DNA of 64,000 bases from Calothrix sp. NIES-3974. GTDB taxonomy: Bacteria; Cyanobacteriota; Cyanobacteriia; Cyanobacteriales; Nostocaceae. The notes beneath the pieces were generated by a model that worked only from the letters and a program-made list of their open reading frames with translations, searched no databases and was not told where the DNA came from. Shown here one piece after another: positions 1 through 64,000 of this stretch. Position numbers and translations under genes: made by a program. Position 1 is the first letter of the stretch; each line of letters begins with the position of its first letter. The stretch covers positions 5,580,001-5,644,000 of the forward strand of contig NZ_AP018254.1 of NCBI RefSeq assembly GCF_002368395.1. The letters are read 5' to 3'.

Positions 1-60
1 AGTCGCTAGATTTTGTCTCAATTATAACCTTTACAAGGGTGTTGAGTACAAAAAATCAGC

Positions 61-210
61 ATTGTTGAATTTTGGCATGAATTATAATTATTTACATTTT
101 GGATGAAAATCAAAATAATCATATTTGTGTAGAGAGGTAGCATTGCTACGTCTCTACTGCTACCTCTCTACACAAGGTCAAATTTTCAATTTAGATTTGT
201 ATTCAACAAT
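61..210. repeat. MITE-like element, family A, copy 1
   Basis: A 150-bp AT-rich element is bounded by perfect 10-bp inverted ends (ATTGTTGAAT and ATTCAACAAT). Its centre is a nested palindrome built on GTAGAGA...TCTCTAC. A second copy lies at 13923-14060 and a half copy at about 29832-29912. It has no coding capacity. I infer a non-autonomous mobile repeat; no target duplication is obvious. Confidence 0.6.
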
Positions 211-484
211 CCTCAAAAATCTAATACCTACCCGCAACAATTCTTGTCCCCCATCCTCAAAATTCTCACTCCCTATCCCCATCCATAATTCTGAATCCAA
301 CTAGGGTATATACTTGCTGCATGAGTAGATTTATAAATAATTTAATTAATTCAATCAATGGTGGACAGAAAGTAGATGTAATGGTGGTTTGATATAAGCA
401 ATAACAATAGCAGACCGCCTTTCATTCGTCGGGAAGTCGGTGACTTCACCGCATACCATCAAATCTGAATGCCGATAAATTTTT
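211..484. other. Non-coding upstream region of the acetyltransferase gene
   Basis: AT-rich sequence between the family A element and the first gene. It presumably carries the promoter. I saw no clear NtcA-type palindrome and no strong Shine-Dalgarno immediately before the start codon. Confidence 0.4.
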
Positions 485-1231
485 ATGAAACAACCCTATC
501 ACCCAATTTGGCATTTTCCAACTGCAAAAATGTTAAATTATTCCCTAAATTATCTGCTCAAAAGTTTCGGTTTATACCAATTTTGGCAAGTCCTTAAGCA
601 AGATTTTCAAATTATTTTTGAACGCGACCCCGCTGCACGGAATTGGTTAGAAGTAATTTTATGTTACCCAGGATTGCATGCTTTATTTTTGTATCGAATA
701 GCCCATTATTTATATTTACGCAACATTTTAGTTTTACCGCGTTTAATTTCCCATCTAGCTCGATTTTTAACCGGGATTGAAATTCATCCCGGAGCCAAAA
801 TTGGTCACGGAGTATTTATTGACCACGGGATTGGTGTGGTGGTCGGTGAAACCGCAATTATTGGTGATTATGTACTCATTTATCAAGGTGTCACTTTGGG
901 TGGAACCGGAAAAGAAACCGGAAAACGTCATCCCACTTTGGGTAATAACGTTGTTGTTGGTGCTGGTGCTAAGGTTCTGGGGAATATTCACATCGGCGAT
1001 CGCGTTCGTGTTGGTGCTGGTAGTGTGGTACTTCGCGATGTACCCGACGATTGCACTGTGGTAGGAATTCCTGGACGCAATATCTGTCGCAATGGAAATG
1101 AGTGTCTTGCTGTCCTGGAACATGGAAAGCTCCCTGATGTGGAGGGTAATCTGATTCGTTCTTTAGTTTCCCGTGTGCAAACTCTGGAAACACAACTACA
1201 AACCCTGCAAAACCAACAACATCAAAAGTGA
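485..1231 (+). CDS. cysE: Serine O-acetyltransferase (NifP/CysE type)
   Basis: Catalyses L-serine + acetyl-CoA to O-acetylserine, the first committed step of cysteine synthesis. The core, from about residue 45, has the FERDPAA motif typical of short-form enzymes. It is followed by a left-handed beta-helix of hexapeptide repeats (residues ~95-205) with the catalytic segments [10 protein letters not shown] and GKRHPTLG. The protein is 248 aa with about 30 extra residues before the conserved start, so Met16 is an alternative start. A leucine/glutamine-rich tail follows the helix. It lies upstream of nifV-nifZ-nifT. In Azotobacter and Anabaena nif clusters a homologue (nifP) supplies cysteine for Fe-S cluster assembly, so a nitrogen-fixation role is likely but inferred. 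Confidence 0.9.
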
Positions 1232-1352
1232 TTTTTATACTTGTGTACGCAGATATATTTCCCGCTTAGTTTGTTGACAGATAACGGTTAACAGTTGACC
1301 TTTAAGCATTAACAGTCTTAACAAAAAGCCCACTTATTGCCGTTTAAAGTAT

Positions 1353-1619
1353 ATGTTGAATTCCCCAAATTCCCATATTTTCACCACCCAGATTCTCCAA
1401 TTCCATTGTGGTGATCAACCAGCTTTACGTTTTACCTATCGCTGGCCAATTTTCCAACGCTTACAAGAGTTATCAATTCCCTGTTCCTGTCTTGCTGACG
1501 GTACTTTAGAAGTACAAGTAGAAACTCCTCTAACTGCTTTACAAGTACGTAGCGTAGTTATGCAATACACAGCATCCCGTCACCAATTAATAACCTGGCT
1601 AGAATTTTGTTGGCAATAG
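1353..1619 (+). CDS. Conserved hypothetical protein (88 aa)
   Basis: Small soluble protein of unknown function. It has no membrane segment or recognisable motif; two Cys residues occur in an SIPCSCLADG segment, and the C-terminus is Trp-rich (ITWLEFCWQ). It starts 121 bp after the acetyltransferase gene on the same strand, with ATG as start codon. The composition looks like an ordinary cyanobacterial protein. The position between cysE/nifP and nifV suggests a possible nif-cluster passenger, but no function can be assigned. Confidence 0.6.
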   Translation: MLNSPNSHIFTTQILQFHCGDQPALRFTYRWPIFQRLQELSIPCSCLADGTLEVQVETPLTALQVRSVVMQYTASRHQLITWLEFCWQ

Positions 1620-1690
1620 TAAATTTAGATTACCATGATGCCAATTTCCAAGATACCTTCAAAATTACCATTGTTGTCAAAAATCTCTAT

Positions 1691-1798
1691 CTGGATTGCT
1701 CACGAGTAAGTTGTAAACCTTGAGTAACGAATTCATTTTCCTTCTATTCACTACTCCCTACTCCCTGTGAGTTTTAGGGTTTTGTGAGAAATGCGGGT
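1691..1798. repeat. Dispersed short repeat, family C, copy 1
   Basis: About 110 bp starting near CTGGATT-CTCACGAGTAAG and ending TTTTGTGAGAAATGCGGG. The ends are imperfect inverted repeats and the middle is rich in ACTCCCTACTCCCT. Related copies lie at 17041-17156, 24281-24382, 35986-36114 and 47737-47853, all between genes. Non-coding; presumably a non-autonomous mobile repeat. Confidence 0.6.
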
Positions 1799-2411
1799 CT
1801 AGAGTTTTTGTTCGCATTATCTGTTAATTAGGTTAGTCCCTAACATCATTTTATTCATGATTAGCTGACAATATAAATCCCATCGCTATCTTTTTTTCGC
1901 CGTTCTTGAACATTTAGCGTTGGATTTCGATGAAGTCGGGACTTTTTCACGGAATACCTATTTAAGTCATTGGGTAAACCTGTAGCAATTGGTTACAGAA
2001 TAGCAATCTTCAAATCCGATTTCTTTTCTGTTTACCTCCCTTTACGGGTGTCGAACTCACGAGGGTAAGTCCGATAAATTATAGTCATCAAGATATTTCT
2101 CAATTTGACTCAGAGTTGATGTATTTATTCATGATTATCGCTAATTTTTTCTATTAGCTTCGGCAACTACTGTTGATAGTTGAGGATAGATAATTAGCTG
2201 GGCAAGTTTATCTGATTTCAGTTGATTTGTTTGTGACTATAAAACCCAGTATAACTAGAAAATTTTGCCTGGGAATAATATCGTGATGATTCTTAATTTC
2301 TGGATGATGCGTATGTAGAGACGACCTATCGGGTCGTCTCTACTAAAATTCCCACCACCTGCATTGTTGATTTTGATATTTACGAGCCATTTTTAGCTGG
2401 AAGAATTGATT
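1799..2411. other. Non-coding gap with one hairpin
   Basis: No supportable gene. A strong palindrome (GTAGAGACGACC-loop-GGTCGTCTCTAC) lies at 2315-2343. It belongs to the same GTAGAGACG hairpin group seen at 29874-29902, 41029-41057 and 57522-57547. Confidence 0.5.
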
Positions 2412-2606
2412 ATGATAAATTATCGACGCAAGCGCAAATTTATCCGGTTTCTCCAACAGGAATTACAACTATCAAAGGCAGATATATCCGTTGCCTTGCG
2501 TCACAACGAGGTCGAAACCGCACCATTACCAATGTTACTTTGGCAATATGGATTTGTAAATATCGACCAGTTAGAGCGTATCTTTGATTGGTTAGAAAAC
2601 CAGTAG
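2412..2606 (+). CDS. DUF2949 family protein
   Basis: A 64-residue protein that I recognise as the small cyanobacterial DUF2949 family: a basic N-terminus (YRRKRK), then helical sequence ending IDQLERIFDWLENQ. Function unknown. The ATG at 2412 is preferred over an in-frame TTG at 2406 because GGAAG at 2399-2403 is correctly spaced only for the ATG. It is flanked by non-coding sequence and is not obviously part of an operon. Confidence 0.7.
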   Translation: MINYRRKRKFIRFLQQELQLSKADISVALRHNEVETAPLPMLLWQYGFVNIDQLERIFDWLENQ

Positions 2607-2690
2607 AGATGACCCCTAGAAGTGATAGCGTGACTTCTCCCTGAGTCGGGTCGTCTATGAAAATTCATTGAACAACCCAAGAGGATATTT

Positions 2691-2801
2691 ATGATTGTAG
2701 TTCTATTTTTTGGTTTAACCTTAATTGGTAGTTTTGGTTTCATCTCCGGGTATATGAGTCAGATGTTATTCACTAACTCTTTGCCATCACGGGGGAAATA
2801 A
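2691..2801 (+). CDS. Small single-span membrane protein (36 aa), putative
   Basis: ATG at 2691 is preceded by AAGAGGA at a normal distance. The product is one hydrophobic helix (residues ~2-25, rich in V, L, F, G and I) with a short polar tail ending SLPSRGK. It is too short to recognise by family. It is proposed as real because of the ribosome-binding site and clean membrane-helix pattern, but chance cannot be excluded. It lies 84 bp downstream of the DUF2949 gene and could be co-transcribed. Confidence 0.4.
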   Translation: MIVVLFFGLTLIGSFGFISGYMSQMLFTNSLPSRGK

Positions 2802-3514
2802 AATCGGGATTTACGCAGTTACTACCCAGTTACATAACTGCACTTCTTCGTGTAGCGGATCAACCCTAGGGTCGCAGGAAGTAATCTCAAAGTCTTTTTT
2901 TCTGAATTAGGACTTACACAAGTGTCACCAAAATTCTGATTTTTTGTTTGTAGTCAGTACCCATAGCGCTGACTTTGAGAACTAAGGTCCTCACTACGAA
3001 CTCGTAAGTCATGGGAATAAATGCGTAAGTCCTAAAAATTAAATTTTCTTGTCTGTAATTGTTTAGTAGAATACAGATAGAGAATCAATCATCAGGAAAA
3101 ATTAAGAATGTTCAAAGATTAATAGTGTTGTGAAAAACAGTCAATTTTTCCGCATTATTAATTAATTTTTCCCAACTAGCAAATAAGTATCTCAACCTAT
3201 TGATAGTGTACTTTAATTAAATCAGTTATATTGATTGGAGAGACGGGATATTAAACTTCCTCCATAATCAAAACTGGAGTTTTCGTCATTGCGAATCAGG
3301 TAGACTTGAAGCAGCTAATCACGACTAAGAACTACAGTTCTCAAACTGGATAGGTTTTCAATCCTATTTTCTCCCAGATAATGCTGTGTGTTTATCAGTA
3401 CAGACAATCCAAAAATATTCATATTTACTGCTAAAAATATGACCGAAAAAAAGTCTAAAATCCGCAAATAGTTAATTGGGAGATATTCAATTCGGAAGGG
3501 GCAAAAAATAGATA
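2802..3514. other. Non-coding region upstream of nifV
   Basis: About 700 bp without a supportable gene. It carries the nifV ribosome-binding site (GGAAGGGG, near 3496). I could not identify a sigma-54-like or NtcA/CnfR-type site with confidence. Confidence 0.4.
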
Positions 3515-4651
3515 ATGAGTCAAATTTGTATCAATGATACAACTCTGCGTGATGGAGAACAAGCCGCAGGAGTTGCATTTAACCTGCAAGAGAAAATTGC
3601 GATCGCTCAATTTTTGGATAGCATTGGTGTTCATGAACTAGAGGTGGGAATTCCCGCAATGGGAGAACATGAAATTAATGCCATCAAAGCCATTGGTGAA
3701 TTAGGGTTAAAGGCTGATTTATTGGGATGGAATCGCGCTATAATTGCCGATATTCAAGCATCCATTGCCGCAGGATTGCGACGAATTCATATTTCCATCC
3801 CCGTTTCTGGGATTCAAATCGCGGCTAAATTTCGTGGACAATGGGAAGTCACCCTGAATCACCTCAAAGATGCCATTAGTTTTGCAGTCGATCACGACTT
3901 GTGGGTTGCAGTTGGAGGTGAAGACTCATCCCGCGCTGATGAAAGTTTTTTGCTTGATGTTGCCTTTAATGCTCAATCTTGGGGTGCATCCCGTTTTCGT
4001 TTTTGCGATACGGTGGGTATTCTTGACCCCTTCACTACCTACGAAAAAGTCCAACGACTGGTGAAATTTTTGCGAATTCCGGTGGAAATGCACACCCATA
4101 ACGATTTTGGACTCGCAACGGCAAACGCTTTAGCTGGTATCAAAGCTGGTGCGACTTCAGTAAATACTACCGTGAATGGACTGGGGGAAAGAGCTGGAAA
4201 TGCAGCTTTAGAAGAGGTTGTCATGGCTCTCAAGCACCTGTACAAACAGGATATTACCATTGATACACCACGCTTATTGGAATTATCTCGTCTGGTTGCA
4301 AGCGCATCTGGTTCGAGTATTCCCCCTTGGAAAGCGATTGTCGGTGAAAATACTTTCACCCATGAATCGGGAATACATGCTCATGGTGTAATTAAAAACC
4401 CCCTCACCTATGAACCCTTTGCACCGGAAGAAGTTGGTTGGGAACGGAAGTTAGTTGTGGGGAAACACTCCGGACGGCATCTACTCACTAATATTTTACA
4501 AAACCACGGTATTAATCTTGATTATGAACAAACCCAATTAGTTTTGGATGCGGTTCGTCAAGAATCTACCAACAAAAAACGTAATTTAACCGCCGAAGAA
4601 TTATTAAATTTAGCAATGCAAGTGAGATATTCCCATGCAACAATCGGATGA
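3515..4651 (+). CDS. nifV: Homocitrate synthase NifV
   Basis: Condenses acetyl-CoA and 2-oxoglutarate to homocitrate, the organic ligand of the nitrogenase FeMo-cofactor. The 378-aa protein has the HMG-CoA-lyase-like TIM barrel. The signature [17 protein letters not shown] is at the N-terminus, with [10 protein letters not shown] and the metal-binding [13 protein letters not shown] segment later, and HESGIHAHG in the C-terminal part. The length is usual for NifV and shorter than LeuA, and the nifZ/nifT context separates it from leucine-pathway synthases. GGAAGGGG precedes the ATG. It overlaps nifZ by 17 bp, implying translational coupling. Confidence 0.95.
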
Positions 4652-4925
4652 AATGGAATTATTTTCCCCTCCAGAATTTGATGTTGGTGATAAGGTTCGT
4701 ACCCGTAAACTCCTGAAAAATGATGGTACTTTTCCCGGTCAAGAAATTGGTACTGTCTTAGCACAAAAAGGTGAGATTGGTTACGTGGTCAGCATCGGTA
4801 CATTCCTGCAAAAGTCCTATATTTATGCAGTACATTTTTTAAAAACAGGGTTCGTCGTCGGTTGTCGCAAAAAAGAATTAGAACTTATTGAAAAAAATCC
4901 AGATTTGGAAAGGGAACAATCATGA
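4635..4925 (+). CDS. nifZ: Nitrogen fixation protein NifZ
   Basis: A 96-aa accessory protein. NifZ helps mature the second P-cluster of the nitrogenase MoFe protein. The segment [21 protein letters not shown] followed by [20 protein letters not shown] is the conserved SH3-like NifZ core. The first ATG (4635) lies inside nifV; an in-frame ATG at 4653, just after the nifV stop, is an equally plausible start. The stop overlaps the nifT start by 4 bp (ATGA). The three genes form a tight nifV-nifZ-nifT operon. Confidence 0.92.
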
Positions 4926-5125
4926 AAGTAATGTTACGTGAAAATTCACTGGGAAAATTAACCGTGTATGTTCCCAAAAAAGACTTGGAAGAAGAGGTGA
5001 TTAAACAAACGGAATCTGATGGGGGGAAAGTATTTACTTTAGCTAATGGTTGGGAATTGGAATTTAGTAATTTAAGTGACCCTCTTAAGTTACCGCAAAC
5101 CGTTGAAGCGAGAAGAATAAGTTGA
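4922..5125 (+). CDS. nifT: Nitrogen fixation protein NifT/FixU
   Basis: A 67-aa protein of the NifT/FixU family ([20 protein letters not shown], then GWELEF). The precise role is unknown; homologues are dispensable or mildly affect nitrogenase maturation. It is last in the nifVZT operon, with its ATG overlapping the nifZ stop. A dispersed repeat follows immediately. Confidence 0.92.
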   Translation: MKVMLRENSLGKLTVYVPKKDLEEEVIKQTESDGGKVFTLANGWELEFSNLSDPLKLPQTVEARRIS

Positions 5126-5126
5126 A

Positions 5127-5240
5127 TAATTCGTAATAGCCTGCGGCAACGCTTCGCGTACGTAATTTGTAATACCCGCTACGTGGGAAGCAGGCTACGT
5201 AATTCTTAATAGTCTATGATAACGCTTTGCGGACGTAATT
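5127..5240. repeat. Heptamer/palindromic repeat cluster, family E, copy 1
   Basis: Starts and ends with AATTCGTAAT/ACGTAATT-type heptamers. It encloses palindromic modules (CCCGCTACGTGGG, GCGGCAACGCTTCGCG). The same mosaic occurs at 25371-25516, 32713-32776 and 53961-54034. It resembles the short tandemly repeated repetitive sequences of heterocystous cyanobacteria. Confidence 0.6.
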
Positions 5241-5326
5241 AAGAGTTAGGAATTAATAATTATTAATTATGAATTAGTTTATAGGGGCGAGCAATTGTTC
5301 GCCTGTATTTTTTCTCATAGAGTATA

Positions 5327-5905
5327 ATGACAATGGGGCAGAAATATTTACGCTTATCCTCCTTTGATATCGAGGGCGATTATGTGGGTATAGTCAAAAA
5401 GTATCTGTATTTAATTACAGATGGTAAACGGATACTGATTAAACTATCGAAAACTCTACGCCAAAATTTTGATCTATATTCCCTACCGAAAATGACGCGG
5501 ATTCGTCTTTCCGGTGTCATCAAATTAAATATACATAATTCACGATTAAAACTGCATACGGAAAATATATCCGCGATCGCTTTCCCCCATTCCTCTGGGG
5601 AAATACGGAGTTATCCAGAAATTAATCACACCAAACAGCCACCCTGTCCACCCAACGCGAAAATCATGATTTGTCAAAAATCAGGTTGCCGCAAACGGGG
5701 TAGTGAGAAATTACTATCCCAGTTACAACAAACACTGAAGGCAGAGGGATTACACCAGCAAGTCAAAATTCAAACAACGGGATGTCAAAAACAGTGTAAA
5801 CAAGCACCTAGCTGTATTCTGAAAGTTGGTAAAAATAAGTACCATCAAATTCGACCGGGAGCGATAAAACAGAAACTGAAGAAAGACATATCTACTCAAA
5901 AATAG
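5327..5905 (+). CDS. (2Fe-2S) ferredoxin domain protein
   Basis: A 192-aa protein with two parts. The N-terminal ~95 residues are a beta-rich domain of unknown function (VGIVKKYLYLITDGKRILIKL). The C-terminal ~80 residues are a thioredoxin-like [2Fe-2S] fold with four spaced cysteines (CQKSGC, then TTGCQKQC, QAPSC), as in cyanobacterial proteins found beside nif genes. Likely an electron carrier or Fe-S accessory for nitrogen fixation, by context only. ATG at 5327; a second Met two codons on is possible. Its 3' end overlaps the convergent pentapeptide gene by 14 bp. Confidence 0.8.
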   Translation: MTMGQKYLRLSSFDIEGDYVGIVKKYLYLITDGKRILIKLSKTLRQNFDLYSLPKMTRIRLSGVIKLNIHNSRLKLHTENISAIAFPHSSGEIRSYPEINHTKQPPCPPNAKIMICQKSGCRKRGSEKLLSQLQQTLKAEGLHQQVKIQTTGCQKQCKQAPSCILKVGKNKYHQIRPGAIKQKLKKDISTQK

Positions 5906-6881
5906 CACCGCGATCGCGTAGTTCTGCTTGAATTTTTTCGGAAATACCTTTTTGCTGTTTGCTAAAGCGTGTCTGCTGCAATTGTGTCTGAGACCAATTG
6001 ACATTGGTCAAATCAAACTTGCGTAAATCTGTATTTGCTAAATTTGCACCGCTTAAATCAGCATCCTTCAGACTATCGCCAACAAAAATATTATTGACTA
6101 TTTCCCAGACTAGTTTCCATTTCGGTGCGATCGCTGTCCGATGATTCAACTTCACACCTAGTAAATTTGCTCCCGTTAAGTTGACTTGATTTAAACTAGC
6201 TGCTTCTAAATTTGCATTTGTTAAATTAGCATTTGTTAAATCCACATCAAACATTTTTGCTGCATCTAATTGAGCAGCTTTTAAATTGGCTTGAGCTAAA
6301 TTCACGTGACGTAAAATTGCTTCACTTAATTGTACAGATTTTAAAATAGCTCCCCGTAAATCCGCATCTTGCAATCGGACATTGCTCATGTAAGCACCAG
6401 TTAAATCTGCATCGATTAACCTTGTCTGTGTTAGGTTTCCATTCCACAGATAGGCTTCCCGTAAACTCGCTGTTTCTAATTTTGCTCCTACTAAAACCGC
6501 TCCACTCAGATTTACTCCTGTTAAATTAGCACCTGTTAAATCTGCACCACTCAAATCCGCACAGCTAAGGTTAGCACTCGCTAAATCAGCATTATGTAAA
6601 TCTCCATTCCGCAAACAAATACTATTGAGGTTTGCACCTCGTAATGTAGTTGTAGATAAGTTACTCCCAGTTAAATCCGCATTATTTAAATCTACACCAT
6701 CTAATACCGCTTGTTCTAGATTTGCATAGCTTAAGTTGACACCGCTTAAATATTGATTACTCCAGTTTATCCCAGCAAAACTTTTATTAGCATCATTTAT
6801 AAATAATGAATTCAACTCAGATAAATTATAATTTTGACTTGGGTTAAAGCTGGTAAATTCATCAGTCAACTTTGGGTTCAT
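5892..6881 (-). CDS. Pentapeptide repeat protein
   Basis: About 329 aa. After ~35 non-repetitive residues it consists of A(D/N)LXX repeats (NADLTGSNLSTTTLRGANL and so on) forming a right-handed quadrilateral beta-helix. A short break (~residues 240-262, HRTAIAPKWKLVWEIV) precedes a final helix block ending in a charged tail. Such proteins are abundant in cyanobacteria and their partners are mostly unknown. There is no signal peptide, so it is probably cytosolic. The ATG at 6881 is preferred over an upstream TTG because AAGAG precedes it. Confidence 0.85.
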   Translation of the reverse strand: MNPKLTDEFTSFNPSQNYNLSELNSLFINDANKSFAGINWSNQYLSGVNLSYANLEQAVLDGVDLNNADLTGSNLSTTTLRGANLNSICLRNGDLHNADLASANLSCADLSGADLTGANLTGVNLSGAVLVGAKLETASLREAYLWNGNLTQTRLIDADLTGAYMSNVRLQDADLRGAILKSVQLSEAILRHVNLAQANLKAAQLDAAKMFDVDLTNANLTNANLEAASLNQVNLTGANLLGVKLNHRTAIAPKWKLVWEIVNNIFVGDSLKDADLSGANLANTDLRKFDLTNVNWSQTQLQQTRFSKQQKGISEKIQAELRDRGAIFE

Positions 6882-7685
6882 GTTTCTCTTGGGACAATAC
6901 AAGTTTTAAGTGTTCAGCAGTTTAGGTTTTGAGACATGGGACTTGACAAAAAAGCACATTCATCGCTCAGTATCTTGGGTGACACTTTGATAAATTGTGT
7001 ACAATAAATTAGGGTTTTTAGTTTCATGCACCGATAATCAGTTGTGGCGATATCGTCTATCCAAAGACATAAATATCACTTGAAACTGATATTAAATTGT
7101 CTGAGACGGCTGATAATTATATCAGCGCAAAAAACAGATAAGCACGTTTTATCTGTTTCACCTGTATTTAGCTGTATATCTCTAGGTCGGAAGTGTATTC
7201 ACGATTACTTATGGATTCACAGCCAATATTTGATTCTTTAAATTTTTACCACACTTTGTCGCTTTAAGTCCAAGTTTGACCCATGATTATTCTAAAACTT
7301 TGACCTGTGAGCTCTAGCCCTTGGTAGTTAAGAATTTATCAAGCCTCAACCGCGCTTATACCTAGTGTAAGATTTTTCTGTAAACACCAAAGCTTTATCA
7401 AATATTCAGCCTAGCTTCATAATATTAAATATTATTTGGACAGATTAAAAAAAATAAAAACTTGGGAATAATCTGTTATATCGTTTACGCCAATTATCGC
7501 TACATATTGGGGGCTATAAGTGTTAATTATTCTAGTTTTCTTGCAAAGTAAAAGAGAATCGATATTACTTCTGTAATTTCAATTTATCATAGGTTTGAAT
7601 ATGGGTTTTATCAAACCTTTACCAAGCTCCATTTCGGAGTTTTTGAAAATATTAGTGATTGCAGAGGGGCTTACGTATATATATA
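6882..7685. other. Non-coding region
   Basis: AT-rich sequence with no supportable gene. A 65-codon open frame at 7044-7241 has no ribosome-binding site or family resemblance. A segment near 7485-7520 (TATCGTTTACGCCAATTATCGC) resembles one near 33080-33120, indicating another decayed dispersed repeat. Confidence 0.4.
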
Positions 7686-7811
7686 CAGCAATCCGATTTA
7701 AGTCGTGAAAAATAGCGTGCCGTTGACTGATGACTGGTGACTGTTAACCGTCAACTGTCAATTGTTAACAACCCTACATGTAAGATTTCACAAATCCCGC
7801 TCGGACTGCTG
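7686..7811. repeat. MITE-like element, family B, copy 1
   Basis: A 126-bp element bounded by near-perfect inverted ends (CAGCAATCCG / CGGACTGCTG). Internal motifs include GACTGTTAACCGTCAACTG and ACATGTAAGATTT. Other copies lie at 13021-13167 and 36431-36606. Non-coding. Confidence 0.6.
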
Positions 7812-7862
7812 TCGTAATGTAAAAATATAGTCAGTACGTAAGTCCCCTGCTTGTTCTGAACC

Positions 7863-8237
7863 CTAGGCTTGGCTTTTAATATTTAAGTCGGGATTGCGCT
7901 GCACAAAATATTTGCTCAAAAATGTATTAACTAGGGAAAGTACAACTGGTGCAATGATAATTGCTGGTAGACCATTGATTGAAAATCCAGGGACAAAAGC
8001 TGCTGCTAACCACAGACAGACTCCATTCACAACCAGAGAAAAAAGTCCTAATGTCAAGATATTTAAAGGTAGGGAAAAGAAGGAAACTACTGGTCTAACG
8101 GTTGAATTAATAATACCAATTACGACACCAGCAATCAGTGCAGATGCAAATGTGGCAATGTTTACACCCGGAACAGCCAGATCAACAATTAATAGACTCA
8201 AAGCAGTGGCTAAAACAGTAAAGAAATATGACAGCAT
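7863..8237 (-). CDS. Phage holin family / YvlD-like membrane protein
   Basis: A 124-aa protein with four hydrophobic segments (residues ~5-25, 30-50, 55-78, 85-112). Conserved features include TVRPVVSFFSLPLNILTLGLF and a Gly/Pro-rich C-terminal span. This matches the four-helix family commonly annotated as phage holin family protein. In free-living bacteria these are general inner-membrane proteins of unknown role rather than phage lysis factors. It stands alone with no phage genes nearby. Confidence 0.8.
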   Translation of the reverse strand: MLSYFFTVLATALSLLIVDLAVPGVNIATFASALIAGVVIGIINSTVRPVVSFFSLPLNILTLGLFSLVVNGVCLWLAAAFVPGFSINGLPAIIIAPVVLSLVNTFLSKYFVQRNPDLNIKSQA

Positions 8238-8678
8238 ATGATTTTCCTAATCTTAATTGGGGTTCATCAAGGTGATATAGTTCTCTATCGCTTAGTTCTC
8301 AATATGTATGTTAATCCGATTTGATTTCTGATGGAAATCTATGACGACCAGCTGTTAATGATATAGAGTCAGCAGATTTATCTTCAGGGTTAATCAAAAG
8401 GAATAATCAAATATTTTGACTAAGCATAGCGAATGGGATTACAAGTTTTTGAATATGACTATATTTACCTTTCAGCCTTGATTATTACGAATTTAAAAAA
8501 TTCTGACATCTTTATAAAGATTGATTGGTATCTCTATCTCCAGATATGTATCATTTTTACAAATAGTCTATTTCCTTCGACCGCAAGATAAAACCTAACT
8601 ATTCATTTATGTAGAGGATTTTCCAGGTAAGACGATTAATAATAAAGCTAATAAGTTGAATCAATACAGGATATAGAT
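8238..8678. other. Non-coding divergent intergenic region
   Basis: Between two divergent small membrane-protein genes; it presumably holds both promoters. No gene or clear regulatory motif is visible. Confidence 0.4.
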
Positions 8679-8876
8679 ATGAACACCAGATTTTTGAGAT
8701 ACATACTTGCTGTCCTTGTTCCCCCTGTTGGTGTCTTTTTGACCTACGGTGTAGGTATAACCTTAGTTATCAATATTTTGTTAACTCTGTTGGGTTGGGT
8801 TCCCGGTTCTATTCATGGGGTCTGGTCTGTGGCAAAGTATTACGAAACGGCTGAAGAAGGTACTAGAACTTATTAA
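8679..8876 (+). CDS. Pmp3/YqaE family small membrane protein
   Basis: A 65-aa proteolipid with two membrane helices and the family hallmark PPVGVFL after the first helix, then LLTLLGWVPGSIHGVW. Family members (plant RCI2, yeast Pmp3, E. coli YqaE) are stress-induced and affect membrane potential. ATG start. A strong hairpin terminator follows about 190 bp downstream. Confidence 0.85.
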   Translation: MNTRFLRYILAVLVPPVGVFLTYGVGITLVINILLTLLGWVPGSIHGVWSVAKYYETAEEGTRTY

Positions 8877-9068
8877 ATCAGAAATTATGCTAGGTTTATC
8901 TACAGTTATGCTCAAAAGTCTGGGGGAATTTCAAAATCTGATTTCTCCTATACGTGTATGGGAAGCTACACTACAAGTATCTATGTAACAATTACGTTTG
9001 TTTTGGTGATTTATAGATGGCTTTCTCCTTTTAATCTCCTTATATTTGTGAATGTGTGTTGAAAAAGA

Positions 9069-9100
9069 GCCTTATCCTTTTGGATAAGGCTTATTTCTCT
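9069..9100 (+). terminator. Rho-independent terminator
   Basis: Perfect 9-bp stem GCCTTATCC / GGATAAGGC with a TTTT loop, followed by a T-rich run (TTATTTCTCTTTTT). It is the likely end of the Pmp3-family transcript. Confidence 0.75.
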
Positions 9101-9288
9101 TTTTCATAAAGCTTTGATTCCCGGTATAGCTATATAGAATATTGCTCGAATTAGCGATCGCTATTTTTTTATGGGTAAATTTACTGGATTTGTGTTAGGC
9201 TATCGCTACGGGGAGTTAGCGCGAAAGTGCTTCTTTTACCTTGTTGCAGCGAATTGGTATGTGTAGATGCTCCCCAGGTGACTGGCTT

Positions 9289-9476
9289 AGAGGATGTTGG
9301 TCAAGTATCAATAAATACTTTATCAACCACTTTTTGAAGACTGTCAATAGGCTTAAACGGTATATTTTTCAAGATAAAGTACAGACGCAACATGTCGCGT
9401 CTCTCCCGATTCCCTTCTCCCTACTCCCAAAAAACGAGCTGATTAAGTATTAAAATCAACTTTTAAAACATCCTCT
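9289..9476. repeat. MITE-like element, family D, copy 1
   Basis: A 188-bp element with perfect 10-bp inverted ends AGAGGATGTT / AACATCCTCT. Internal signatures are CAATAAATACTTTATCAACCA and a GACGCAACATGTCGCGTC palindrome. A second full copy with the same ends lies in the opposite orientation at 31114-31265. Decayed parts are near 16860-16965 and 19250-19400. Confidence 0.65.
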
Positions 9477-9579
9477 TAGTTTGGAGAGTGATTCTGAGGA
9501 AAATTGATGCGATCGCGCTCAATTATATGAGGAGATTGATATCATCAAATTTGAGAAATATAACCACAAGGAAAATCAA

Positions 9580-9876
9580 ATGACACTCAGACAATTACTG
9601 CAAGAAAAAAAGAAGAGATAGAAACAATTGCTACTAAAAATGGAGCTTATAATCTCTGAATTTTTGGTAGCGTCGCTAGGAAAGAAGAAACTGAAACAAG
9701 TGATATAGATTTCTTAATTGATTACGACATCAATAAAGTTACAGCTTGGTTTCCCAGTGGACTAATTCAGGACTTATAAGCCTTATTAAACCGCAAAGTA
9801 GATGTAGTTACAACAAATTCTCTACATTATATATATCATACGAGACAAAGTACTGAGGGAGGTAATTCCCTTATGA
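9580..9876 (+). pseudogene. MntA-type nucleotidyltransferase antitoxin, decayed
   Basis: Read across frames, the sequence gives an MNT-domain protein: MTLRQLLQEKK, then IATKNGAYNL, IFGSVARKEETETSDIDFLI with the GSxxR...DxD nucleotidyltransferase motif, then LLNRKVDVVTT and IRDKVLREVIPL. It is broken by loss of one A in an A-run near 9602-9608, by in-frame TGA and TAA codons, and by a second frameshift near the end. AAGGA precedes the ATG. Intact MntA adenylylates and neutralises HepT toxin. The reading order and an ATGA overlap with the next remnant show this was a MntA-HepT pair. Confidence 0.75.
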
Positions 9877-9930
9877 AAGATGGTAGGGTTTAGCTTATTC
9901 ATATTCGAGATTGTATTCAAATAAATTTTT
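9873..9930 (+). pseudogene. HepT (HEPN) toxin remnant
   Basis: The ATG overlaps the MntA-type stop (ATGA). About 18 codons survive: MKDGRV, stop, LIHIRDCIQ. These match the start of HEPN toxins (MKDxRxYLIHIxExI). The rest of the RNase gene is missing; an unrelated gene on the opposite strand begins immediately. The toxin is therefore lost and the module is dead. Confidence 0.6.
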
Positions 9931-10192
9931 ACAACTCCCTATAGGTATCTGGTGCTATTTCTACTCCAGCTTTTTTAGTTTTTAAAAACCTTTGTTGCTC
10001 AATTTGCTTTAAATCGTAAAAGCTATCTAAGTCGATACCGATTTCTTGACAGGATTTTTTGAGTTCCTGCTCAAATAACGATACATTTTCCCCATAACCA
10101 CATCTGCTGGCAACTATATCGACTAGTTCTTGACTATTAGCTTTAGCACAATCAATTAATTCGATTCCTGTTAAGGGTTTATTTGCAGCCAT
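9929..10192 (-). CDS. Hypothetical protein (87 aa)
   Basis: A small, acidic, mostly helical soluble protein (starts MAANKPLTGIELIDCAKANS). It has three Cys but no recognisable domain. An upstream in-frame ATG would add 20 hydrophobic-basic residues; the start at 10192 is preferred because it gives a normal soluble N-terminus and GGATAAAAT precedes it. Function unknown. It abuts the HepT remnant and may mark the deletion endpoint. Confidence 0.55.
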   Translation of the reverse strand: MAANKPLTGIELIDCAKANSQELVDIVASRCGYGENVSLFEQELKKSCQEIGIDLDSFYDLKQIEQQRFLKTKKAGVEIAPDTYREL

Positions 10193-10321
10193 AATTTTAT
10201 CCTTTATGTGAAATAAAAACTTCTGTAAGAATAAAGTCCAGATAGATATCAATCTACCTAGACCATACCCCAGTCTATTCAGTGTTGATCAAAAAGCCAT
10301 CAATATATATTTATTCAATGA

Positions 10322-10504
10322 CTAATCAATCGCTTTTTTCACTTCGTCCTTAGCGTTTTCGACAGTGTGACGAACTTGAGATTCAGCTTGTTTTGCTTTT
10401 CCTGCGGCTTTATCTTCAGGGTTTCCGGTGACTTCACCCACAGCTTCTTGAACTTTACCTTCAACATTTTTAGCCGCAGCTTTCATTCTATTTTCAGCGC
10501 TCAT
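10322..10504 (-). CDS. CsbD family stress protein
   Basis: A 60-aa, Ala/Lys/Glu-rich helical protein with the CsbD hallmark (KAAAKNVEGKVQEAVGEVTG, then PEDKAAGKAKQAES). The family is general-stress-induced; its biochemical role is unknown. A GGAGGAAG-type ribosome-binding site precedes the ATG on the minus strand. Single-gene unit. Confidence 0.9.
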   Translation of the reverse strand: MSAENRMKAAAKNVEGKVQEAVGEVTGNPEDKAAGKAKQAESQVRHTVENAKDEVKKAID

Positions 10505-10912
10505 TGCTTCCTCCGTTTTTGATTTGGTTTTTATTTGTTATTTACATAGTATTTTTAATTATTTGATAAACCATCTATCAAACGGCGATAATCCCTAATT
10601 AACCTATCTATCGATATGAATACCCATATTTATCAATTCAGATGTAGAACAGCAGTGGAAGAAAAATCCATCCCTGATTCATCCAATTATCAAATAATTT
10701 TTGGGAGATAAATCCAGAGGGAGAAATATATAAATAAAACAAATGACTAAAAAATATTCTCTCAATCGCTTTCAAATACCTACATTCATGCATTGAGTTA
10801 ATCCAAAATCCAAAATCATTCGACCTAATTCCATCCGGAGACAGAATCAGATTTACATCCATAGCCAGGAGATGTACTATGAACAATATATGGAAAAAAA
10901 AGTGTATCAACT
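10505..10912. other. Non-coding divergent intergenic region
   Basis: About 400 bp between the csbD-like gene and the divergent sensor kinase. No convincing gene; a 90-codon minus-strand frame here lacks any family resemblance. It presumably holds both promoters. Confidence 0.4.
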
Positions 10913-12979
10913 ATGCATATATTCACGCTAACCAGCTATTTCCTGACCTCATCATTTATGCCCCATGGAATGTGTTATCTATGGAAACCGTGGTTAGTGG
11001 GATTGCATGTCGTTAGTAATTCGGTGATTGGATTATCGTATTTTTCCATACCTGTGACTTTGGTACATATTGTCCGTCAACGTCAAGATATTCCCTTTAA
11101 TTGGATACCCCAATTATTTGCTGCTTTTATTATTTGTTGTGGTATTGGTCATTTGATGGATATATGGACATTATGGCATCCTAATTACTGGTTGGCTATT
11201 TACATTCGCGTCGTCACAGGAATTGTATCCCTCGCAACAGCGATCGCATTATTCTATTTAATTCCCCAAATTATGGCTTTACCAAGTCGTAAGCAGATAG
11301 AAGAAACAAACCAGCGTTTAGTTGCGGAGATTCAAGAAAGGGAGCAGGTACAATTAGAATTGGCGAAATTAAACCAAGAATTAGAAGCAAGAGTAGAACA
11401 AAGAACAGCCCAGTTAGCAGCTGCAAATCAACAAAAAGACCAGTTAATTGCTCAAGAACGGAATTATCGTCAAGAAATTGAAATTTATAAGCACATAATT
11501 GATAATATTCCTCTGGGATTACTAGTTTGGAACCTCAAAAAAACCGACGATGCAAGTAGTTTAAGTTTAGTCACCGCAAATCCAGCAGCTTCCCAGATAC
11601 TCAAGATAGACATGCAAGCAGAAATTGGTCGAACTATCGGAGAAGCTTTTCCCAATATGGTGACGGAAGATTGTCACGACTTACTCCACACCTATAGCTG
11701 GGTTGCCACATCTAAGGAAGCAAAAATTATTGAAAGTGTCAACTACAGCGATGAACGTCTCCAACCAACTGTGTTTGCATTGAAGGTATTTCCAATTCCT
11801 AACCACCATCTCGGTGTTGCATTTGAGGACATCAGCGATCGCAAACGTATGGAAACAGCTTTAGCAGAAAGTGAACGGCTCTATACATCTGTAATTAATA
11901 GTGTAGATGAAGTAATTTTTCAAACAGATATCCAGGGAAATTGGACATTTTTAAGTCCTGCTTGGGAAACAGTGACGGGTTTTCCAGCATCTGTAAGTCT
12001 GTACCAAAATTTCACCGATTTAATGGTGAAAGCAACTGAAAAACAGCGAACTCAAGAATTATTTCAGTCATTAATTAATGGTTCCCAAGAAACCTATCAG
12101 ATTGATTTTTTAATCCAGAATCAACAAGGTGAACCCCGTTGGTTAGAAATGTATGCCCAACCGAAAACTGACTCCTACGGTAATATTATTGGTGTATGGG
12201 GTACAATTAACGACATTACTCAACGCAAACAAGCGGAGGAATTAATCGCTCTTCGCGCTCAGGAACTAGCGCAAGCAAATAATCAATTAGTCAAAATTAC
12301 GACAGAATTGGAACGCAGAAATGCAGAGTTAGATCAATTTGCCTACGTCACCTCCCATGATTTAAAAGCACCCTTAAGAGCGATCGCCAATCTTTCCCAA
12401 TGGATTGAAGAAGATTTAGCAGACAAACTCACCGATGATACCCGTCATCAAATGCATTTATTGCGATCGCGGGTAAATCGGATGGATGCGTTAATTAATG
12501 GTATTCTCCAGTATTCTCGCATTGGCAGAATCACCAATCAACCGGAAGAGGTAGAAATCTCCCAATTATTAGCAGAAATCATCGATTCCCTTGCTCCACC
12601 CCCCACATTTACCATTGCGATCGCGAAAAATATGCCGACTATCACCACCGAACGTTTACCATTGCAAATGGTGTTTACCAATCTTATTAGTAACGCGATT
12701 AAACATCATCCTCGCATCGATGGATGTATTCATATTACCTATCAAGAAAAGAATGAATACTATGAATTCTCCATTGCCGATGATGGATTAGGTATAGCTC
12801 CTGAATTTCATGAAAAAATCTTTACGATTTTCCAAACCCTAGATTCCCGCGATAACACGGAAAATACGGGTATCGGTCTATCAATAGTCAAGAAAATTGT
12901 CGAAACCCAAGGCGGTACAATTAGACTAGTTTCCCAACCCAATTGTGGAGCTAATTTTTTATTTACTTGGAAAAAGTAG
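10913..12979 (+). CDS. Ethylene-receptor-like hybrid-less sensor histidine kinase
   Basis: A 688-aa membrane sensor kinase. Residues ~20-115 are a three-helix ethylene-binding-like domain. The plant ETR1 ligands Cys65/His69 correspond to C76 and H80 (CCGIGHLMDIW), and YFSIP is conserved at 43-47. The residue aligned with ETR1 Asp25 is Asn36 (VSNSVIGLSYFSIP). Next come a coiled coil (~125-185), two PAS/PAC regions (~190-310 and ~318-440), HisKA with H in VTSHDLKAPLRA (~480), and a HATPase with N, G1 and G2 boxes (NAIKH, DDGLGI, GIGLSIV). It resembles Synechocystis SynEtr1 and cyanobacterial phytochrome-type kinases. There is no receiver domain; a separate response regulator follows. Confidence 0.85.
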   Translation: MHIFTLTSYFLTSSFMPHGMCYLWKPWLVGLHVVSNSVIGLSYFSIPVTLVHIVRQRQDIPFNWIPQLFAAFIICCGIGHLMDIWTLWHPNYWLAIYIRVVTGIVSLATAIALFYLIPQIMALPSRKQIEETNQRLVAEIQEREQVQLELAKLNQELEARVEQRTAQLAAANQQKDQLIAQERNYRQEIEIYKHIIDNIPLGLLVWNLKKTDDASSLSLVTANPAASQILKIDMQAEIGRTIGEAFPNMVTEDCHDLLHTYSWVATSKEAKIIESVNYSDERLQPTVFALKVFPIPNHHLGVAFEDISDRKRMETALAESERLYTSVINSVDEVIFQTDIQGNWTFLSPAWETVTGFPASVSLYQNFTDLMVKATEKQRTQELFQSLINGSQETYQIDFLIQNQQGEPRWLEMYAQPKTDSYGNIIGVWGTINDITQRKQAEELIALRAQELAQANNQLVKITTELERRNAELDQFAYVTSHDLKAPLRAIANLSQWIEEDLADKLTDDTRHQMHLLRSRVNRMDALINGILQYSRIGRITNQPEEVEISQLLAEIIDSLAPPPTFTIAIAKNMPTITTERLPLQMVFTNLISNAIKHHPRIDGCIHITYQEKNEYYEFSIADDGLGIAPEFHEKIFTIFQTLDSRDNTENTGIGLSIVKKIVETQGGTIRLVSQPNCGANFLFTWKK

Positions 12980-13020
12980 TTTTTTTATTAAAATTTGATT
13001 AAAATATTATATTAGTTATT

Positions 13021-13167
13021 ATAGCAATCCTATTCAGTAGGGGAAAAGTATCAGTTTTGACTGTAACCTGCGGAAAGTCTTTTCCTAGAGAAGGCTATAA
13101 CTGTCAACAGTTAACAGCCAACAACCTCATATGTAAGATTTTACAAATCCCCAACGGATTGCCATAC
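13021..13167. repeat. MITE-like element, family B, copy 2
   Basis: Starts ATAGCAATCC and ends with the imperfect inverse GGATTGCCAT. It contains CTGTCAACAGTTAACAG and CATATGTAAGATTTTAC in the same order as copies 1 and 3. It lies between the sensor kinase and the response regulator genes. Confidence 0.6.
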
Positions 13168-13465
13168 TATATCAGCTTAATAAGCTTTTTCTTTGGCTAT
13201 AGGCACAAACAAAAAGTTTGATTGACCTGGTGATTATTCAGCTTGTTGTACTCAAGTTTCCAATAATTCACGATTGATTTAGAAATCAGACAGGTATTGT
13301 TGGTATAAAAACAATACTTTATTTTGCTGTTAATTACTTATACCGATGGCAAAATGTTTGCAACATCCAAAATTCATCTGTCGCATTCTTTTTTCAAATT
13401 GGTATTACTAAATCAGAAATCGTGACGTGTTACCTTGCAAAAACTAGAAATAACTGAGCTAAATT

Positions 13466-13915
13466 ATGAAACCAGTATCCTATTCCAGTGACACGTGCTG
13501 TCAATCAACTCAGAAAAGAAAGCCTGTGATTTTAGCGATAGAAGATAATGAAGATAATTTGTTATTAATTTCCTATATTGCTGAATCCCTCAATTGTGAT
13601 TTTGTCGGTGAGAGTGAAGGAAGTAGGACAGTTGAAATCGCTAAATCTTGTCAGGCAGATATTATTTTACTGGATATAATGTTACCAGGTACTAACGGAT
13701 TGGAAATTTTTGCATCTTTACAAGCGGATACTTTCACACGGGAAATACCAGTAATTGCGGTGACAGCTTTAGCCCTAGTAGAAGACCAAAAACGGATTGA
13801 AGCAGCAGGTTTTCATGGGTATGTTACAAAACCCTATCTGATAGAAGAATTAGAAGAAGTAGTCAGCCGATATTTATATTTAAATTCTTTGAGGGAGGGA
13901 TTGATTAAACAGTAA
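13466..13915 (+). CDS. Single-domain response regulator
   Basis: A 149-aa CheY-like receiver. Acidic residues lie in ILAIEDNEDN (~25-34), the phosphoacceptor Asp in ILLDIMLPG (~70), a Ser/Thr switch in VIAVTALA (~100) and the conserved Lys in GYVTKPY (~121). A ~20-residue Ser/Cys-rich N-terminus precedes the domain. There is no output domain. The nearest kinase is the ethylene-receptor-like one 487 bp upstream on the same strand, a plausible partner separated by a family B repeat. Confidence 0.9.
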   Translation: MKPVSYSSDTCCQSTQKRKPVILAIEDNEDNLLLISYIAESLNCDFVGESEGSRTVEIAKSCQADIILLDIMLPGTNGLEIFASLQADTFTREIPVIAVTALALVEDQKRIEAAGFHGYVTKPYLIEELEEVVSRYLYLNSLREGLIKQ

Positions 13916-13922
13916 TTGTGGC

Positions 13923-14060
13923 ATTGCTGAATTTGGGTATGAATTATAATTATTTACATTTTGCATTAACACCAAAATTATCGTTATGTAGAGACGTAGC
14001 AATGCTAGGTCTCTACACAACACGACGCAAAATTTTCAATTCATATTTTGATTCAGCAAC
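13923..14060. repeat. MITE-like element, family A, copy 2
   Basis: Ends TTGCTGAAT / ATTCAGCAA are inverted. The interior (ATGAATTATAATTATTTACA, a GTAGAGACGTAGCAATGCTA palindrome, AATTTTCAATT) matches copy 1 at 61-210. Confidence 0.6.
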
Positions 14061-14115
14061 ACCATAATTTTTTACATATTGCTTAAAATATCTATTCTCA
14101 AAACCTAGTAGAAAT

Positions 14116-14655
14116 TTAATTTATTACCAAACACTGATTGGGTGCTTTATTCAACATATCTGGAAAAGCAGCAGTAAAACTACCATCCGCATTGACAACA
14201 CGACGTAAAATATACTCACCAATATAGGGAATTCCTCCAAACCAGATATTTTTACGCTTCCAGATATCTCCATTTGTCGAATCATCAATTTGAAACATTG
14301 TCAAATCAACAATCCATTTCGGTACAGCAATTCCAAATCCCATCGGGATAATATTGGCGAATTGTAAACTTGCATCTGTAAACTTAATTTGATAACCAAA
14401 GCGAGCAATTTGAGCAGCACGCAGTAATAATAATCCCGGTAAGCTGTGATGAAAAGTCCACTGTAACCGACCATAAACAGGTATAAATAAACTGAGATTT
14501 TCCTTATCCCAGGTTAAGTTATACATCGTTAAACAACTATCCGGTAAAGGATTTCCATCCATAAAAAACACACCCTTCAAAGTGTCAGGTAAACCCGTTT
14601 CTTCAACAGGTATCATCCAAGTATTGATATCTTCCAGTAATCTAATTTCAATCAT
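14116..14655 (-). CDS. Unknown protein, third gene of the lipoxygenase-P450 neighbourhood
   Basis: A 179-aa soluble protein of unrecognised family. It is rich in aromatic and hydrophobic residues (MYNLTWDKENLSLFIPVYGR, LLLLRAAQIARFGYQ, NIWFGGIPYIGEYILRRV). No catalytic motif is identifiable. It shares strand and order with the P450 and lipoxygenase genes upstream (708- and 468-bp gaps), so a role in processing or binding an oxylipin product is possible but inferred only from position. ATG start after a purine-rich stretch. Confidence 0.6.
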   Translation of the reverse strand: MIEIRLLEDINTWMIPVEETGLPDTLKGVFFMDGNPLPDSCLTMYNLTWDKENLSLFIPVYGRLQWTFHHSLPGLLLLRAAQIARFGYQIKFTDASLQFANIIPMGFGIAVPKWIVDLTMFQIDDSTNGDIWKRKNIWFGGIPYIGEYILRRVVNADGSFTAAFPDMLNKAPNQCLVIN

Positions 14656-15363
14656 TGCAATTTTAGGAATAGGGGACAGGTTACGGTAGTCAGCTAGTAG
14701 AAGGTGTTGACTGTTGATAGTTAACGGTTAACACTCAACAATCAACAATTACATATATTCATCAATTTTTAAAAACCAACTTAGGGAATACATCTAAGCA
14801 TGGCTAATGTCGCATTCAGGTTTTGAGCAACTGTTACGCATTTAAGTTGTACGTGAATACTCCTAGGTCGTAGCTCGCTACGATGGATTGTAAACGCTAT
14901 AATATTTGTTAATCAATGATTTTGAAGGTTAAGGTTTAAAGTAACCTCATCCATTAGTTGAGAACAAAGTCAATAACTGACTGATTCCAGGTTTAATGAT
15001 TTTATTCTCAACATACTAGTACAGGTTAGCTGAAATAAACCGAGTATTAACTTTTTATACTTTTTATCTAGTGACCATGCTCCGTGTGGTCGCTTAGTGA
15101 GTTGAAGGCTCTACCTTCATTCACGAAGCAGGAGCTTCGCAGATTCTGCTCCCACGCGGAGCATGGGAGCGAGGGGAAAGGTAGGTGTATTTACGCCGCG
15201 TGGTACTAGGAGGTTTTTAAAAACTTATATTTCCTACGAATGATACTGGACAAGATTTTCAGGCTTTATAACTCATCGAACTCACGTTAAGTTGTATATT
15301 CACTACTTTCGATAGATGATTGTTAACAGTTAACAATCAGCTCATGTGAGTGTTAGCTGATCA
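14656..15363. other. Repeat-filled intergenic region
   Basis: No gene. Two dispersed repeats are visible. About 14935-15012 has an inverted relative at 32808-32885 (TTAGTTGAGAA...TCAATAACTGACTG). 15095-15215 is listed separately. The rest is AT-rich. Confidence 0.5.
15095..15215. repeat. Dispersed repeat, family F, copy 1
   Basis: About 120 bp that recurs in inverted orientation at 48461-48588, immediately beside the trailer end of the CRISPR array. Shared segments include CCTTCATTCACGA, ATTCTRCYCCCACGC, GTATTTACGCCGCGTGGTAC and TAGGAGGTT. Non-coding. Confidence 0.6.
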
Positions 15364-16710
15364 TTATTTGCAGCTAAAACCTTGAAGAACTAAATTATTC
15401 GGTGTCACCGCAGTCACCTTTTCAAAATCCCATTTGACTTCCGTAATCGAGTCCCATCTATACTTCTTGAAAAGATATAAACAAAAGATTTGAATTATAC
15501 CAATTGATAAGTCTCGACCCGGACAAGCTCGTTCGTGTCCACTCCCGTTCCAGGATAAAATATCTGATAAATCTCGTGTAATATCAAAATCATCTGGATT
15601 ATCATATTTTCTGGGGTCGCGATTCGCAGTGAAAATCGAACCTAACAAACGGGTTCCTTTTTGGAAAGGACATTTACTAGTTCCCAAATTAATTTCACCC
15701 CTATCAGGTGCAAGTTGACTAACAAATCTCACGGGAGGATATAAACGAGCAGTCTCTAAAATTACTTGATAAACTAGGGTTAATTGGGCAATATTTACCG
15801 ATTGTAGAGGGTCATTTCCATCCCATACTCTGTCAATTTCGGCAATCACATTACTTCTTAAGCCATTATCCAAACATAGCACCCCAATTACAGAACCAAG
15901 TAAAGCACTAGTTCCCGCAGTTCCCGCAATATGAATCATATCAAAGAGTGAATTGGCGATTTGATGCTCATTTAATCCGTGGGAAAAACCAGTTTCTAAA
16001 TAACTGAACCACTTGGGCGATCGCTGATATTTTTGAATAAGTTTTTGGCGATGTTTAATGATTGGTGCAGTCAAAGGGAAAATAACTTTTTCACTGATAA
16101 AGTTGGGTAGGGAAGCCAAAGGTAAACTCTTAATAAATTTGCGGGAAGCTTCTACTTCTTCGTCTGTTAAAGTGATATCAAACACAACTTGGTGTAAGAT
16201 TTGAATCATCATTGCGGGTAAATCATTGCCAACGTGTAATTCTCCTTTTTGAACAGCGACCATCAAACATTCATTAACTAATGCTCCCAAAAAATCGCAT
16301 ACCTCCAAAGGATTGGGTAATGCTTGGATAAATAAAGCTCTCACACCCGTATGTTCCTCTCCATTCGTCCCTAAACTCAGGGGATTATTGAGTAAATAAC
16401 TAGGAGCAAGAATACGGATAATCCCTAAATCATTGCCACGGATTTGTGGTTCCCCATGCATTAATTCCCGTACTTGGGAATAGGAGGAATGCATAATAGC
16501 TTGGTCAACGGCTAAATACTGGTCACCGATATTTTTTTGACGAATCGATAAAAAATCTCGCCAATGTCTGAGTATTACAATTCCATCTGCATAGTAAACC
16601 CACAAACGCAGAAGTTTACCAATGGGTGTGTTATAACCAACTTTCGCTAAGATATTTGCTAACCAAACTTGACGTTTGTGTCCTTTGAGAATTTTTTCTT
16701 CAAGAGTCAT
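15364..16710 (-). CDS. Atypical cytochrome P450, likely acting on fatty-acid hydroperoxides
   Basis: A 448-aa P450. The heme loop is SGHERACPGRDLS with the Cys thiolate ligand near residue 394. The ExxR motif is ETAR followed by LYPPVRFVSQ. The I-helix (FDMIHIAGTAGTSALLGS) lacks the usual acidic residue-Thr pair that activates O2. Loss of that pair, plus PPVxxxxQ and a CxGxD heme loop followed by LFKKYxxDS-like sequence, recalls the CYP74 clan (allene oxide synthase, hydroperoxide lyase), which rearranges lipoxygenase products without O2 or a reductase. The lipoxygenase gene directly upstream on the same strand supports this. The exact activity cannot be read from sequence. Confidence 0.8.
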   Translation of the reverse strand: MTLEEKILKGHKRQVWLANILAKVGYNTPIGKLLRLWVYYADGIVILRHWRDFLSIRQKNIGDQYLAVDQAIMHSSYSQVRELMHGEPQIRGNDLGIIRILAPSYLLNNPLSLGTNGEEHTGVRALFIQALPNPLEVCDFLGALVNECLMVAVQKGELHVGNDLPAMMIQILHQVVFDITLTDEEVEASRKFIKSLPLASLPNFISEKVIFPLTAPIIKHRQKLIQKYQRSPKWFSYLETGFSHGLNEHQIANSLFDMIHIAGTAGTSALLGSVIGVLCLDNGLRSNVIAEIDRVWDGNDPLQSVNIAQLTLVYQVILETARLYPPVRFVSQLAPDRGEINLGTSKCPFQKGTRLLGSIFTANRDPRKYDNPDDFDITRDLSDILSWNGSGHERACPGRDLSIGIIQIFCLYLFKKYRWDSITEVKWDFEKVTAVTPNNLVLQGFSCK

Positions 16711-17178
16711 GATGATTTTGGATTTTGGATTTTGGATTTTGAATGGAAATTACAGCAAATTTTAGGTAAATTTGGTGTATTATTTCTATTTTCAAAGCTT
16801 GTAATCAAGGGTTTTTAAGACTGTTTACCGTATCCTGTATTCTTCTAGAAAGTAATCATAAAGCTGATTTTCCCTTCGAGCGTACAGACGCGACATGTCG
16901 CGTCTCCTCCTATTCCCAAAAACGATAATTCAAGTATTAAAATCGACTTTTAAAACATCCTCTAAGTAATGACTTAAATTTCTTGATATTCCCCACTCCC
17001 TGAAAGCTTTAGAGTAATTATGGTAAAGAAATTATTCTATCCTGCATTTCTCATCAGTGAACAGTAAGCCTTAAGTCACGCCTTCATCTTCTTTCTACTT
17101 CCTACTCCCTCTTCCCTATTCCCTAAGAGCTTGAGGGATTTGTGAGCAATCCGGTTCTATCTCCTGTATTCTATCTCC
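16711..17178. other. Repeat-filled gap between lipoxygenase and P450 genes
   Basis: No gene. A decayed half of family D (ending TTAAAACATCCTCT near 16965) and a family C copy at 17041-17156 occupy most of it. Confidence 0.5.
17041..17156. repeat. Dispersed short repeat, family C, copy 2
   Basis: Starts CCTGCATTTCTCATCAGTGA and ends TTTGTGAGCAATCCGG, with a CTACTCCCTCTTCCCT middle. It is the same organisation as the other family C copies. Confidence 0.5.
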
Positions 17179-19074
17179 TCAAATATTGATACTTTGGGGA
17201 ATTCTCGAAGGTAATAAATAGGTGTATGGTTGACGATTAAGATTTCGTTGGTTAATTATGTCCTCAATTTTTTGTAGTTGTTTACGGAATTTTTGTAATA
17301 AAGGTTCGACTTTTGTGTCTGTGAAATGTCGAGGGGGATAATTACCTAATTTGCTATAATACACCGAACCTAACAAATACAGAATATTTAATTGTTTTTG
17401 AGCTTGTTCTAAAGGAGGTAACAACTGTAAATAATCCGCTTCCGTTACCTCTGATTTCAATAAAACTGATGCCGGAGCATAACCTGCTAATGGCACCATT
17501 CCCGCATAACTCATTAAGTCCTGTTGGGGGGAGTTAACCGCAGCATGTTGGGCACTGGCGGTAAAAATAATTAACGTAATTGCATCAATCAGATATAATT
17601 TAGTATTAATATGCCCATTCTCTTGGCCAAAATCAGATATCCGTCCTCCATCAAAAGCTCCTACTTCCTGACTCCATCTCTGGAGGTAGATATCTTGTTG
17701 CACATCCATATCAGTTTGGTAATACAAACCGATATAATCACTTACCCATGCATGAATAGCATCCCAAATCAATAAAGCATCATCTCGGTAAGGATAAACA
17801 GGTAAAGCATTTACATCATCAACCCCTTGCAATTTTAACTGTTTGCGCAACATTGCGGAATTAAAACCATAACTTTGTAAACCCTTAACTGCAAACACAC
17901 GGGAATTATCAATACTTGCGGAAAGCAATATATCCACACTACCCCCTGGTGCGATTAACTGACGTTGTGCTGCGTCATTGATAGCCAGAGTACCAACAAA
18001 ATGGGGAAGCAGTAAAACACTCAACGGATGACTTGGAGGAAGTTGTCGATGGGTAGCGATCGCAAAACTACCAACAAATAAATGGGTTCGTCCTAAATGG
18101 CTAACAGCTTCGTGATAATTAGCATCAGCAATGTGGACAACGGTTTTCGCGAACATCCAAGCATATTTACCTGAATTAGGGGTGACAATCGGATTTTCAC
18201 CTGGATTTTGACCACATTGAATAGCGATCGCTCGTAATGTTCGATGGGGGTCATTACCCTGGGGGACTGCAAACAAAGCCAAGGGAGCATACAAATACTT
18301 TTGGTATCGAGGAAAAGTCCCGTTTACCCCACCATCTAAAATCCGATAATCAGCAATATATAATCGACCCTGAGCGATCGTATCTGCTAAACAATCATCA
18401 TTCCCCATCACCCCTTGATAATGTTCATCGGTCACAGGAAAATTATTCGGGAGGGAATTAACTCGCTCAATCATGACTGGATTGTACCCAGCAACCTGCA
18501 TCCACGCAAACCCATCATCCTGATTCAAAGTATGAATTAAAGCTGGTAATGCAATTTGTGGTAGTAACTTCTCGTAATCCCTAAGATTTTGAACCTGTCC
18601 CGTCGGTTGTCCTTCATACATCAATTGCTTAATTCGTTCTACCGAGTCTCGCAACACCGTCACCCCACTTTCCCTTAACAGCGAAAAAAACAAATCATCC
18701 AGTTCTCGAAAATCTTTAGAAAACCCCACTAACAGCATTTGGGGAATAATTTGTAGTAATCGACTAGCGACACTAAACTGGGTGGGAATTGCTCCTTTTA
18801 CTACCGCTTCTAAGATAAAATCCCTGACATCATCACCCACTGACAAGGAACCACGATTACCACGATTGGTAATAATTGTATTGATAAATATAACCTTTAA
18901 ACTTTGAGCTAACAAGTAATACCATTCTCTCGGAAACTTTTCCTTTTCCGGTAAAGTTTCCACCATTGCCACAGACGGAATCAAAGTATAATTATATTGA
19001 TATTCCTGTCTAGCTGCTTCTAAACTATTTTTAATTGGAAAACTTGTCGAATTGTCCCTTGACTCAGCTTTCAT
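17179..19074 (-). CDS. Lipoxygenase
   Basis: A 631-aa non-heme iron dioxygenase that converts polyunsaturated fatty acids to hydroperoxides. The first iron His pair sits in HLGRTHLFVGSFAIATHRQL, followed by the conserved HPLSVLLLPH. A third His region is QHAAVNSPQQDLM, preceded by IWDAIHAWVSDYIGLYY. The C-terminal residue is Ile (SINI), the expected carboxylate iron ligand. The length matches bacterial single-domain enzymes that lack the plant PLAT domain. No signal peptide. Upstream of the P450 in the same orientation, it probably supplies its substrate. Regiospecificity is not inferable with confidence. Confidence 0.93.
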   Translation of the reverse strand: MKAESRDNSTSFPIKNSLEAARQEYQYNYTLIPSVAMVETLPEKEKFPREWYYLLAQSLKVIFINTIITNRGNRGSLSVGDDVRDFILEAVVKGAIPTQFSVASRLLQIIPQMLLVGFSKDFRELDDLFFSLLRESGVTVLRDSVERIKQLMYEGQPTGQVQNLRDYEKLLPQIALPALIHTLNQDDGFAWMQVAGYNPVMIERVNSLPNNFPVTDEHYQGVMGNDDCLADTIAQGRLYIADYRILDGGVNGTFPRYQKYLYAPLALFAVPQGNDPHRTLRAIAIQCGQNPGENPIVTPNSGKYAWMFAKTVVHIADANYHEAVSHLGRTHLFVGSFAIATHRQLPPSHPLSVLLLPHFVGTLAINDAAQRQLIAPGGSVDILLSASIDNSRVFAVKGLQSYGFNSAMLRKQLKLQGVDDVNALPVYPYRDDALLIWDAIHAWVSDYIGLYYQTDMDVQQDIYLQRWSQEVGAFDGGRISDFGQENGHINTKLYLIDAITLIIFTASAQHAAVNSPQQDLMSYAGMVPLAGYAPASVLLKSEVTEADYLQLLPPLEQAQKQLNILYLLGSVYYSKLGNYPPRHFTDTKVEPLLQKFRKQLQKIEDIINQRNLNRQPYTYLLPSRIPQSINI

Positions 19075-19603
19075 ACATTTTTACCCTCGTTCATATCAAA
19101 TACCAAAATAAAAAATCACTACATTTATTTGTTGATTAACAGGAAACTTGTGATTGACAAGAAACACCCATGTTTGCAAAAATCAATTATTACTTCAACC
19201 CGAATGATTGATTACAAATCTAGAATCAAAGACACCATAAACAAGGCATCTTTTGAGTATAAATAAATACTTCACCAACCATCTTTTGGAGACAGAAATA
19301 AGCTCAAACGATATATTTATCCTTATAAACTGTACAAACGCGACACGTCCCGTCTCTCCCAATTCCCGTACAGATGCGACACGTCGCTTTTCTTACTTTG
19401 ACAAAAATGCACCGAAAAGAAAAAGATAGAACTATTCTTGCAAAAACCGATGTTGATCGATGTAACTCGCAATTAAAATTTAGAGAATATGGTATAAATT
19501 CATTTTGGGCTTGTAATTAAAACTACTTGACATTCCCTCAATAACTACAGACAACCCCATCTAAATTTCGGAAATTTGGGAAATAAATATCATCGGAAAA
19601 TCT
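19075..19603. other. Non-coding divergent region
   Basis: Between the lipoxygenase gene (minus) and the DndE-like gene (plus). It contains a degraded family D relative (about 19250-19400, with GACGCGACACGTCCCGTC-type palindromes). No gene. Confidence 0.45.
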
Positions 19604-19987
19604 ATGGAACCACCAATCGAACGTATCAAGATTTCCCAAACCGGGAAAGACCAACTAATTAAACTCAAACGAATCACCAAAATTGACCAGTGGAATATAC
19701 TATGTCGCTGGGCTTTTTGTCGTTCCCTATGTGAACCAACACCACCATCCCCCATACCCATCAAGCTTGATAGCAATGTAGAAATAGCTTGGCAAGTCTT
19801 TGCCGGAGAAATGTCCGATGCTCTAATTATGGCTCTCAAACAGCGCTGTTACAATGATGGGCTATCCACAGAAAAAGAGACCCTTTCACAGCAATTAATC
19901 CTACACCTCCATCGAGGTATTGGCTACCTCGCTGGAGATCCAAATATTAAGAAAATTGAAGACTTAATTCAGCTGGTCGGCAATTGA
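19604..19987 (+). CDS. DndE-like DNA phosphorothioation protein, solitary
   Basis: A 127-aa protein matching DndE: an N-terminal ISQTGKDQLIKLKRITKIDQ segment, WAFCRSLCEP in the middle, and a C-terminal LHLHRGIGYLAGDP motif. DndE works with DndB, DndC and DndD to place sulfur in the DNA backbone; it binds nicked DNA as a tetramer. No dndA, dndB, dndC or dndD homologue lies in this window: the neighbours are a lipoxygenase and an unrelated hypothetical. It is therefore either an orphan remnant, a subunit acting in trans with a distant dnd locus, or a protein with a new role. Confidence 0.75.
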   Translation: MEPPIERIKISQTGKDQLIKLKRITKIDQWNILCRWAFCRSLCEPTPPSPIPIKLDSNVEIAWQVFAGEMSDALIMALKQRCYNDGLSTEKETLSQQLILHLHRGIGYLAGDPNIKKIEDLIQLVGN

Positions 19988-20028
19988 CAAATTCACCCGT
20001 TTTTGCAGACCCAAACCCCTTCCCCCGA

Positions 20029-20517
20029 TTAATTCCCATCGAGAATCGGTTGATTAAGTTCCCGACACTTACTCATTGCCATTTCGTAAGCCGTCAAATA
20101 ATTTTTACCACCAAGCATTACATCCCCGTAATATTCATAGGGTGCATCACCATAGATTGGTAAAGGATCATCTTCTGGGTAATCTTCTTGGGATTCCTCA
20201 ATGATAGCTTGAAGTTCCGATGCTTTAATAGTATGGGCAGCAAAATAAAAAACTGTCTCCGGATTTTTCTGTAAATGTGGGAAAGTAGGGTCAACAATCC
20301 GGACACAATCTCCACCTTCGGTAGTCTCTGTGACTTCTACCCATGCATGTTCAATCGGCTGATAAGGCTTACCAGGGTAGACGAGAAACCCTTGGGTATA
20401 TCTAGCTTCAGCAATCGTCAGTACCGCTTTATAGGCATTATCAAACGGTTGTTTCGCCTTGCTTTTGATTTGTTGAGCAACTTCGGTAGACAAGTTTGAG
20501 TCAAGAAACTTATTCAT
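20029..20517 (-). CDS. Hypothetical protein (162 aa)
   Basis: A soluble, acidic protein with no family that I recognise. Conserved-looking segments are AEARYTQGFLVYPG, EHAWVEV and RIVDPTFPH. The EHAWVE...DPTF pattern is loosely like transglutaminase-like or NlpC-type folds, but a catalytic Cys/His/Asp triad cannot be assigned. The C-terminus is Asp/Glu-rich. It is convergent with the dndE-like gene (41-bp gap). Confidence 0.6.
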   Translation of the reverse strand: MNKFLDSNLSTEVAQQIKSKAKQPFDNAYKAVLTIAEARYTQGFLVYPGKPYQPIEHAWVEVTETTEGGDCVRIVDPTFPHLQKNPETVFYFAAHTIKASELQAIIEESQEDYPEDDPLPIYGDAPYEYYGDVMLGGKNYLTAYEMAMSKCRELNQPILDGN

Positions 20518-20722
20518 TCCAGATTTGGTAACTTAGTTCTACTTAAATATAGATTAAAACGCTTCTATGGAGTAGGGAAACACCACTTTCATTAATTTTT
20601 GGTGGGTGAAATAAAGGCACGTAGTTGCGCTTTAGCACCACCGTCAAAGGTAAAAGCTCAGTTGATTGCCGTGGGAAAAATCAAAAATATTGGAACCGTG
20701 ACGCACTGATGGACTTTTCTGC

Positions 20723-20728
20723 TATAAT
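20723..20728 (+). promoter_or_regulatory. Probable -10 box of tRNA-Arg
   Basis: TATAAT lies 36 bp before the tRNA 5' end. A weak GTGACG -35-like element is at 20698-20703. Confidence 0.45.
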
Positions 20729-20763
20729 AGTTTAGTTGTAAACGCATCGACATGCATTTACTA

Positions 20764-20836
20764 GGGCGTGTAGCGCAGTGGATAGCGCGTCAGATTCCGG
20801 TTCTGTAGGTCGGGGGTTCAAATCCCTCCACGCTCG
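20764..20836 (+). tRNA. tRNA-Arg (anticodon CCG)
   Basis: A 73-nt cloverleaf. The acceptor GGGCGTG pairs with CACGCTC (one G-U), the D stem is GCGC/GCGC, and the anticodon stem is TCAGA/TCTGT (one mismatch) with loop TTCCGGT, giving CCG. The T stem is GGGGG/CCCTC with loop TTCAAAT, and the discriminator is G. CCA is not encoded. The anticodon reads CGG arginine codons. Confidence 0.93.
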
Positions 20837-21067
20837 TTTTACAAGGCTAATCAAAAAAATCGCAGCTACTGACAAAAAAAATGATAGGTAGTTTATGATT
20901 CTATTTGCCTCCTATTTATCCGCTTTCGCAGGATATCACATGGCTAACGGACAGACATCAAACGAAAGAATGAAATTAGGGAGTATAGTGAGGTCGTTCG
21001 GTGCTACTCTGGAAATGATATTGCTTTTTAGTCTTTTCGACCCGAACTGAAAATATAGCTTCAATAA

Positions 21068-22528
<1,461 letters not shown>

Positions 22529-22620
22529 ATCGATTTTGGATTTTGGATTTTGGGTTTCTCTAATTAGAGAACCAAAATCCAGAATCTAACCGTAAGAATT
22601 TGCTTGTCAAAAGGAATAAT

Positions 22621-23034
22621 ATGACGCTAACAGTTCGTGTAATCTCTCCAGATAAAACTGTTTGGGATGCGGATGCAGAAGAAGTAATTTTGCCAAGCAC
22701 CACAGGACAGTTAGGTATTTTGAGTGGACACGCACCACTTTTGAGCGCGTTAGACACTGGAGTGATGCGCGTGCGTGCTAACAAAAACCAAAATTGGGTA
22801 GCGATCGCTCTAATGGGCGGATTTGTGGAAGTGGAAGAAGACGAGGTGACAATTCTCGTCAATGGAGCCGAACGTGGAGACGGGATTAACTTGGAAGAAG
22901 CTCGTGCAGCCTACACAGAAGCTCAAGCCAAATTGGAGCGAGTACCCGCCGATGACCGTCAAGCCCAAATCCAGGCGACACAAGCTTTTAAACGGGCTAG
23001 AGCGCGTTTTCAAGCTGCTGGTGGCATGGTTTAA
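22621..23034 (+). CDS. atpC: F0F1 ATP synthase subunit epsilon
   Basis: A 137-aa epsilon subunit (atpE in chloroplast naming) of the F1 central stalk; its C-terminal helices regulate ATP hydrolysis. The N-terminal beta-sandwich has [18 protein letters not shown] and [16 protein letters not shown], and the C-terminal helical hairpin runs from [14 protein letters not shown]. The start at 22621 is chosen over an upstream TTG because AAAAGGAATA is well spaced and the family begins MTLTVRV. A terminator follows at 23092. Confidence 0.97.
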
Positions 23035-23091
23035 CTTGGGTGATATTTTTTGCTAACTTTTCCCCAATTCTCATACAAGTAAAAATACTGA

Positions 23092-23117
23092 GGACGCATT
23101 TACATGCGTCCTTTTTT
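23092..23117 (+). terminator. Rho-independent terminator of the atpD-atpC operon
   Basis: Perfect 8-bp stem GGACGCAT / ATGCGTCC with a 4-nt loop, followed directly by TTTTTT. Confidence 0.9.
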
Positions 23118-23171
23118 GCCAAAGAGATTATGGATTAAGCTAGAAAAAGGTAAACATTACGAGAAAGAGCT

Positions 23172-23366
23172 ATGATTTTGCCTGGAGCTACTGTTCGTGT
23201 AAAAAACCCTGCGGACACATACTACCGCTTTGAAGGACTAGTCCAGAGGGTGAGTGATGGTAAAGTTGCCGTTTTGTTTGAGGGTGGTAACTGGGATAAG
23301 TTGATTACTTTCCGTTTATCGGAGTTGGAAGCAGTGGAAACAAGTCCAGGAAAGAAAAAGAAATAG
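23172..23366 (+). CDS. ndhS: NAD(P)H dehydrogenase-like complex subunit NdhS
   Basis: A 64-aa SH3-like subunit of the cyanobacterial NDH-1 complex that forms part of the ferredoxin-docking site. [20 protein letters not shown] and [20 protein letters not shown] match the Ssl0352/NdhS family closely. The C-terminal lysine-rich tail (GKKKK) is typical. AGAAAGAG precedes the ATG, and a terminator follows. Single-gene transcription unit. Confidence 0.93.
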
Positions 23367-23398
23367 ATTGTTGATATTTCGCTAATATCAAGCTTAAT

Positions 23399-23439
23399 AG
23401 CCGTAATTTTGTTCTCCGGTTCATGATTACGGCTTTTTT
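23399..23439 (+). terminator. Rho-independent terminator of ndhS
   Basis: Perfect 9-bp stem AGCCGTAAT / ATTACGGCT around an 18-nt loop, ending in a run of T. Confidence 0.8.
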
Positions 23440-23538
23440 CGAGATTAATACTTGTTACTATTTCGCCAAAATTTTGCTCATTTATCTCCCAAAAGCTTCC
23501 CCTACATCCCCAATCTCCTGTATCCTGTCTCCTAGTAT

Positions 23539-24195
23539 ATGCGTCTTCCCCTTCCCCAATTTAATCGCAGCGATCGCGACCCGACCCACATTGCTGAAGT
23601 AATTGAAACCTCCACCTGCGAATTTTTAGCCCAGTGTTTGGAACCAGATGATTTAAGTTTCCCAGCAATGCCAGCTTTTGGTAGTTGGGTCAAATCCCAG
23701 GATGAGGAAACCGGGAACCAAATCTACGGCATCGTCTACTATGCTACTACTATGCCCATTGATTCTGTCCACCGCGCTAGGGCTTTAGGTATGTCCCTAC
23801 AGGATTTACGGGAAGAACAACCCCAAATTTTCGCGATGTTGAAAACCGAGTTTCGTGCTGCCATTGTCGGCTTTGAAGAACCAAGTCCTATTCCCGACGC
23901 TCCCGGTAATTTGTATCAATATCTACCACCCCGTCCTCCACAAATTCACCAGGCTGTGTATCGCTGTTCCCCAGATACAATTATTCGTTTTAGCGAGAAG
24001 TTAGATTTTTTACGTACTTTGCTTAATGTAGCAGGCGCACCCGTAGAATCCCTAACGGCAGCCGCGATTCGGGAAATTTATCGATTGCGTCAAGCCGATC
24101 GAGCATGGTTAGTCGAAACTGGACGGATGTTGAATATTTTACTGAAGGATGACTACGACCGCTTACGCTATATTCTCAGTCAAATCCACCCCTAG
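23539..24195 (+). CDS. HAS-barrel domain protein
   Basis: A 218-aa protein. The N-terminal ~110 residues fit the HAS-barrel found at the start of HerA-type ATPases and ATP-synthase subunits (HIAEVIETSTCEFLAQCL, GSWVKSQDE..GNQIYGIVYYATTMPID). The C-terminal helical part ends in MLNILLKDDYDRLRYILSQI. There is no P-loop, so it is a stand-alone barrel protein. Such proteins are widely conserved in cyanobacteria with no assigned role. ATG start, with no clear ribosome-binding site. Confidence 0.75.
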   Translation: MRLPLPQFNRSDRDPTHIAEVIETSTCEFLAQCLEPDDLSFPAMPAFGSWVKSQDEETGNQIYGIVYYATTMPIDSVHRARALGMSLQDLREEQPQIFAMLKTEFRAAIVGFEEPSPIPDAPGNLYQYLPPRPPQIHQAVYRCSPDTIIRFSEKLDFLRTLLNVAGAPVESLTAAAIREIYRLRQADRAWLVETGRMLNILLKDDYDRLRYILSQIHP

Positions 24196-24280
24196 TATTT
24201 GACCACACCAAAATCAATACGGGGAGGAAAACTGGGGATGCAAGTGGAGCTTTCGGGAACTGAGGGAGCAGGGAAAGTAC

Positions 24281-24382
24281 CTGGATTTCTTACGAGTAAG
24301 TTGTCAGCCTTGAGTGACAGACTGATTTTCCTTCTACTCCCTACTCCCTGTGAGTTTTAGGGTTTTGCAAGAAATGCGGGAG
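24281..24382. repeat. Dispersed short repeat, family C, copy 3
   Basis: CTGGATTTCTTACGAGTAAG at the left and CAAGAAATGCGGG at the right, with CTACTCCCTACTCCCTGTGA in the middle. It fills the gap after the HAS-barrel gene. Confidence 0.6.
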
Positions 24383-24506
24383 TAGTGCTGTGTAAAAATT
24401 AACTAGAAAAGCAAAAAAGCGATCGCCATCAAATTCAATCCCAAAAACCGCAACTTGGTATATTATTTAATCGCAATCACTAGAGTTAATCACTAAAGGA
24501 AGTACA

Positions 24507-24695
24507 TTGCGCGTCTATCATTTGTTAATCATAATCATATTGCTGGCCATTTCACCCTTTATCTGGAGATTGGTATTTCCCAAAAAACCCGAATCACCCC
24601 CACCACCAGCAACACCAGAATCAACCACAAGTTTGGTAACAGTTGCGACGGTCTCCCTAAATTCGACCGTATTTAGCCGTAGTTTCACCCGATAA
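24507..24695 (+). CDS. Small membrane-anchored protein (62 aa), putative
   Basis: A TTG start preceded by AAAGGAAG. A hydrophobic helix at residues 5-21 is followed by a Pro/Thr/Ser-rich stretch (KKPESPPPPATPESTTS). The 3' end overlaps the convergent dipeptidase gene by 39 bp. The membrane-anchor architecture and ribosome-binding site argue for a real gene; the TTG start and overlap argue against it. Not assignable to a family. Confidence 0.35.
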   Translation: MRVYHLLIIIILLAISPFIWRLVFPKKPESPPPPATPESTTSLVTVATVSLNSTVFSRSFTR

Positions 24696-25361
24696 CCAAG
24701 CCCACATTTGATCACCATAGGAAAAATGCCACCATTCCCGTGGATTGCGGACAAATCCAGCTGCTACCATCACATCACACAGTAGTTGACGGTGGTGGGA
24801 AAATTCTTTGGCTTGGGGATGGGAAGTATGTTCACGGTAGTAGTCCGGTAAGGAGCGCTCCGACATTTCGTCGATCGGTGAACCCATATTAATTACTTTC
24901 CCCTTATCATCCACCAAAGTAATATCCACCGCAGAACCCGTACTGTGGGGTGGAGGAGTAGCCAAATCCAAGCTGGGAGGGGCCCAAATTTGATACACCT
25001 GTTCCCAAATCTGCTCTAGTTGGGATGGGGGGATTTGGGATACATCTTGACTACTGAAACCTTTCATTTGTAAGGCTTCGGCAAAAGCATAATCCACCAT
25101 AAATTGTTGTACACTCACGGGACGATAGGCATCAAAAATTTGGATTTGCCAGTTTGGGTATTGTTGTTGCAAGTTATTTTGAGCGATTAATAATTTTTCC
25201 ACCACGGTTTCCCGCAAAAAATAGGGTGAATATCCCCCATAGGGTGCGCCAAGTTTTTCATAGGGGTGGGGTGTTTCCACTGCAAATAATTCCCCTGGAA
25301 TCGGAATCAGTGCTTCGTTACATTCTTGGATGGGAATATGGTGATAGGGACGTTTAGGCAT
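24657..25361 (-). CDS. D-alanyl-D-alanine dipeptidase (VanX/DdpX family)
   Basis: A 234-aa zinc dipeptidase. Family motifs are QIFDAYRPVSVQQFM (Arg), HSTGSAVDITLVD (SxHxxGxAxD zinc site) and EWWHFSYGDQMWAW (ExxH catalytic Glu and zinc His). In free-living bacteria such enzymes cleave D-Ala-D-Ala from peptidoglycan turnover. No vanH/vanA genes are nearby, so glycopeptide resistance is not implied. No signal peptide is obvious. The upstream region is a heptamer repeat block. Confidence 0.88.
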   Translation of the reverse strand: MPKRPYHHIPIQECNEALIPIPGELFAVETPHPYEKLGAPYGGYSPYFLRETVVEKLLIAQNNLQQQYPNWQIQIFDAYRPVSVQQFMVDYAFAEALQMKGFSSQDVSQIPPSQLEQIWEQVYQIWAPPSLDLATPPPHSTGSAVDITLVDDKGKVINMGSPIDEMSERSLPDYYREHTSHPQAKEFSHHRQLLCDVMVAAGFVRNPREWWHFSYGDQMWAWLSGETTAKYGRI

Positions 25362-25370
25362 TGGTAATTT

Positions 25371-25516
25371 GTAATTCGTAATTCGTAATTCGTAATTCGT
25401 AATTCGTAATTTGTAATTTGTAATACCCGCTACGCGGGAAGCAAGCTACGTAATAGCCTGCGGCAAGCCGCTTCGCGTCTACGTAATAGACTGCGGCAAC
25501 GCTTCGCGTACGTAAT
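25371..25516. repeat. Heptamer tandem repeat and palindromic mosaic, family E, copy 2
   Basis: About nine AATTCGT/AATTTGT heptamers in a row (25371-25425). They are followed by CCCGCTACGCGGG, GCGGCAAGCCGCTTCGCG and GCGGCAACGCTTCGCG modules separated by ACGTAAT. This is the most complete copy of the mosaic in the window. Confidence 0.75.
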
Positions 25517-25584
25517 TGGTGATTGCCGATGATTAATTTAGCAATGCTACGAACTTCATGGAAAATTCACAATCCACAATCGAA

Positions 25585-26295
25585 TTATTTTCTTCTTTGG
25601 TATAACCGATGCAAGATTTGGGGGGAAACTCCGAGAAAATAGCCAAAAATTATCATTTGATTAATTAATGTTGTTTTCAGGATACCCCTGGATAACCACC
25701 GACGTGCAGAAGTCACTACAGGAACCGGAATTAAGGTAATTTTACCAAGACGTTGGAGAGTGCGCACCAAGATAAAATCTTCCATAATGGGGACAGTTGG
25801 AAACATTCCCACCTGAAAAAATATATCGCGAGTTAAAAAAATTGCCTGGTCGCCGTAGGGAAACTGAAAAAACTGCGATCGCATTTTCACACCCCACTCG
25901 ATTAAACGTAAGCTATATTGGGGTGCGTCGATTTGTAAGGCAAATGCACCCGCAACCGTCCCCTTGATGGCTAAAGCATTTCGCACCATCGTGTCATATC
26001 CCGGTGGTAATTGGGTATCTGCATGGAGAAATAGGAATATATCCCCCTTCGCAACCTCCGTACCCCTATTCATTTGCGTCGCTCTTCCTGGTGCTGATAC
26101 CATTGCTTGGACGGGAAATTGCTGGACGATTTCTAAGGTTTTATCATCAGAACCACCATCAACTACTATAATTTCAATATTTTCGCCTCCTAACACACTT
26201 TTGAGGGTAGTATCAATATTCCCCGCTTCGTTGAGGGTAGGAATAATGATGGAAATTTTGGCTTGGTTAACATTTGTCGCGAATTGATTGGACAC
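25585..26295 (-). CDS. Family 2 glycosyltransferase, TIGR04283 type
   Basis: A 236-aa GT-A fold transferase: SIIIPTLNEAGNI at the N-terminus, IIVVDGGSDDKT, and the DxD-like FLFLHADTQLP. YGDQAIFLTRDIF and the C-terminal ARRWLSRGI are characteristic of the group annotated as TIGR04283 (rSAM/selenodomain-associated transferase 2). The substrate is unknown. No radical-SAM partner is adjacent here. Possible membrane association through a C-terminal hydrophobic stretch. Confidence 0.8.
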   Translation of the reverse strand: MSNQFATNVNQAKISIIIPTLNEAGNIDTTLKSVLGGENIEIIVVDGGSDDKTLEIVQQFPVQAMVSAPGRATQMNRGTEVAKGDIFLFLHADTQLPPGYDTMVRNALAIKGTVAGAFALQIDAPQYSLRLIEWGVKMRSQFFQFPYGDQAIFLTRDIFFQVGMFPTVPIMEDFILVRTLQRLGKITLIPVPVVTSARRWLSRGILKTTLINQMIIFGYFLGVSPQILHRLYQRRK

Positions 26296-26625
26296 AATAA
26301 ACTGATGTGAAAAGAATACAGGAAACAGGATACAGGAGATAATAAAACAAATATAAAATCATCGTCGGTTGGGGAACCACTATGTTGTGCGGGTTCCCCA
26401 CGTTGAAGTAGGTGACGTTGTAACGCAGTGGAACCCTAGGAATTCTCGTTGTCGGTTGGGTTTACGTTTTTCAACTCGACCTACGCAATACTCAGGTTAT
26501 TAAAGATAAATGTCCCTTCAATCAAGATCAGAGCGATAAAAACCCTGCTTCTGGTGTATGCGTCATAGTTTATTCCTCGCAGGGGTACTCACGTTGAGTT
26601 AAAATTCGTTACCGAAAGAATGGGT

Positions 26626-26781
26626 CTAAAGCCCCGTCCTTCTAGGACGACTTTTCTTTATCTTCAGGTTTCTAATGAGTTATCTAAGCACATCAGTTTT
26701 TGTTCTGCCGACAAATAAGCAGTAGTCTTCAAGGATTTGAAGTTCGTATTCTTCTACTCTAAAATCTAATCGTTTCTTCAT
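26626..26781 (-). pseudogene. Ribbon-helix-helix-like accessory protein with premature stop
   Basis: Divergent from tnpB. It encodes MKKRLDFRVEEYELQILEDY then VGRTKTDVLR, which looks like a CopG-type ribbon-helix-helix small protein often seen upstream of cyanobacterial tnpB genes. It is interrupted by TAA after residue 33. Reading through the stop continues sensibly (LIRNLKIKKSRPRR) to a stop at 26626 in the left-end hairpin. A single GAA-to-TAA change would explain it. Confidence 0.5.
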
Positions 26782-26815
26782 ACTATTGTACACAATAACG
26801 CTGTACAATAGTAGC

Positions 26816-27950
26816 ATGAGAACACTACGATTTAAGTTGTACGAACACAAACGCAATAAACACCTCAAGCGAATGATTAACGCTTCTGGGGTGATTTATA
26901 ACCATTGCATTGCCCTTCATCGTCGATACTACCGGATGTGGGGTAAACACTTGAGTTGTGCGAAACTCCAATCTCCTCCAATCTCATATAGCCAAATTGC
27001 GGAAGCGTAACTTGTTTTGGCAATCAGTAGGTTCTCAGGCAGTACAAGATATTTGCCAACGCATTGAGAAAGCATACCAATTATTTTTTAAACACAACAA
27101 GAAGGGGGTTCGTCCACCAGGATTCAAGAAAGTTAAAAAGTACAAATCATTCACCCTTAAGCAAGCAGGTTATAAGTTTTTAAGTGGCAACAAGGTAAAG
27201 ATTGGTAATCGAATATATCAATTTTGGAAGTCAAGAGAGATAGAAGGAACAGTCAAAACCTTAACTAGAAAACGCACATCATTAGGTGAGTTGTTTATGG
27301 TTATTGTTGTTGATGATGCTAGCAATCCAGACGTTGAAATCAAGACAGGTAAAATCGCTGGTTTCGATTTGGGATTAAAGACATTTCTCACCTGCTCAGA
27401 CGGCACTAAAATTGAGTCGCCCCAATTCTTCAAACAGTCACTTAATGCTATTAAAAAAGCCAGTAGGCAGCATTCCAAAAAGTTGAAAGGGTCAGCCAAT
27501 CGAGAACGGGCTAGAAAGAATTTAGTACGCAAGTATGAGGATATTTCTAATGCTAGACGTGATTGGTTTTGGAAATTAGCTCACGACCTAACTAATAGGT
27601 TTGATGTGTTGTGTTTTGAAACACTCAACCTCAAAGGAATGCAACGTCTTTGGGGGCGCAAGATATCAGACCTGGCTTTTGGAGAATTTCTACAAATTCT
27701 AGAGTGGATTGCCAAAAAGAAAGGCAAACAAATCGTATTTATTGATCAATGGTATCCGTCTAGCAAAACTTGTTCTAATTGTGGACACGTTCTAGAAAAA
27801 TTAGATTTGTCAGTTAGAAAGTGGCGTTGTCCGTCCTGTCAGTCAGTCAATGGGAGAGACGAAAACGCAGCTAAAAATATTTGTGCAGTTGGGGCATCAA
27901 CTGTTGGGTTAGACGATTTAAGACGGACTTTGTCCGCAATCGTTGTTTGA
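26816..27950 (+). pseudogene. tnpB: TnpB RNA-guided nuclease gene, frameshifted by a 10-bp tandem duplication
   Basis: Frame 1 (26816-27010) encodes the TnpB N-terminus (MRTLRFKLYEHKRNK, IYNHCIALHRRYYR). The rest (LQSHIAKLRKRNLFWQSVGS onward) is in the next frame. The switch coincides with two perfect adjacent copies of CTCCAATCTC (26966-26975 and 26976-26985). Removing one restores a continuous ~375-aa protein. RuvC residues are present (FDLGLKTF, CFETLNLKGM, NGRDENAAKN), as is the zinc finger (CSNCGH...CPSC). TnpB is a guide-RNA-dependent nuclease that helps retain the element. Confidence 0.85.
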
Positions 27951-28055
27951 GCCTAGAATCTCTGCCTTTGTAGGGCAGGGAGTATGTCAAAAACAAAATC
28001 TTTGTCAAAAATCTGCATTCCGTCGAAGATCATAAATCCCAATCGCTAATTGGCA

Positions 28056-28283
28056 ATGAAATCTCTACGTCAGTTTACTCGGTGTCTAATCCATCCCGAA
28101 TTCACTCCTACTGCAATTAAAGTCGCTTTAGTGGTTGGTTCCGTTTTATTTATGATTAACCACGGTAGTGCTTTCCTTTCCGGACAAATGAATCGTCAGC
28201 GCTGGTTGGCGGCTGGTCTCACCTATATTGTGCCCTATTTGGTGAATATTCACGGCCAATATGCCAGCAAAATTCGCCGTTAA
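28056..28283 (+). CDS. nrtS: NrtS family nitrate/nitrite transporter
   Basis: A 75-aa protein with two predicted membrane helices (residues ~20-40 and ~50-68) and the motif NHGSAFLSGQMNRQRWLAAGLTYIVPY, which I recognise from the small NrtS nitrate/nitrite transporter family of cyanobacteria. ATG at 28056 is chosen; an in-frame TTG lies two codons upstream. It is directly downstream of the tnpB element and is monocistronic. Confidence 0.75.
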   Translation: MKSLRQFTRCLIHPEFTPTAIKVALVVGSVLFMINHGSAFLSGQMNRQRWLAAGLTYIVPYLVNIHGQYASKIRR

Positions 28284-28512
28284 TCAAATAAATATCTAAG
28301 TGGTCTGTTGCCAGAATTTTGGCAAATCAACATATCCCTGCAAACAAAAAACAGCCCAAACTCAACGCCTGGACTGGATTAACTACTAACACACAGAGTC
28401 AACACACTTAAATACTGGAATCAAATATAACGATTATTTCCATAGATGACTAGCAGTATTATGTTCAAAACGCATTGATTCTATGCAAAAAATGCATATT
28501 TACTGCAACGAA

Positions 28513-29319
<807 letters not shown>

Positions 29320-29468
29320 TTATGGTGATTTGGGGACTGATGGCAGAGGAATATATCTTTGCTGCTCCCCAGTGAATCAAAAGCTAAAAAAAATCGGGTT
29401 TTACCATACCATAAATCAGTGGCAAGGATTACCATTGAAATTAAACTATTACAACTGGTACATGTTAT

Positions 29469-29786
29469 ATGGCGATACAAAAGCAATTTAGTAGCTTTGA
29501 AGAAATGCTTACTAGTTCAGATTTGCCAGTGTTAGTCGATTTTTATGCAGATTGGTGCGGTCCGTGTAAGATTATGAGCCAAATCTTAGAACAGGTGAAC
29601 GCCCAACTTCAAGGTAAGATTAAAATTGCCAAAATCGATACGGAAAAATATCCCCAACTAGCAAGTCAGTATCAGATTTATGCTTTGCCCACATTAATTC
29701 TGTTTAAAAATGGGGAGCCGATAGATAAAATCGAAGGTGTGATGCAAACATCTGATTTAGTTCGTCGTGTTCTCAGTTTAATTTAA
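29469..29786 (+). CDS. trxA: Thioredoxin
   Basis: A 105-aa thioredoxin with the WCGPCK active site at residues ~31-36, FYADWCGPCKIM context, cis-Pro in ALPTLILF, and GEPIDKIEG at the C-terminus. Short N-terminus, so cytosolic. It reduces disulfides in Calvin-cycle and stress proteins. The sequence is near the y/m-type family of cyanobacteria. It is divergent from fabG. Confidence 0.93.
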   Translation: MAIQKQFSSFEEMLTSSDLPVLVDFYADWCGPCKIMSQILEQVNAQLQGKIKIAKIDTEKYPQLASQYQIYALPTLILFKNGEPIDKIEGVMQTSDLVRRVLSLI

Positions 29787-29831
29787 TTGTTTGGCCAGAA
29801 GTCGGGTTTTGATGTTTAGCAAAAACCGGGT

Positions 29832-29912
29832 GTTGCAGAATACAAATATGAATTGAAAATTTTACATTGTGTAGTAGAGACGATCCGTCGGGTCGTCTCT
29901 ACCAGGTCAAAT
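29832..29912. repeat. Partial family A element with GTAGAGACG hairpin
   Basis: GTTGCAGAATACAAATATGA and a palindrome GTAGAGACGATCC/GGGTCGTCTCTAC (29874-29902), followed by GTCAAATTTTG. It corresponds to one half of the family A MITE, inverted. It overlaps the 3' end of the glycosyltransferase gene and may serve as a bidirectional terminator. Confidence 0.5.
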
Positions 29913-31040
29913 TTTGTCCAAAAACCTAGCTAATTGTTGATTAATCACTGCCACATCAAATCGCTGACTAGCGGTATAACGAGCATGTTCAGCAATCATG
30001 GCGGTTTTCTCTGGTTGGTGAATGCAGAGATTAATCACTTCAGCTAATTCTTCCACATTTCCAGGTGTAGTCAAAAAGCCGTTGACCCCGGATTCGACTA
30101 ATTCCATCGCACCACCGGCTTTCGCCGCAACCACAGGTTTACCACATAACATTGCTTCCACAATCACTCTACCAAAAGGTTCTGCGGCTGTGGAAGTATG
30201 GGCTATTAAATCACAAGCCGACATTAATTGGGGAATATTGTGGCGAAAACCGAGAAATTTTACCCTTGTTTCTAAACCTAATTCTTGCACTTGGGTATGT
30301 AATTGTTGCACATATTTCTGTTCTCCAAATAGGGCATCTCCCACTAAAATTAAACAAGCTTGTTCTGGTACTTTTGCTAAAGCCGCAATTAAAATATGTT
30401 GCCCTTTCCACGGAGAAAGACGGCTAAAATGACCGATAATGAATTTATCTGTTAAGCCTAATTCTTGGCGAATTACTAAACTTTCCTGTTGAGGTATTTG
30501 ATATTTATTTAACTCAAACCCATTATAAACAATCTCCACAATATCCTCTCTTCCTCCAGCTGCGACAAAAGCCTGCTTACTAGCCGAGGAATTTGCAATC
30601 ACCAACTGGGCACGATTTGCTAAAGTTACGGCAATGCGGCGGTTCGTTGTACTAAAATGTTCTGGGGAGAGAATATCATGTAAATGGTAGACCAGGGGAC
30701 GACGAGCCAAAAAGCTGGCGACAGCGCCAACAACCAATGCCTTTTGAGTATTAGCATAGATAATATCAAAATTCCTGGCTATGGGGACAACATTTCTAAT
30801 CAAGGGTAGTAATTGCCCTAAACTCGCTAGACCCTGGGTTAAACCACTTTCCTTGCGTACCTGAATCGCTTGCTGGGTCAGGACTTGTACAGGAATTTGC
30901 TCTTGTTCTAACAATCGACGAAAATCCCCATCAGCAAACAACCCCACCAAACAGCGATCGCGTATTGGTTTGGCGATATCAATTAAACATAATTCTGCCC
31001 CACCGGGCTTTCCACTTTGGTCTAAAAATAATATTTTCAT
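29907..31040 (-). CDS. Family 4 glycosyltransferase
   Basis: A 377-aa GT-B fold enzyme. Its Rossmann-like N-terminal domain starts MKILFLDQSGKPGGAELCL. The C-terminal nucleotide-sugar domain has FSRLSPWKGQHILIAAL, LVGDALFGE and EPFGRVIVEAMLCGKPVVAA with the GT4 E-x7-E signature. Likely transfers a sugar to a cell-envelope or exopolysaccharide precursor; donor and acceptor unknown. ATG start. Not in an operon with the neighbouring genes. Confidence 0.88.
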   Translation of the reverse strand: MKILFLDQSGKPGGAELCLIDIAKPIRDRCLVGLFADGDFRRLLEQEQIPVQVLTQQAIQVRKESGLTQGLASLGQLLPLIRNVVPIARNFDIIYANTQKALVVGAVASFLARRPLVYHLHDILSPEHFSTTNRRIAVTLANRAQLVIANSSASKQAFVAAGGREDIVEIVYNGFELNKYQIPQQESLVIRQELGLTDKFIIGHFSRLSPWKGQHILIAALAKVPEQACLILVGDALFGEQKYVQQLHTQVQELGLETRVKFLGFRHNIPQLMSACDLIAHTSTAAEPFGRVIVEAMLCGKPVVAAKAGGAMELVESGVNGFLTTPGNVEELAEVINLCIHQPEKTAMIAEHARYTASQRFDVAVINQQLARFLDKI

Positions 31041-31113
31041 TAGTTAGTATGGGAAAATACAGAATACAGGAGGGTAAGTAGAAAGGACGTAAAAAAAATA
31101 CAGGATATAGGTT

Positions 31114-31265
31114 AGAGGATGTTTTAAAAGTCCCTTCTAATACTTTACTTATCGTTTTTTGGGAATGGGGAGTAGCCGACAACGATAAATATACTGTTTG
31201 AGCCTATGTCACGTCTTCAATAAGTGGTTGATAAAGTATTTATTGACACTTGAGCAACATCCTCT
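31114..31265. repeat. MITE-like element, family D, copy 2
   Basis: Perfect inverted ends AGAGGATGTT / AACATCCTCT, 152 bp, inverted relative to copy 1. It contains TGGTTGATAAAGTATTTATTG, the complement of the copy 1 core. It lies between two divergent genes. Confidence 0.65.
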
Positions 31266-31494
31266 GAGAAACTCGACTTTATCCATTTTTAAAAAACCTA
31301 AAACCCAACGCTGAAACCATTGCAAGATAGTTGTTTTAGTTTTTGGACTTGAGTGCAAATCTGTGACATGGAAAAAGTCTTTGCCAAAAAACCAGGATTT
31401 TTGCCGCATCAGGAAAGCCAAGTTCTTAATTTTGGATAAGGTCGAGCTTAGAAAATCCAAAATCCAACATCCAAAATCTAAAATCCAAAATCCC

Positions 31495-32721
31495 ATGATT
31501 TCCACATTACCTAATACAACTTCAATTCCTAATCACGCGAATATTCGTTTAGATATTCGCACATTACAACCACAATTGGTGGAATGGCGACGTAATTTTC
31601 ATCAAAAACCGGAATTAGGCTTTCAAGAACAACTAACGGCAGAATTTATCTGTCAAAAATTAAAGGCATGGGGAATCGAACATGAATCAGGTATCGCCAA
31701 AACCGGTATTGTTGCCATTATTCGTGGAGAAAAGCCAGGTTTCGGTAAGGTTTTAGCAATTCGAGCAGATATGGATGCTCTACCAATTCAAGAACAAAAT
31801 CAGGTTCCCTACCGTTCCCAACATGATGGGATAATGCACGCTTGCGGTCATGATGGCCATACCGCGATCGCTCTGGGTACTGCCTATTATTTACACCAAC
31901 ACCGCGATCGCTTCAATGGTATCGTCAAAATTATTTTTCAACCAGCCGAGGAAGGTCCCGGTGGTGCAAAACCCATGATTACCGCAGGTGTTCTCAAAAA
32001 CCCCGATGTCGATGCCATTATTGGGTTGCATTTGTGGAATAATTTACCCTTGGGAACCGTAGGAGTACGGTCAGGCGCTTTAATGGCGGCGGTGGAATGT
32101 TTTGACTGTACCATCCTGGGTCAGGGTGGACACGGGGCCATGCCTCACCAAACCGTTGATTCCATCGTCGTGGCGGCTCAAGTTGTGAATGCCCTCCAAA
32201 CCATCGTTTCCCGCAATGTTAACCCCCTCGATGCTGCGGTCGTCACCATTGGCGAACTCCACGCCGGTACAAAACGTAATGTTATCGCTGATACTGCGAG
32301 GATGTCCGGGACAATTCGCTATTTTAATCCCGATTTAGCAGACTTTTTTCAAAATAAAATTGAAACAGTGATTGCAGGTGTCTGTGCTAGCAATGGTGCA
32401 AAATACGATTTTCAGCATTATCGTCTCTATCCCCCGGTGATTAACCATCCCGATATAACCCACCTAGTTCAATCCGTTGCGACTCAAGTAGTGGAAACAC
32501 CCCTAGGTGTAGTTCCTGAATGTCAAACAATGGGAGGGGAGGATATGTCATTCTTTTTACAGGAAGTCCCCGGCTGTTACTTTTTCCTCGGTTCTGCCAA
32601 TCCGCAGCTAAATTTAGCCTACCCCCACCATCATCCCCGTTTTGACTTCGATGAAACAGCCTTAGCAATGGGTGTAGAAATATTTGTTGGATGTGTGGAA
32701 AAGTTTTTAAATAATTCGTAA
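31495..32721 (+). CDS. M20 family metallo-amidohydrolase
   Basis: A 408-aa zinc amidohydrolase of the N-acyl-amino-acid amidohydrolase/hippurate hydrolase group: WRRNFHQKPELGFQE, AIRADMDALPIQE, MHACGHDGHTA (zinc His/Asp) and QPAEEGPGGAKPM (catalytic Glu). A dimerisation domain is at ~190-310, and GGEDMSFF plus the C-terminal HHHPRFDFDE follow. The start at 31495 is preferred because upstream in-frame sequence is an AAAATCCAAAATCC repeat. It probably hydrolyses N-acyl amino acids; plant homologues include auxin-conjugate hydrolases (ILR1 type). Substrate not determined. Confidence 0.9.
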   Translation: MISTLPNTTSIPNHANIRLDIRTLQPQLVEWRRNFHQKPELGFQEQLTAEFICQKLKAWGIEHESGIAKTGIVAIIRGEKPGFGKVLAIRADMDALPIQEQNQVPYRSQHDGIMHACGHDGHTAIALGTAYYLHQHRDRFNGIVKIIFQPAEEGPGGAKPMITAGVLKNPDVDAIIGLHLWNNLPLGTVGVRSGALMAAVECFDCTILGQGGHGAMPHQTVDSIVVAAQVVNALQTIVSRNVNPLDAAVVTIGELHAGTKRNVIADTARMSGTIRYFNPDLADFFQNKIETVIAGVCASNGAKYDFQHYRLYPPVINHPDITHLVQSVATQVVETPLGVVPECQTMGGEDMSFFLQEVPGCYFFLGSANPQLNLAYPHHHPRFDFDETALAMGVEIFVGCVEKFLNNS

Positions 32722-32776
32722 TTTGTAATACCCGCTACGCGGGAAGCAAGCTACGTACGTAATTTGCAATTTGTAG
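32713..32776. repeat. Heptamer/palindromic mosaic, family E, copy 3
   Basis: AATTCGTAATTTGTAATA followed by CCCGCTACGCGGG, GCAAGCTACGTACGT and AATTTGCAATTTGT. Short version of the mosaic, directly after the M20 gene. Confidence 0.6.
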
Positions 32777-33219
32777 GAAATAGAAGTTTTTAAAAACCTC
32801 CTAGTGTGTTGAGAAGAAAATCATTAAACTTGGAACCAGTCAGTTATTGATTGTTTTCTCAACTAATGAGTGAAATTACTTTAAACCTTATACCCATTTA
32901 ATGTAAAGTTGCACATAATTTGAACCCACTCCTTCACCTACGGAGAGGGAGAAATCCAGTCTCCTCCCCTTAGCTTACTTCCCGTAGGGTAATCGGGGAG
33001 GGTTACGGTGGGGTTCTTTCTATGCGTCTTCATATTAAATTGGTATTGTCTTTCAAAATCATTAATTCACAGAGATTATAGCGTTTAATATCGTTTACGC
33101 TAATGATTGCTACATATCAGCAGCTATAACCGTTGAATCGTGTATGGAAAAATTGCTCAATAAATTAATAATTCGTAATTACGAATTACGAATTACAAAT
33201 TACGAATTAAAAAGATACT
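32777..33219. other. Repeat-filled intergenic region
   Basis: No gene. 32808-32885 is an inverted relative of 14935-15012. A TATCGTTTACGCTAATGATTGC segment near 33090 resembles 7485-7520. AATTACG-type heptamers run at 33170-33207 just before the kinase stop codon. Confidence 0.5.
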
Positions 33220-35175
33220 CTAATTAGCAAATAAATTATTAATTAATTCCTCCGCAGGATTAACTTCGGTTTCTGGATTGGGGGATGGAGTTGGTGAGGA
33301 ATGGGATTTTTCCCTTTCCTTTGTTGCTGGAGGGGAAACCTCCGATTGCGGAATCGGGTTTTCCGGAGTTTTTTGTTGAGAAAGTCGTTCATTGGCTTTT
33401 TGCAACAAAGGATTAATCTTGTCACGCCAATACTGAATATTGGGAGAACCCTGGGGATTTTTTTGAAGTTCCTTGACCTTATCCCAATTTCCTTGAGCGA
33501 TCGCTTCGTCAATATCTCGAAACACCTTTTCAGCCTTTTCCCATTCCTTTTGCCATTGGGAAATGGTTTTTCGGGTATCCTCTATCCCTTGGGGAACCGA
33601 CCGCAGTAAATCAATTGCTCCTTGAAAATCACCCGACTCGTACTTTTTGCGTGCTTGTTCCAATACCTCCACCGGGTTTATCCCTGTTGGTTGGTTATTT
33701 GGGGTCTGCTGTGGTGCTGGTTGGGGAGGAATTCTCACACTTGCAATCGGTTTGGGAGCAGGACGGTCAGCAATCAAATTATCATCATTAACAACCTGAA
33801 TGGCTACACCGCGATCGCGTAAACAAGTTCCCCATTCCTGATTGTTCGCAATTACACTCGAATGGGTCCAAGCTGTCTGACCAGAATCTAAACGTAACTG
33901 CACCCAACCCTTCTTGGTACGAGTTCCCGTCACTTCCAACTTAGTTCCGCGATTGACGGTTTTGAGAATTGTTTGGGAATTAATCGCACTCGGTTCCGAA
34001 CGAATATTTGCCGTCCCACCAATTTCTGCCATACAAGCTTGGGAAGACAATGGATCATTTTTTGTCCAATTCGCCGTCAAAGCTTGAAAATTCTGCACCA
34101 ACATCGGTGTAACTGCGGCAGTTCCCCCAATCAAGAGTAACAAAACAAACAGTTGGAGAAAATCAAACTTAGTCTGCTCCCGTTTTATGGGTGTCGGTGT
34201 CGCCACAACCGCAGATGCAACAGGTTGGCGATGTTTAGGAGCAACAGCCAAAGTTTGTTGACGAGAATAGGGGGAATTAACCCGAACCATTGCTCCAGTA
34301 GGTGTTGTCACAGAACCCGAACTCGCCAAAAATGCTTGGGGTGCGATCGCATTTAAAGCTCGCAAAGCCTCCCCAGCATTTTGATAACGGTCTTTAAAAT
34401 GGTAACGCACCATCTTCCGTAACACTTCCGCCAACTGGGGACTAATGGGAACCAAATGTTGCCAGATAAATTCCCCCGTATTCGGGTCTTCCTGTAAATC
34501 CATTGGTGAAACCCCAGTCAAAGCCTGAATCGCAATCATTCCCAATGCATAAATATCACTATTCGGTCGAGGTTTACCCTGTCCCTGTTCCGTCGGCATA
34601 TATCCAGGTGTACCAATCGCTACCGTTGCCGTTGATTGTCCCCCCATATTTACCCGCGCTGGATAACCCCCAGGAACCCGCAATTGTTTTACCGCTCCAA
34701 AATCCACCAACACTAATTTATTATCCGTGGTGCGGCGAATAATATTATCTGGTTTAATATCCCGGTGAATTACCCCCTGAGCATGAACAAAATCTAGAAT
34801 ACTTAAAATTTCATGTAATAAATAAAAAACCTGCGCCTCGCTCCAGCATTGGCCAACCACTAATTCTTCACTTAGAGTATGCCCTTGAATAAACTCTTGA
34901 ACTAAATAAAATTCCTGATTTTCATCAAAATAAGCTAACAACCGGGGAATTTGGTCATGATTACCCAACTTTTCCAGGGACTCAGCCTCACTTTGAAACA
35001 ACCGCTTGGCAGTTTCAAATAACTTCGCATCACTACTTGCTGGCTTCAAATGCTTCACCACACAAATAGGATTACCAGGTCGCTTAGTATCCTCCGCAAT
35101 ATAGGTTTGACCGAAACCCCCAGTCGCCAAAACCTGAACAACTCGATAACGTCGGTCTAGTAGTGTGCCAATCAT
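33220..35175 (-). CDS. Ser/Thr protein kinase with SH3-like domain
   Basis: A 651-aa Hanks-type kinase. The Gly-rich loop is LATGGFGQTY, the ATP Lys is in CVVKHLKP, the catalytic loop is GVIHRDIKPDNII, DFG is in LVDFGAVKQL, and APE is replaced by PTEQ. After residue ~275 there is a linker, one membrane helix (~341-361, LFVLLLLIGGTAAVTP), and an SH3b domain (~380-450, TANIRSEPS...WTHSSVI). A coiled/charged C-terminus is rich in Pro and Gln. Predicted membrane-anchored with cytosolic kinase and extracytoplasmic SH3b domain. A paralogue lies at 37032-38723. Confidence 0.9.
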   Translation of the reverse strand: MIGTLLDRRYRVVQVLATGGFGQTYIAEDTKRPGNPICVVKHLKPASSDAKLFETAKRLFQSEAESLEKLGNHDQIPRLLAYFDENQEFYLVQEFIQGHTLSEELVVGQCWSEAQVFYLLHEILSILDFVHAQGVIHRDIKPDNIIRRTTDNKLVLVDFGAVKQLRVPGGYPARVNMGGQSTATVAIGTPGYMPTEQGQGKPRPNSDIYALGMIAIQALTGVSPMDLQEDPNTGEFIWQHLVPISPQLAEVLRKMVRYHFKDRYQNAGEALRALNAIAPQAFLASSGSVTTPTGAMVRVNSPYSRQQTLAVAPKHRQPVASAVVATPTPIKREQTKFDFLQLFVLLLLIGGTAAVTPMLVQNFQALTANWTKNDPLSSQACMAEIGGTANIRSEPSAINSQTILKTVNRGTKLEVTGTRTKKGWVQLRLDSGQTAWTHSSVIANNQEWGTCLRDRGVAIQVVNDDNLIADRPAPKPIASVRIPPQPAPQQTPNNQPTGINPVEVLEQARKKYESGDFQGAIDLLRSVPQGIEDTRKTISQWQKEWEKAEKVFRDIDEAIAQGNWDKVKELQKNPQGSPNIQYWRDKINPLLQKANERLSQQKTPENPIPQSEVSPPATKEREKSHSSPTPSPNPETEVNPAEELINNLFAN

Positions 35176-35338
35176 ACTTCCTCCCTCCCCTGTCCAAATA
35201 CCGATTTAATCGTGGATTTAATTGTGACGGTAATGAATATCTCCAAATCTTTCACGGTAAAATCCGCTATGTTGAGAAAAGATTTAACCAAAATCCAGTT
35301 TTTTATCAATACACATTTCCATAGTCGCATTTATAACC

Positions 35339-35833
35339 ATGCCACCAAAAATCACTGACCCTGTTATGTGGAAGCAAGCCGAACTGCTGATGCAACCCGC
35401 CTTTATTCGGGTGATTGATAATATCCGCAAAACATTGGATACATCAGCATGGAAAGGAAGTTATCAAGAAGTAATGGTTTGGGCTGAAGATACAACGGAG
35501 GATGTCAAATTACAGGTCAAACAGTTGCAAACTGAATTAGAAACTGCTATTCCCCAACGAGCTGTCGAAATTCGTCAAACCCTAGCCAAACTACCGACAC
35601 CCCATCCAGGATATCATCTGTGCTTGCAGCGTCAAGAGCAGCAAATACAAGTTGATCTATGGGAATTGTGCTATCAAGTCTGTTTTCTCGATTACGCACC
35701 TAATCAAGAACACGTACATATAGATACTAGTCTAATCGATATTACGGGTGATGTGGATTGGAATGCCCTTGATTTTAAAGCCAAAAGGTTAATTACCAAC
35801 TTGTTCGCAAATCTACCCGCAATTGGGGAATAG
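35339..35833 (+). CDS. Conserved hypothetical protein (164 aa)
   Basis: A soluble protein of unknown function: MPPKITDPVMWKQAELLMQP, a helical middle with DVKLQVKQLQTELE, and LCLQRQEQQIQVDLWELCYQVCFL. It looks like a protein conserved in cyanobacteria but has no motif I can assign. It is divergent from the kinase gene, with a 163-bp gap that presumably contains both promoters. Confidence 0.6.
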   Translation: MPPKITDPVMWKQAELLMQPAFIRVIDNIRKTLDTSAWKGSYQEVMVWAEDTTEDVKLQVKQLQTELETAIPQRAVEIRQTLAKLPTPHPGYHLCLQRQEQQIQVDLWELCYQVCFLDYAPNQEHVHIDTSLIDITGDVDWNALDFKAKRLITNLFANLPAIGE

Positions 35834-35985
35834 GAACCACGGGTGCTTTCTGGAGCAGGGGAAATAGGAGCAGGACCTACGCAACGCAGACGCGCTATGT
35901 GCGTCTACACAAAAATCCTGCGATCGCTTCCCGAAACGCAGTTTCCGTCGTCATGACAAATCTTCATTGGCGTAAGTCCTGTAAC

Positions 35986-36114
35986 CTGTATTTCTCACGA
36001 GCAAGTGATAAGGGTTGGTCATGGGTGGTTTTTCCTACTACTCCCGTACAGACGCGATATATCTCCCCACTCCCCATTCCCTGAAGGTTTTAGGGGTTTG
36101 TGAGAAATCCGGGT
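35986..36114. repeat. Dispersed short repeat, family C, copy 4
   Basis: CCTGTATTTCTCACGAGCAA at the left and TTTGTGAGAAATCCGGGT at the right, with CCACTCCCCATTCCCTGAAG in the interior. Confidence 0.55.
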
Positions 36115-36430
36115 GAGTATTATTAAATTTTCCCTCCCTTCCTTTTCTTCCTAATGACCCTATTCTGTCCCCAAAAAATTAGCAAAAAGTTCCGGATTCA
36201 TATTTAGTATTTGCGGTTACAAATTGCTGAAAATCGATAATTAAAATAAGTTTATTTTTATTTCTAAAAAACTAAATATATGCCAAACTGGCAACACTCA
36301 TAAATTGAATTTGTTATTCATGAGTATACCGGGGTTGTCATCGATTTTTATCTCCCAAAACCTCTGACAAAATCAAATTATGATTATATAATCGTCTTTG
36401 TGAATCTATTTAGGGAAAAATATAGAACTC

Positions 36431-36606
36431 CCATAGCAATCTGATTTAAGTAGTGAAAAATATTGGTTTTGACTGTGCCCTACGGTAAGTCTTCTCCTAG
36501 AGAAGTTGCGCTACGCGTGTCTACGTCTATGGCTGTTGACTGTCAACCGTTAACAGTCACCAACCCAACATGTAAGATTTTATAAATCCTCAACGAATTG
36601 CTATGG
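36431..36606. repeat. MITE-like element, family B, copy 3
   Basis: 176 bp with perfect 10-bp inverted ends CCATAGCAAT / ATTGCTATGG. The interior contains GTTGACTGTCAACCGTTAAC and CATGTAAGATTTTATAAATC, shared with copies 1 and 2. It is the best-preserved ends of this family. Confidence 0.7.
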
Positions 36607-37031
36607 CAAGACGCAAGTAGGATTCCCATCGGATTGATAGTGTTAGTGCAGTTTATTAGCATTTGTGATTATCGAACTCTCAACACAAAAAATAACCGAT
36701 GAACTGATATGCAATAAACATGTATCAAAAACCCAAATCGGCTATACTTTACACGGTCAATAGGTGAGCTTTTTGTTGAGATGGTTAATGCTTTGTCTAC
36801 TGTCACAACTGTCAACTGTTAAAAAGCCCAAAGGGAAATATATCAGTGTGCAAAGTACATATATTATTGGTTATTGATTAAGAGTGATGATAAATTATCT
36901 TATTACCTAAATTTCTCACCCATCCCGATAACTTGCTCCTGAATAGGGAGTCCCACTCTTGAGCAATCCAGAATTAGTATCAGTGGATCACAATTAGGTC
37001 AATTCAGAATTTTAACCACCAGTTTAAGCGC

Positions 37032-38723
37032 ATGATTGGTCAGTTACTAGCAGGACATTATCAAGTTCTTCAGGTCTTAGGTGAAGGTGGATTTGGACAA
37101 ACCTATGTTGTCGAGGATATCCACCTTCCAGGTCATCCCCAGTGTGTACTCAAGCACCTCCAACCTCCTAGTACAGACCAGGAAAGCTTACAGATAACGC
37201 GAAAGTTGTTTCAAAAAGAAGCAGAAACCCTACAACTGTTAGGTAAACACGAGCAAATACCTCGCTTACTTGCCTATTTTGAAGAAAATCAAGAATTTTA
37301 TTTGATTCAAGAATATATTTGTGGACACACCCTACGGGAGGAATTAATTCCTGGACAGTCATGGATTGAAAGCCAAGTCATTGAGATGTTAATTGAAATT
37401 CTCAAGATATTGGAATTTGTACATGGTCAGGGGGTGATTCATCGTGATATCAAACCAGATAATATTATTCGCCGTCAATCCGATGGAAAATTAGTATTAA
37501 TTGATTTCGGTGCGATTAAACAATTGCGTAATCAAACTGCAATGGCGGTAGGTGCGCAACGGATGACTTTTGCCGTGGGGACACCCGGTTATATGCCATC
37601 CGAACAAACTCGGCGTTTACCCCGTCCCAGTAGCGATATTTATGCGTTAGGGATGATGGCAATTCAAGCATTAACGGGGGTAAATCCGCGAGAATTGAAT
37701 GATGACCCGGATACGGGGGAAATTCTGTGGCAACATTTAACTCCTGTGAGTCCTGGTTTAACCCAAGTTCTGGAGAAAATGACGCGGTATCATTTCAAAG
37801 ACCGCTATCAAAGTGCAACGGAAGTTTTAGCTGCTTTAGAAGAATTATCGGCTTTAGTGGAAGCTCCAACGGTGGTACCTGCTCAAGCAGGACAAACGAT
37901 ACATGAGTTAACTCTGTGTTGGCAGGATGGGGGGGAAACAAAAACCTATACAATTTTAGAAAACCAAAATAGTAAAAATCCCGGACGGATTCGGATTGGA
38001 CGGGACCCCCAGGTGTGCGATATCGTCATTCCCGATTTATCCGTATCAGCCTTACATGCGGAAATCTTTTTCCATCCCCAGCAAAATCAGTTTTATTTAC
38101 GTAATTTACGGCAAAAAAACCCCCCCATCCTCGACGGTAAATTATTATTAGCTGGGGAAATGCCACTGACGGCTGGGAGTAGTTTACGCTTAGGGAAACA
38201 AAGTTTTAAAGTCCAAGCGATCGCGATTAAAAAATATCCTGTTGGTTGCTCCCTACCGGCGGAAAATACCCACCAACCCGCACCATCATCGGTCTACGAA
38301 CCCGTGGTCAAAACCGCACCTCCACAAAAAATCGTCTATTCTCGTACCCGCTCCGGTTCTCAAAATGTCTCCATTAAATCCCGGTTTCACCGTAAAAATC
38401 CCTGGCTATTGGGAACTGGTAGTGCGATCGCCCTCAGTTTAGTTGGTGGTCTGATGTTTCTTCAACCTGGTAAATCTGGTAATTCTTTCTCGGAAACCAA
38501 CTTTATTGCTCTCCAACCCCAATGTCGGGAAATCAATCCCACCGGTGGTAATTTTCTGGCGAAACTCCGTCCCGAACCCCAAACAGAAGTTGGTTCCATG
38601 AGACAACTTAGCCACGGTGAAAAGGTTTTACTTGTCAAAGTTCAAGGGGATTTTGCCCAAGTCAGACTCGCAGATGGAACCCAGGGTTGGCTATTTGTCG
38701 ATCAGGTTCGTCGCTGTCGGTAG
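37032..38723 (+). CDS. Ser/Thr protein kinase with FHA and SH3-like domains
   Basis: A 563-aa Hanks-type kinase (LGEGGFGQTY, CVLKHLQP, GVIHRDIKPDNII, LIDFGAIKQL). It has a forkhead-associated domain at ~310-395 (RIRIGRDPQVCDIVIPDLSV, SALHAEIFF), a membrane helix at ~457-477 and a C-terminal SH3b domain (LAKLRPEPQ...GWLFVDQVRRC). FHA domains bind phosphothreonine, so the kinase may bind phosphorylated partners or itself. It shares kinase and SH3b regions with the kinase at 33220-35175, indicating duplication with gain or loss of the FHA domain. Confidence 0.92.
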   Translation: MIGQLLAGHYQVLQVLGEGGFGQTYVVEDIHLPGHPQCVLKHLQPPSTDQESLQITRKLFQKEAETLQLLGKHEQIPRLLAYFEENQEFYLIQEYICGHTLREELIPGQSWIESQVIEMLIEILKILEFVHGQGVIHRDIKPDNIIRRQSDGKLVLIDFGAIKQLRNQTAMAVGAQRMTFAVGTPGYMPSEQTRRLPRPSSDIYALGMMAIQALTGVNPRELNDDPDTGEILWQHLTPVSPGLTQVLEKMTRYHFKDRYQSATEVLAALEELSALVEAPTVVPAQAGQTIHELTLCWQDGGETKTYTILENQNSKNPGRIRIGRDPQVCDIVIPDLSVSALHAEIFFHPQQNQFYLRNLRQKNPPILDGKLLLAGEMPLTAGSSLRLGKQSFKVQAIAIKKYPVGCSLPAENTHQPAPSSVYEPVVKTAPPQKIVYSRTRSGSQNVSIKSRFHRKNPWLLGTGSAIALSLVGGLMFLQPGKSGNSFSETNFIALQPQCREINPTGGNFLAKLRPEPQTEVGSMRQLSHGEKVLLVKVQGDFAQVRLADGTQGWLFVDQVRRCR

Positions 38724-38754
38724 TAGACCTGAATTGATCATTTTCCCCCCACAC

Positions 38755-38787
38755 AAAAAAGGAAGACTTATTATTTTCAAGTCTTCC
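38755..38787 (-). terminator. Rho-independent terminator of petE
   Basis: Perfect 9-bp stem GGAAGACTT / AAGTCTTCC with a 9-nt loop. A run of A on the plus strand (38755-38760) gives the T-run for the minus-strand plastocyanin transcript. Confidence 0.85.
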
Positions 38788-38820
38788 TGAATGCAAATTA
38801 TTGAGCAAATATACTCAATT

Positions 38821-39240
38821 CTAGCCTTCCACAATCACTTTACCAACCATTCCGGCACCACGGTGGGGTTCGCAATAGAAAGTATACTCACCTGCGGGTG
38901 CGTCTGCGGGGAAAGTTGTTTCTAAAGCCTGTCCGGGATTCATCATTAATTGTTTGTGGGAAAGTGCTTTGGCTAAATCGGCACTTTTCGCTGGGTTTTT
39001 CACACTATCAAAAACGATGTTGTGGGGAGGTAACTTGTTATTCTCCCATTTAATGGTGTCACCAGGCTTAATCGATATTTTCGCAGGCTCAAATGCCAAC
39101 ATGCCTTTGTCACTTCCTAACTTGACTGTGTAGGTCTCAGCTGCTGCGGTGGGAGCAAATATCGCCAAAGTACCAGCCACCAACACCAAAGTCACCACCA
39201 ATAAACCAATACGTCGGATTTGTTCTGCGATCGCTTTCAT
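38821..39240 (-). CDS. petE: Plastocyanin precursor
   Basis: A 139-aa type I copper protein that carries electrons from cytochrome b6f to photosystem I in the thylakoid lumen. An N-terminal signal peptide ([21 protein letters not shown]...AAA) ends near residue 34. Copper ligands are His in PPHNIVFD, then Cys, His and Met in [14 protein letters not shown]. Length is normal for a cyanobacterial precursor. Usually copper-induced; no operator was identified here. A terminator follows. Confidence 0.97.
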
Positions 39241-39603
39241 TAAATTCTCTCCTGAACTAATTTAAACCATCTTTTTTTAGTCCCATATTAAATAAATTTA
39301 CACCGAAATACGACAACTTGTCATACTTAAAAGTTTTTTTAATTTCAGATAGCCCAAATCATCAGTCAGACTCACTTCAACTCAGATTGTTCACAAATCC
39401 CTCCCACTGCAAGGGAGTACGGACGCGACATGTCGCGTTTCTCCTAATCTTTGTCAACGAAGCCGCGAGGCAAATTTAACCGACTACACGAAAATCATCG
39501 TCCATCGCGTTACCATTGCACTCGCGTTTTCAGCCACAGGCATAGTCAAACAAAAACAAAACACTCAGGGATTAACATCAGTTAATCGAGTTAATCGAGC
39601 ATT
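39241..39603. other. Non-coding region between petE and psbV
   Basis: Contains the petE promoter region and a GACGCGACATGTCGCGTT palindrome (near 39422-39440) of the type also found inside family D elements. No gene. Confidence 0.45.
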
Positions 39604-40095
39604 TTAGTAGTAAATTTTACCACCGCCCCATTTTTCACCAACTACCTTGGGTTGCATGAGGATATGTCCAGCGATCGCGACTAAATCCTCTTCTTTGAGG
39701 TTGCGCATTTCGGTGAAGATATCTGCACTTTTGAGACTGGGGTGAAGTTCGGAAATTTCCTCTTCTCCGTCGTAGGTGGTGGGATTTTTCATATAATCCA
39801 CCAAGTTTTCAATATTATTGCGAGGTGGTGTTGCCAACGCCAAGGTTTCTGGGTCGAGACCCACGTTTTGGTTAGTTTTGGTGACACCACCTGCATGACA
39901 TTGCGCACACGCATACTGGAACAGTTGCTTACCTTCCTTCACTTGTTTGAGGGAGAGGGTGAGTGTATCACCTTTCTCATTTAAAGGTACGGTACGAATT
40001 TTCGCATCAAGTTCCACCGCATTTGCACTGGCGATCGCAAACTGAAATGTTAATACTACCGTCGCCACAAATACGCCAATGATTCTTCTCAACAT
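39604..40095 (-). CDS. psbV: Cytochrome c550 precursor, photosystem II
   Basis: A 163-aa lumenal extrinsic subunit that stabilises the PSII oxygen-evolving complex. A signal peptide is at residues 1-26 (VATVVLTFQFAIASANA). The mature start is VELDAKIRTVPLNEKGDTL. The heme motif CAQCHAGG is at ~63-67, and the distal heme ligand His is probably in ILMQPK or LHPSLKSADIF context; the C-terminus is GGGKIYY. Length equals the usual PsbV precursor. ATG start. Confidence 0.97.
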   Translation of the reverse strand: MLRRIIGVFVATVVLTFQFAIASANAVELDAKIRTVPLNEKGDTLTLSLKQVKEGKQLFQYACAQCHAGGVTKTNQNVGLDPETLALATPPRNNIENLVDYMKNPTTYDGEEEISELHPSLKSADIFTEMRNLKEEDLVAIAGHILMQPKVVGEKWGGGKIYY

Positions 40096-40357
40096 CTTTC
40101 CCCTTAACGATATTTGACGCTCAACACAGGATTTATTTCAAAGCAACTTAATGCAGTTGGCAATTTGTACGTCATTCCTAAAAACAACACACAAAATACC
40201 TGTTTCATCAGATAATGCCAGTGAAATTAAAAAGTCGTATTTAAGCTGCTGTTATACAAATATCACGTTCAGCGTTCAATTTGTCGTCCCAGCTACGATT
40301 ACACCGTCAAAGCCTTCTCCCTCAACAGTTGCTCTACAAACTGATTCATTAAATTCC

Positions 40358-41032
40358 ATGTCAAAAACTGTAATAAATTGTAATAAATTACCGCTTCCAG
40401 AAATTATCAAATTACCCAATGGGGAACCCACTCCCCAAGCAGAAATTCTCCTTTACAAGGACTTTTTCTCCGGCGTAAATGCCCAGTCAATTTATCAAGA
40501 ATTATTAAATAATATTAAGTGGCGACAAGACCCCATCAAACTGTATGGGAAAGAAATGTTGCAGCCGCGATTAACCGCTTGGTATGGAGAACCGGGGGTA
40601 GTTTATACCTATTCGGGGATAACCATGTATCCCCAACCGTGGACGGATACCCTACTCCAGGTCAAACAGCAAGTAGAAATGGCTGTAAACATCAACAACA
40701 CAGAGGAAGACAAACAAATCGAGTTTAACAGCGTCTTACTCAATCGCTACCGTCACGGTCAAGATAGCATGGGTTGGCATAGCGACGATGAACCCGAACT
40801 GGGAGCAAATCCCCTCATCGCCTCCGTTAGTTTTGGGGAGACCCGGAGATTTTTGCTACGTCATCGTCACGACAAACACCTACCCAAATTAGAAATTCCC
40901 CTCAATCACGGTAGCCTACTAATCATGGCAGGGCAAACCCAGCATTATTGGCAACACCACATCCCCAAAACCGCCAAACCCATCGGCGAACGGATTAATT
41001 TAACATTCCGGGTGATTCGTACAAACCCGTAG
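40358..41032 (+). CDS. AlkB-like 2-oxoglutarate-Fe(II) dioxygenase
   Basis: About 224 aa from the ATG at 40358; an upstream ATG at 40151 would add 69 residues with no family resemblance. The iron facial triad is H-x-D in WHSDDEPELG and His in AGQTQHYWQHHIPK. The 2OG-binding Arg pair is in GERINLTFRVI. YSGITMYPQPW and NRYRHGQDSMGWHSD are typical of DNA/RNA-demethylating AlkB homologues (ALKBH2/3-like). Probably repairs N-methylated bases. The gene ends in a hairpin shared with the convergent groEL gene. Confidence 0.88.
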   Translation: MSKTVINCNKLPLPEIIKLPNGEPTPQAEILLYKDFFSGVNAQSIYQELLNNIKWRQDPIKLYGKEMLQPRLTAWYGEPGVVYTYSGITMYPQPWTDTLLQVKQQVEMAVNINNTEEDKQIEFNSVLLNRYRHGQDSMGWHSDDEPELGANPLIASVSFGETRRFLLRHRHDKHLPKLEIPLNHGSLLIMAGQTQHYWQHHIPKTAKPIGERINLTFRVIRTNP

Positions 41033-41057
41033 AGACGTAGCGGTGCTACGTCTCTAC
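41029..41057. terminator. Palindrome at the alkB/groEL convergent junction
   Basis: 13-bp arms GTAGAGACGTAGC / GCTACGTCTCTAC with a 3-nt loop, including the alkB-like stop codon. A bidirectional terminator role is inferred from position. The hairpin belongs to the dispersed GTAGAGACG group. Confidence 0.5.
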
Positions 41058-41095
41058 AACAAATATGGTTGACAGGTAGATATAGGTAAATTAAA

Positions 41096-42751
41096 TTACA
41101 TCATCCCCATACCCATACCTCCCATACCGCCCATACCGCCCATACCACCCATATCGGGAGCAGGGGCTTTTTTCTCAGGCTTTTCCACCACAATGGCTTC
41201 AGTGGTTAAAACCATTCCCGCAATCGAGGCAGCATTTTGGAGGGCAGACCGGACAACTTTGGCAGGGTCAACAATTCCGGAAGCAATCATGTCTTCCATT
41301 TGACCAGTAATGGCGTTGTAACCGATATTAAATTCCGTATCACGGACACGGGAAACAATCACCGCACCTTCCGCACCAGCATTATTAGCCATTTGGCACA
41401 AAGGAGCTTCTAAACTACGGGCAAGGATATCAGCACCAACAACTTCATCCTCATTGGTCAGAGTTTGTTTAAACTCTGCCACCTTCTTGGCTAAATGGAT
41501 CAAAGTTGTTCCACCACCGGGAACAATTCCCTCCTCCACCGCTGCTTTAGTCGCATTTAATGCATCTTCAATCCGTAGTTTCCGGTCTTTTAACTCAGTT
41601 TCTGTGGCCGCACCCACCTTAATTACGGCCACACCACCAGCCAACTTAGCGATACGTTCCTGGAGTTTTTCCTTGTCATACTCGGAATCAGTTTCCGCCA
41701 ACTGTTTGCGGATTTGAGCAATACGCGCTTGGACATCAGCCGCATTATCACCAGCAGCGACAATGGTGGTACTTTCCTTGTCAATTTCAACTTTACGAGC
41801 GGTTCCCAGCATTTCCAGGGTCGCAGTATCCAGGCTAAGACCAATCTCCTCGGAAATCATTTGTCCTTTGGTTAAAACCGCGATGTCTTGGAGCATGGCT
41901 TTACGACGTTCGCCAAAACCAGGGGCTTTAATGGCACAGACATTTAAAACACCGCGAGCCTTATTGACAACTAAAGTTGCCAAAGCATCCCCTTCAATGT
42001 CCTCAGCAATAATTAACAAAGGCTGACCACTCCGGGCCACTTTTTCCAGGACTGGAACCAACTCTTGGATATTGCTGATTTTTTTATCGGTAATCAGGAT
42101 ACGAGGATTTTCAAACTCCACCGTCATCCGTTCGTTATTGGTAATGAAGTAGGGAGAAATGTAACCGCGATCCAGTTGCATCCCTTCCACAACTTCCAAC
42201 TCCGTCGAAAGGGATTTCGATTCCTCAACGGTGATGACTCCATCCTTTGTCACCCGTTCCATTGCCTCCGCAATCATCGCTCCCACTTCCTCGTCATTAC
42301 CAGCCGAGACAGTTGCTACTTGAGCGATCGCACTTCCTTCTACGGGTTTAGCGACTTTGGCAATTTCCTCCACCAAAGCTTCCACAGTCTTATCAATCCC
42401 TCGCTTCAAGGCAATTGGATTACTACCAGCAGTCACATTCCGCAAACCTTCACGAATCATTGCCTGTGCCAAAACCGTGGCAGTTGTGGTACCATCACCA
42501 GCAGTATCCTTGGTTTTGGATGCTACCTCTTGAATCAGACGTGCCCCGGTATTTTCCAGGGGGTCTTCCAATTCAATTTCCTTGGCAACCGTAATCCCGT
42601 CATTCACAATTTGGGGTGCGCCAAATTTTTTCTCCAGCAGGACATTGCGACCTTTTGGTCCCAGGGTAATTTTTACCGCATCTGCGAGGGCATTAATACC
42701 TCTTTCCAATGCCTGCCGAGATTCATCATCAAATGCTACAATCTTCGCCAT
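41096..42751 (-). CDS. groL: Chaperonin GroEL (stand-alone copy)
   Basis: A 551-aa HSP60 that folds proteins in a double ring. [13 protein letters not shown] is the ATP site, and [20 protein letters not shown] is the conserved equatorial segment. The C-terminus is a GGM repeat tail. No groES lies upstream, which is typical of the second cyanobacterial copy (groEL2/cpn60). A perfect CIRCE operator precedes it, so HrcA control is expected. Confidence 0.96.
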
Positions 42752-42807
42752 ATTTCCGTCGTTTAGTTTTGCAGTCAGTCATTATCATATTGTCTACATA
42801 AGACAAT

Positions 42808-42834
42808 TTAGCACTCACTGGGTGAGAGTGCTAA
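42808..42834. promoter_or_regulatory. CIRCE operator of groEL
   Basis: TTAGCACTC, a 9-nt spacer, then GAGTGCTAA: an exact match to the CIRCE inverted repeat bound by the HrcA repressor. It lies 57 bp upstream of the groEL start on the minus strand. Confidence 0.95.
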
Positions 42835-43123
42835 TAAATAAGGACAGGTAAATGAGAGATATATCTAAAAATTATGAATTTATCAGTTTTTGGGTATTAA
42901 GAGTTGGAAGTAGGAATTAGGCTTGATGTACATAGGGGAGGTATTCTACCATACCCTATGTCTCCTTCTGTATTTAAGTTAGTCAAACCGATTGTCAGGA
43001 GTGCATTTAATTTAATTGTTCACCTATTGCCTATTCTCCACTCCCTACTCCCCGAAATATAGTTAGATTGTTCTAGAATTGCCTTGGTAAAAAAACCTTC
43101 TTGTTCCACACTACCCCCATGAG
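42835..43123. other. Non-coding divergent region
   Basis: Between the CIRCE operator and the divergent glycosyl-phosphate transferase gene. It includes a CTATTGCCTATTCTCCACTC segment of the ACTCCCTACTCCC type. No gene. Confidence 0.4.
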
Positions 43124-44263
43124 ATGATGGATATCTACAGTTCCCTCAAAGCACTGGGCATTGCTGAACCAAGCGGCTTTGGCTGGTTAGCAGTTGTATT
43201 TACGTTTCTCTTAGCTTGGATTGTCACTTGGCGGTTTATTCCTGTGGTTCGGAAATTTGCCCTACGGGTCGGTTGGGCAGATCAACCCAATGCTCGACGT
43301 TTGAACCGGGAACCCCTACCCAATGCTGGGGGATTAGCTATTTATGCTGGTGTAATTGCGGCTCTAGTGTTGGCTAGTTTACTACGCCCCATTGAAATCC
43401 AAAGCGTACTTGCCCAAGTTTTAACGATTTTGCTCGGTGGTTCAATTTTGGTACTGGTGGGATTTATTGACGACCAATTTGGATTACCTTCTTCAATCCG
43501 TTTACTGGTACAAGTTTTTACAGCCCTGCTACTAGTTGCGAACAAAATTAGTATTCAGGTGACAATTGGCACACCCTTCGACCCTACCCTCTCAACCCTA
43601 CTAACGGTATTGTGGGTAGTAGGTATTACCAATGCCATTAACCTGATGGATGGAATGGATGGGTTAGTCGGGGGAATTGGTTTTATTACTTCTATGAGTT
43701 TGCTGGCTGTATCTGCCCAGTCTTTTAACCGCGCTGCGGCTACATTAGTTTTAGCAGCCCTTGCAGGAGCCGCTCTAGGATTTTTGCGCCATAATTTTCA
43801 TCCCTCTCGTATTATTATGGGGGATGCGGGAGCCTATTTTTTTGGCTATGTGCTAGCTGCAACCACTATCCTAGGGAAATTACAGGCATCAACGGTTTTT
43901 GCCCTATTCCCTTCGGTTTTGTTTGTGTTATTACCAGTTTTGGACACCACTCAAGTGATAATTCGCCGACTCATGGCTGGTAAAAATCCTCTAAATACTC
44001 CAGGAAAAGACCATATCCACCATCGTCTCCTTGCTTGGGGTCTATCTCAACGGCGAGCAGCTTTAACCCTGTGGTTAATTGCTCTGGGTTCTAATATTTT
44101 GGCCATGTGGTTACAAAATATGAGCTGGTTCCAGATATCCGCAACCACGACCGGTATTGTCATACTGCTGGCATTCACGGTTTGGCAACGGGTTCGTGCT
44201 GCTCGCATTCCTCCTTCTCCCCCAGATATGATGGTCAGTAGTGCTGTTAAGGACGAAGGCTAA
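43124..44263 (+). CDS. MraY/WecA-like undecaprenyl-phosphate glycosyl-1-phosphate transferase
   Basis: A 379-aa polytopic membrane protein with about ten helices. It transfers a UDP-sugar phosphate to a polyprenyl phosphate carrier. Diagnostic loops are PNARRLNREPLPNAGGLAIY, IDDQFGLPS, NAINLMDGMDGLVGGIG, MGDAGAYFFGY and the cytosolic DHIHHRLLAWGLSQR. The HIHHRLL loop and the DMDGL-type motif favour the WecA/TagO branch rather than MraY. Probably starts cell-wall glycopolymer or exopolysaccharide assembly. ATG at 43124, or the next codon. Confidence 0.88.
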   Translation: MMDIYSSLKALGIAEPSGFGWLAVVFTFLLAWIVTWRFIPVVRKFALRVGWADQPNARRLNREPLPNAGGLAIYAGVIAALVLASLLRPIEIQSVLAQVLTILLGGSILVLVGFIDDQFGLPSSIRLLVQVFTALLLVANKISIQVTIGTPFDPTLSTLLTVLWVVGITNAINLMDGMDGLVGGIGFITSMSLLAVSAQSFNRAAATLVLAALAGAALGFLRHNFHPSRIIMGDAGAYFFGYVLAATTILGKLQASTVFALFPSVLFVLLPVLDTTQVIIRRLMAGKNPLNTPGKDHIHHRLLAWGLSQRRAALTLWLIALGSNILAMWLQNMSWFQISATTTGIVILLAFTVWQRVRAARIPPSPPDMMVSSAVKDEG

Positions 44264-44583
44264 CTATAGCAACTATTTTATAAATCAAGGGCGATCGCCA
44301 TATTTAAATTTTGGGTATTGCGATCGCATTTTTATTACAATTGCGATAGGGGAACAATCACGGACTTGAAAAGCCGATACCAGAAAAATTGCGATCGCAT
44401 TTAAACCCATTTTTTCAAACTGTTGATCACATAAATACAAGGAATATAAAGCGCTATATCCGCAGGGTTGTCCTAGACTAGCGCTAGTACGTGCCTTTCC
44501 TTAATGTGGTGGAGACTAATATCGCCAATTATTCCCCCTTTTCTCCTCCTGTCTCCCACTTTTCCCCTGTCCCCCATCGGCTA
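44264..44583. other. Non-coding convergent region rich in HIP1
   Basis: Contains several GCGATCGC-type sites (GGGCGATCGCC, TGCGATCGCA). No gene or obvious terminator. Confidence 0.4.
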
Positions 44584-45426
44584 TTATTTTCTCCCACAAA
44601 CCAAGCCAAAGCGAATTAATCCACTTTCGTAGCCTTGACGCATTAAACCCAGGGCTAAAGCGCCTTGAATGGTTGTCCATCCAGCTCGTAACAAACCAAA
44701 CAGGGCTTGGGGTGTGAAAGCAGAATCGATAACGACGTTCCAAAAGGGAGCAACAGCTGCTGACCAATCGGCTATTTTCAAGTCTTTTAATGGCAGTTTT
44801 GTAGCAATTTCAGTATATTCGGGTAGGGAAATTACGTAGGGTAAACAGTAAACTCGATAAATATCGGCTAGTAATTTTTGTTCATTTTGGTTGAGGGGGG
44901 ATTGATCGGTGGGACGGTGACACCAGGTAGCCATAATTAAGGTTCCCCCTGGTTGTAGTACGCGATAGCATTCTTGGAGAAATTTGACTTTATCAGGCAT
45001 ATGTTCGCCACTTTCTAAAGTCCAAACCAGATCAAAACTGTTATCCTCAAAGGGCATATTTAAAGCGTCGGCTACGAGGAAATTAGTTCTGGCTGATAAA
45101 CCCTGTTCACTTGCTCGTTCTTGAGCACGTTGAGCTTGGACGGTACTGAGGGTAATTCCAGTCGCACGAGCATGGTAGCGCTGGGCAAGATATAATGAAC
45201 TACCACCGATACCACAGCCGACATCTAGGAGATTCGTGACAGGGTTTGGGTTTGACCAGTGGAGTAATTCTTCAATTAGGTCGATTTGGGCTTGACGACG
45301 TTCTTTTTTGGTGAGTCCGTCTGCACCATAGTAACCATGATGCATATGTTCGCCCCAGATTTGTTCCCACAGTCCGGAAGAAGCATCATAAAAGTTTTGA
45401 ATTCGATTGTTGAGGCTAGTATTCAT
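44584..45426 (-). CDS. SAM-dependent methyltransferase (tocopherol/MPBQ methyltransferase-like)
   Basis: A 280-aa class I methyltransferase. SAM-binding LLDVGCGIGGSSLYLA is motif I; VADALNMPFEDNSFDLVWTLESGEHMPD gives motifs II and III, followed by ECYRVLQPGGTLIMATWCHRP. FYDASSGLWEQIWGEHMHHGYY and TWCHRPTD are like the gamma-tocopherol methyltransferase group of cyanobacteria. A C-terminal helix region (QALFGLLRAGWTTIQGALAL) may face the membrane. The start at 45426 is chosen because upstream residues do not match the family. Substrate is a prenyl-chromanol or quinol by family inference. Confidence 0.8.
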   Translation of the reverse strand: MNTSLNNRIQNFYDASSGLWEQIWGEHMHHGYYGADGLTKKERRQAQIDLIEELLHWSNPNPVTNLLDVGCGIGGSSLYLAQRYHARATGITLSTVQAQRAQERASEQGLSARTNFLVADALNMPFEDNSFDLVWTLESGEHMPDKVKFLQECYRVLQPGGTLIMATWCHRPTDQSPLNQNEQKLLADIYRVYCLPYVISLPEYTEIATKLPLKDLKIADWSAAVAPFWNVVIDSAFTPQALFGLLRAGWTTIQGALALGLMRQGYESGLIRFGLVCGRK

Positions 45427-45584
45427 ATTGCACCACGAGCAAAAGAAAAAATGCAGATCAAAATACCCATACTCGTAGGCTACCATGTGTGTTTTGATCT
45501 GTATGGGGGATTTTTCTGCGTCAAGTCAATTTTTCGGTTGCTTGTCGTCTTGTTTCCTCTATATTTGTTTTTACATGTCTGAAT

Positions 45585-46919
45585 ATGACTGTTTCTCGGA
45601 CGATTTGTTTTGGGTTCCTAGCTGTGATTTTGCTGGGAACGGTATTGTTAATGATGCCGTTTTCGACTACCACAGGTACTTGGAATGACCTGATTGTAGC
45701 CCTATTTACCTCGACTTCGGCTGTGTGCGTTACAGGTCTATCGATAGTGGATGTGAGTACGCACTTTTCCTTTTGGGGTGAATTATGGATCATGTTATTG
45801 GCGCAAATTGGTGGTTTGGGGTATATGACGACCACCACATTTTTGATTTTGTTGACTGGTCGCAAATTTGATTTGCGGCAAAAAATTGCCATTCAACAAG
45901 CTTTAGACCGTCCGGGGATGAGTGGGAGTAGGCAAATCATTCGTTCAATTATTGCGACGACGCTGATATTTGAACTGACGGGTGTATTCTTGTTAATGAC
46001 TACCTTTGTTCCCGAATTTGGCTGGAGGGAGGGGTTATGGTTGGCGATTTTCCATAGTGTGAGTGCTTGGAATAATGCTGGTTTTGGTTTATTTAGCGAT
46101 AGCCTGGTTAAGTACCAAACCTCACCATTGGTTATATTCACAATTAGTATGTTGATTATTTGTGGTGGGATTGGTTATCAGGTCTTGATTGAAACCTATA
46201 TGTGGTTACGTGATCGCATTTTGCAGCGTCAAGCAAAACTCATATTTTCCCTGGATTTTAAGGTAGCAACTAGTACAACCCTAATTTTATTGGTGTTGGG
46301 GACGGTTGCTTTTTTTGGTGTAGAAACCCGTAATCCATCAACTTTTGGTGGCTACAGTATTGCTGATAAATTTTTATTAGCTTGGTTTCAATCGGTGACA
46401 ACCCGTACTGCTGGTTTCAATAGTGTGGATATCGGTAAAATGACAACTGCGGGTTTATTTATTACCATCGCTTTAATGTTTATCGGTGCAAGTCCCGGTG
46501 GTACGGGGGGAGGGATAAAAACCACAACGTTAAGAGTTTTAACTAGTTGTACAAAATCGATTTTGCAAGGTAAGGAAGAAGTTTTATTATATGAGCGGAA
46601 AATACCTTTACAGTTAATTTTAAAGGCTGTTGGTGTTCTAGTTGGTTCGATCGCTGCTGTTTTGAGTGTCACCATACTAATTGCTTTGACCGATCCCAAA
46701 TTGCCTTTTATTCAAATTTTATTTGAAACTGTTTCAGCATTTGCTACGGTTGGCTTGTCCACGGGAATCACTGCTAGTGTATCTACTGCTGGCAAATTAA
46801 TTCTAATTGTCACAATGTATATGGGACGTGTTGGTGTGTTATTGCTAATGTCGGCAATTTTGGGAGACCCCCAACCAACCAGAATTCATTATCCCGAAGA
46901 AAACCTCCGTGTGGGTTAA
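45585..46919 (+). CDS. KtrB/TrkH family potassium transporter
   Basis: A 444-aa membrane channel subunit for Na+/H+-linked K+ uptake, with about ten helices arranged in four pore repeats. Pore signatures are STSAVCVTGLS (repeat 1), AWNNAGFGLF (2), TTRTAGFNSVD (3) and SAFATVGLSTG (4). GGTGGGIKTTTLR is the intramembrane loop of KtrB. A KtrA-type gene follows 63 bp downstream on the same strand, making a KtrAB-like system. Confidence 0.93.
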   Translation: MTVSRTICFGFLAVILLGTVLLMMPFSTTTGTWNDLIVALFTSTSAVCVTGLSIVDVSTHFSFWGELWIMLLAQIGGLGYMTTTTFLILLTGRKFDLRQKIAIQQALDRPGMSGSRQIIRSIIATTLIFELTGVFLLMTTFVPEFGWREGLWLAIFHSVSAWNNAGFGLFSDSLVKYQTSPLVIFTISMLIICGGIGYQVLIETYMWLRDRILQRQAKLIFSLDFKVATSTTLILLVLGTVAFFGVETRNPSTFGGYSIADKFLLAWFQSVTTRTAGFNSVDIGKMTTAGLFITIALMFIGASPGGTGGGIKTTTLRVLTSCTKSILQGKEEVLLYERKIPLQLILKAVGVLVGSIAAVLSVTILIALTDPKLPFIQILFETVSAFATVGLSTGITASVSTAGKLILIVTMYMGRVGVLLLMSAILGDPQPTRIHYPEENLRVG

Positions 46920-46982
46920 TCTCAATTTTTGACTTTTTAGTACATTCATTATTTGCACGATATTCTTTAAGGACATAACATT

Positions 46983-47678
46983 GTGGATTTGTCATCATTG
47001 GGGTTTTTTCGTAGCCTACGCAAAGATAATCATCAGTTTGCCGTGATTGGGTTGGGTCGATTTGGTCGTTCCGTTTGCTCCACCCTGCATCGATTAGGGT
47101 ATCAGGTTTTGGCTACCGATATTGATGAAAAACGGGTTGCTGATGCTTTGTCGGAAAAAATTGTCGGTCATGCTGTACAACTGGATTCGACTGAACCAGC
47201 AGCGCTCAAAGAAGCTGGGTTGTTTGAGTTTGATACCGTGATTATTGCGATTGGTAATTACATTCAGGAAAGTATTATTACGACCTTAAATGTGAAGGAG
47301 GGTGGAGTACCCCATGTTATTGCTAAAGCTTCCACCGAAGTGCATTGTAAACTGTTAAAGCGGGTGGGTGCGGACCATGTGGTATTTCCAGAGTATGAAG
47401 CTGGAAGTTCCCTCGCTCGAACTTTAACTAAACCATCGATTTTGGAACGGTTTGATTTAGACCCAGAACACAGTATCGTGGAAATTATTGTTCCCGATGA
47501 ATTTGATGGTAAAACCGTGGCGGAATTACAGTTGAGAAATCGCTATGGGTTGAATTTATTGGCAGTAAGTCAAGATGGTAAATTCAAGATTAATCCAGAC
47601 CCCTACCAACGGCTATACAAAGGTGCGGCAATGGTGGTGATTGGTTGTAATAAGGATATTAATCGTTTACCGATTTAA
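46983..47678 (+). CDS. KtrA/TrkA family potassium uptake regulator
   Basis: A 231-aa regulatory subunit of the K+ transporter. The RCK_N Rossmann domain is FAVIGLGRFGRSVCSTLHRL (GxGxxG) with the acidic ATDIDEK at the end of beta-2. The RCK_C domain runs from ~150 to the end (LDPEHSIVEIIVPDEFDGKT). It binds NAD(H)/ATP and gates the membrane subunit. The start is GTG at 46983, preceded by AAGGACA. Operon with the upstream transporter. Confidence 0.92.
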   Translation: MDLSSLGFFRSLRKDNHQFAVIGLGRFGRSVCSTLHRLGYQVLATDIDEKRVADALSEKIVGHAVQLDSTEPAALKEAGLFEFDTVIIAIGNYIQESIITTLNVKEGGVPHVIAKASTEVHCKLLKRVGADHVVFPEYEAGSSLARTLTKPSILERFDLDPEHSIVEIIVPDEFDGKTVAELQLRNRYGLNLLAVSQDGKFKINPDPYQRLYKGAAMVVIGCNKDINRLPI

Positions 47679-47736
47679 CATCTCCCCTGGTTGAAACACA
47701 GGGGATTCTAAGCTGATGTTGCTTCCAGGTCTTTTC

Positions 47737-47853
47737 CTGGATTTCTCACGCGTAAGTTGTAAGCCTTGAGTAACGGATTGATTTTCCTTCTACTCCCATC
47801 ACGGACTACTCCCTATTCCCGATGAGTTTTAGGGTTTTGTGAGAAGTGCGGGT
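47737..47853. repeat. Dispersed short repeat, family C, copy 5
   Basis: CTGGATTTCTCACGCGTAAG at the left and TTTTGTGAGAAGTGCGGG at the right. Close match to copies 1 and 3. Between convergent genes. Confidence 0.6.
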
Positions 47854-47860
47854 TTTATAC

Positions 47861-48409
47861 CTAGGCTTTCTGTTCCACACCAAATCCCACTAAAACGACT
47901 TCTTGAAGGGGTTGATTATCCTCTGGACGACAATAGGTGATAATTTTACGAATGCGGAGATTAGGGTTAATCAGGGTAATCGAGTCCACTGCGACAACAC
48001 GGGTATATTTAGTTGTCATCAGCAATTCACACTTACTGATGTCAAACTGGAAATCGGCAACTATGGGTCGATCTTCCTCATAAGCGCGATCGCGTAGATA
48101 TTGTCCGGTGATAATTTTCCCATTACCTTCTGTGACAAACAACATATTTAACTGCTGGGAAACTTTTTCACCCGTTTCGGAGACAGTTTCAAACTCTAGA
48201 TGATATCCGGGAAGGATTTCCAGATTTGTGGGTATCGGGAATTGATTGTCCTGGAGAACTTGCAGTTTCGCCGTATCCGTAATTGGCTCCACCACAAAAT
48301 CCGTGTGCGATCGCTCGACTTCCCGTTTTGTGAGGTAATGATACGTCCGCTCCGTACTCCATTTTCCCACACAGCAATCAAAAAAAGCCTGAAATTCCTG
48401 AATAGACAT
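47861..48409 (-). CDS. CpcS/CpeS-family phycobiliprotein lyase
   Basis: A 182-aa lipocalin-like protein of the family that attaches bilins to Cys84-type sites of phycobiliproteins. Conserved elements are FFDCCVGKWSTERTYHYLTKREVERSHTDF, FETVSETGEKV, GQYLRDRAYEEDRPIVADF and TTKYTRVVAVDSITLINPNLRIRKI (basic/aromatic bilin pocket). The start at 48409 is preferred over an ATG ten codons upstream by family alignment. Which subgroup (CpcS, CpcU, CpeS) cannot be settled. No phycobiliprotein gene is adjacent. Confidence 0.85.
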   Translation of the reverse strand: MSIQEFQAFFDCCVGKWSTERTYHYLTKREVERSHTDFVVEPITDTAKLQVLQDNQFPIPTNLEILPGYHLEFETVSETGEKVSQQLNMLFVTEGNGKIITGQYLRDRAYEEDRPIVADFQFDISKCELLMTTKYTRVVAVDSITLINPNLRIRKIITYCRPEDNQPLQEVVLVGFGVEQKA

Positions 48410-48460
48410 AGCTTGAGTAATCCAGTTTAATACACCCAATCAAAATCATATCCTCAAATT

Positions 48461-48588
48461 AACCTCCTAGTACCACGCGGCGTAAATACGCCTACCTTTT
48501 CCCTCGCACCCATGCTCTGCGTGGGGGTAGAATCTACGAGGTTCCGACCTCGTGAATGAAGGCAAGTAGCCCTCGCTAACTGAGTAAA
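48461..48588. repeat. Dispersed repeat, family F, copy 2 (trailer end of CRISPR array)
   Basis: Inverted relative of 15095-15215. Sits 22 bp from the first CRISPR repeat on the leader-distal side. Confidence 0.6.
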
Positions 48589-48610
48589 TAACCAGAGTAA
48601 GGATTTATAC

Positions 48611-51051
48611 GTTTCAATCCCTAATAGGGATTATTTAGTTTTGTAACGTTGTCAAATTTCCTGCTGTTCCTTACATCTCGTGTTTCAATCCCTAATAGGG
48701 ATTATTTAGTTTTGTAACCCCAATCTGGCGTATGCACAGGCGGTGGCAGACGTTTCAATCCCTAATAGGGATTATTTAGTTTTGTAACTGAAGCAAATGA
48801 TAGCAGATAGCTGAGGGAATATGAGCGTTTCAATCCCTAATAGGGATTATTTAGTTTTGTAACACACAGAGCATGGCAGGCTCTTGAAGGCGTGACTCGT
48901 TTCAATCCCTAATAGGGATTATTTAGTTTTGTAACGATGTGCTACATCTGTACGGCTTGCCGGATTCTGTTTCAATCCCTAATAGGGATTATTTAGTTTT
49001 GTAACATAGCGGTAGCATTTACATCTAGCAGTATCAGATCGTTTCAATTCAAATGAATTATCCTTATCAAACCAAGAGAAGGACAGGTAGCATTTACATC
49101 TAGCAGTATCAGATCGTTTCAATCCCTAATAGGGATTATTTAGTTTTGTAACCTGCAGCTAGCTGGTTTTCCTCTTCTGCAGCGTTCGTTTCAATCCCTA
49201 ATAGGGATTATTTAGTTTTGTAACGCAAGGCTTCCAGAGGTGTCCCGGTACGAAATCTACCGTGTTTCAATCCCTAATAGGGATTATTTAGTTTTGTAAC
49301 AGTGTCAATGGCTTTGGGTTCGGTGTGTACCTAACGTTTCAATCCCTAATAGGGATTATTTAGTTTTGTAACTAAGCTCCGCGCGATCAATATCCGCGCC
49401 AATCAGTAGGTGTTTCAATCCCTAATAGGGATTATTTAGTTTTGTAACCTTCTTGATTCCGCCAAAGCGTTTGGTGCGCTGTGGTTTCAATCCTTAATAG
49501 GGATTATTTAGTTTTGTAACAGCCGAGGACGATAACGGAGCCCCCTACATATCTGTTTCAATCCCTAATAGGGATTATTTAGTTTTGTAACCCAAAGCGC
49601 TAATATTTAGCATCATCTATGGTGCGTTTCAATCCCTAATAGGGATTATTTAGTTTTGTAACCCGTGTCTAGGGCTTGTCGCAGGGTATTGAAGTCGGTT
49701 TCAATCCCTAATAGGGATTATTTAGTTTTGTAACCTACCTTCTTAGTGATAGCAACCTATTCTCTGGTAGTTTCAATCCCTAATAGGGATTATTTAGTTT
49801 TGTAACGTGTGGTCGAGCTCATAGGCTTTGCCTACGTTGAATGCAGTTTCAATCCCTAATAGGGATTATTTAGTTTTGTAACGGTATACCTATGATCTTG
49901 AGTAGACTAAGGCATAGGTAGTTTCAATCCCTAATAGGGATTATTTAGTTTTGTAACGTAACAAAGGAGAAAAGAGATGGCAGACCTTATTTGGTTTCAA
50001 TCCCTAATAGGGATTATTTAGTTTTGTAACTATTTGTCACCTCTCTCACTAGTTACCCCTTAAGCTGTTTCAATCCCTAATAGGGATTATTTAGTTTTGT
50101 AACCTGCCATTGGCGGAAGGCACTCTGCTGCTGCTCATATGCTGTTTCAATCCCTAATAGGGATTATTTAGTTTTGTAACTCCTATTCCTTTCCGCGCAA
50201 TCCCACGCGCGGAAAGTTTCAATCCCTAATAGGGATTATTTAGTTTTGTAACAAGCATATCATAGATAAAGCCTTAGCTTAGACAATGTTTCAATCCCTA
50301 ATAGGGATTATTTAGTTTTGTAACACGACGACGACGACGATCTTTTCTGAAATCCCAGTTTCAATCCCTAATAGGGATTATTTAGTTTTGTAACTCATTA
50401 GTATCATAAGGGTGTGGGTGGTGAGGTGTTTCAATCCCTAATAGGGATTATTTAGTTTTGTAACGGATAGCTGCATCCTGGTTTCCAGGAACGGCGGCTA
50501 TAAGGTTTCAATCCCTAATAGGGATTATTTAGTTTTGTAACGAGGAGGTGTATTGGATGAGGGCAAAGCTAGAAAAGGTTTCAATCCCTAATAGGGATTA
50601 TTTAGTTTTGTAACGCGTTCAGAGCTGACACCTTTTGCTGGTGAAGCGTTTCAATCCCTAATAGGGATTATTTAGTTTTGTAACCTTGGGGGAGGGGGCA
50701 GCATAGGGAACCATAGACGTTTCAATCCCTAATAGGGATTATTTAGTTTTGTAACTAAGACTAGCTCTACTAGATGCGGACAAACTACAGGCGGTAAGTT
50801 TCAATCCCTAATAGGGATTATTTAGTTTTGTAACCAGGCAACTTCAGCCCATCGAAGCCGGCATCAGTGTTTCAATCCCTAATAGGGATTATTTAGTTTT
50901 GTAACGTACATGTTTGTCACGGATGATAGCATGATCCCGGAGGTTTCAATCCCTAATAGGGATTATTTAGTTTTGTAACAAGTCATCAGCTGCTCCTGGG
51001 TAGCGACATACTCGGTTTCAATCCCTAATAGGGATTATTTAGTTTTGTAAC
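48611..51051 (-). CRISPR. Type I-D CRISPR array, 33 repeats
   Basis: 33 full 37-bp repeats (starting GTTTCAATCCCTAATAGGGA and ending GTTTTGTAAC on the plus strand) plus a broken piece at 49041-49048. Spacers are 33-42 nt. The reverse strand ends each repeat in the ATTGAAAC handle typical of type I-D, so transcription is probably leftward from a leader at ~51052-51320 beside cas2. The repeat at 49484 has one C-to-T change. One interval is 110 nt instead of ~35 (49006-49115) because of an internal insertion (see findings). Confidence 0.98.
49006..49115. repeat. Anomalous array interval: 37-bp insert flanked by 38-bp direct duplication
   Basis: The spacer at 49006-49040 is followed by only GTTTCAAT (49041-49048), then 37 bp of unrelated sequence (49049-49085). 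Then comes an exact copy of the last 30 bp of the spacer plus GTTTCAAT (49086-49123), which continues into the next intact repeat. The 38-bp direct repeats are 49011-49048 and 49086-49123. Confidence 0.95.
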
Positions 51052-51323
51052 CGTTCATAGTCAGAACCCTTACCATATTTAGTTTTCAAGGTGCAAAGGT
51101 GCGAACCTCTTTTAAAATACTCTTTCAGCCACTGACTTGTCAAGGGGAAGGCGGAGAAAAAACGCTCAAAACCATTCATAGTAAGCTTTTCGAGAATGGT
51201 GCGAACCTCCTTTTGGTTCCCAAGCCGGGAAACCCTTATCCAGCAAGTATTTCCAGCGAAAAAAAGCCTCATCCTATTTTTACACCCCCTGGTTCGCACC
51301 CAAATCGACAAATAATTACGAAA
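51052..51323 (-). promoter_or_regulatory. CRISPR leader with GGTGCGAACC motifs
   Basis: An AT-rich leader between the newest repeat and cas2. GGTGCGAACC occurs at 51098-51107 and 51198-51207, exactly 100 bp apart, and inverted (GGTTCGCACC) at 51291-51300. Open frames here on both strands are accidental. The motifs could be integration-anchor or regulator sites. Confidence 0.65.
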
Positions 51324-51596
51324 TCAGACAAGGAATATAGAATTATCTCGTGGCATTTCACCGCCGATACGCTCTACTTTACCTTGGCAGCAGGCACAAA
51401 GGAAGTAAAAGCGCACACTATCTTCATCTGGTTTTATCAATTTGGAAAGCCGCGATCGCAATTTTGCGTACTGAGTGTCTGTTAAATCGCACTCAAATAC
51501 AGAATACTGCATCCACTGTCCGTAGGATTTGAGAATGCGATGAATTTTAGTACGACGCTTATCTTGAGGAATATCGTAGGAGACAACTACAAACAT
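51324..51596 (-). CDS. cas2: CRISPR-associated endonuclease Cas2
   Basis: A 90-aa ferredoxin-fold protein that dimerises and bridges two Cas1 dimers during spacer integration. It starts MFVVVSYDIPQDKRRTKIHR with the conserved acidic residue in the first strand, then YGQWMQYSVFECDLT and FYFLCACCQGKVERIG. The ATG at 51596 is preferred over a TTG four codons upstream. Separated from cas1 by a 78-bp tandem repeat tract rather than the usual short gap. Confidence 0.95.
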   Translation of the reverse strand: MFVVVSYDIPQDKRRTKIHRILKSYGQWMQYSVFECDLTDTQYAKLRSRLSKLIKPDEDSVRFYFLCACCQGKVERIGGEMPRDNSIFLV

Positions 51597-51628
51597 GACT
51601 TGACACAAAAAATAATCACTTTAAGAAC

Positions 51629-52018
51629 CAGTTACTTGATGACAAAGGAGAGATGGAATTAGCGATCGCTAGTCAGTTCAATCTCTGAAGGAGACAAAGA
51701 GAGATTCAGTTACTTGATGACAAAGGAAAAATGGAATTGGCGATCGCTAGTCAGTTCAATCTCTGAAGGAGACAAAGAGAGATTCAGTTACTTGATGACA
51801 AAGGAAAAATGGAATTGGCGATCGCTAGTCAGTTCAATCTCTGAAGGAGACAAAGAGAGATTCAGTTACTTGATGACAAAGGAGAGATGGAATTAGCGAT
51901 CGCTAGTCAGTTCAATCTCTGAAGGAGACAAAGAGAGATTCAGTTACTTGATGACAAAGGAGAGATGGAATTAGCGATCGCTAGTGACAGTGTGGATTTA
52001 TGGGATCACTTCAACAAA
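51629..52018. repeat. 78-bp tandem repeat between cas2 and cas1 (five units)
   Basis: Units begin CAGTTACTTGATGAC at 51629, 51707, 51785, 51863 and 51941. A sixth related start is at 52019, inside the cas1 3' end (CAGTTACTTCATGAC). Each unit has a HIP1 site (GCGATCGC). Units 1-4 are nearly identical; the last unit keeps the first 45 bp and then diverges. On the minus strand the boundary mimics the cas1 C-terminus: LSFVIK-stop versus PPLVMK-stop. Confidence 0.9.
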
Positions 52019-52021
52019 CAG

Positions 52022-53026
52022 TTACTTCATGACTAAGGGAGGATACTTGTCTATTTCCCCCATTAGGTACTTACCCAACAAACGAGCTTGAATTTCAAAG
52101 CTTTCCTGATAGGTTTTTTGAATTCCCAAAACAGGGTGTTTAAATTTTGTCAATTTTTTCTCCTGATATAAGCGCAAAAAGGTATGTAAAGCTTCCTTAG
52201 TCAGGGAAACCGCATTACTTACCGGTTCGGTGACAAAATCTGAAGGTTTGAAAATCTTTCGATTAATTGCTGAAATCACCACAGCATCGACAATCAAAGG
52301 TCGAAATTCTTCCATTAAATCTAGTGCTAAGGAGGGTCTACCATAACGTTCGACATGTAAGTATCCTAAATAGGGGTCAAACCCAACAATGTTTAAAGCT
52401 CCTTGTATGTCGTGTCGTAGCAATGAATATCCCAAACTTAACAGAGAGTTAACTGGGTCAACTGGTGGACGACGATTACGATTTGTAAAACAGAAGTTTT
52501 CATTCCGGAGTAATTGATTAAAGCAAGCAAAATAAGCTGCACTTCCTACACCTTCATAACCGCGAACAGAATCAATAGTCGCTGCTGTTTCTAGGGATGC
52601 GATCGCATTTCCCAAAGTGGTTAAATTTTCACAGAGATCAACATCACTGTAGCTGCGTTGAGTTTTTGCTAGAGCATAGCGATAATTCTTGAGTTTTCCT
52701 CTCACAAAACCCTTGACAACATGAAGAGCTTGGAATGACTCACCAGCAGCTTTCCACTGAGCATTTCGTAAATATACATTTTTACTCATTTCCGGTTCTA
52801 AACGAGCTATATATTTACCGTTTGCAGTTAAAAAAGTCAGTGGTATTTTATGATTAATTAATTCGGAAATCGCCATTGGGGAAATACTGACTCTTCCCAT
52901 GACTACTAAACCATCTATTTTAATCAAAGGAACGTCTAAAATCGTCTTTTTATCATATTTGACATTTAATCTTTCATCAACTTTGGCGATAAAAGCATCT
53001 TCCTGTGTTACGTATAATGTTCCCAT
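52022..53026 (-). CDS. cas1: CRISPR-associated endonuclease Cas1 (type I-D)
   Basis: A 334-aa metal-dependent integrase. The N-terminal beta-domain begins MGTLYVTQEDAFIAKVDERL. Catalytic Glu is in RGYEGVGSAAYF, His in YLGYLHVERYGRPSLALDL, and acidic residues are in DLMEEFRPLIVD. Full length for the subtype. With Cas2 it inserts prespacers at the leader-proximal repeat and duplicates the 37-bp repeat. The downstream region toward cas2 carries tandem copies of its 3' end. Confidence 0.96.
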   Translation of the reverse strand: MGTLYVTQEDAFIAKVDERLNVKYDKKTILDVPLIKIDGLVVMGRVSISPMAISELINHKIPLTFLTANGKYIARLEPEMSKNVYLRNAQWKAAGESFQALHVVKGFVRGKLKNYRYALAKTQRSYSDVDLCENLTTLGNAIASLETAATIDSVRGYEGVGSAAYFACFNQLLRNENFCFTNRNRRPPVDPVNSLLSLGYSLLRHDIQGALNIVGFDPYLGYLHVERYGRPSLALDLMEEFRPLIVDAVVISAINRKIFKPSDFVTEPVSNAVSLTKEALHTFLRLYQEKKLTKFKHPVLGIQKTYQESFEIQARLLGKYLMGEIDKYPPLVMK

Positions 53027-53220
53027 AATTCCTGATTTTTGATTTGAGATTTTTTGATTTAAAATTTAAGCATGTTGAAATAAACTACAAATTCCAGTAT
53101 AAAGATTGGAGTAACTAATTACCGTAAATATAAATATGATGATTTGATTTAGGTATTTGCTCAGGTTCTACAAGATTTAAGTTTACTCCTGTATCCCGTA
53201 TTATTCGGCAAAAAAATCTC

Positions 53221-53862
53221 TCAATCAGTTTCACAATACTTCCTGATTTTCTCTCCAACCTTGGGTAAACATTGCGGTTCCAAACTGCAACCTTTACAGC
53301 GCTGACTATACACAGCCCGTGGCATCATTCCAGTTTTCAATAATTTTGTAACCTCTGCGATCGCGGTAATAGTTTGCTGACGTAATTCCTGATTAATTTC
53401 TATCAACTGTCGCTGGTGAGTTTGCGCATAATAAACATACCCAACTCCAATACTTTTTCCCGTCATTTCCTCCAAACACAAAGCTTGAGCGCACACCTGT
53501 AATTCATCATTATCCCACTCCCCCTTTCTTCCCCGTTTATATTCCACCGGATACCATTCCCCATTTTCCAACTCAATTAAATCCGATTTACCAATTAATT
53601 TATACTTATCTGACTTCAACCAAATTGCACGCACTTGCCAAACTTCCTCACGATTACTATCCCCGATAGTATGCACCCGCTCATGTAAACTTGTCCCTTC
53701 AATCGTGTATTGATTATCCATAAAATCACCCAAACAATGCATTCTCCAACAACGATGGGGACAATAGGAATATTGATTTAAGGCAGCAATAGAAATATAA
53801 TCATCCGTGCTAACAGCAGAATTACAGATGACAGAAGATAGAGTCTCTTTTTGATTATTCAT
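53221..53862 (-). CDS. cas4: CRISPR-associated exonuclease Cas4
   Basis: A 213-aa RecB-like nuclease with a 4Fe-4S cluster. The N-terminal Cys is in YSYCPHRCW and the C-terminal cluster is CKGCSLEPQC. Nuclease motifs are GKSDLIE, VEYKRGRKG and CAQALCLEE (QAxxL). It selects and trims prespacers next to the PAM. The start at 53862 is preferred over a TTG/ATG 15 codons upstream because the intervening residues are not Cas4-like. Confidence 0.94.
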   Translation of the reverse strand: MNNQKETLSSVICNSAVSTDDYISIAALNQYSYCPHRCWRMHCLGDFMDNQYTIEGTSLHERVHTIGDSNREEVWQVRAIWLKSDKYKLIGKSDLIELENGEWYPVEYKRGRKGEWDNDELQVCAQALCLEEMTGKSIGVGYVYYAQTHQRQLIEINQELRQQTITAIAEVTKLLKTGMMPRAVYSQRCKGCSLEPQCLPKVGEKIRKYCETD

Positions 53863-53960
53863 GATTACTTCACTTTCTACATATCCAGATAAATTATTAA
53901 TCAGCAATAACCTACGAAATAAACTTACAAATTAAGTAGCTTCCTCCCCAAATAGCAGGC

Positions 53961-54034
53961 ATTACAAATTACATAGCTTGCTTTCCGCGTAGCGGGTATT
54001 ACGTACGCGAAGCGTTGCCGCAGGCTATTAAAAA
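53961..54034. repeat. Heptamer/palindromic mosaic, family E, copy 4
   Basis: Inverse orientation of the mosaic (ATTACAAATTACATAGCTTG, CCGCGTAGCGGG, CGCGAAGCGTTGCCGC). Inserted between cas6 and cas4 and ending at the cas6 stop codon. Confidence 0.65.
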
Positions 54035-54883
54035 TTACGAATTATTATTCACTCTCCTCACCATTCCCATCCCCATTGTCGTCTTCCTCCCCACTCCAGC
54101 GAAAATAGCAAAATCAGCTAAAGCATTTATCCTCTTAATTTCCATTGCTTCAATATCCCCCATAATCCGATAGCTAACTTCCCCAACAATCCCAATAAAT
54201 TTGCTGCGAGAATCAGCAACTATTTCCGTATGAATATTTATAAAACTGGGAAAAACACTCTCCAAATTCACCTTTGTAAACTCAATTCCACTATATTTAT
54301 TCCACCGAGATAGTAAAGAATTAAAAACAGATTCCCTTGTCGGTAAGGTCGTATCATACTTACCCTGACGAAAAGCCGTAGGAGTTGCAAAACTTAACGA
54401 AATCACCCGTTCAGAATCGCTCGCTTGCTGATATAATTGCCCATAACTGCAAGAGTTTGCCCAGGGCTGGGTAGATTGGGGTGTAGCCAAAATACTGGTA
54501 ATAAATAAATCCGCACTACCCAAACGCCAAGGTTGCTCTGGATTAATATTTAACCACAGGGGTGTTAACTTACCAAACAACGTATCATCGAGTAGGGATA
54601 TCCTCCACCAACAAGGAGTACCAGGAGGAATCGGTTGCGGTTGCTCAACTTGTAGTAGCTTACTGTATTGGGAATTTTTGTGTTGATACCTATGATTTGT
54701 TTGAACTTGCAGAGGTGAAAGGGTAAAAGCTTTATCTGCGGTAGAGTCGTGAAGTTTGTCACCGAGATTGCGATCCACCGAACTAATCAGATTCAAAAAT
54801 AAAGCGTGGTAGTGTCTCCCGGTGAGGTAGTTAGGGTAGATGGGGGATTTGGGGATGAGGTTGAGAATTAGGCTATGAGGCAT
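54035..54883 (-). CDS. cas6: CRISPR RNA endoribonuclease Cas6
   Basis: A 282-aa protein that cleaves the pre-crRNA in the repeat to leave the ATTGAAAC 5' handle. C-terminal glycine-rich loop GVGRKTTMGMGMVRR is diagnostic; IMGDIEAMEIKRINALADFAIF precedes it. The N-terminal part is HALFLNLISSVDRNLGDKLHD. A His near the N-terminus (GRHYHALFL) may be catalytic. Length normal. Start codon ATG. The C-terminal residues run into a family E repeat. Confidence 0.92.
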   Translation of the reverse strand: MPHSLILNLIPKSPIYPNYLTGRHYHALFLNLISSVDRNLGDKLHDSTADKAFTLSPLQVQTNHRYQHKNSQYSKLLQVEQPQPIPPGTPCWWRISLLDDTLFGKLTPLWLNINPEQPWRLGSADLFITSILATPQSTQPWANSCSYGQLYQQASDSERVISLSFATPTAFRQGKYDTTLPTRESVFNSLLSRWNKYSGIEFTKVNLESVFPSFINIHTEIVADSRSKFIGIVGEVSYRIMGDIEAMEIKRINALADFAIFAGVGRKTTMGMGMVRRVNNNS

Positions 54884-54939
54884 ATTTTTTTGACTTTTTC
54901 GTAAATTGAACCACCTGTAACTCCACTATAATGACTCCA

Positions 54940-55553
54940 CTAATGTGGGATCTTCTCTTGTTCTCCATCGGTCAAATTATACTGCTCGCAAACCAAACTC
55001 AATCGATATCCGGGAGTTTTCACCGGGTTAACAGCATGGGTTAAGTCACCTTGAAAGTGCAGCAAAGTGTTGATCTGGGGTTGAGTTTGTCCCAAATGAC
55101 GTTTATTTGCTTTGAGAACCAGTTCTCCCCCTTCCATATTCAGAGGTAGACGGACACAGAGAACACTCACAACCAAAGGTGGTTCAACGGTCTTGCAATA
55201 GCTGTGTTTCCCTCAAGAAGGGCTTTCAATTCGCCTCACAAAGGTGGTTCAACGGTCTTGCAATAGGAACGTAAAGAACGATCAACATGGGGATCAACAC
55301 GGGAACCTTCCTGAAGTAACAACGGATTCAGGTAGAAAACATTACAATTTGGTTGGAGAGCTAAATCCAAGTAAGACTGAAAATAGAAGAACTTTTGTTC
55401 TACTAAAGAGATATGCGATCACGCAAACACGACAGAAAAACCTTTATTCCCGACAAAATCACGATTCAGGTTGTTGACGCTAAGGTAGGGACAAGCATGA
55501 ATTTCCCCCAGAGGTGATTGAGGTATAGCTTTTCCCAAGCAACTGAGGTACAT
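54940..55553 (-). pseudogene. 2OG-Fe(II) oxygenase, disrupted by a 37-bp insertion and a stop
   Basis: Reading leftward from ATG at 55553: SPLGEIHACPYLSVNNLNRD, FVGNKGFSVVFA, TGA (55419-55421), then SHISLVEQKF, LLLQEGSRVDPHVDRSLRSY and CKTVEPPL. It is then interrupted, and resumes VVSVLCVRLPLNMEGGELVL...LLHFQGDLTHAVNPVKTPGY...SLVCEQYNLTDGE. HVD and the later His give the iron triad. Removing 65 bp (37-bp insert plus one 28-bp direct repeat) restores the frame to ~182 codons. It lies between csc1 and cas6 in the cas operon. Confidence 0.8.
55174..55266. repeat. 37-bp insert flanked by 28-bp direct duplication
   Basis: Perfect 28-bp direct repeats at 55174-55201 and 55239-55266 (CAAAGGTGGTTCAACGG...CAATAG) enclose 37 bp (55202-55238) that contain CCCTCAAGAAGGG and are foreign to the oxygenase reading frame. 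Confidence 0.95.
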
Positions 55554-55730
55554 CTAAAATTCTCTAGCTTTGATCAAAATACAAGCAGAATTAAAATCGT
55601 ACCTCACCAGACCGGGAACCGCTATAATCAAAGGGGAAAGCATTAAGTTTTTGTTGATAGTATTTCACAGAATTCAAAGTTTGCTGATGGTTCACCACTG
55701 GTTGGTCGGTAAACCATCCGATAGTAATGA

Positions 55731-56453
55731 TTAACTACGAAAATAATAAGCCATTCGAGCCGGAATTTTCATCTCTTTCATCTCTTTGATTTGGTAATAT
55801 TGTCCTCGCATTTGCACATTTTGAATTAAACTAACAGGAGGCATATTCACCACATCGTAACTAAATACTTGATTTGTAAACATCACATCCAAAGGGTTTA
55901 AAGGGTGTTTACAAGTGAATAAACCTTCAGTTACTGGAGCTTCAGCTAATTTATTAACCATTACCTCCGCTTTACTCATCCATTTTCCCAAACGAATCCA
56001 TTTTGGTAACAAGTCTTTGATGTCTTTTTGGGAAATGATAAAAAACTCAAATTGACTTTCCGGTGCAATTTCTTTTGCTCTACCAAAACTAGGAATGTTT
56101 TTTTGGGTTTTCTCCATTTCCACATGGTAATTATTATTGGCATACTTCCATGTATTGAGAACAGAGGTATGGTGAATAGAAGCAGCAGGGGTGACATAAA
56201 TACCCTGTTGATTGAGAGGGGTTAAATGTTGTTCGTATTTTGGTACTTGTTCTGGACAAAAATAGCGATAGGAATCTTCCTCTGGGACATTAGTTGCATA
56301 TTTGTCACTGTCAATTAACCCCAGTGCATAGCAAAGTGCATAATTGTGAATTATTGGCTCTGTTTCGTAGAGTCTACCGATTTCGCGAGTAGCATGATAC
56401 ATACTATCATGCAATTCGATTTGACAATGGTAGATAAAACTCATAATTCTCAC
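55731..56453 (-). CDS. csc1: Type I-D Cascade subunit Csc1 (Cas5d-type)
   Basis: A 240-aa RAMP-fold Cas5 protein of the I-D effector that caps the crRNA 5' handle. It starts MRIMSFIYHCQIELHDSMYHATREIGRLYETEPIIHNYALCYALGL; the C-terminal part has NPLDVMFTNQV, VNMPPVSLIQNVQMRGQYYQI and ends PARMAYYFR, matching Csc1. Overlaps the csc2 stop by 4 bp (ATGA), so translation is coupled. The start could be Met1 or Met4. Confidence 0.92.
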   Translation of the reverse strand: MRIMSFIYHCQIELHDSMYHATREIGRLYETEPIIHNYALCYALGLIDSDKYATNVPEEDSYRYFCPEQVPKYEQHLTPLNQQGIYVTPAASIHHTSVLNTWKYANNNYHVEMEKTQKNIPSFGRAKEIAPESQFEFFIISQKDIKDLLPKWIRLGKWMSKAEVMVNKLAEAPVTEGLFTCKHPLNPLDVMFTNQVFSYDVVNMPPVSLIQNVQMRGQYYQIKEMKEMKIPARMAYYFRS

Positions 56454-57475
56454 TCCATTGCAGCAGCTTTTTTACCTTTTTTTCCTTTCTCGGAATTCTT
56501 CGCTTCCGAATTCTTGGAAATATATTTCTGTGCATAAGCAGAAGATTCAAGATTTGCTTGCGTCAGCAATTCTTGAAGTTTTGCTTCATTGCTAGTAATT
56601 AACTTAACTTCATCTAGTAAGGGAGTGAAATTTTCTCCGATATAATCAGTATGGGTGACATATTCTTGAGTCATTAATTCATTAATTGCTTTAATTGCTG
56701 CTTTGCGAACATCATCTTCATTTAATGGATCGGGTGGATTAATTTTGCCATCGAAACTTAATAAATCATATATTTTCTGTGTCCAACGTAGGTTACTAAC
56801 AATTTCTCCGTCAGCAAAAATTACTCCCATTAACTCATTTCTTACTCGTCCAGTTCGGGTTGTTTGCGCTCCATAGTGACGGGTTCTCAGAATATTATTG
56901 AATATATACAAAAATCCCGCTTCTGTGGGGTCTTTGAGGGTGACAATACTAGGGAAGAAAACTTGAGGTAGAATGTGGTCTTGACTGTTAATTCTGCTTG
57001 TAACTTCCCCATTGCGACTCATAGTCCCATTTTCATAGGGAGCATTCAGGGTAAAGTTCAGGTGAGAGTCATCAAAGGGTGTAATGGAAAAAGCTGTGTC
57101 TACGACAACTTTAGATTTTTCCGAACCAGCATCACCAATGGCAAAACCATAGAGAATACAATCGGGAGTAGTTTTACTAAAATCGACGTTATAGTCGCAT
57201 TTTTCCCAGTCACCAATTTTGTAATTCCTGAGTAATTCTCTCCCAGTTAAACGTTCGGGTGTGGATTGTTTGCGTTTAAACATTGCCAAACGACTAATTG
57301 CTTCTGCATGTTGAATACCAGCACGCACTTTGACTTTATTTAATTCTCCGTCTGTTTGGAATAATGGGTAAGATTCAGTGATACGAATTGTCACAAAATG
57401 AGCATATTTACCCATTGGTTTTGCTGGGATTTCGTTGTGGAAGAATTTAGCGTCAACGGTTTTCAGAAAGTTCAT
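56450..57475 (-). CDS. csc2: Type I-D Cascade backbone subunit Csc2 (Cas7d)
   Basis: A 341-aa Cas7-type RAMP that polymerises along the crRNA spacer. Typical segments are PMGKYAHFVTIRITESYPLF, AISRLAMFKRKQSTPERLTG, ITPFDDSHLNFTLNAPYENG and TRHYGAQTTRTGRVRNELMGVIF. C-terminal tail is Lys-rich (EKGKKGKKAAA). The start is ATG at 57475 with GGAG upstream; the longer TTG-initiated form is rejected. Overlaps csc1 by 4 bp. Confidence 0.94.
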   Translation of the reverse strand: MNFLKTVDAKFFHNEIPAKPMGKYAHFVTIRITESYPLFQTDGELNKVKVRAGIQHAEAISRLAMFKRKQSTPERLTGRELLRNYKIGDWEKCDYNVDFSKTTPDCILYGFAIGDAGSEKSKVVVDTAFSITPFDDSHLNFTLNAPYENGTMSRNGEVTSRINSQDHILPQVFFPSIVTLKDPTEAGFLYIFNNILRTRHYGAQTTRTGRVRNELMGVIFADGEIVSNLRWTQKIYDLLSFDGKINPPDPLNEDDVRKAAIKAINELMTQEYVTHTDYIGENFTPLLDEVKLITSNEAKLQELLTQANLESSAYAQKYISKNSEAKNSEKGKKGKKAAAME

Positions 57476-57521
57476 ATGTTTCTCCAAGGGTTAAGGTTAA
57501 ACAAAAATACGAAATCTATTG

Positions 57522-57547
57522 TAGAGACGCGATAGATCGCGTCTCTA
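57522..57547. repeat. GTAGAGACG-type hairpin between cas10d and csc2
   Basis: Palindrome TAGAGACGCGA / TCGCGTCTCTA with a 4-nt loop. Member of the dispersed hairpin group. It may attenuate or process the cas transcript between the large subunit and the backbone genes. Confidence 0.5.
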
Positions 57548-57552
57548 AATAT

Positions 57553-60500
57553 TTAGGCTGCATCATCAACACCCAAATCAGGAATATCTTCAGGTTCTGT
57601 TTGGGGAAGGTTTTTACGTTCTTCATCGTCTGTAAGACGATAGAGATATTCGCAGGTATCGCGGATGAGGTTGAGTTGTGTACCTGCTAAACGCGCGCGA
57701 TCGCTTTTAAAACTCTCTTTAAATATTTCTTCAACAAAATACTGAGCAAAGTCATATACTGCTTGACGTTCTTGTTCGGAAGTAAGTGCAGGTTTCCACT
57801 TTCCATCCACAAAAGTAAGGGTCGGTTTCCCCTCCGCAGTTCTCCTCCTAACATTATTCATTAATTTTGCTAAACGCGCTGCTACTACGTCTGTTAATGA
57901 TTCGGTGTCTGGTACAACAGCTTTGTCAATTTTCAAAATCACATCCGCAGCTTCATCAATGGGTTTGAGGATTGCGTTTGCTTTCGCATAAGAACTTTTT
58001 GCACGATAAAAACGGCGATAGAGTTCTGTTAATTTCCGCAATTTATTCACAGTTTCTTCTCCTGGTTCAAAGTACTTATACAAATCCATATAAAGACGAA
58101 TCTTAGCGATTGGGACAGAATCCATTGTCTTCTGTTGATTGTCTTTATCTTTTTTGGGTTTACGTAACCATTTAGTGAGATAATGAAAAACATACAAGGG
58201 ACTTGTTTCCAAATCTCTTGCTAAATCTGATAATTTACCCCAATCTGGATCACCATCCTTTTTCCGATTTACTTCTAGGTGAATACAATAAGCAGCAGTG
58301 AGTGCATTCAAAGGTGAAAATTCCCGTTTTTCTGAATTCCTAGGAAGAATACTATCTAAACGATAGATATCTTTTTTCACTAGAGAACGAATTGCTTGAT
58401 GTTCTCCATCTAATAACACAGTTTCGGCAAAATCAGCACCACTAATAAAAGGAGGAACAGGGGATTCAGAAGCGACAACTTTTACATCCATTACCAGTGG
58501 TAATGTCAATGCTAACCAAGCTGGTGTCACCCAAGATTCCGTATCTGTCGCATCTCTTCCGGGAGGTAATCCCAAGAAGAAAAATGTCAAAGTTTCCTGT
58601 TCAGGAAAGCTTATTTTAAAGGTTTTATCATCCTCTGGTTTCAGACTTTCCTTGATAAGTAAGGTATCAACTTGCTGATAATTGGTAATGTCAAACTTCG
58701 CAATTTGTTTCTCAGTAATAAAATGCTTGCGTAACTCTGCATCAAACCTAGTTCTGGCAAATTGATTGTAGGCTAATTGTAAAAATTTATTTGTCTCCGG
58801 TGTAAAAAAATAAGTTGGATAAAGATAGAGATAGCGATATTTACGACCTTCAAAATCCGCACCTACCGCATTAGTTTGATTCATTAAAATCTGTCTCAAC
58901 ATGATTTCAATCGACCAAATTGAGCAGATTTGTCGTTTTGCAGCTTGAGCATTAAATAAAATTTGTCGGTTGCTGTAAACTTGCGGTGCAAATAAAGTTG
59001 CTGACTCCATCTGTTCAGTGACAGTGTAAGCAGAACTCGACATTGCACAGACATTTTCCCTACCTCTTCCCGTTACTTTTGCTGCTTGATAACGTCGTAA
59101 TTCCTCCAGGAAGGGGTCAATTTCTGGTGTGACTACTGCTTGTGTCGGTAAGAATATAACTCGTTGCACATAGATTTTTAAATCCTTCCAACCATCAGGA
59201 ATATCTTGAAATTCTTGAAGAATTGGCTGAATTATACCTTCTGCATAACTTACCATTCCTCGCATAACTTCCAAGATTTGAGCAAAATCCTTACCCGGAT
59301 GCTTGCGGAAATACTGCGCTGCAAGATAGTACCAATCTAAAGGAACACCACCTGTTTTTTTCAGGGATTGAATTTGTTTAATAGCTGGTATTTCATCGGA
59401 TAATCCTAAATATTCCGCCAACTTTTGAGTTAAATCCAGTTCTGGTGGTATTTTTCTTTTGGCTTTAGGTATATCTTTTTGTGCTTGTTTTACCCTTTCA
59501 CACCAACTACCCCAAATTCCTCGACACAAAATATCACCAAATTCCGCTAATCTATCAATCCGAATTTCACTGGGAAATTGCAAGTTGAGATTTGTTGATA
59601 ACTCACCCTGGGTTTGATAGCTTTGTAAACTTTCACCCCTTTTCCCACTGGAAGCTGTTTTACCATCAGGAAGTAATCGACAAGCTGCATCGATACTGAC
59701 TTTCATTAATCCGATGACATCAAAGAATAACCAATAGTAATCTGCGAATTTAAATCCCTTCCCATCCCGATTAAATCCGGTTTGTCTTTCTCTGAGTTTT
59801 TCACCACACAGGTATTTCACCTTATTAACTACTCTTTCAGGTATGTCATCGGTATTAATTTCCGTTGCATCTTGACTAGCTAGGTAAACAACACCATCAG
59901 GTAAGTAGAGTAGTGGGGTATAAAATTCTTCGGGGTGCGCTTCAATGATGGCATTATTGAGGATATTCGTGAGAACACCACGATTTTCGCAAAGGGAATG
60001 GTATGTGAGTTTTAATTGATGGTTACTGAGTCTGCTAATGAGATTCGGTAAGCGACCAGTTTCTACATCTCTAGGATGTTTGACGACAGAAGCAAACAAA
60101 TCAGATAGGGAAACTAGGTCAATTAAATCCTGTCGAATGCGACTATCTAATCTGTCATCATCTAGGGTTTTTAAACCACGGGTAGCAAGACCTAAATCTG
60201 AGTCGTGTTTCACACCAGAATTACTGCTAATTTCAATAATATCGTCAATAAAATCTCGCCAATTCTCACCTAGTAAATGATGCAAACCAAAATCTTGGAT
60301 TTTTTTGGCAATGTAATCCCTTCCTAAATTGGGTGCATCTGCTTTCTGAGGAGGTTCTAATTCCCAATCTCTGTCAGCTACATTATTCTCTATCAACCAT
60401 GCTATGTAATCAGGAAATTTTTCATAATCATGCAGTAGGTAAGCAACGATAAAAATACAAACTTGTAACTCACCTAAGTTACGTTTAACTGGATTAGTTA

Positions 60501-60918
60501 CACTGGATTTTTGCAATTCCTTGATAATTCGATAGGTGGGAAATAATCCATTCAGTAAATGTGCAATTATCGATTGATCACCTGCATTTCTGGTGCTATC
60601 AACAGGTGGCTTACCTTCAGAAGCACGTTTAGCGTTGATTTTGGGAATAGTGACATCAAAAAACTTCCCACCTTTTGCAGTTGCACCTGCTAATTGTAAA
60701 ATTATATGTGGTAAAACATATTTCGCAAACTTTTCTAAAGTCGCATCATCCTGATTCCCTTTTGATTTTTTTACTGCTTCTATGAACAAGCGTATTGTGA
60801 GCAGTTCCTTTTTTAGAAGGAATTCATCATCATCTTCTTCTTTTGTAAAATCATAATCTGGTACTTCCTCCGGTAACTCATCATCCAAATTCTCCAAATT
60901 ATCTTCTAAGTTATTCAT
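57553..60918 (-). CDS. cas10d: Type I-D large subunit Cas10d (Csc3)
   Basis: A 1121-aa large subunit of the I-D effector and the nuclease partner of Cas3d. An N-terminal HD-type region includes QSIIAHLLNG and YLLHDYEKFPDYIAW (~130-180). In I-D, the HD nuclease is carried here instead of on Cas3. A cysteine pattern near the middle and a Palm-like central domain are present. The C-terminus is helical (AQYFVEEIFKESFKSDRARLAG). The N-terminus is very acidic. ATG start; ends 77 bp before csc2 with a hairpin between. The toxin gene upstream is only 5 bp away. Confidence 0.94.
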   Translation of the reverse strand: MNNLEDNLENLDDELPEEVPDYDFTKEEDDDEFLLKKELLTIRLFIEAVKKSKGNQDDATLEKFAKYVLPHIILQLAGATAKGGKFFDVTIPKINAKRASEGKPPVDSTRNAGDQSIIAHLLNGLFPTYRIIKELQKSSVTNPVKRNLGELQVCIFIVAYLLHDYEKFPDYIAWLIENNVADRDWELEPPQKADAPNLGRDYIAKKIQDFGLHHLLGENWRDFIDDIIEISSNSGVKHDSDLGLATRGLKTLDDDRLDSRIRQDLIDLVSLSDLFASVVKHPRDVETGRLPNLISRLSNHQLKLTYHSLCENRGVLTNILNNAIIEAHPEEFYTPLLYLPDGVVYLASQDATEINTDDIPERVVNKVKYLCGEKLRERQTGFNRDGKGFKFADYYWLFFDVIGLMKVSIDAACRLLPDGKTASSGKRGESLQSYQTQGELSTNLNLQFPSEIRIDRLAEFGDILCRGIWGSWCERVKQAQKDIPKAKRKIPPELDLTQKLAEYLGLSDEIPAIKQIQSLKKTGGVPLDWYYLAAQYFRKHPGKDFAQILEVMRGMVSYAEGIIQPILQEFQDIPDGWKDLKIYVQRVIFLPTQAVVTPEIDPFLEELRRYQAAKVTGRGRENVCAMSSSAYTVTEQMESATLFAPQVYSNRQILFNAQAAKRQICSIWSIEIMLRQILMNQTNAVGADFEGRKYRYLYLYPTYFFTPETNKFLQLAYNQFARTRFDAELRKHFITEKQIAKFDITNYQQVDTLLIKESLKPEDDKTFKISFPEQETLTFFFLGLPPGRDATDTESWVTPAWLALTLPLVMDVKVVASESPVPPFISGADFAETVLLDGEHQAIRSLVKKDIYRLDSILPRNSEKREFSPLNALTAAYCIHLEVNRKKDGDPDWGKLSDLARDLETSPLYVFHYLTKWLRKPKKDKDNQQKTMDSVPIAKIRLYMDLYKYFEPGEETVNKLRKLTELYRRFYRAKSSYAKANAILKPIDEAADVILKIDKAVVPDTESLTDVVAARLAKLMNNVRRRTAEGKPTLTFVDGKWKPALTSEQERQAVYDFAQYFVEEIFKESFKSDRARLAGTQLNLIRDTCEYLYRLTDDEERKNLPQTEPEDIPDLGVDDAA

Positions 60919-60923
60919 ACATC

Positions 60924-61298
60924 CTATCCTTCTGGTTCAATAGCTTGAAATTCTTGAACTTGTCCTGTTTGAATGACCCACAATTTACCAGTCACATCTG
61001 CTGTTTCCAAAGCATTAATTAATATTTCAATAGCTTCGCGCCAATTTGTAAAAGTAAAACGTGATGGTAGACGAATAATCACAATTCCTGGATAATTTTC
61101 TGGATTATATTTCAAGCGATTACCAAATCCTCTATCACATGTAATTAAACATCTACCCTTACTACGACAAACTTCAATTACTTCTTCATCAGAAGCAGAA
61201 TTTAAAGCTTGTCCTGGGATAGTTGCAACATCATGTCCTGCTAACCGTAATAAACTGAGAACACGCAAGTCGATATTTTCATCTAACTTTAATTTCAT
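60924..61298 (-). CDS. DUF5615 PIN-like protein (predicted toxin)
   Basis: A 124-aa PIN/Mut7-C-like protein. Acidic residues of a probable nuclease site are in LKLDENIDLRVL, SASDEEVIEVCR and LITCDRGFG. Such genes pair with DUF433 proteins in toxin-antitoxin-like modules. Overlaps the DUF433 gene by 20 bp and ends 5 bp before cas10d. RNase activity is inferred from fold, not shown. Sits inside the cas operon and is co-directional with it. Confidence 0.85.
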   Translation of the reverse strand: MKLKLDENIDLRVLSLLRLAGHDVATIPGQALNSASDEEVIEVCRSKGRCLITCDRGFGNRLKYNPENYPGIVIIRLPSRFTFTNWREAIEILINALETADVTGKLWVIQTGQVQEFQAIEPEG

Positions 61299-61554
61299 GC
61301 GCTCGCTTCTTTTTTTTGTCTAGGGGAAGTTCTACAAATACACCTCTTGCCATTTCTGCTCCATAAGCAATACAAGCAAGTACATCTTCGCGTTCGATGC
61401 TTGGGTATGCTTCAAGAACTTCCTCAATTGTTGTACCACTTGCAAGATAATCAAGAATCAGAGAAACCCAAATCCGATGTCCGCGAATGCAAGGTTTACC
61501 GAAACAGATATTTGGATCAATGGAAATGCGAGAGAGTAAATCATTTCTAATCAT
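61279..61554 (-). CDS. DUF433 protein (predicted antitoxin)
   Basis: A 91-aa protein of the DUF433 family: LLSRISIDPNICFGKPCIRG with HRIWVSLILDYLASGTTIEEVLEAYP and DVLACIAYGAEMAR, the helix-turn-helix-like antitoxin core. The C-terminal KKKRAHEIK tail overlaps the DUF5615 start. The partner of the downstream PIN-like gene. Its ATG overlaps the stop of the small upstream ORF by 8 bp. Confidence 0.88.
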   Translation of the reverse strand: MIRNDLLSRISIDPNICFGKPCIRGHRIWVSLILDYLASGTTIEEVLEAYPSIEREDVLACIAYGAEMARGVFVELPLDKKKKRAHEIKVR

Positions 61555-61717
61555 TGGTGTTTCTCCAAATTTGTCGTAATTCTTCTAAACGAATCCATTG
61601 GTCGTTTTTCTTTACTTCGATGTATTCCCACCCATTAGCTGCACCACCGTTAACCTTTGCTGCTAGGGGACTTGGTTTATCAAATTCTTCAATCTTTCTA
61701 ACATATCCATCCTTCAT
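61547..61717 (-). CDS. Unknown small protein (56 aa) coupled to cas3
   Basis: Starts MKDGYVRKIEEFDKPSPLAA, ends WIRLEELRQIWRNTND; the middle KVNGGAANGWEYIEVKKNDQ is compact and conserved-looking. No family recognised. The ATG lies inside the cas3 3' end (20-bp overlap), and the stop overlaps the DUF433 start by 8 bp. A longer frame from 61774 is rejected because it reads antisense-like cas3 sequence. It may be a third module component. Confidence 0.6.
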   Translation of the reverse strand: MKDGYVRKIEEFDKPSPLAAKVNGGAANGWEYIEVKKNDQWIRLEELRQIWRNTND

Positions 61718-63806
61718 CCTCCTTTGGTTTCCAATACCATGTAAGGGTTTCCAGTAACAACGCATCCTGTCCAAAAGCGATGGAATACCAGGAACCCCGA
61801 TTTTCTGGTTGGTTGGTCAACGGGTAAATTTGAAAGTGCATGGGTAATCGCAGGACAGCGCGTAAATAATTGCGATCGCGATCCGAAATAAAGCACACTA
61901 ATTTACGCCGACTGACTGCATCACTTATTTGTTGGATACCGTAACCGTGGGGTTGGCAAATCTCTAAGTTTTTTAAAAGCTGTACCTTACTTGTCTGAGC
62001 AAATTCGCGGATATTGCCTGGGTAGTAAAAATACCAATCCTCCCGGACATCGCGAAAGTCTTTTAGTTTCAGATAGCATAAGGCTTTTTCAAATCGCTTG
62101 GTAGAAACTCCTGCTGTTTTTGCTTTCTCCATGAAGCTATTTTTATCCCAAATTTCAAAAATAAAGTTACTGAGAATACCGGGAAGATGATAGGTTTTAA
62201 ATCGATCTGTTTCCGGTTCATCGGGGTTAGTTAAATCATAAATGGCACAATCTAATTGACTACTACCACGAAAACTTCGAGCTTCATCTATAATTTTATT
62301 TTTACCCTCATTTTGACAGCGATAAAACTGGGCATTGATTTGTTTGATACTAATTCCTAATGCTTTTTGAATATGGGTACCAAACTTTTTCGCCACATCG
62401 GGATATTTTTCTTTCATGCGACATAGTTTTGAGTAAATGTCAGCTGATTGCATACCACCCCATCGCTGGGGATACCGTTCAAATTCATTTCGATTAATCC
62501 ATACACTACGAATTGCGTCTGTAAAATTTATGCGGTCATAGGTTTGATTTTCTTCCAAGGGATGGGATTCTTCTACAAACAACCTGGCAACTAAAAAATT
62601 GGGAATTAAAGCATAGGCTTGATAGATAGAAAAACCTGGATGTCTTCCTAATCTGCCAAAACGCTGAATAAAATTGCCTGCATCTGCTGCTTCAAAAATT
62701 AAAAAATTAATCCGAAAATCTACACCGACATCAATTGTAGAAGTTCCTATCAATAAATCTGCTTCAGCGATGGAATCTCTTTTTTCTGTTTCCCCCGTTA
62801 ATCCGGTATTTTCTCTAACTTGCCAGCGCGGTTCAAATACTGCCTTAAATTTTGGTAATAACTTCTTCACCGCAGCAATGGAATTCAGGATAATTGCCCC
62901 TTTACTATTGGGATTATCTTGGAAAAATTTGAGGATTACTGTTTCTAGATTCTCTTCTATCCATTCCCGACTAGAACGTAAATTAGGTTCTAAGCCAGAG
63001 GGGAAATTTAAGGTGATCGGTTGACTAATTTGTCTCCATTCCTGTTGATAGCTATCGACAGTAAACTGATAAGCTCCGGCATCTATGGGATTAATAATTT
63101 TTACTTTTATTCCCGCCTTCTCGAAATATCCTTGTAATAACTCGCTGGGAGTGGCGGAGAGAAAGAGGAACTTTTTGGGATGATTGGCTGTGTTCCGAAT
63201 TAAGAATATCGTATTAATTACACTAGCAATTTGGGGTGAGGAGAAAATATGAAATTCATCATAAATAAATAGTTTATACCTCTCATCAATGCGACGAAAT
63301 AATCTATCTGGATTGTCTATTTTTCCCCGTAAATAGTAAAAATTATGAATGTAATGAAACAAATCTGGATTGGTCAGCAGTATTTCATGATTACTGGAAA
63401 TATCCTCTAATCCTTCCAACTTAGCAGGTAGTTTTACCCCATCCACATAATTCTCCAAAATAGCTGCTGTTAACCGATATATCTGCGGATCATAATGGGG
63501 TTGAAACTGTGCTTTGTAAGCTTGTACCTGCTTTTCCTGGTCTCTCACCAACTCATTGGTGGGATACATCCCTAAAGTATACATACGCTGATTCATAGAC
63601 GGGAGAAAAGCTGCTAAACTCTTCCCATCTCCCGTCATAGCAGTGTTAAATATTACTTCTACCTGTGGGTCTTGCAACGCTTTATAAGTCTCCCCTTGAT
63701 GCCAAGATAGTGACCAGCCGTTAGGTATTTTCACCCCGTTAGGTGTGGGGATGGTCTGGGAAAAAACTGGTTGTAGATAAATACGATAGCTAGACAGGTT
63801 GGACAT
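61698..63806 (-). CDS. cas3: Type I-D helicase Cas3d (Cas3', no HD domain)
   Basis: A 702-aa superfamily 2 helicase that unwinds target DNA for the Cas10d HD nuclease. Walker A is TAMTGDGKSLAAFLP, Walker B/DExH is FIYDEFHIFSS, motif III is FLFLSATPSE, motif V is GTSTIDVGVDF and motif VI is QRFGRLGRHPGF. No HD domain, as expected for I-D. The first gene of the minus-strand cas operon, divergent from the regulator at 63899. Confidence 0.94.
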   Translation of the reverse strand: MSNLSSYRIYLQPVFSQTIPTPNGVKIPNGWSLSWHQGETYKALQDPQVEVIFNTAMTGDGKSLAAFLPSMNQRMYTLGMYPTNELVRDQEKQVQAYKAQFQPHYDPQIYRLTAAILENYVDGVKLPAKLEGLEDISSNHEILLTNPDLFHYIHNFYYLRGKIDNPDRLFRRIDERYKLFIYDEFHIFSSPQIASVINTIFLIRNTANHPKKFLFLSATPSELLQGYFEKAGIKVKIINPIDAGAYQFTVDSYQQEWRQISQPITLNFPSGLEPNLRSSREWIEENLETVILKFFQDNPNSKGAIILNSIAAVKKLLPKFKAVFEPRWQVRENTGLTGETEKRDSIAEADLLIGTSTIDVGVDFRINFLIFEAADAGNFIQRFGRLGRHPGFSIYQAYALIPNFLVARLFVEESHPLEENQTYDRINFTDAIRSVWINRNEFERYPQRWGGMQSADIYSKLCRMKEKYPDVAKKFGTHIQKALGISIKQINAQFYRCQNEGKNKIIDEARSFRGSSQLDCAIYDLTNPDEPETDRFKTYHLPGILSNFIFEIWDKNSFMEKAKTAGVSTKRFEKALCYLKLKDFRDVREDWYFYYPGNIREFAQTSKVQLLKNLEICQPHGYGIQQISDAVSRRKLVCFISDRDRNYLRAVLRLPMHFQIYPLTNQPENRGSWYSIAFGQDALLLETLTWYWKPKEDEGWIC

Positions 63807-63898
63807 AAAATAGTGTCCGTAAGTTGTTGTTAAAATCTATCTTGGCACGCAAAATAGTGATTGACAAGATGTGTCCTTATAAAAGTGTCCGTATAATT
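63807..63898. promoter_or_regulatory. Divergent cas promoter region with GTGTCC repeats
   Basis: A 92-bp gap between cas3 (minus) and the regulator (plus). GTGTCC occurs in direct orientation at 63813-63818, 63871-63876 and 63885-63890. The first and third are followed by GTA. Candidate binding sites for the divergent WYL-type regulator; a TTGACA is at 63861. Confidence 0.55.
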
Positions 63899-64000
63899 AT
63901 GAGTCGTAAAGGTCAGTCGATCACACTATCAATTTCAGAAAGGGATAAATCAGAACTAGAAACCCTTGCGTTAGAGTTTGGGATGAAATGGGGGGATAAA
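63899..64000 (+). CDS. CRISPR-linked WYL-type regulator, partial (N-terminus only)
   Basis: The window ends after 34 codons: MSRKGQSITLSISERDKSEL, then ETLALEFGMKWGDK. This matches the start of the TIGR03985/WYL-domain protein that accompanies type I-D loci in cyanobacteria, including a ribbon-helix-helix-like beginning. It is divergent from cas3 and presumably controls the operon. The rest is outside the window. Confidence 0.6.
   Translation, partial: MSRKGQSITLSISERDKSELETLALEFGMKWGDK

What the first reader, a model, noticed from the sequence alone, without database searches (positions are those of the whole stretch)
55174..55266. Second 37-bp insertion with target duplication, in a gene of the cas operon
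The 2OG-Fe(II) oxygenase gene between csc1 and cas6 is interrupted by exactly 37 bp flanked by a perfect 28-bp direct repeat. Excising one repeat plus the insert restores the reading frame (…TVEPPL|VVSVL…). The insert length equals that of the array insertion. On the minus strand the duplicated target starts CTATTGCAAG, similar to ATTGAAAC at the start of the other target. Two such scars in one I-D locus suggest recurrent off-target integration, possibly creating a neo-CRISPR seed.
Basis: partly seen in the sequence, partly recalled or inferred. Interest (0 to 1): 0.85.

Follow-up and report, generated by a model that had tools for sequence, protein, structure and literature searches.

The report
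Misplaced CRISPR spacer scar in pseudogene
A 37-base piece of unknown DNA was inserted into a decaying gene inside a cyanobacterium's CRISPR operon, duplicating 28 bases of the target; at least six other places in the same genome carry inserts of the same size with 36-39-base target duplications, the lengths of the organism's own CRISPR spacers and repeats, so its spacer-inserting enzyme has probably hit its own chromosome repeatedly.

Summary
A perfect 28-bp direct repeat flanks 37 unique bp in a 2OG-Fe(II) oxygenase gene between csc1 and cas6 of a complete type I-D operon. Eleven relatives have the empty site, so this is an insertion with target-site duplication (TSD), not a 65-bp tandem duplication. 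The gene also carries a premature stop and a ~103-bp dispersed repeat: it is a pseudogene.

In 2.86 Mb of this genome (48%), eight unique, clean-ended two-copy repeat-insert-repeat structures lie outside the window. Six have repeats of 36-39 bp and inserts of 33-38 bp; the I-D array has 37-bp repeats and 33-42-bp spacers (mean 35.8). Four of these six have an empty site elsewhere (xisH, two intergenic sites, one copy of a dispersed repeat). The likeliest cause is off-target Cas1-Cas2 integration.

Not supported: ATTGNAA as a general target rule, any protospacer source, and reuse as neo-CRISPR arrays. The finding is the outlier of the set: its TSD is 28 bp, about one helical turn short, so its membership is probable, not proven. 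Off-target integration is known in principle; the natural set of scars is the interesting part.

The parts
55174..55201 (-). target-site duplication, copy 1 (28 bp; reads CTATTGCAAGACCGTTGAACCACCTTTG on the coding, minus, strand)
   Evidence: single copy in relatives
55202..55238 (.). 37-bp insert, unique in the genome, absent from relatives; spacer-length
   Evidence: I-D array spacers 33-42, mean 35.8
55239..55266 (-). target-site duplication, copy 2 (28/28 identical)
54940..55690 (-). 2OG-Fe(II) oxygenase pseudogene between csc1 and cas6 (approximate limits); carries the insertion, a TGA at 55419-55421 and a ~103-bp dispersed repeat at ~55524-55626
   Evidence: PF13640 on the 3' part at E 1.3e-5, just under the curated cut-off; intact homologues in the same place in relatives
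49011..49123 (.). second structure in the CRISPR array: 38-bp duplication (49011-49048, 49086-49123; last 8 nt of a repeat plus 30 nt of the adjoining spacer) around a 37-bp insert (49049-49085)
48611..51055 (-). I-D CRISPR array, 33 repeats of 37 nt found at up to 2 mismatches, spacers 33-42 nt; transcribed strand inferred from repeat ending GGGATTGAAAC
51324..51608 (-). cas2 (best model Cas2d)
52022..53026 (-). cas1, intact
53221..53907 (-). cas4 (Cas4d)
54035..54883 (-). cas6 (Cas6d)
55731..56453 (-). csc1 / cas5d
56450..57487 (-). csc2 / cas7d
57553..60918 (-). cas10d (csc3)
61698..63806 (-). cas3d helicase

Best explanation
The structure is a scar of off-target spacer integration by the I-D adaptation complex (Cas1-Cas2-Cas4) into a non-CRISPR site. 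The integrase joined the two 3' ends of a ~37-bp prespacer to opposite strands of the oxygenase gene at points 28 bp apart; gap filling then duplicated those 28 bp. Shown: an insertion happened, with TSD; the genome carries a class of such insertions with repeat-length TSDs and spacer-length inserts; an intact cas1-cas2-cas4 set is present. Inferred: that Cas1-Cas2 did it, that the I-D rather than the second cas1 system did it, and that this site with its 28-bp TSD belongs to the class. A one-helical-turn shorter spacing between the two attack points is the suggested reason for 28 instead of ~37-38. The scar appears inert: the host gene is a pseudogene and no second spacer was added.
For: Empty site in 11 relatives. 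Of 8 independent structures outside the window, 6 have inserts within the array's spacer range 33-42 and all 6 have repeats of 36-39: P = 4.5e-7 if insert lengths were uniform over 5-200 bp, 0.001 even if a fifth of them fell there by nature. The I-D array has repeat 37 and spacers of mean 35.8, sd 2.4. Empty sites elsewhere: L138 in xisH (G013), L072 and L082 (same-genus genome G001), L053 (paralogous copy of a dispersed repeat). The inserts are unrelated to each other and to their flanks, as spacers would be and a transposon family would not. TSD edges read GT, like both ends of the I-D repeat (GTTAC.../GTTTC...), in 4 of 12 independent ends, p 0.003 uncorrected. Complete cas1, cas2, cas4. 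Similar structures in other species' I-D loci: L172 39/36 at the cas4 3' end, L222 38/35. In vitro Cas1-Cas2 integrates outside arrays (PMC10011333, PMC6895254), and second-site choice depends on a ruler element in the repeat (PMC6895254), which a foreign target lacks.
Against: The finding's TSD is 28 bp, while all other sites have 36-39 despite also lacking a CRISPR repeat. No protospacer source was found for any insert searched, so foreign origin is not shown. No clear shared target motif. No experiment. Sequence of 52% of the genome was not scanned.
Confidence: 0.72

Rival explanations
1. Repair of a staggered break (28-nt overhangs filled in) with 37 bp of captured filler DNA, or a templated insertion during replication; nothing to do with CRISPR. 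The finding would then be one of the few background structures, and only the 36-39 class would be Cas1-Cas2.
For: TSD of 28 lies outside the 36-39 cluster; two structures of other lengths exist in the same sample (L143 35/7, L097 31/143), so a background exists.
Against: Background is thin: two in 2.86 Mb spread over all gap lengths, so one landing in the spacer-length range by chance is expected about 0.1 times. The insert has no local or genomic template.
Confidence: 0.2
2. 65-bp tandem duplication of native sequence that later lost the end of its second unit.
For: Repeat-insert-repeat can arise this way in principle; the genome has many tandem arrays, and three of my first candidates were exactly this (L043, L082:3163, L032:12500).
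Against: Relatives have neither the 37 bp nor a second copy; the insert does not resemble its flanks.
Confidence: 0.02
3. Integration by the second adaptation system of the genome (cas1 and cas2 at L017 12060-13333, array with ~36-nt repeats and spacers 35-50).
For: A second intact cas1-cas2 pair exists; its repeat length of ~36 also fits most TSDs.
Against: Its spacers run longer (35-50) than the inserts (33-38).
Confidence: 0.1
4. Assembly artefact.
For: Only one assembly of this genome was available.
Against: Single closed contig; the structures are short enough for any read; eight independent sites with matching lengths.
Confidence: 0.02

Closest known systems
Off-target (non-canonical) spacer integration by Cas1-Cas2 in E. 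coli, with putative natural cases in Yersinia pestis and Sulfolobus islandicus (Nivala, Shipman and Church 2018, doi 10.1038/s41564-017-0097-z; paper not held here, contents from memory and from citing papers PMC11788318, PMC9456107)
   Same: spacer-length insert flanked by a repeat-length duplication of chromosomal sequence outside any array
   Different: type I-D cyanobacterium at native expression; several scars in one natural genome with empty sites; one lies in the cas operon; this one has a TSD clearly shorter than the repeat
Canonical I-D spacer acquisition (Cas4-Cas1-Cas2; review PMC10212523)
   Same: insert length matches array spacers; other scars have the repeat length as TSD
   Different: target is not the leader-repeat junction; no leader, no CRISPR repeat
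In vitro off-target integration by type II-A Cas1-Cas2 (PMC6895254)
   Same: non-CRISPR targets are used; target edges tend to resemble a leader-repeat junction
   Different: here the resemblance is limited to a weak GT preference and TGAAAC at two of six independent sites
Casposon or transposon insertion with TSD
   Same: short insert, target duplicated
   Different: TSDs are far too long for most transposons, inserts share no ends and carry no element

Membership tests
Off-target Cas1-Cas2 spacer integration | insertion relative to an empty site, with direct duplication of target | tested here: met
   (11 relatives)
Off-target Cas1-Cas2 spacer integration | insert of spacer length for the resident system | tested here: met
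   37 bp against array range 33-42, mean 35.8
Off-target Cas1-Cas2 spacer integration | TSD about the length of the resident repeat (37) | tested here: not met
   28 bp for the finding; met (36-39) by the array structure and the six independent sites. The finding is therefore described as working like this class, with membership probable only
Off-target Cas1-Cas2 spacer integration | intact cas1 and cas2 in the genome | tested here: met
Off-target Cas1-Cas2 spacer integration | target edges resemble leader-repeat or repeat edges | tested here: inconclusive
   templates and ATTGNAA not above random in six independent sites; GT at edge p 0.003 and TGAAAC near edge, both uncorrected and partly post hoc
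Off-target Cas1-Cas2 spacer integration | insert derived from a protospacer | tested here: inconclusive
   no match for any insert searched
neo-CRISPR array | three or more units, or repeated acquisition at the new site | tested here: not met
tandem duplication | insert is native flanking sequence | tested here: not met

The most novel reading that the evidence does not exclude
A natural I-D integrase has scarred its own chromosome at roughly two visible sites per megabase, breaking genes (xisH, probably a DUF2459 gene, the oxygenase in its own operon), and can join the two ends one helical turn closer together than the repeat length, giving 28-bp instead of ~37-bp duplications. Spacer acquisition would then be a general, readable mutational process in such genomes.
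Probability: 0.5. Interest if true: 0.78.

Novelty: new member of a known kind. Interest (0 to 1): 0.62.

Why it matters
Off-target integration has been seen mainly in vitro and with overexpressed Cas1-Cas2. A natural genome with several datable scars and known empty sites shows that the process happens at native levels, gives a cost of adaptive immunity that can be counted, and offers a way to read integrase geometry (TSD length against local repeat length) from genome sequence alone across thousands of genomes. It also bears on how new CRISPR arrays could begin, although no scar here has grown into one.

Tried and rejected
Protospacer source: blastn of the insert and of seven others against phages and plasmids, exact 20-24-mers in IMG/VR, and own genome at up to 3 mismatches for three inserts; nothing convincing. 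The short BLAST matches of inserts within the genome (12-19 nt) are chance-level. ATTGNAA and repeat-edge templates: no better than random. First scan overstated the class: L043:9115, L082:3163 and L032:12500 are degenerate tandem duplications and were removed by comparing insert with flanks. In other species, L206:8115 and L157:7984 look like fragments of hairpin dispersed repeats and L169:14857 is a coding repeat; not counted. A 28-nt-repeat CRISPR system that would explain the 28-bp TSD was looked for only through cas1: there are two cas1 genes, with 37- and ~36-nt repeats. A control scan of a genome without cas1 was not made. One oxygenase literature search failed on syntax.

Full report
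What is there. The stated coordinates are exact: a perfect 28-bp repeat at 55174-55201 and 55239-55266 with 37 bp between. The gene is the 3' half of a 2OG-Fe(II) oxygenase (PF13640, E 1.3e-5, slightly under the curated cut-off), on the minus strand between csc1 and cas6 of a complete I-D operon. Removing one repeat and the insert restores the frame at this point, and relatives L003-L013 have the unduplicated sequence there, e.g. CTACTGCAAAACCGTTGAACCACCTG once, with a 65-bp gap against the window. This settles the direction: insertion with target duplication. It does not stand alone: the same gene has a TGA at 55419-55421 and a ~103-bp dispersed repeat at about 55524-55626, so it was, or became, a pseudogene and a neutral target.

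Is it part of a class? I fetched 2.86 Mb of the 5.99-Mb genome (plus the window) and listed all direct repeats of at least 25 bp with at most one mismatch, unique in the sample, only two copies nearby, sharp ends, 5-200 bp apart, with an insert that does not resemble the flanks (degenerate tandem arrays removed) and excluding known CRISPR repeats. Ten structures remain. Two are the window's own (38/37 in the array, 28/37 the finding; repeat/insert). Of the eight others, six are 39/33 (L082), 38/34 (L053), 37/35 (L032), 39/35 with one mismatch (L078), 36/36 (L072) and 38/38 (L138); the other two are 35/7 and 31/143. The six fall in the length range of the I-D array, whose repeat is 37 and whose spacers are 33-42, mean 35.8, sd 2.4. 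With insert lengths uniform over 5-200 the chance of six of eight in 33-42 is 4.5e-7; with a generous 20% it is 0.001. Because an exact repeat is lengthened by chance matches at its ends, 36-39 is what a true TSD near 37 should look like (inference).

Are the others insertions too? L138: 38 + 38 bp in a xisH gene (PF08814, E 2.9e-48 after excision); genome G013 has the single-copy site. L072 and L082: the same-genus genome G001 has single-copy sites aligning straight across at 93% and 89%. L053: it lies in a dispersed repeat, another copy of which has one copy of the target. L032: the 35-bp insert is absent from G001 and excision opens a 217-aa DUF2459-like frame, but G001 differs locally so the exact edges are not proven. 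L078: unresolved. The inserts are unrelated to one another, so they are not copies of a small transposon.

Mechanism. Short unrelated inserts of spacer length with duplications of repeat length are what two-ended integration of a prespacer by Cas1-Cas2 followed by gap filling leaves behind. Cas1, Cas2 and Cas4 are intact in the operon. A second cas1-cas2 pair exists (L017 12060-13333) with ~36-nt repeats and longer spacers (35-50) and cannot be excluded as the source. In vitro, Cas1-Cas2 uses sites outside arrays (PMC10011333), and off-target sites of a type II-A complex resemble the leader-repeat junction (PMC6895254). Here the target preference is weak: the ATTGNAA idea fails in the six independent sites; GT at the TSD edge is seen in 4 of 12 ends (p 0.003), and TGAAAC sits one to three bases inside the edge in L072, L032 and the array site, the top hexamer of 4096 but not significant after correction. 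I treat this as a lead.

Where the finding stands within the class. Its insert length fits, its TSD does not: 28 against 36-39. Other sites lacking any CRISPR repeat still gave 36-39, so absence of a ruler element alone does not explain 28. The difference of about 10 bp is one turn of DNA, which would keep both attack points on the same face; this is a suggestion, not a result. The background of structures with unrelated lengths is about two in 2.86 Mb over all lengths, so a chance background event with a spacer-length insert is expected about 0.1 times. Hence about 0.7 for off-target integration and 0.2 for filler capture in break repair.

What it does. Nothing visible. No site outside the CRISPR arrays has three or more such units, so none has been reused as an array. 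No source was found for the inserts.

Elsewhere. Among 80 I-D-type cas1 loci from other genomes (1.28 Mb), comparable structures occur at L172:9809 (39/36, duplicating the 3' end of cas4 with its stop codon), L178:9809 (36/40) and L222:11546 (38/35). Their empty sites were not checked.

Novelty. Off-target spacer integration is a known kind (Nivala et al. 2018, doi 10.1038/s41564-017-0097-z; not held, known from memory and from citing papers PMC9456107 and PMC11788318). I found no paper describing it for cyanobacteria or type I-D, within a library that lacks most subscription journals.

Noticed in passing
window 54940-55690; loci L003-L008, L159-L178, L188, L209, L217, L221: A 2OG-Fe(II) oxygenase gene sits between csc1 and cas6 in 25 of the I-D loci examined (57 loci had both csc1 and cas6), intact in other Nostocales: a candidate accessory gene of I-D systems, lost in L157 and decayed here.
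   Followed up: partly
window 55524-55626: ~103-bp dispersed repeat inside the oxygenase pseudogene, with about 8 further copies in the genome and others in relatives.
   Followed up: no
window 51629-51985: 78-bp tandem repeat, 4.6 copies at 97%, between cas2 and cas1.
   Followed up: no
L138:13694-13807: xisH gene broken by a 38-bp insert with a 38-bp duplication; empty in G013 (L240).
   Followed up: yes
L054:8655, L039:37, L146:15809: Two-repeat CRISPR units away from the main arrays; two with a third repeat type (GTTTCAATCCCTAATAGGGATTAATTTGAATTGCAAT), one with the repeat of the second system.
   Followed up: no
L017 12060-15507: Second cas1-cas2 pair with a 27-repeat array; no effector genes seen among the ORFs of the 20-kb stretch by eye.
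   Followed up: partly
L172:9809-9922: Nostoc sp. CHAB 5844: 39-bp duplication of the cas4 3' end around a 36-bp insert, just before cas1.
   Followed up: partly
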